From Desulfovibrio oxyclinae DSM 11498 (GTDB lineage: Bacteria; Desulfobacterota; Desulfovibrionia; Desulfovibrionales; Desulfovibrionaceae): DNA of 14,982 nt. The stretch is taken from NCBI RefSeq assembly GCF_000375485.1, contig NZ_AQXE01000002.1, positions 36,275 to 51,256 of the forward strand, in the 5' to 3' direction. Below are positions 1 to 14,982 of this stretch, piece by piece. Under the pieces are notes generated by a model. That model was not told where the DNA came from. It made no database searches and saw only the letters and a list, made by a program, of their open reading frames with translations. Within the stretch, counting starts at the first letter, position 1. Every line of letters begins with the position of its first letter. The position numbers were made by a program, and so were the translations under genes.

Positions 1-45
1 CAGAACCGTGGATTTGCGGCTCAGGGCAAGATCGTTGATGATCAT
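1..45 (-). CDS. RND efflux permease, N-terminal 15 codons only
   Basis: The reverse strand opens at 45 with ATG and reads MIINDLALSRKSTVL to the window edge. This resembles the usual amino terminus of AcrB/MexB-type inner-membrane proton/drug antiporters: a short amphipathic stretch, then basic residues before the first membrane helix. The start overlaps the stop of the adaptor gene by four bases (ATGA), which suggests translational coupling and the standard adaptor-permease stoichiometry. The rest of the gene lies outside the window, so the substrate class cannot be judged. The assignment rests on this short peptide and on position directly after an HlyD-type adaptor. Confidence 0.72.
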   Translation of the reverse strand, partial: MIINDLALSRKSTVL

Positions 46-1103
46 CGCACGTTCACCCGGGTGCCTTCCTCGACTTCGGTGTGGCCGGTGACGATGAGTC
101 TGTCACCCGGTTCAAGCCCTTCGAGGATGCGGGCGCGCTCGCCGCTTATGACGCCCACCTTGACGGTGCGGGCCTGTGCTCTGCCGTCCTTTTCCACGAA
201 CACCAGCCGTTCGCCGCCCTTGTCCAGAATGGCGAAGAGCGGGGCGGTGGTAACCCCCTGCAGCGAGCGGCGCTCGAACGAGGCGCGCGCCAGCATCCCG
301 GGACGGATGCTGTTGTCGTAGTTGGGCACCACCACGCGTACCTTGAAGGTCTTGGTGGCCGCGTTGGCCTTGAAGGCCACGAAGTCCACCACGCCTTTCC
401 AGCGGCGCTCGGGGTAGGCGTCCACGGTCACTTCGACGGGGTCGCCCTTGGACAGGAAGCGCACGTCCATTTCCGGTACGTCAACATTGATGCGGATGGT
501 GTCCACGGCCACGAGGTTGACCACGGGATCGCCGGGGCGCACGTACTCGCCGGGGTCCACGTAGAGGTCGTTGATGACCCCGCCCACCGTGGCGGTGACG
601 AGTCCCTGCTGGTAATTGACGCGGGCTTCCTGAAGGTTGTTGCGGGCCAGGGCCAGGTCGGTGTTGGCCTTGTCCAGCTCTTCGTGGGAAACCACCTTGC
701 GCTTGCGCAGCTTGGCCTTGCGGTCAGCGGTCTTCTCGGCGAGCTCGAAGCTGGCCTGTGCCCGGTTGAGCACGGCCCTGAGCGCGGAGACGTCGATCTT
801 GGCGATGATGTCCCCTGCGGAAACCTCGTCGCCTTCGGTGAAGGCCACGGACTCGACGCTGCCGCCGCGTTCGGCGGAGAGGGTCACGTCGTGGCGCGCC
901 TCGGTCTGGCCGGGCAGGGTCAAGGTGTCCACGATGTTCATGGGGGTGACGGTCTCCACGGTGACGTTGACGCCCGGATCAGGCTTCTCGGCCTTGGGGG
1001 CCTGAGGCTCTTCACCACGAAGGCCGTAGGCCGCGCCTGCGACGACGGCCAGTATCAGGACGAGCGGTATCAGCGTCTTCCTGTTCAGACAGACTCGTTT
1101 CAT
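42..1103 (-). CDS. RND efflux periplasmic adaptor (membrane fusion protein, HlyD family)
   Basis: This 353-aa adaptor would link an inner-membrane RND pump to an outer-membrane channel. A basic start is followed by a hydrophobic segment at about residues 11-27 (signal anchor; no clear lipobox). Next comes a lipoyl-like half (about 70-105, with GGSVESVAFTEGDEVSAGD), a short helical hairpin (about 106-160, rich in Ala/Leu/Arg/Lys) and the returning lipoyl half (GGVINDLYVDPGEYVRPGD). Beta-barrel and membrane-proximal domains finish it (to 353). This order and length are normal for MexA/AcrA-type proteins, with a short hairpin. The start is supported by GGAG seven bases upstream. It lies 21 bp after the TetR gene and overlaps the permease start, forming a three-gene operon. 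Substrates are unknown. Confidence 0.9.
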   Translation of the reverse strand: MKRVCLNRKTLIPLVLILAVVAGAAYGLRGEEPQAPKAEKPDPGVNVTVETVTPMNIVDTLTLPGQTEARHDVTLSAERGGSVESVAFTEGDEVSAGDIIAKIDVSALRAVLNRAQASFELAEKTADRKAKLRKRKVVSHEELDKANTDLALARNNLQEARVNYQQGLVTATVGGVINDLYVDPGEYVRPGDPVVNLVAVDTIRINVDVPEMDVRFLSKGDPVEVTVDAYPERRWKGVVDFVAFKANAATKTFKVRVVVPNYDNSIRPGMLARASFERRSLQGVTTAPLFAILDKGGERLVFVEKDGRAQARTVKVGVISGERARILEGLEPGDRLIVTGHTEVEEGTRVNVR

Positions 1104-1110
1104 GGGGGCT

Positions 1111-1124
1111 CCGGGAGTTCCCGG
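1111..1124 (-). promoter_or_regulatory. Palindrome overlapping the adaptor ribosome-binding site
   Basis: The 21-bp gap between the TetR stop and the adaptor start is mostly a 6-2-6 perfect inverted repeat, CCGGGA-GT-TCCCGG, read on the plus strand. On the mRNA its 3' arm runs into the GGAG that serves as the adaptor Shine-Dalgarno. Folding would partly hide that site, so adaptor translation may depend on ribosomes arriving from tetR. The geometry is seen directly; the coupling role is inferred. Confidence 0.4.
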
Positions 1125-1775
1125 TTAGATGGTTTCTTTCAGCGCCTTGAGACCGCCCAGCGTGAAGGCGACAACGTGGTCCGCAAATTCGTCGAGGTAT
1201 TCCTGAACCCGGGGGCGCGGCGGGCGGAAGCGGTCGGTGATGGGCATCATGACCAGCGGATCGAAAAGCTGTGCCCAGATGCTTATGGAGCTGTCCAGCA
1301 CCATGCGGTGGTTGGGCTCAACACCCAGATACTCGCTCACGAGCTGTCTCAGGTCGCCCGCGTAGCCCTGAATGTGTTCGTGCACCAGCGAATCCAGATG
1401 CGGACTCGGGGACGCCATTTCCATAAGGAAAATGGCCCAATGGTCGGAGGCTACGCCGCTCCAGCCCTCGTCTGCATAAATTTCGTGAATGTGTGTGCGG
1501 ATATAGGCGCCGATGCGCTCCTCGATGGGTGCATCCGAAGCTACGCCGAACCGTTCGCGCAGCGCTTCGGTTTTTTCCAGATCGAAGGTGTGGTCGAGCA
1601 CGGCGGCGTAGAGCGCGTCCTTGCTGCCGAAATGATAGTTGACCGCCGCCACGTTCGCGTTGGCCAGCTGGCAGATTTCCCGCACTGTCGCGGCCCGGAA
1701 TCCCTTGCTTGCGAAGACACGCACGGCTGCGAGCAGAAGAGCCTGCTTGGTGCTGATGTCGCTGTTCCCGCTCAT
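1125..1775 (-). CDS. TetR/AcrR-family repressor, CecR-like
   Basis: This is a 216-aa one-component regulator of the adjacent efflux genes. The N-terminal helix-turn-helix at about residues 8-55 includes ATVREICQLANANVAAVNYH and GSKDALYAAVLDHTF. The phrase NVAAVNYHFGSK is characteristic of the CecR (DUF1956) branch of TetR regulators. The C-terminal half is the helical ligand-binding and dimer domain. I chose the ATG at 1775, giving MSGNSD, because AAGGCGG sits seven bases upstream and the helix-turn-helix begins at the usual distance. An open frame continues to 1892, but that extension lacks a ribosome site and would cover the promoter. It is the first gene of the efflux operon, so it probably represses itself and the pump. 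The ligand cannot be read from sequence. Confidence 0.88.
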   Translation of the reverse strand: MSGNSDISTKQALLLAAVRVFASKGFRAATVREICQLANANVAAVNYHFGSKDALYAAVLDHTFDLEKTEALRERFGVASDAPIEERIGAYIRTHIHEIYADEGWSGVASDHWAIFLMEMASPSPHLDSLVHEHIQGYAGDLRQLVSEYLGVEPNHRMVLDSSISIWAQLFDPLVMMPITDRFRPPRPRVQEYLDEFADHVVAFTLGGLKALKETI

Positions 1776-1786
1776 GTGTACCGCCT

Positions 1787-1820
1787 TGTTTGAAACATTC
1801 GTTGCAGATGCTTGAAAGCA
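1787..1820. promoter_or_regulatory. Paired palindromes: probable TetR-family operators
   Basis: Two perfect palindromes of nearly the same sequence lie upstream of the regulator: TGTTTGAAACA at 1787-1797 and TGCTTGAAAGCA at 1809-1820. They share the pattern TG-TTGAAA-CA, and their centres are about 22.5 bp (two helical turns) apart. The distal one covers the proposed -10 of the tetR promoter; the proximal one sits in the 5' leader. Two similar operators two turns apart are typical of TetR-family autoregulation. The palindromes are directly visible; the binding partner is inferred from position. Confidence 0.55.
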
Positions 1821-1840
1821 CATCACAGGACGGGTGTCAA
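1812..1840 (-). promoter_or_regulatory. Predicted sigma-70 promoter for the tetR-efflux operon
   Basis: On the minus strand a perfect -35 TTGACA (1840-1835) is followed after 17 bases by TTTCAA (1817-1812) as a weak -10. Transcription would begin near 1805, giving a leader of about 30 nt before the ATG at 1775. The weak -10 lies inside palindrome 1809-1820, so a bound repressor would block the polymerase. Confidence 0.45.
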
Positions 1841-1924
1841 GGCGACCGGTCCGGTCAGGCTTGCCAAACGAAGCCATGGAGTTTACACGCATGGGTTCCG
1901 ACTCAGAGGCGCACGGGAGGTGGC

Positions 1925-2773
1925 ATGAGAATAAAACTGGCCGAAACGGCAGGCTTCTGCATGGGCGTCGATCTGGCGCTCACCAAGCTGGACAAGATCA
2001 TCGAAGAGGGCGTGACCGGACCGGTCTTCGTCCTCGGCCCCATTATCCATAATCCGCAGGTGCTGGAACGATATGCCAAGAAGGGCGTGCTGATTGCGGA
2101 ATCGCCGGATGAGGTGCCCGACGGCAGCCGCGTGGTGATCCGGGCGCACGGCATTGCGCGTAAGGTGGAGCAGGGGCTCAGAAACCGGGGCGTGGATATT
2201 GTTGACGCCACCTGTCCCAAGGTGAAAAAAGCGCAGAAGCTCATCGCCCGGCACACCGCCGAAGGGCAGTTCCTGCTGCTCTACGGCGAGGACGACCATC
2301 CCGAGGTCCGCGGACTGGTCAGTTATGCCGGCGGCAGCGGGCTTGTCTTCGACGAGGTCGCCATGCTGGACGAGTTCTATTTTTCCCCCGAAAGGAAGTA
2401 CGTGCTTGCCGCCCAGACCACGCAGGACCGGGATCAGTTCGACGAGCTTGCCGAGCGTCTTCAGGCCATGGAAGGCGTGGAAGTGACGGTGCTGAACACC
2501 ATCTGCGACGCGACCAAGCTGCGCCAGCACGAAGCCATGGACCTTGCCAAGGAAGTGGACTTTGTCGTGGTGGTCGGCGGGTATTCAAGCGGCAATACAC
2601 GCAGGCTCGCGCAGGTGGTGCGCGATCAGGGCAAGCCGTGTCTGCACGTGGAGACGGTGGACGAGCTGCCGGTTGACGACATTGCCGACTACAGCGTCGT
2701 GGGTGTCACGGCGGGCGCGTCCACTCCGAGGGACCTCGTGCTGGACGTGATCAGGCGTCTCGAAAGTATCTAA
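1925..2773 (+). CDS. ispH: 4-hydroxy-3-methylbut-2-enyl diphosphate reductase
   Basis: IspH (LytB) is the last enzyme of the non-mevalonate isoprenoid pathway. It reduces HMBPP to isopentenyl and dimethylallyl diphosphate with a [4Fe-4S] cluster in the cytoplasm. The 282-aa product has the three cluster cysteines: C12 in GFCMGV, C97 in VDATCPKV and C194 in NTICDATKLRQ. Substrate-binding residues also appear: H42 in IIHN, H125/E127 in DDHPEV, TTQD near 165, SSGN at 221-224 and S266 in GAST. Length is normal for the short bacterial form. The start at 1925 has GGAGG four bases upstream; the frame is open further upstream, but the family begins at this point. It is divergent from tetR and monocistronic. 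A possible promoter is TTGCCA at 1861 with TACACG at 1884, but the -10 is weak. Confidence 0.97.
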   Translation: MRIKLAETAGFCMGVDLALTKLDKIIEEGVTGPVFVLGPIIHNPQVLERYAKKGVLIAESPDEVPDGSRVVIRAHGIARKVEQGLRNRGVDIVDATCPKVKKAQKLIARHTAEGQFLLLYGEDDHPEVRGLVSYAGGSGLVFDEVAMLDEFYFSPERKYVLAAQTTQDRDQFDELAERLQAMEGVEVTVLNTICDATKLRQHEAMDLAKEVDFVVVVGGYSSGNTRRLAQVVRDQGKPCLHVETVDELPVDDIADYSVVGVTAGASTPRDLVLDVIRRLESI

Positions 2774-2802
2774 TTTATTTTTCCGCCAAAAGAATAAAAG
2801 AT

Positions 2803-2847
2803 GCCGGACGACTCGGGACGGGCTTCCGAGTCGTCCGGCTGTTTTTG
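2803..2847 (+). terminator. Rho-independent terminator of ispH, possibly bidirectional
   Basis: A perfect 14-bp stem (2803-2816 with 2826-2839, GCCGGACGACTCGG and its complement) encloses a 9-nt loop. It is followed by TGTTTTTG on the plus strand. It begins 29 bp after the ispH stop. On the minus strand the same hairpin is followed by ATCTTTTATTCTTTT, so it could also end a leftward transcript. Confidence 0.92.
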
Positions 2848-2848
2848 A

Positions 2849-3008
2849 CCGCTCCGGGAATGGGTCGGGACTTTGCAAGGCCGTTTCCCGCCGCGGGTTG
2901 TTGGAGGGCTGGGCGGCGGTTCCCGGTGGTTCTTCCTTCCTCGGTCCCAGGCGTCCTGGCCGGATGGACGCCTCGATTCGGACGGGCTGGCTTTTCTGCC
3001 CGGAGCGG
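2849..3008 (-). ncRNA. Candidate structured RNA closed by a 10-bp stem
   Basis: CCGCTCCGGG at 2849-2858 is perfectly complementary to CCCGGAGCGG at 2999-3008, closing a 160-nt domain. Inside it, an asymmetric internal loop is followed by possible pairing of 2877-2890 with 2983-2993. There is also an 8-bp hairpin (2949-2956 with 2966-2973) and a 7-bp GC hairpin (2888-2894 with 2913-2919). A long rod with an off-centre bubble recalls 6S RNA, but I recognise no family signature. The strand is uncertain. I favour minus because a leftward transcript would run straight into the terminator hairpin at 2839-2803 and a TATAAT lies upstream at 3096-3091. It could also be an ispH 3' untranslated structure. 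Confidence 0.3.
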
Positions 3009-3021
3009 CATGAGGGAGGAA

Positions 3022-3049
3022 TCCTGATGTCAGGAAGTCCACACGGACT
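3022..3049. repeat. Two adjacent small inverted repeats
   Basis: TCCTGA-TG-TCAGGA (3022-3035) is immediately followed by AGTCC-ACAC-GGACT (3036-3049), both perfect. GGGAG just upstream (3014-3018) can also pair with CTCCC (3048-3052), competing with the second hairpin. There is no T-tract, so they are not terminators. They could be protein sites or part of the neighbouring RNA candidate. Confidence 0.4.
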
Positions 3050-3219
3050 CCCTTGATGCTCACCATAAGCGGATTGAATAGCCGCATCATATTATATTCG
3101 GACATCGTTTTTTCGCTTTTTTCAGGTGCAGAACCTAGCGGATATGAAACAAAGGTTGCGGCCCTTGCCGCCCGGTACTATTGTGTGCCTTCGAATTGTA
3201 AAAACATCCGGAGGCATTC

Positions 3220-3582
3220 ATGGATATTACCAAGGCGCTCAAGGACCTCAAGGCGGAGCCGGGATTCAAGGAAAACGTCGGCATGGTGCTGGTTCACAAC
3301 GGCGTGGTGCGCGGCTGGTCCCGCAACGACAGGCAGGACGTGGCGGCCATCGAAATCACCCCGGACCGGGACAAGATGGAAGAAATCCGCAAGGAAATCG
3401 AACAGCGCGAAGGTATCTGGCGCGTGGTATGCCATGCCAATGACGGGCGCATGGAACCGGGCGACGACGTGCTGTTTCTCATCGTGGCCGGAGACATCCG
3501 CGAAAACGTTAAATCCGCGCTGTCTGACCTGCTGGACCGCATCAAGGCCGAGGCCGTGAGCAAGCGGGAAATATTCGCGTAG
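3220..3582 (+). CDS. MoaE-like protein (molybdopterin synthase catalytic subunit family), divergent
   Basis: This 120-aa protein resembles MoaE, which transfers sulfur from MoaD onto cyclic pyranopterin monophosphate to make molybdopterin. It has the HNGVVRGWS segment near 26-34 (R31 in the position of MoaE Arg39), an RVVCHANDGRMEPGDDVLFL core (68-87) and a C-terminal IKAEAVSKREIF (108-119). In this tail K109 and K115 match the two catalytic lysines, although six rather than seven residues apart. It is shorter than E. coli MoaE (150 aa), and the usual HR-G motif reads CHANDGR. GGAGG lies six bases before the start. It heads an operon with an FmdE/MoeA-like fusion and moaA, which supports a cofactor role. 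No moaD is present here. It may have a specialised or altered activity. Confidence 0.75.
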   Translation: MDITKALKDLKAEPGFKENVGMVLVHNGVVRGWSRNDRQDVAAIEITPDRDKMEEIRKEIEQREGIWRVVCHANDGRMEPGDDVLFLIVAGDIRENVKSALSDLLDRIKAEAVSKREIFA

Positions 3583-3622
3583 GCACCTCGTCCTCATCAC
3601 TACACCAAGGAATGACGATCGA

Positions 3623-5248
3623 ATGAACATCGGCGACTACACTTTCGAGGAGTTCAAGGAAAAGGCCCGCGAGTTTCATGGCTACCCCGCTCCGGGGTTG
3701 CTTATCGGCGGCTACATGGTCGAGCTGGCCAAATCGCACATGCCTGAGGGGACCCTTTTCGAGGTCATCGTGGAGTCCCACAAGTGCCTGCCGGACGCCG
3801 TTCAACTCTTGACCCTCTGTAGTACCGGCAACAGCTGGATGCGCGTGGTCAACCTCGGCCGGTACGCCCTTTCCATGTTCGACAAGTACACCGGCGAGGG
3901 CGTTCGCGTGTATATCGACACGGAAAAGATCGAACAGTGGCCCGACATAGCCGACTGGTTCCTGAAACGGACCGCCAAGGCGGATCAGGACACGGACCTG
4001 CTCTTTGCGAAGATCAAGGAAGCCGGCCCCGCCTATACTTCCGTGGAAAAGATCGTCATTCCCGAACACAAGCTGGGCCACAAGCAGATGCGCTCCATCG
4101 GCCTCTGCCCGGCCTGCGGCGAAGCCTACCCCCTCAACGACGGCGCCATCTGCCGTGGATGTCAGGGCGAGGCTCCCTATGTGACCACCGACCAACGCTC
4201 CGCGCCGCTTCTTTCCCCGGACCTTGATGCCGTGGACGTGGAAGAAGCGGTGGGCAAATCCGCTCTGCACGACATGACCCGCATCGTCCCCGGCGAAACC
4301 AAGGGACCGGAGTTCAAGGCCGGGCAGGAGATCACCGCGGGCGACGTGTGCCGCCTTCAGCGCATGGGACGTTCCCGTGTGTTCACGGATGAAGTGGATC
4401 CCGGCGAGGAATGGATCCACGAAAACGTGGCGGTCAAGGCATTTGCGCAGCGCATGGCCGGTGACGGCATCGGGTTCGAGGAAGACCCCTCGGAAGGCAA
4501 GATCGACTTCACGGCCACCTGCGACGGGCTGTTCACGGTCAACCGCGACCAGCTGGAGGCCTTCAATCTGGTGCCGGACGTCATGTGCGCCACCCGGCAG
4601 GGCGAGAGTCTTGTGCAAGGCGGAAAGCGCGTGGCCGGGACCCGTGCCATCCCGCTCTATATCTCTCGCGAGAACTACAGCCGGGCCATCTCCATGCTCG
4701 GCGACGAGCCGCTTCTGGAAGTGAAGCCCCTGCGCCGGGCGAGGGTCGGCATCCTCGTTACCGGTACCGAAGTCTTCAAAGGACTCATCGAGGACAAGTT
4801 CATTCCAATCGTGTCCGGCAAGGTCACCCGGCTCGGGAGCGAGGTCATGACCTCGGACATCGTGCCGGACGATCGTGAGGCCATCGCCGCCTCCGTGACC
4901 CGGATGATCAGCGAAGGGTGCGACCTTATCGTGACGACCGCCGGACTTTCCGTGGACCCGGACGACGTGACGCGGCCCGCGCTGCTCGACGCCGGACTCA
5001 CCGACTATCTGCATGGCGCGCCCATCCTGCCGGGAGCCATGACGCTCACCGGGCGCATCGGGGCCGCTCAGGTGCTTGGGGTTCCGGCCTGCGCTCTGTT
5101 TTTCAAGACCACCAGCCTGGACCTGCTGCTGCCGCGGCTTCTGGCCGGGCTGACCATCACCCGCCGCGACATGGCGCGCATGGCCGAAGGCGGATACTGT
5201 CTGAACTGCCGCACCTGCACTTTCCCGAAGTGTCCGTTCGGCAAATAG
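3623..5248 (+). CDS. FmdE-family / MoeA-like molybdopterin-binding fusion protein
   Basis: This 541-aa fusion probably handles molybdenum or tungsten cofactor. Residues 1-150 are FmdE-like, including ESHKCLPDAVQLLTLCSTGN (51-70). The usual HGH-x-CPG metal site, however, reads HGYPAPG (19-25), so two likely ligands are absent. Residues 161-180 form a zinc ribbon (C162, C165, C177, C180). Residues about 205-370 resemble MoeA N-terminal domains. Residues 374-510 form a MoaB/MogA-fold molybdopterin-binding domain with VTGTEV and GLSVDPDDVT. The tail ends in four cysteines (C526, C529, C532, C537; CX2CX2CX4CP), able to bind a metal or Fe-S cluster. The ribosome site AAGGA is 11 bases upstream. It lies 40 bp after the MoaE-like gene and 9 bp before moaA. 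Probable role: metal insertion or sensing for Mo/W enzymes such as formate dehydrogenase; the exact reaction is unknown. Confidence 0.85.
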   Translation: MNIGDYTFEEFKEKAREFHGYPAPGLLIGGYMVELAKSHMPEGTLFEVIVESHKCLPDAVQLLTLCSTGNSWMRVVNLGRYALSMFDKYTGEGVRVYIDTEKIEQWPDIADWFLKRTAKADQDTDLLFAKIKEAGPAYTSVEKIVIPEHKLGHKQMRSIGLCPACGEAYPLNDGAICRGCQGEAPYVTTDQRSAPLLSPDLDAVDVEEAVGKSALHDMTRIVPGETKGPEFKAGQEITAGDVCRLQRMGRSRVFTDEVDPGEEWIHENVAVKAFAQRMAGDGIGFEEDPSEGKIDFTATCDGLFTVNRDQLEAFNLVPDVMCATRQGESLVQGGKRVAGTRAIPLYISRENYSRAISMLGDEPLLEVKPLRRARVGILVTGTEVFKGLIEDKFIPIVSGKVTRLGSEVMTSDIVPDDREAIAASVTRMISEGCDLIVTTAGLSVDPDDVTRPALLDAGLTDYLHGAPILPGAMTLTGRIGAAQVLGVPACALFFKTTSLDLLLPRLLAGLTITRRDMARMAEGGYCLNCRTCTFPKCPFGK

Positions 5249-5257
5249 CGAGGAATC

Positions 5258-6250
5258 ATGGCCGGTAAACTTCTGGACGCCCATGGCCGCAAGGCCAGCT
5301 ACATGCGGGTCAGCGTTACGGACCGCTGCAACCTGCTGTGCCGCTACTGCGCCAGCAAGGAGCGCGTGTTCATTCCGCATGACCGCATCCTGCGGTACGA
5401 GGAGATTCTGCGGTGCATGGGCATCGCCAGAGAGCTGGGCATCGAGAAGGTCCGGTTCACCGGCGGGGAGCCCTTTGTCCGCAAAGGATTCATGGATTTC
5501 GTGGAAGAAGCCGGAAGGCGCTTCCCGGACCTGACGCTTGCCGCCACCACCAATGCCACCATCATCGGAAAGCATATCGACAGGCTGGCCACCTCGGGCC
5601 TGTCACGCGTGAACATCTCGCTGGATACCCTTGATCGTGATCGCTACCGGCACATGACCGGACGCGACCTGTTTCAGGTGGTTCGCGACAACATTGACGC
5701 CTGCGTGGACGCCGGGATGACCGTGAAGGTCAATGCGGTGGGAGTGCGAGGCTTCAACGACGATGAACTGCCCGCGTTTCTCGAACTGGCCCGGACCCGG
5801 CCGGTGGACGTTCGGTTCATCGAGTTCATGCCCATCGGACAGGACACCGGGTGGAGTGAAGGCTCGGTCTGGACGGCCAGTGATATCATCCGCGAGGCCT
5901 CCGAATTGGAGAAACTGGTCCCCGTGGCCGAAAGACATCGCGGCCCCGCCACCATGTATGCACTGGCTGCCGGCAAGGGGCGGCTGGGCGTCATCTCTCC
6001 GTACAGCAATCATTTCTGCGGTTCCTGCAATCGGCTGCGCTTGACCTCCGAAGGGGACCTGCGTACCTGTCTCTTCTCCGACAGGGTTTTCCATTTGCGA
6101 AAAATCCTCAGACATCCTAGGCTTAAAGATGAGCACGTGGTTCGGGTGGTCCGGACCGCGCTCAAGAGCAAGCCCATCGGGCACGATCTGCTCGCCGCCA
6201 AGCGCGAGCGCGGGGTCTGCTCCACGAAAATGGCCGCCATCGGCGGCTGA
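5258..6250 (+). CDS. moaA: GTP 3',8-cyclase (radical SAM) of molybdenum cofactor synthesis
   Basis: MoaA converts GTP to (8S)-3',8-cyclo-GTP, the first step of molybdopterin synthesis, using SAM and two [4Fe-4S] clusters. The 330-aa product has the radical-SAM motif C24-X3-C28-X2-C31 (DRCNLLCRYC), the SAM-binding FTGGEP motif, NISLDTL, and RFIEFMPIG in the GTP pocket. The C-terminal cluster motif CX2CX13C is present at C254, C257 and C271. The chain ends in the conserved Gly-Gly tail (MAAIGG) needed for activity in the family. GAGGAA precedes the start, 9 bp after the fusion gene, so the two are surely cotranscribed. moaC, which would be needed next, is not in this window. Confidence 0.97.
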   Translation: MAGKLLDAHGRKASYMRVSVTDRCNLLCRYCASKERVFIPHDRILRYEEILRCMGIARELGIEKVRFTGGEPFVRKGFMDFVEEAGRRFPDLTLAATTNATIIGKHIDRLATSGLSRVNISLDTLDRDRYRHMTGRDLFQVVRDNIDACVDAGMTVKVNAVGVRGFNDDELPAFLELARTRPVDVRFIEFMPIGQDTGWSEGSVWTASDIIREASELEKLVPVAERHRGPATMYALAAGKGRLGVISPYSNHFCGSCNRLRLTSEGDLRTCLFSDRVFHLRKILRHPRLKDEHVVRVVRTALKSKPIGHDLLAAKRERGVCSTKMAAIGG

Positions 6251-6257
6251 TCCGGGC

Positions 6258-6283
6258 TTTCGGGGGTGACGGCCCCGAGATTT
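6258..6283 (+). terminator. Weak hairpin after moaA (partial terminator or attenuator)
   Basis: TTTCGGGG (6258-6265) pairs with CCCCGAGA (6273-6280) around a 7-nt loop, with one G-U pair. Only three Ts follow, so termination would be incomplete. It may reduce readthrough from the cofactor operon into the cyclic-di-GMP gene at 6300. Confidence 0.4.
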
Positions 6284-6299
6284 AACCAACGGTTGAGGC

Positions 6300-9158
6300 A
6301 TGGCATTCATAACTCGCTTGCTGCGTACGGTGAGAATCCGCACGCGGCTGCTTCTCGGTTTTACGGTACTGCTGACCGCGGCGCTGCTCGCCACCGCCTT
6401 TACGGTCAACACGTTCGTAAGCCGTGTCATCACGAAGGACATCGATCAGGAGCTCCGGAATACCAACCGGACGCTCGTTTCCATGATGGAAGCTGCGGTG
6501 GATGTCTCGGTGCGCAACCATCTGCGGGCCGTTGCCGAAAGCAACCGTCAGGTCGTCAAGGGACTTCACCAGCGTCAGCTTGACGGTGAGTTCACACCCG
6601 AAGAAGCCCGCGCCCGTGCCAGAAAGATTCTGCTAAGCCAGAATATAGGCCAGACGGGCTATCTCTACTGCCTCAACAGCAGCGGACGGACCGTAGTTCA
6701 CCCGCATGAAGAGGTGGAGCACTCCGATACCAGCGATTATTCCTTCGTGCGGCATCTCATGCAGGTGCGGCGCGGATACATTGAATATGACTGGCGCAAT
6801 CCGGACGATCTCAGGCCCATGCAGAAGGCGGTTTATGCGGAATATTTCGCGCCGTGGGACTGGATCATCGCGGCAAGCGCGTACCGTCATGAATTTTCAG
6901 ACCTCATTACAGCGGACGATTTCCGCGACACCTTCGAGTCCCTGCACTTCGGAGAAAGCGGATACGCATTCGTGGTTGACCGTAACGGCGATGTCCTGCT
7001 GCACCCGGACGGCCTGCAGAATATTGCAGGACTCACCGATGAGCGGGGCCAAGACATCGGCTCCAGCATTCTCAACGAGCGAAACGGCATTATTCGTTAC
7101 TGGTGGAAAGGTGGCCCGAACGGCGAGGTGCGCGAAAAATTCGCCATGTTCAAGCATATGCCGGAGATGGGCTGGATCGTTGCTTCCACCGGCTATGTGG
7201 ATGAGGTCTATGCGCCTCTCAGGGAGGTCCGGATACTGACGTACGGCATCTGCGGCGTGACGCTTGTGCTGGTCCTGAGCCTGTGTCTGGCCGTGGCCGC
7301 GTCCATCACCGATCCGCTCGATGAGTTGACCGAAGCGGTGCAACATGCCGAAAACGGGGACTATTCGGTGCGCAGCAACGATACGCACTCGGACGAGATA
7401 GGCAACCTGGCCCGCAGCTACAACCGATTCATGGAGGCGCTCGTCCTGTCTGTCTCCAAGCTCGAAGCGGAGACGGAGTATCGCAAGTTCGAGGCGTTCC
7501 AGCGCCATTTGTTCGAAGAAGTGTTCGAAAACGCGCTGGAGGGCATTTGTATTACGGATCCCGACGGCTCGATCATCGCCGTCAATCCAGCCTTTACCAC
7601 CATCACCGGTTACGCCGAGGAAGCGGTGCTCGGCCACAATCCCAGCGTGCTCAAGTCCGACAGGCACGATGAAGGTTTCTATGCCGATATGTGGCAGAAG
7701 ATTCAGGTGAAGGGACACTGGGCCGGAGAGATCTGGAACCGCCGGAAGAGCGGTGAGGTATACCCCGAGCTCCTGAGCATCAGCGCAATATACGACAGTG
7801 AAGGAAACGTGCGCCACTACGTGTCGGTTTTTCACGACATGACGGACATCAAGCGCAAGGAAGAGCAGCTTTACATGCAGGCGTATCACGACGCGCTGAC
7901 GGGGTTGCCCAACCGCGAGCTGCTTCTGGACCGTCTGGTCATGGCCCTTCGCCATGCGCGCCGTGAGGAATCGGGGGTCGGCCTGTTGTTCATCGACCTG
8001 GATAACTTCAAGAACATCAACGACTCCCTTGGCCATTCCGTGGGCGACGTGCTGCTTCAGCAGGCCGGACAACGTGCCAAGCTGTTCGGCAACCCCGATG
8101 ACACGGTGGCCCGTTACGGGGGCGATGAGTTCGTGCTGTTGGTCAATGACGTGAACGAACGCGACCTCGTGCGGCTTGCCCAGACGCTGCTGGAGGACTT
8201 CCAGAAGCCGTTCCACGTGAACGGACGGGAGATATTCGTCACCACCTCGGTTGGCATGTCGCTCTTCCCTGAAGACGCCGAGGACCCGGAAACGCTGGTC
8301 AGAAATGCGGAAATGGCCATGTATCAGGCCAAAAGCTCCGGAAAAGACAGCTACAGCCTGTTTGCCAAGGAAATGGATGAGCGGATAGCCCGCCGTCTTG
8401 AACTGGAAGGCAATCTGCGAAACGCGTTGCGAAAACGCGAGTTCGTGGTGCACTATCAGCCCAAGGTAGCACTGAGTTCCGGACGCGTGGTGGGCGCGGA
8501 GGCGCTCGTGCGTTGGGCATTGCCGGACGGGACCATGGTCAGTCCGGGAGAGTTCATCCCGCTAGCCGAAGAAACCGGCATGATCGTTCAACTGGGTGAG
8601 CAGGTTCTGGAGACCGTCTGCACCGACATGGCTGAACGCAATTTCCCGGAAGGGTTCAGGGTTTCGGTGAATCTCTCGGCCAATCAGTTCCGGCAGGAAG
8701 ATCTGCTGGGCAGCCTGCGCTCCATTGTCGAGTCGGCAGGCGTGTCGCCGGGAAGGATTGAGTTTGAGGTCACCGAGTCCGTGCTCATGCACGACATCGA
8801 CGAGAATGCCAAAATCCTTCAGCGGCTGGTGGACATGGGCTTCTCCGTGTCCATTGATGACTTCGGCACCGGGCATTCCTCTTTGTTCTATCTCAAGAAG
8901 TTGCCCATCAGCACGCTCAAGATCGACCGCTCATTCGTCCGCGAGTTGGGCAGCAATCCCAGCGACTCCCTGATTGTCCAGACCATTCTGCTTATGGCCG
9001 GCAGTCTGAACCTTTCCGTTGTCGCAGAGGGGGTGGAGGAGCAACAGCAGGCGGACCTGCTCATGCGCTACGGCTGCGGCACGGCTCAGGGATTCCTCTT
9101 CGCCAAGCCGGTGCCGTTCCGTGAATTCCTCGCCCTGATGAAAATCAGGAACTCCTAG
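6300..9158 (+). CDS. Membrane Cache-HAMP-PAS-GGDEF-EAL cyclic-di-GMP enzyme
   Basis: A 952-aa sensor enzyme that could make c-di-GMP (GGDEF) and break it down (EAL). Order: transmembrane helix 18-40; periplasmic tandem Cache sensor (about 41-310, with GYLYCLNSSGRTVVHP and GYAFVVDRNGDVLLHP); second helix about 313-335; HAMP about 336-390; PAS about 402-520; GGDEF about 527-690; EAL about 705-945. The catalytic GGDEF (607-611) is intact. The inhibitory RxxD site upstream reads NPDD, so product inhibition is probably lost. The EAL domain keeps EALVRW (734), TES (826-828), DDFGTG (853-858), KIDRSF and AEGVE, so it also looks active. GAGG lies one base from the ATG, an unusually tight ribosome site, but no better start precedes the first helix. 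It converges on the alginate-type cluster, suggesting it feeds the Alg44 receptor. Confidence 0.95.
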   Translation: MAFITRLLRTVRIRTRLLLGFTVLLTAALLATAFTVNTFVSRVITKDIDQELRNTNRTLVSMMEAAVDVSVRNHLRAVAESNRQVVKGLHQRQLDGEFTPEEARARARKILLSQNIGQTGYLYCLNSSGRTVVHPHEEVEHSDTSDYSFVRHLMQVRRGYIEYDWRNPDDLRPMQKAVYAEYFAPWDWIIAASAYRHEFSDLITADDFRDTFESLHFGESGYAFVVDRNGDVLLHPDGLQNIAGLTDERGQDIGSSILNERNGIIRYWWKGGPNGEVREKFAMFKHMPEMGWIVASTGYVDEVYAPLREVRILTYGICGVTLVLVLSLCLAVAASITDPLDELTEAVQHAENGDYSVRSNDTHSDEIGNLARSYNRFMEALVLSVSKLEAETEYRKFEAFQRHLFEEVFENALEGICITDPDGSIIAVNPAFTTITGYAEEAVLGHNPSVLKSDRHDEGFYADMWQKIQVKGHWAGEIWNRRKSGEVYPELLSISAIYDSEGNVRHYVSVFHDMTDIKRKEEQLYMQAYHDALTGLPNRELLLDRLVMALRHARREESGVGLLFIDLDNFKNINDSLGHSVGDVLLQQAGQRAKLFGNPDDTVARYGGDEFVLLVNDVNERDLVRLAQTLLEDFQKPFHVNGREIFVTTSVGMSLFPEDAEDPETLVRNAEMAMYQAKSSGKDSYSLFAKEMDERIARRLELEGNLRNALRKREFVVHYQPKVALSSGRVVGAEALVRWALPDGTMVSPGEFIPLAEETGMIVQLGEQVLETVCTDMAERNFPEGFRVSVNLSANQFRQEDLLGSLRSIVESAGVSPGRIEFEVTESVLMHDIDENAKILQRLVDMGFSVSIDDFGTGHSSLFYLKKLPISTLKIDRSFVRELGSNPSDSLIVQTILLMAGSLNLSVVAEGVEEQQQADLLMRYGCGTAQGFLFAKPVPFREFLALMKIRNS

Positions 9159-9163
9159 CCAGC

Positions 9164-10465
9164 CTACCAGTAAAGCCCTATTACCTCAGGTGTTTCCGGG
9201 TTCGTTCCGGTTCCTTCAAGATCATACAGCCGCTGGCCTTCACGCCACGGCAGGCTGTGCAGATTCAGCGAAGCGAAATGGCGGCCCAGCACCACTGCGT
9301 CGCTTTCGCGTACCATCGCCTCGGGGTCGGTGGTGAGCATTTCCTCGTAATGAGGCGCCGTCTCCCGAAGGTAGCAGAGGTTCAGGGCGCACAGGTGCTC
9401 CGGGTCCAGCGCCGGATCATAGGCAAGCACCTTCACCCCTTTGCCGCGCAGTTTTTCCGCCAGCTTCAGGAGAGCCGAATCTCGCAGGTCGTCGGTGTTG
9501 GCCTTGAACGCCAGACCGAACAGGCCGACGCTCTTGGGCGAGTGCGAAAGGATGCGTTCCACGAGCTGTTCGACCTGTCGTTCGTTGGATTTTACAACGT
9601 GGGCGAGCATGGGTACATCCACGTACTCACGGCGGCAATAGGCGGTGAGTGCGCCGAGGTCCTTGCCGAGGCAGCTACCGCCGTAGGCAAAGCCGGGCCT
9701 GAGGTATTTGGATGAAATGTTGAGTTTGGTGTCTTCACAGAACATGCGCATGACCTCTCGGGAGTCCACACCCATTTCGGTTCCGGCCAGCCCGATTTCA
9801 TTGGCGAAGGTGACCTTGAGCGCATGGAAGCAGTTGTCGGCGTACTTGAGCATGGCGGCTTCCAGCGGACCACAGTGCAGCACCTGTGCGTCGATGCCGG
9901 GGTACAGGTCGGGGCAGGGGCCCCAAGCGGCATCGTCGCTGGTGCCGAAAACAATTTTGGGTGGTGCAAAGAAATCGGCAACGGCAGTGCCTTCGCGCAG
10001 GAACTCCGGATGCACGGCGTAGGCCAGCGGTTGTCTGTCGCCCAGCACATCGCGCGCCTGCTCCATGATCTCGCGGTGAAAAACCGGCAGGGCAGTAGAG
10101 CGAACCAGCACGGGAACCACGCGCCCCTGATCAAGCCTTGCCCGCATTATTTCCAGCACCACCGAGCGCAGGGTGGAGGCATCGAGGGAGCCGCCGCGTC
10201 CCGATGGAGTGCCGACGCAGACGAAGACGCAGTCAGACTCGCGCACTCCTGACGCGAGGTCCGTGAAGGCTGTGATGCGTCCCTGCGCGGCATGGGTGGT
10301 GACCATGTCGTTCAGTCCCGGTTCCGTGACGGGCACCGCGCCGGCCATCAGGGCTTCGGTACGTGAACGATCCACGTCCATCCCGACGATCTGGTGTCCC
10401 AGTTCCGCCATGCAGCCAACCGTGGTGCTTCCTACGTAACCGAGTCCGACAACTCCGATCCTCAT
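9164..10465 (-). CDS. algD: GDP-mannose 6-dehydrogenase (AlgD type)
   Basis: This 433-aa enzyme oxidises GDP-mannose to GDP-mannuronate with two NAD+, making the precursor of alginate-like polymers. The N-terminal Rossmann fold starts with GVVGLGYVG (residues 4-12). The catalytic cysteine is C265 in PGFAYGGSCLGKDLGAL, and the LKYADNCFHALKVTFANEI helix (206-224) and DDLRDSALLKLAEKL segment (325-339) match AlgD closely. The end LYW parallels the AlgD tail. UDP-glucose dehydrogenase is the alternative family reading, but linkage to alg8 and alg44 favours GDP-mannose. GGAGG lies four bases upstream of the start. It is the last gene of the minus-strand cluster, 55 bp after alg8, and its stop lies 5 bp from that of the convergent GGDEF-EAL gene. 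Confidence 0.92.
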   Translation of the reverse strand: MRIGVVGLGYVGSTTVGCMAELGHQIVGMDVDRSRTEALMAGAVPVTEPGLNDMVTTHAAQGRITAFTDLASGVRESDCVFVCVGTPSGRGGSLDASTLRSVVLEIMRARLDQGRVVPVLVRSTALPVFHREIMEQARDVLGDRQPLAYAVHPEFLREGTAVADFFAPPKIVFGTSDDAAWGPCPDLYPGIDAQVLHCGPLEAAMLKYADNCFHALKVTFANEIGLAGTEMGVDSREVMRMFCEDTKLNISSKYLRPGFAYGGSCLGKDLGALTAYCRREYVDVPMLAHVVKSNERQVEQLVERILSHSPKSVGLFGLAFKANTDDLRDSALLKLAEKLRGKGVKVLAYDPALDPEHLCALNLCYLRETAPHYEEMLTTDPEAMVRESDAVVLGRHFASLNLHSLPWREGQRLYDLEGTGTNPETPEVIGLYW

Positions 10466-10520
10466 GAGTCCTCCATTGAAAATGTGTTATTGTAAGTATC
10501 AGTATTATTGTTTTTTTGAT
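10466..10520 (-). promoter_or_regulatory. AT-rich leader before algD
   Basis: The 55 bp between alg8 and algD are strikingly AT-rich for this GC-rich region and end in a strong GGAGG ribosome site. On the minus strand TTACAATAAC contains a near-consensus TACAAT -10, and TTGAAT overlaps the alg8 stop; the spacing between the two is too long for a standard promoter. An internal promoter or mRNA processing site is possible; no hairpin terminator is evident. Confidence 0.25.
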
Positions 10521-12074
10521 TCAAATTCCAAGGGTGAGTTTGATGAAGTCCCAGGATGGCGGATGCAGGATGCCGATGTATACCAGCACCGCAAAAAAGA
10601 GGCAGAGCACATAGACCAGCGTCAGGTACGACGCGAACAGGTGCTTCAGCCGCCATTTGAGGGTTTCCTCAAAGTTGAGGTGCTGGTCCTTCCTGTTGGC
10701 CCAGCGCTGCATGGGCAGCCTGAAGAGGATGTATATTTTCACGGCGGCCGCCACCAGTTGGTTGGCGTACAGGATGAACGGGAAGGACAGGTCAACGCGC
10801 TTGGCGTAGTAGAACAGGAACATGCTCAGGATCAGCCGTGTGGAGAGAACCCACAGAATGTATGAGGAGAAGAAAACCGGGGAGATGGCAAATCCGGCGG
10901 AGAGCATGGCAAGGGGTCCGCACAGGCTGGTCCACATGGCGATGCGTTGATCCACGATGCACCACCAGATGAACAGTCCCACGCGCCTCGGGCCCAGCGC
11001 AATGGCGCGGGAGCCGTTTCTGAGCATGTTGCCGGACCAGCGCAACAGGTTCTGAATGGCGCGGTCCTTGGGGTCCCCCTCCACCACGTCGATGGTCCAG
11101 ACCAGTGCGTCCGGAATGTAGAGCATGCGCGAGCCCTCCTTGAGCAGCGCATACCATGTGCTTTTGTCGTCCCCGGAAAGAAACCGAAAACGTCCCCACA
11201 GCCAGTGGGAGAGCTGATCCTTTTCGATCATTTCCACAAATTCAGGCCGGAGCACCCGCGATGCGCGAAAGATGCTCATGCGTCCGGTCAGCGTCAGCAC
11301 CCTGCCCGCCAGCGCGTGCGATTGCATGGCGAGGTGGCGCTGGGCGAAGCGAAGGTCAAGCCAGCGCTGCATCCACTTGGGTCCGCGCACCACGCCCATT
11401 TCATCCGTGGTCAGCGCGTGCATGCCCTTGTCGAGATGGAAATGGGGCAGGCAGCGCCGCAGGCATCCGGGCGCGAGGATGGAGTCGCCATCCATGAACA
11501 CCACCGGCGTATCGCCGGCGAGTCCGCGTCGCGAGATGGCCCGAAGCGCCAGCCCGATGGCCACCCGCTTGCCCGGCTGGTTCTGGCGAACGAAGATGAC
11601 TTCGATGTCATCGTTTGGGGCGTGGCGGCTCATGATGGACGTAATGAGTCGCTCGTCGCTGTGATGGCCCGTGCCCACGAAAAGCTTGGCCGGCACACCG
11701 ATATCCCGCGTCTCCTGCACGATGCTGCGCACGACTTTGTCTGTGATGTCGCGTTTTTCGTGAAAGGTGGTCATCATGTAGATGAGACCGTTTGGCCTCC
11801 AGCCGCTGTCCCAAAGGTCTTCCGCCCGGCTTCGCAGCTTGGGGTAGTGCAGTTTGGCATAGATCAGCGAACGCACGAAGTGGGTGAACCACCAGAGGTA
11901 GCGCCACGTCCCCAGCACGCCGAGGATGATGATGACCCGCCCTGAATCGCTGTCCCAGATGTTGTTGGCGATATTCTGAAAGCCGATCAGCAGCAGGCCG
12001 ATAAACACGTACAGCTTGAAATACTGGGCGGGGCTCATGCGCCGCCGTTCGAAGTGGCCAGCCGGTCCGGGCAT
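10521..12074 (-). CDS. alg8: Family 2 glycosyltransferase, Alg8-type polymannuronate synthase
   Basis: This 517-aa inner-membrane processive glycosyltransferase is expected to polymerise GDP-mannuronate. Hydrophobic segments lie at about 20-38 and 47-65. The cytoplasmic GT-A domain (about 95-330) has FMDGDS with metal-binding D195/D197, then RFAQRHLAM and TLTGRMSIFRAS, close to Alg8 of Pseudomonas. GDDKSTWYALL follows (catalytic-base region, 301-311), and LLRWSGNMLRNGSRA (343-357) stands for the Q/RxxRW motif. Several membrane helices follow (about 366-425, 432-452, 481-503). The start at 12074 has CGGAG nine bases upstream and is 3 bp after the alg44 stop, so translation is coupled. M13 is a possible alternative start. 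Activity should depend on Alg44 and c-di-GMP, as in the family. Confidence 0.93.
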   Translation of the reverse strand: MPGPAGHFERRRMSPAQYFKLYVFIGLLLIGFQNIANNIWDSDSGRVIIILGVLGTWRYLWWFTHFVRSLIYAKLHYPKLRSRAEDLWDSGWRPNGLIYMMTTFHEKRDITDKVVRSIVQETRDIGVPAKLFVGTGHHSDERLITSIMSRHAPNDDIEVIFVRQNQPGKRVAIGLALRAISRRGLAGDTPVVFMDGDSILAPGCLRRCLPHFHLDKGMHALTTDEMGVVRGPKWMQRWLDLRFAQRHLAMQSHALAGRVLTLTGRMSIFRASRVLRPEFVEMIEKDQLSHWLWGRFRFLSGDDKSTWYALLKEGSRMLYIPDALVWTIDVVEGDPKDRAIQNLLRWSGNMLRNGSRAIALGPRRVGLFIWWCIVDQRIAMWTSLCGPLAMLSAGFAISPVFFSSYILWVLSTRLILSMFLFYYAKRVDLSFPFILYANQLVAAAVKIYILFRLPMQRWANRKDQHLNFEETLKWRLKHLFASYLTLVYVLCLFFAVLVYIGILHPPSWDFIKLTLGI

Positions 12075-12077
12075 GGT

Positions 12078-13772
12078 TTATTGCTCCGGGCGGGTGCCGC
12101 GCAGGCGGTCCGGATTCGGATTGACCGGGGCGTTGTAGATGTTCTTGCGCGCCTTGTCCGCGTCCCTGATCTCGATGGTTCGCTCGTTTTCAATGCCGAG
12201 CATGGTGAAAATGCCGGAGAACAGTTCCGAGCTGGCGACCCTGCGGAAATTGACCACGGCGGGCAGCCCGGCGGGAACGCTCCTGTTCAGTCCGGGGCGT
12301 TCCGGGTCGTCGAACTCCACGATGGCCACTGCGGAACGGTCCTGGGTGGAGCGCCACTGGAAGCGGCCTTCCATCTCGTTGACGAACCCGGTGGTGCGGT
12401 CGATCATCACCACGCGTCCGTCCACCCTCAGATCCAGTGCCGGGATGAACACAAGCGCGTTGTCGCCCAGCCGGACGTTTTCCACCTCATCCTGCGTGAG
12501 GTACGCGGTGACGAAGCGGTCTTCATGCTCTTCGATCATGGCAATCTGCTCACCGGTCTTCACCGTGTTGCCCACCGTCTTGAACACCTTGACAACGGTG
12601 CCGTCGAAGGGCGCGCGCAGCATGTACTTCTTGAGTTGATCACGCGCCACCTCAAGTCGCTTCTGTTCGATTTCCACTTCCTTTCGGGCGGCATCCACCT
12701 GCGCCTGCAGGGCCAGAGTCTCGCCCTCCACCTGATTTCCGGAGAAGAACAGCCCCTTTTTCAGCGCGTTGTATGCATCCTTTGCAAGCTGAAGTTCTGC
12801 CCGCGCCTCAAGCAGATCACGTTGGATGATCGTGACTCGCTGCTGTTCGCGCTCAACCTCGGAGCGGCTGAGCACGCCTTTGTCCAGCAGTTCCCGCTTT
12901 CTCTCCAGTTCGGCGCGGGCCAGCTGAAGCTCTTCGTTGTAGGTCTCCACCCGGTCCCGGGCAGCTCGCAGGCGTGAGTCACCCACCTTGCGGTAGATGC
13001 CGATGGTCACGTCTTCTGCGGAGAGTCGTTCCCGCAGGTTCTCAAAACGGTGTCTGGCGGCCTCCACCGCAACCTCGGCCATGCGGACGGCCTCCATCTG
13101 CTTTGCATTGTAGAGCATGATGATGGGGTCCCCCTTTTCCACGCGGCCGTCGTCGGGGACAATGACCTTTTCGAGTATTCCGTCCTGAGGGGAAATAAGC
13201 GGCTCAACATGGGCGGAGACCACACCGGAATCCACCTGAACACGGAAGATGGTGGAGTAGAGGGTGATGCCTATATAGATGGTGATGGCAAGGCCCAGCG
13301 TCAGATACACGGCCCCGATGAGCACTCGGCTGATGCGCCGTTTGGTGGGGATCTTTTCGCCCTTGGGCTCGCCGGAGAGTTCGGTAGGTGTCACGGGGGT
13401 GTCGATTCGCCGGATGGCCTCTCCCGCAGTGCCCATCTCCCCGGAGACAAGGCCCTGACTGAAGTAGGCCAGCACCTCGCGGGTGCGCTCATCCATGTCC
13501 ACGAATTCGGTGGCGAGCGTTTTGTTCTCGGAGTCGTAGCGGACCACCCGCGCCTTCTGGTCGAAGGTGATGGCGTAGCCCTGAAAATTGACGGAGACCG
13601 TGCAGTCTATGACCGTGCCGGATTGGAAGGGGCCGTCGATGTCTTCAATCCGGAAGCCGCCCATGGACCAGTCCGCGGACTTGTACTTTTTCTGGCCGAT
13701 CCCGATGGTGATGGGAACGGTGATGCGGTAGTGCATGCGCTGGCTTGGTGCTTCGTGCTTGATGTCGGCCAT
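12078..13772 (-). CDS. alg44: Alg44-type c-di-GMP receptor: PilZ domain plus HlyD arm
   Basis: This 564-aa inner-membrane co-polymerase should bind c-di-GMP and activate Alg8. The cytoplasmic PilZ domain (about 10-105) has the binding motifs RxxxR (R12-R16, QRMHYR) and DxSxxG (D34, S36, G39 in ADWSMGG). A linker and one membrane helix (about 148-172) lead to a periplasmic HlyD-like region. That region has a lipoyl half near 183-222, a long charged coiled coil (about 228-385) and the second lipoyl half with a beta-barrel (386-510). Pseudomonas Alg44 is about 390 aa, so this protein has a much longer arm, as in secretion adaptors. The start fits the family, but the upstream ribosome site is weak. 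It heads the alg44-alg8-algD unit. Confidence 0.93.
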   Translation of the reverse strand: MADIKHEAPSQRMHYRITVPITIGIGQKKYKSADWSMGGFRIEDIDGPFQSGTVIDCTVSVNFQGYAITFDQKARVVRYDSENKTLATEFVDMDERTREVLAYFSQGLVSGEMGTAGEAIRRIDTPVTPTELSGEPKGEKIPTKRRISRVLIGAVYLTLGLAITIYIGITLYSTIFRVQVDSGVVSAHVEPLISPQDGILEKVIVPDDGRVEKGDPIIMLYNAKQMEAVRMAEVAVEAARHRFENLRERLSAEDVTIGIYRKVGDSRLRAARDRVETYNEELQLARAELERKRELLDKGVLSRSEVEREQQRVTIIQRDLLEARAELQLAKDAYNALKKGLFFSGNQVEGETLALQAQVDAARKEVEIEQKRLEVARDQLKKYMLRAPFDGTVVKVFKTVGNTVKTGEQIAMIEEHEDRFVTAYLTQDEVENVRLGDNALVFIPALDLRVDGRVVMIDRTTGFVNEMEGRFQWRSTQDRSAVAIVEFDDPERPGLNRSVPAGLPAVVNFRRVASSELFSGIFTMLGIENERTIEIRDADKARKNIYNAPVNPNPDRLRGTRPEQ

Positions 13773-13866
13773 GGCGAATCCGTTCAGTTTGAGGGTGTTG
13801 TGAGTATTCTTACCCTACGAAATGATCTGAAAAAAAGGAAGGTTCCGGCGAGAATAAATAAAGGTT
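13773..13866 (-). other. Intergenic leader upstream of alg44
   Basis: This 94-bp gap follows the nucleoside hydrolase stop. It is AT-rich, with TTTATTTATTCT and a T7 tract on the minus strand, and could hold the promoter of the polysaccharide genes. TAAGAAT near 13812-13806 is a poor -10, and no matching -35 is convincing. AGGGT at 13792-13796 can pair with ACCCT at 13812-13816 across a long loop. I cannot call an operator or a terminator with confidence. Confidence 0.3.
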
Positions 13867-14877
13867 TTAAAACATCGCGAGGATTCGTTCGCCGAACAAT
13901 TTCAGAAAGGTCTTTTCGTCAGCCGCGACGGCACAGCGGCAGCTTGGAATGGCGGGCGCGTCGGTGAGGAAGTTGCCGTCGGGCCGCAGCAGAATGTCCA
14001 TATCCACGCTCATTTCCCGGAAGTGGAAAAGCTCGGGGCGGAATGCGGCGGCAAGGGCCAGCGGGTCATGCAGGTGCATACCGGGGATGCCTCGTTGGGT
14101 CCGGCTCCAGCGGATCCATGGCAGACAGGTCTCGTGCAGGAAGCGGCTGAAGGCGGAGGCTTCGGGGCCGGGAACGGGCAGCGCGTCCTCCGTCAGGCAG
14201 GTTTGCATGGTTACGTTGGCGGGCATGAAGGTCACCGCCGCGCCGCAGTGCAGCACAATCTCCGTGGCTTCCGGGTCGTAGAGGGGGTTGAAGCGAAGCA
14301 CATCGCGCCATATCTCGGGCGGGATGTCCGGGGTGGCGTTCTCCCACTGCTCTTCACCGGGCTCGACCGGCCATGCGCCGCCCATGTGGAAAATCCCGTT
14401 CAGCTCTGCCGCGATTTCGGGGGCCTGTTGCAGCGCAAGCGCGACGTTTGTCAGGGATCCCGTGGCCACGATCACCAGCTCGCCGGGGTGCTTGCGGACG
14501 GCGGCGATGATCACGTCGGCGGCCGATGTGTCGGGCGGGTATTTGTCCGGAATGCCGATGGCAGGGGCGTTATTCCACAGCTCGCATCCGCTTTCGCGGC
14601 GCTTGGCGTCAAGGTGTGCGAAGTGCGGCCACCTGTCGCGCCTGAGCGGGTTGTCCGGTCCCAGCCCGAGGGGAATGTCAGGGCGCTCGGCCAGCATCAG
14701 CATGTGCCGGGTGACCGCGTAAGATTCCCGGGCAAGGCAGTTGCCGGCAGACGCGGTGCAGGCCACAAGCTCCACCTCGGGGGAAGCGAGAGCGAGCGCC
14801 AACGCCAGCGCGTCATCCACATCGGCGGCCGGAATCGAGCAGGCGTTGTCCATGTCGAGCAGAATAGGGAGAGCCAT
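13867..14877 (-). CDS. Inosine/uridine-preferring nucleoside hydrolase family protein
   Basis: This 336-aa enzyme probably cleaves ribonucleosides to base and ribose in purine or pyrimidine salvage, in the cytoplasm. Family features are LDMDN (7-11) and DVDDALALALAL (19-30) for the Ca2+-binding Asp cluster, ATGSLTNVALAL for the second core motif, MPANVT near the active site, and HLHDPLALAAAF for the late His-Asp pair. The normally contiguous DTDPGxDD loop is split here by about seven residues (ACSIPAA), so D21/D22 lie further from D8/D10 than usual. I chose the ATG at 14877 because the family's first strand begins there. The frame is open back to 14970, but that extension would cover a promoter-like region. 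There is no ribosome site, and transcription may begin at the ATG itself. Substrate is uncertain. Confidence 0.85.
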   Translation of the reverse strand: MALPILLDMDNACSIPAADVDDALALALALASPEVELVACTASAGNCLARESYAVTRHMLMLAERPDIPLGLGPDNPLRRDRWPHFAHLDAKRRESGCELWNNAPAIGIPDKYPPDTSAADVIIAAVRKHPGELVIVATGSLTNVALALQQAPEIAAELNGIFHMGGAWPVEPGEEQWENATPDIPPEIWRDVLRFNPLYDPEATEIVLHCGAAVTFMPANVTMQTCLTEDALPVPGPEASAFSRFLHETCLPWIRWSRTQRGIPGMHLHDPLALAAAFRPELFHFREMSVDMDILLRPDGNFLTDAPAIPSCRCAVAADEKTFLKLFGERILAMF

Positions 14878-14883
14878 TGCGGG

Positions 14884-14911
14884 CTTATAGCACGAAACGT
14901 TGATTTGCGAA
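14884..14911 (-). promoter_or_regulatory. Predicted promoter of the nucleoside hydrolase
   Basis: On the minus strand TTCGCA (14911-14906) is followed after 16 bases by TATAAG (14889-14884), preceded by an extended -10 TG. The ATG at 14877 begins six bases past the -10, where the transcript start is expected, so the mRNA may be leaderless. Confidence 0.5.
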
Positions 14912-14920
14912 ACGGTTCGC
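14907..14920. promoter_or_regulatory. LacI/RbsR-like operator upstream of nucleoside hydrolase
   Basis: GCGAA-ACGG-TTCGC is a perfect 5-4-5 inverted repeat. It differs by one base from GCGAAACGTTTCGC, the core of the E. coli ribose repressor (RbsR) site as I recall it. It overlaps the predicted -35, so binding would repress. A second CGAAACG half-site at 14893-14899 lies 15 bp away, in the promoter spacer. A LacI-family sugar or nucleoside regulator is the likely ligand-binding partner, but none is encoded here. Confidence 0.5.
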
Positions 14921-14982
14921 TTGCGGGCGGTCTGTGGCTGCGATACAAGCGCCGCATGCGAATCTGCCATACTGTAAGCTTC

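Follow-up and report, generated by a model that had tools for sequence, protein, structure and literature searches.

A predicted c-di-GMP-controlled, alginate-type exopolysaccharide gene set in a sulfate-reducing Desulfovibrio

Our analysis indicates that three adjacent genes of Desulfovibrio oxyclinae DSM 11498 most likely serve to make an acidic, alginate-like slime whose synthesis is controlled by c-di-GMP and which would be exported without the usual alginate porin. On the basis of sequence comparison and predicted structures, we consider the whole scheme, an alginate-type exopolysaccharide system that depends on a synthase, is controlled by c-di-GMP, and exports through a TolC-type channel, to be quite probable.

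Results

The three genes lie on the minus strand of the window, the stretch of 14,982 nucleotides that was analyzed. The alg44-like gene (12078..13772, 564 aa) encodes a cytoplasmic PilZ domain, one transmembrane helix, and a periplasmic adaptor with a long alpha-hairpin (PilZ and HlyD-type domains in Pfam). It is followed by an alg8-like gene for a GT2 polymer synthase (10521..12074, 517 aa, PF13641) and an algD-like gene for a GDP-mannose 6-dehydrogenase (9164..10465, 433 aa), in which Pfam recognizes three UDPG/MGDP dehydrogenase domains. These reading frames and domains agree with the initial annotation, which had placed alg44, alg8, and algD side by side. The intergenic gaps of 3 bp (alg44-alg8) and 55 bp (alg8-algD) are consistent with a single operon. 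A second in-frame ATG occurs 12 codons into alg8, and the start of this gene is not certain. A Cache-HAMP-PAS-GGDEF-EAL protein of 952 aa is encoded on the plus strand, convergent with the operon (6300..9158; domains by Pfam, GGDEF and EAL motifs by eye). A nucleoside hydrolase gene (13867..14970, minus strand, PF01156) lies upstream of alg44 on the same strand and serves as a flanking marker; it is not thought to be part of the system. Nothing notable was found among RNA families, tRNAs, and promoters in the window.

The host possesses dsrA (619 bits), indicating a sulfate reducer of the family of Desulfovibrio, and the nearest relative of its Alg8 among named genomes belongs to Salidesulfovibrio brasiliensis (85%), in keeping with the Desulfovibrio-like host proposed earlier. 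The closest relative of the operon is found in S. brasiliensis LVform1, where gene order and neighbours are kept: the nucleoside hydrolase gene is again directly upstream, and a GGDEF-EAL homologue, split there over two ORFs, again adjoins the operon. At least 2553 Alg8 homologues were detected at E<=1e-3. Among 80 fetched relatives tallied with tblastn, 76 had alg44 upstream of alg8, and in the other four alg8 lies no more than 1.2 kb from the end of its contig; the gene set is therefore not a product of chance. The order alg44-alg8-algD had been noted as the reverse of that in Pseudomonas; we correct this in that alg44 before alg8 is the rule among these relatives.

Of 149 genomes drawn from the family, three were window-type carriers, and the window's own genome was the sole carrier in a phylum draw of 395, in which fewer candidates per genome were scored. 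Such patchy spread would suit a horizontally acquired full alginate operon that is now a degenerate or silent remnant, but this explanation is highly improbable: all three frames are open, the invariant motifs are intact, S. brasiliensis has the same gene order and neighbours, and reduced cores were found repeatedly in other genomes. The base composition of the operon also equals that of the window and gives no signal of recent transfer.

The dehydrogenase is predicted to be of the GDP-mannose, not the UDP-glucose, type. Its best PDB match was 1mfz, the GMD of P. aeruginosa, over the full length with 318 bits, whereas the best UDP-glucose enzyme reached 199 bits, about 119 bits lower. H, K, L, and N at positions 217, 250, 251, and 252 of 1mfz were present in all 46 aligned rows from alg8 loci (the window is included, S. 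brasiliensis was entered twice, and G134 and L017 are one assembly); H217, K250, L251, and N252 were absent from two UGDH structures and from the host's UGDH-like paralogue. In the tree, the dehydrogenases of alg8 loci split from the UGDHs with support of 99/93 and 95/93, and form a clade on its own branch beside, not inside, the 1mfz branch, a placement that carries a long-branch warning. The PDB match, the GMD residues and insert, and the tree led us to reject a UDP-glucose dehydrogenase, and the grouping with UDP-glucose enzymes that would have spoken against an alginate-type dehydrogenase did not appear.

The GT2 protein is a predicted member of a broad family named after Alg8, apart from BcsA and PgaC. 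The DxD nucleotide-sugar site D195-G-D197 (11484..11492, minus strand) and D302-D303-K304 (11163..11171, minus strand) are invariant in the 33 aligned sequences, window included; we take a DDK to be required in P. aeruginosa Alg8. At residues 343-346 (11037..11048, minus strand) the window has LLRW, which we presume to be an Alg8 motif; R and W are invariant in 33/33 and the two L vary, giving LLRW, FRRW, LRRW, and others. The source annotation names some homologues “glycosyltransferase Alg8” or “mannuronan synthase.” An assignment to Alg8 agrees with the motifs, the operon partners, and these source names, in a comparison set that is without any Pseudomonas Alg8, that of P. aeruginosa included. 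In the GT2 tree, which holds BcsA and PgaC and is without hyaluronan synthase, the Alg8 proteins stand apart from both, and an Alg8 profile searched against the PDB matched neither cellulose nor hyaluronan synthases at E<=1; the grouping with such enzymes that would have contradicted the earlier assignment as an Alg8-type synthase did not appear. We rejected a cellulose synthase, as GT2 and PilZ are on separate proteins, the tree separates the protein from BcsA, and BcsA gave no profile match. At the fold level, the model of an Alg8-like domain from a relative best matches hyaluronan synthases and then BcsA; fold alone is therefore silent on the sugar.

The product could also be a different uronic polymer, such as a guluronate-epimerised, mixed mannose/mannuronate, or polyglucuronate chain instead of plain polymannuronate, as the substrate specificity of Alg8 is unreadable from sequence and its family is broad. 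We nonetheless judge it unlikely in view of the GMD-type residues of the dehydrogenase, the separate UGDH-like gene of the host, and the alginate-lyase-family (PF05426) homologues directly preceding alg8 in 13 of 80 loci, related sulfate reducers included (two of the 13 were Pfam-checked, plus a third, fused one). An alginate-lyase-family domain is fused to Alg44 in the family members G110 and G134. The host has one such gene, unlinked to the operon, whose best solved matches are 3nfv and the 8bdq series, which we take to be PL38-type Bacteroides enzymes. This gene was rejected as a part of the system: eight of ten same-genus genomes, the host's included, have one, and seven of these eight are without Alg8. 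Two PF01050 matches were found in the host, and the one scanned is of the full ManC/AlgA type, for GDP-mannose supply. A search for AlgX/AlgJ (PF16822) found no match in the host or in any control genome; in G134, the model does match the product of a gene that lies downstream of algD.

The PilZ domain covers residues 11-103 of Alg44 (13464..13742, minus strand; PF07238) and carries the RxxxR (R12, R16) and DxSxxG (D34, S36, G39) motifs. R12, R16, W35, and G39 are invariant in 45/45 aligned Alg44s, the D34 column holds D, N, or Q, and the S36 column is mostly S. The predicted PilZ fold superposes on that of P. aeruginosa Alg44 with an rmsd of 1.8 A. These motifs and this fold support the c-di-GMP control proposed in the initial annotation. 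A transmembrane helix is predicted at residues 151-169 by a hydropathy scan (13266..13322, minus strand; helix 143-176 in the model), so that the protein combines PilZ domain, transmembrane helix, membrane-fusion domain, and c-di-GMP motifs.

The periplasmic part is predicted to fold as a lipoyl domain with a long EmrA/MacA-like alpha-hairpin at residues 223-381 (12630..13106, minus strand; model helices 223-297, 303-338, and 352-381). The window Alg44, with its 564 aa and long hairpin, differs in this from P. aeruginosa Alg44, which has 389 aa. The aligned hairpin spans 161-162 residues in 43 of 45 Alg44s and has an RLS-type tip, R291-x3-L295-x6-S302 (12867..12902, minus strand; alignment of 45). 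R is conserved in 44, L in 42, and S/T in 34 (S in 21) of the 45 homologues; the full R-L-S tip occurs in 19/45 overall and in 9/9 Desulfovibrionaceae Alg44-type proteins. Efflux adaptors present an RLS motif, described at the adaptor hairpin tip, to TolC-type channels (PMC8277102). From the near-invariant R and L of the tip and the near-fixed hairpin length, we infer that Alg44 docks to a shared TolC-like channel.

AlgK, AlgE, AlgG, AlgX, AlgL, and acetylation families had no match in a Pfam scan of the 18 window ORFs, in line with what had been noted from the sequence; AlgL is likewise not among the operon's genes. The AlgE family (PF13372) was also unmatched in the whole host genome and in three related carrier genomes, which supports the earlier suggestion of a different export route. 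Across 49 carrier genomes, PF13372 was lacking in 31 and present in 18; the host's lack of AlgE rests on these matches in other carriers, because the control genomes are without Pseudomonas. An alphaproteobacterial gene (c6) considered as an AlgE porin was rejected, having an SGNH-like GDSR motif and no Pfam or PDB match.

TolC-family genes are present in the host, at C1:306721-307974 and at loci on C9 and C14, and none was found linked to the operon. This, together with the TPR protein and beta-barrel porin that synthase systems employ (PMC9734138), is compatible with the same synthesis core being served by an unlinked non-TolC exporter (a divergent AlgE-like, BcsC/PgaA-like TPR porin, or Wza-like protein), the RLS-like tip being inherited from the adaptor fold. 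The hairpin and RLS-like tip occur also in the homologues, 14 of the 45, whose loci have a Sel1 (AlgK-like) gene. Against such an exporter, which we regard as a substantial but lesser possibility, PF13372 is unmatched in the host, and among the 163 columns of the hairpin only those of R291 and L295 are conserved above 39/45, as a docking contact predicts. S/T302 was present in 26/31 loci without and 8/14 with the Sel1 gene (p=0.07, not significant), and the full R-L-[ST] in 23/31 and 8/14 (p=0.31), in a split blurred by truncated contigs and missed ORFs. The long hairpin as a substitute for AlgK was not supported, the mean length being the same in loci with (161.2, n = 14) and without (161.6, n = 31) Sel1.

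Discussion

Taken as an alginate-type system with TolC-type export, the gene set would operate as follows. AlgD would convert GDP-mannose to GDP-mannuronate, as its residues and homology suggest, and Alg8 would polymerise this to a polymannuronate-type chain and pass it through the inner membrane. Binding of c-di-GMP by the PilZ domain of Alg44 would switch Alg8 on. The periplasmic hairpin adaptor of Alg44, replacing AlgK/AlgE, would most likely bridge to a TolC-type channel shared with other pumps; of all the steps, we are least sure of this one. By its position, the convergent GGDEF-EAL protein is a candidate for supplying or removing c-di-GMP locally.

The alginate operon of Pseudomonas and Azotobacter is described as algD-8-44-K-E-G-X-L-I-J-F-A (PMC3815931). 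The present system has in common with it an AlgD-type dehydrogenase, an Alg8-type GT2, an Alg44-type PilZ-transmembrane-adaptor protein, and c-di-GMP motifs. In contrast, it has the order alg44-alg8-algD, an anaerobic sulfate-reducing host, no AlgE-family match in the genome, and no algK/G/X/L/I/J/F in the scanned ORFs of the window. Alginate operons that lack algKE have been published before: “atypical” operons of deep-sea bacteria have neither algKE nor modification genes (Bundalovic-Torma 2020, PMC7112194), and share with ours the loss of outer-membrane and modification loci and the rearrangement. The available text of that study names no sulfate reducer and offers no export mechanism; relative to that text, our additions are the hairpin length, the RLS tip, and the lyase fusion. 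In the literature searched, whose coverage leaves out most subscription journals, we found alginate synthesis genes reported for no sulfate reducer.

The adaptor resembles the tripartite efflux adaptors EmrA, MacA, and AcrA in its lipoyl and long alpha-hairpin fold and RLS tip (PMC8277102), but Alg44 adds a cytoplasmic PilZ sensor and is encoded with a glycosyltransferase, not a pump. The system is also like BcsA in having a membrane GT2 under PilZ control, but PilZ is on a separate protein, the GT2 falls outside the BcsA group, and the operon includes a GDP-mannose-type dehydrogenase.

LVform1 (= JCM 12178) is the type strain of S. brasiliensis (PMC9174804, for strain identity and genome accession). 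It has served in work on dolomite formation under microbial influence, in which its net-like exopolymer was assumed to offer nucleation sites (PMC6491731), and its cell-surface carboxyl groups reportedly increase with salinity (PMC6422947, citing another work). We offer tentatively, as a somewhat unlikely extension, that in this clade Alg44 acts as a genuine tripartite adaptor, which leads mannuronan from Alg8 along the hairpin with its RLS tip into a TolC-family channel of general use, replacing AlgK/AlgE, and that the carboxyl-rich polymer of S. brasiliensis would be the matrix linked with dolomite nucleation.

Our study points to candidate genes behind an acidic matrix that binds metals in sulfate reducers, and a single-gene deletion could test one defined polymer as the driver of the mineral effect. 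That an exopolysaccharide co-polymerase has an RLS tip suggests a testable tie of synthase-dependent secretion to the tripartite assembly of efflux systems; if true, a polysaccharide synthase would borrow the efflux duct of the cell.

Results

The three genes lie on the minus strand where the initial annotation had placed them, as ORF calls and Pfam confirmed: alg44 (12078-13772), whose 564-aa product combines PilZ with HlyD-type adaptor domains; alg8, encoding a 517-aa GT2 synthase (10521-12074); and algD, encoding a 433-aa UDPG/MGDP dehydrogenase (9164-10465). Alg44 and alg8 are 3 bp apart, alg8 and algD 55 bp. Pfam identified a nucleoside hydrolase gene upstream of alg44 on the same strand and, downstream and convergent to the trio, a Cache-HAMP-PAS-GGDEF-EAL protein; inspection by eye showed both its GGDEF and its EAL motif. 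A Pfam scan of 18 window ORFs found no AlgK, AlgE, AlgG, AlgX, AlgL or acetylation protein, in agreement with their reported absence from view. The window corresponds to G000:C2:36275-51256 of a 3.32-Mb host genome that is 99.8% complete. The host, supposed to be a sulfate reducer, indeed carries dsrA (619 bits, which exceeds the curated cut-off; a weaker match adjoins it), and, among the matches listed for the synthase, the closest from a named organism is that of Salidesulfovibrio brasiliensis (85% identity). The base composition of alg44, alg8 and algD is that of the window; therefore, any horizontal transfer of the trio is not recent. The window also contains molybdenum cofactor genes (3220-6250; MoaE, an FmdE/zinc-finger/MoCF-type protein and MoaA) and a group comprising an AcrA-like adaptor with an RLS tip, a CecR/TetR-type regulator and a LytB (IspH-type) gene (42-2773). 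The 1034-aa ORF next after this group, in the stretch L009, is probably a pump.

The dehydrogenase does not group with UDP-glucose enzymes. Its top solved match was the GDP-mannose 6-dehydrogenase of P. aeruginosa (1mfz; 318 bits over the full length), whereas the top UDP-glucose enzyme reached 199 bits on a partial alignment. The residues H, K, L and N at 1mfz positions 217, 250, 251 and 252 were found in the window AlgD and in all 46 aligned dehydrogenase rows from alg8 loci (clustered ORFs of 400–560 aa; the window included, S. brasiliensis entered twice, and G134 and L017 apparently one assembly), and this set is missing from two structures of UDP-glucose dehydrogenase (UGDH) and from a UGDH-like paralogue encoded by the host. 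In a 51-row tree, the UGDHs separated from the others (supports 99/93 and 95/93, with a long-branch warning) and the Desulfovibrionaceae dehydrogenases formed a separate clade beside, not within, that of 1mfz.

Alg8 has at least 2553 homologues at E<=1e-3, some labelled “glycosyltransferase Alg8” or “mannuronan synthase” by their source. D195, D197, D302, D303, K304, R345 and W346 are invariant in 33 aligned sequences, and the two leucines of the LLRW motif vary; residues of this kind have been named in work on P. aeruginosa Alg8. The alternative assignment of the GT2 protein to the cellulose synthases was not supported, since E. coli BcsA, like PgaC, fell outside the Alg8 family (support 100; quick tree of 91 rows) and the family profile matched neither cellulose nor hyaluronan synthases in the PDB at E<=1, the sole match being an unrelated chain (0.47). 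In a relative's fused protein, the predicted fold of the Alg8-like domain is closest to hyaluronan synthases and next to BcsA, as is expected among processive GT2 enzymes. Orthology to Pseudomonas Alg8 is suggested indirectly, because that protein was not among the compared sequences.

The initial annotation described the gene order as reversed. Alg44 does precede alg8 in the window, but this is not unusual: it does so in 76 of 80 relatives, taken from the matches listed in one Alg8 homologue scan (<=400 bp apart in 63), and the remaining four have a contig end within 1.2 kb. AlgD immediately follows alg8 in 24/80 and somewhere in the locus in 52/80. S. brasiliensis shares the whole order: nucleoside hydrolase, alg44 (71%), alg8 (85%), algD (73%) and convergent GGDEF-EAL gene. 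A homologue of alginate-lyase-family proteins directly precedes alg8 in 13/80 relatives, and Pfam matched PF05426 in the three checked (L013, L017 and L078). L017, L048 and L078 encode the lyase-family domain and Alg44 in a single open frame, and the fusion also occurs in two genomes of the family, G110 and G134 (the latter apparently one assembly with L017). Most lyase-domain rows keep an NN..TH segment followed by an R..L.Y..Y segment, inferred to form the active site. The host has an alginate-lyase-family gene of a kind common in the genus, unlinked to the alg operon and near ABC transporter permease genes, a GNAT gene and an integrase (L107:9391-10575).

Downstream of algD in G134 are an EF-hand protein and a GDSL plus ALGX-domain protein (L109:4169-8366), a possible acetylation module. 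Alphaproteobacterial loci such as L044:11625-17660 carry alg44-alg8 and then SGNH-like, Sel1 and MBOAT genes and a 650-aa protein with no Pfam match, an apparent acetylating variant.

Alg8 matches at E<=1e-20 occurred in 8 of the 149 family genomes drawn (three of the window type, five of another), and a phylum draw of 395 genomes gave a match in the window's own genome only. In the second type (L110:7131-11353, L111:8245-12133, L112:7280-11496, L113:6702-10960 and L114:7743-12009), an Alg44-type adaptor, in which Pfam found PilZ in all three of L112–L114, stands beside a fusion of about 900 aa, an Alg8-like synthase with a C-terminal right-handed beta-helix. No AlgD homologue was found among the ORFs called at these loci, the calls being partial. 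Most of the 46 proteins that match the helix part are about 900 aa long, and the names Maridesulfovibrio, Halodesulfovibrio and Pseudodesulfovibrio occur among them. The predicted model of the fusion (pLDDT 88.5) resembles hyaluronan synthases, and its helix resembles polysaccharide lyases and mannuronan C5-epimerases.

Discussion

A different export route had been suggested, and the AlgE family (PF13372) is indeed unmatched in the host genome, as in the genomes with the S. brasiliensis, GWA2_65_9 and MM_PC operons. The family was matched in 18 of the 49 carrier genomes searched (from 50 of the 80 loci; completeness unstated) and not in the other 31. AlgX (PF16822) was matched neither in the host nor in any control genome. 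A planctomycete carrier has two AlgE-family matches (G180:C44:33247-35528), inside the L053 stretch if the contig is the same.

The periplasmic hairpin of Alg44 (residues 223-381) measures 161–162 residues in 43 of 45 sequences, which share 24–35% identity with that of the window (S. brasiliensis, 70%). Only two of its 163 columns exceed 39/45, R291 (44) and L295 (42), which are predicted to lie at the tip; position 302 is S or T in 34/45. The complete R-x3-L-x6-S is at the tip in 19/45, compared with 23 matches over all 6772 hairpin windows in these sequences. It is present in 9/9 Desulfovibrionaceae Alg44-type proteins and in the window's AcrA-like adaptor (42-1103), but the HlyD-like and CusB-like adaptors of the host lack it. 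Window Alg44 shares the RLS tip motif that a review (PMC8277102) describes for RND- and MacB-pump adaptors, from which HlyD deviates. From the RLS-tipped hairpin, the conservation of R291 and L295, and the motif in pump adaptors, we therefore propose that Alg44 docks to a TolC-type channel. However, the tip is also found in loci that carry a Sel1 (AlgK-like) gene, and neither S/T302 (26/31 without Sel1 vs 8/14 with; p=0.07) nor the full R-L-[ST] motif (23/31 vs 8/14; p=0.31) is significantly more frequent without Sel1; furthermore, no channel gene linked to the alg operon was found. The host has TolC-family matches in three places and one weak match, which may lie in an adaptor. At one of these (C1:306721-307974), none of the three scanned neighbours is a pump or adaptor. 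The stretch L137:1116-12001 holds an HlyD-like adaptor, a PAS-HD domain protein, a TolC-family gene and a 1658-aa ORF that continues beyond its end, and perhaps encodes an adhesin exporter linked to c-di-GMP.

PMC3815931 and PMC9734138 give the components of the alginate operon and their canonical order. The compact core noted in the initial annotation is present here, but its kind is not new, since alginate operons that had lost algKE or modification genes were described in 2020 (PMC7112194). As far as searched, this study provides the first description of the Alg44-lyase fusion in the host's family, of an RLS-tipped Alg44 hairpin of near-fixed length, and of the alg44-alg8-algD operon in a dolomite model strain, S. 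brasiliensis LVform1. Also new, within the same searches, is an alginate-type core from sulfate reducers in which individual residues support the use of GDP-mannose.
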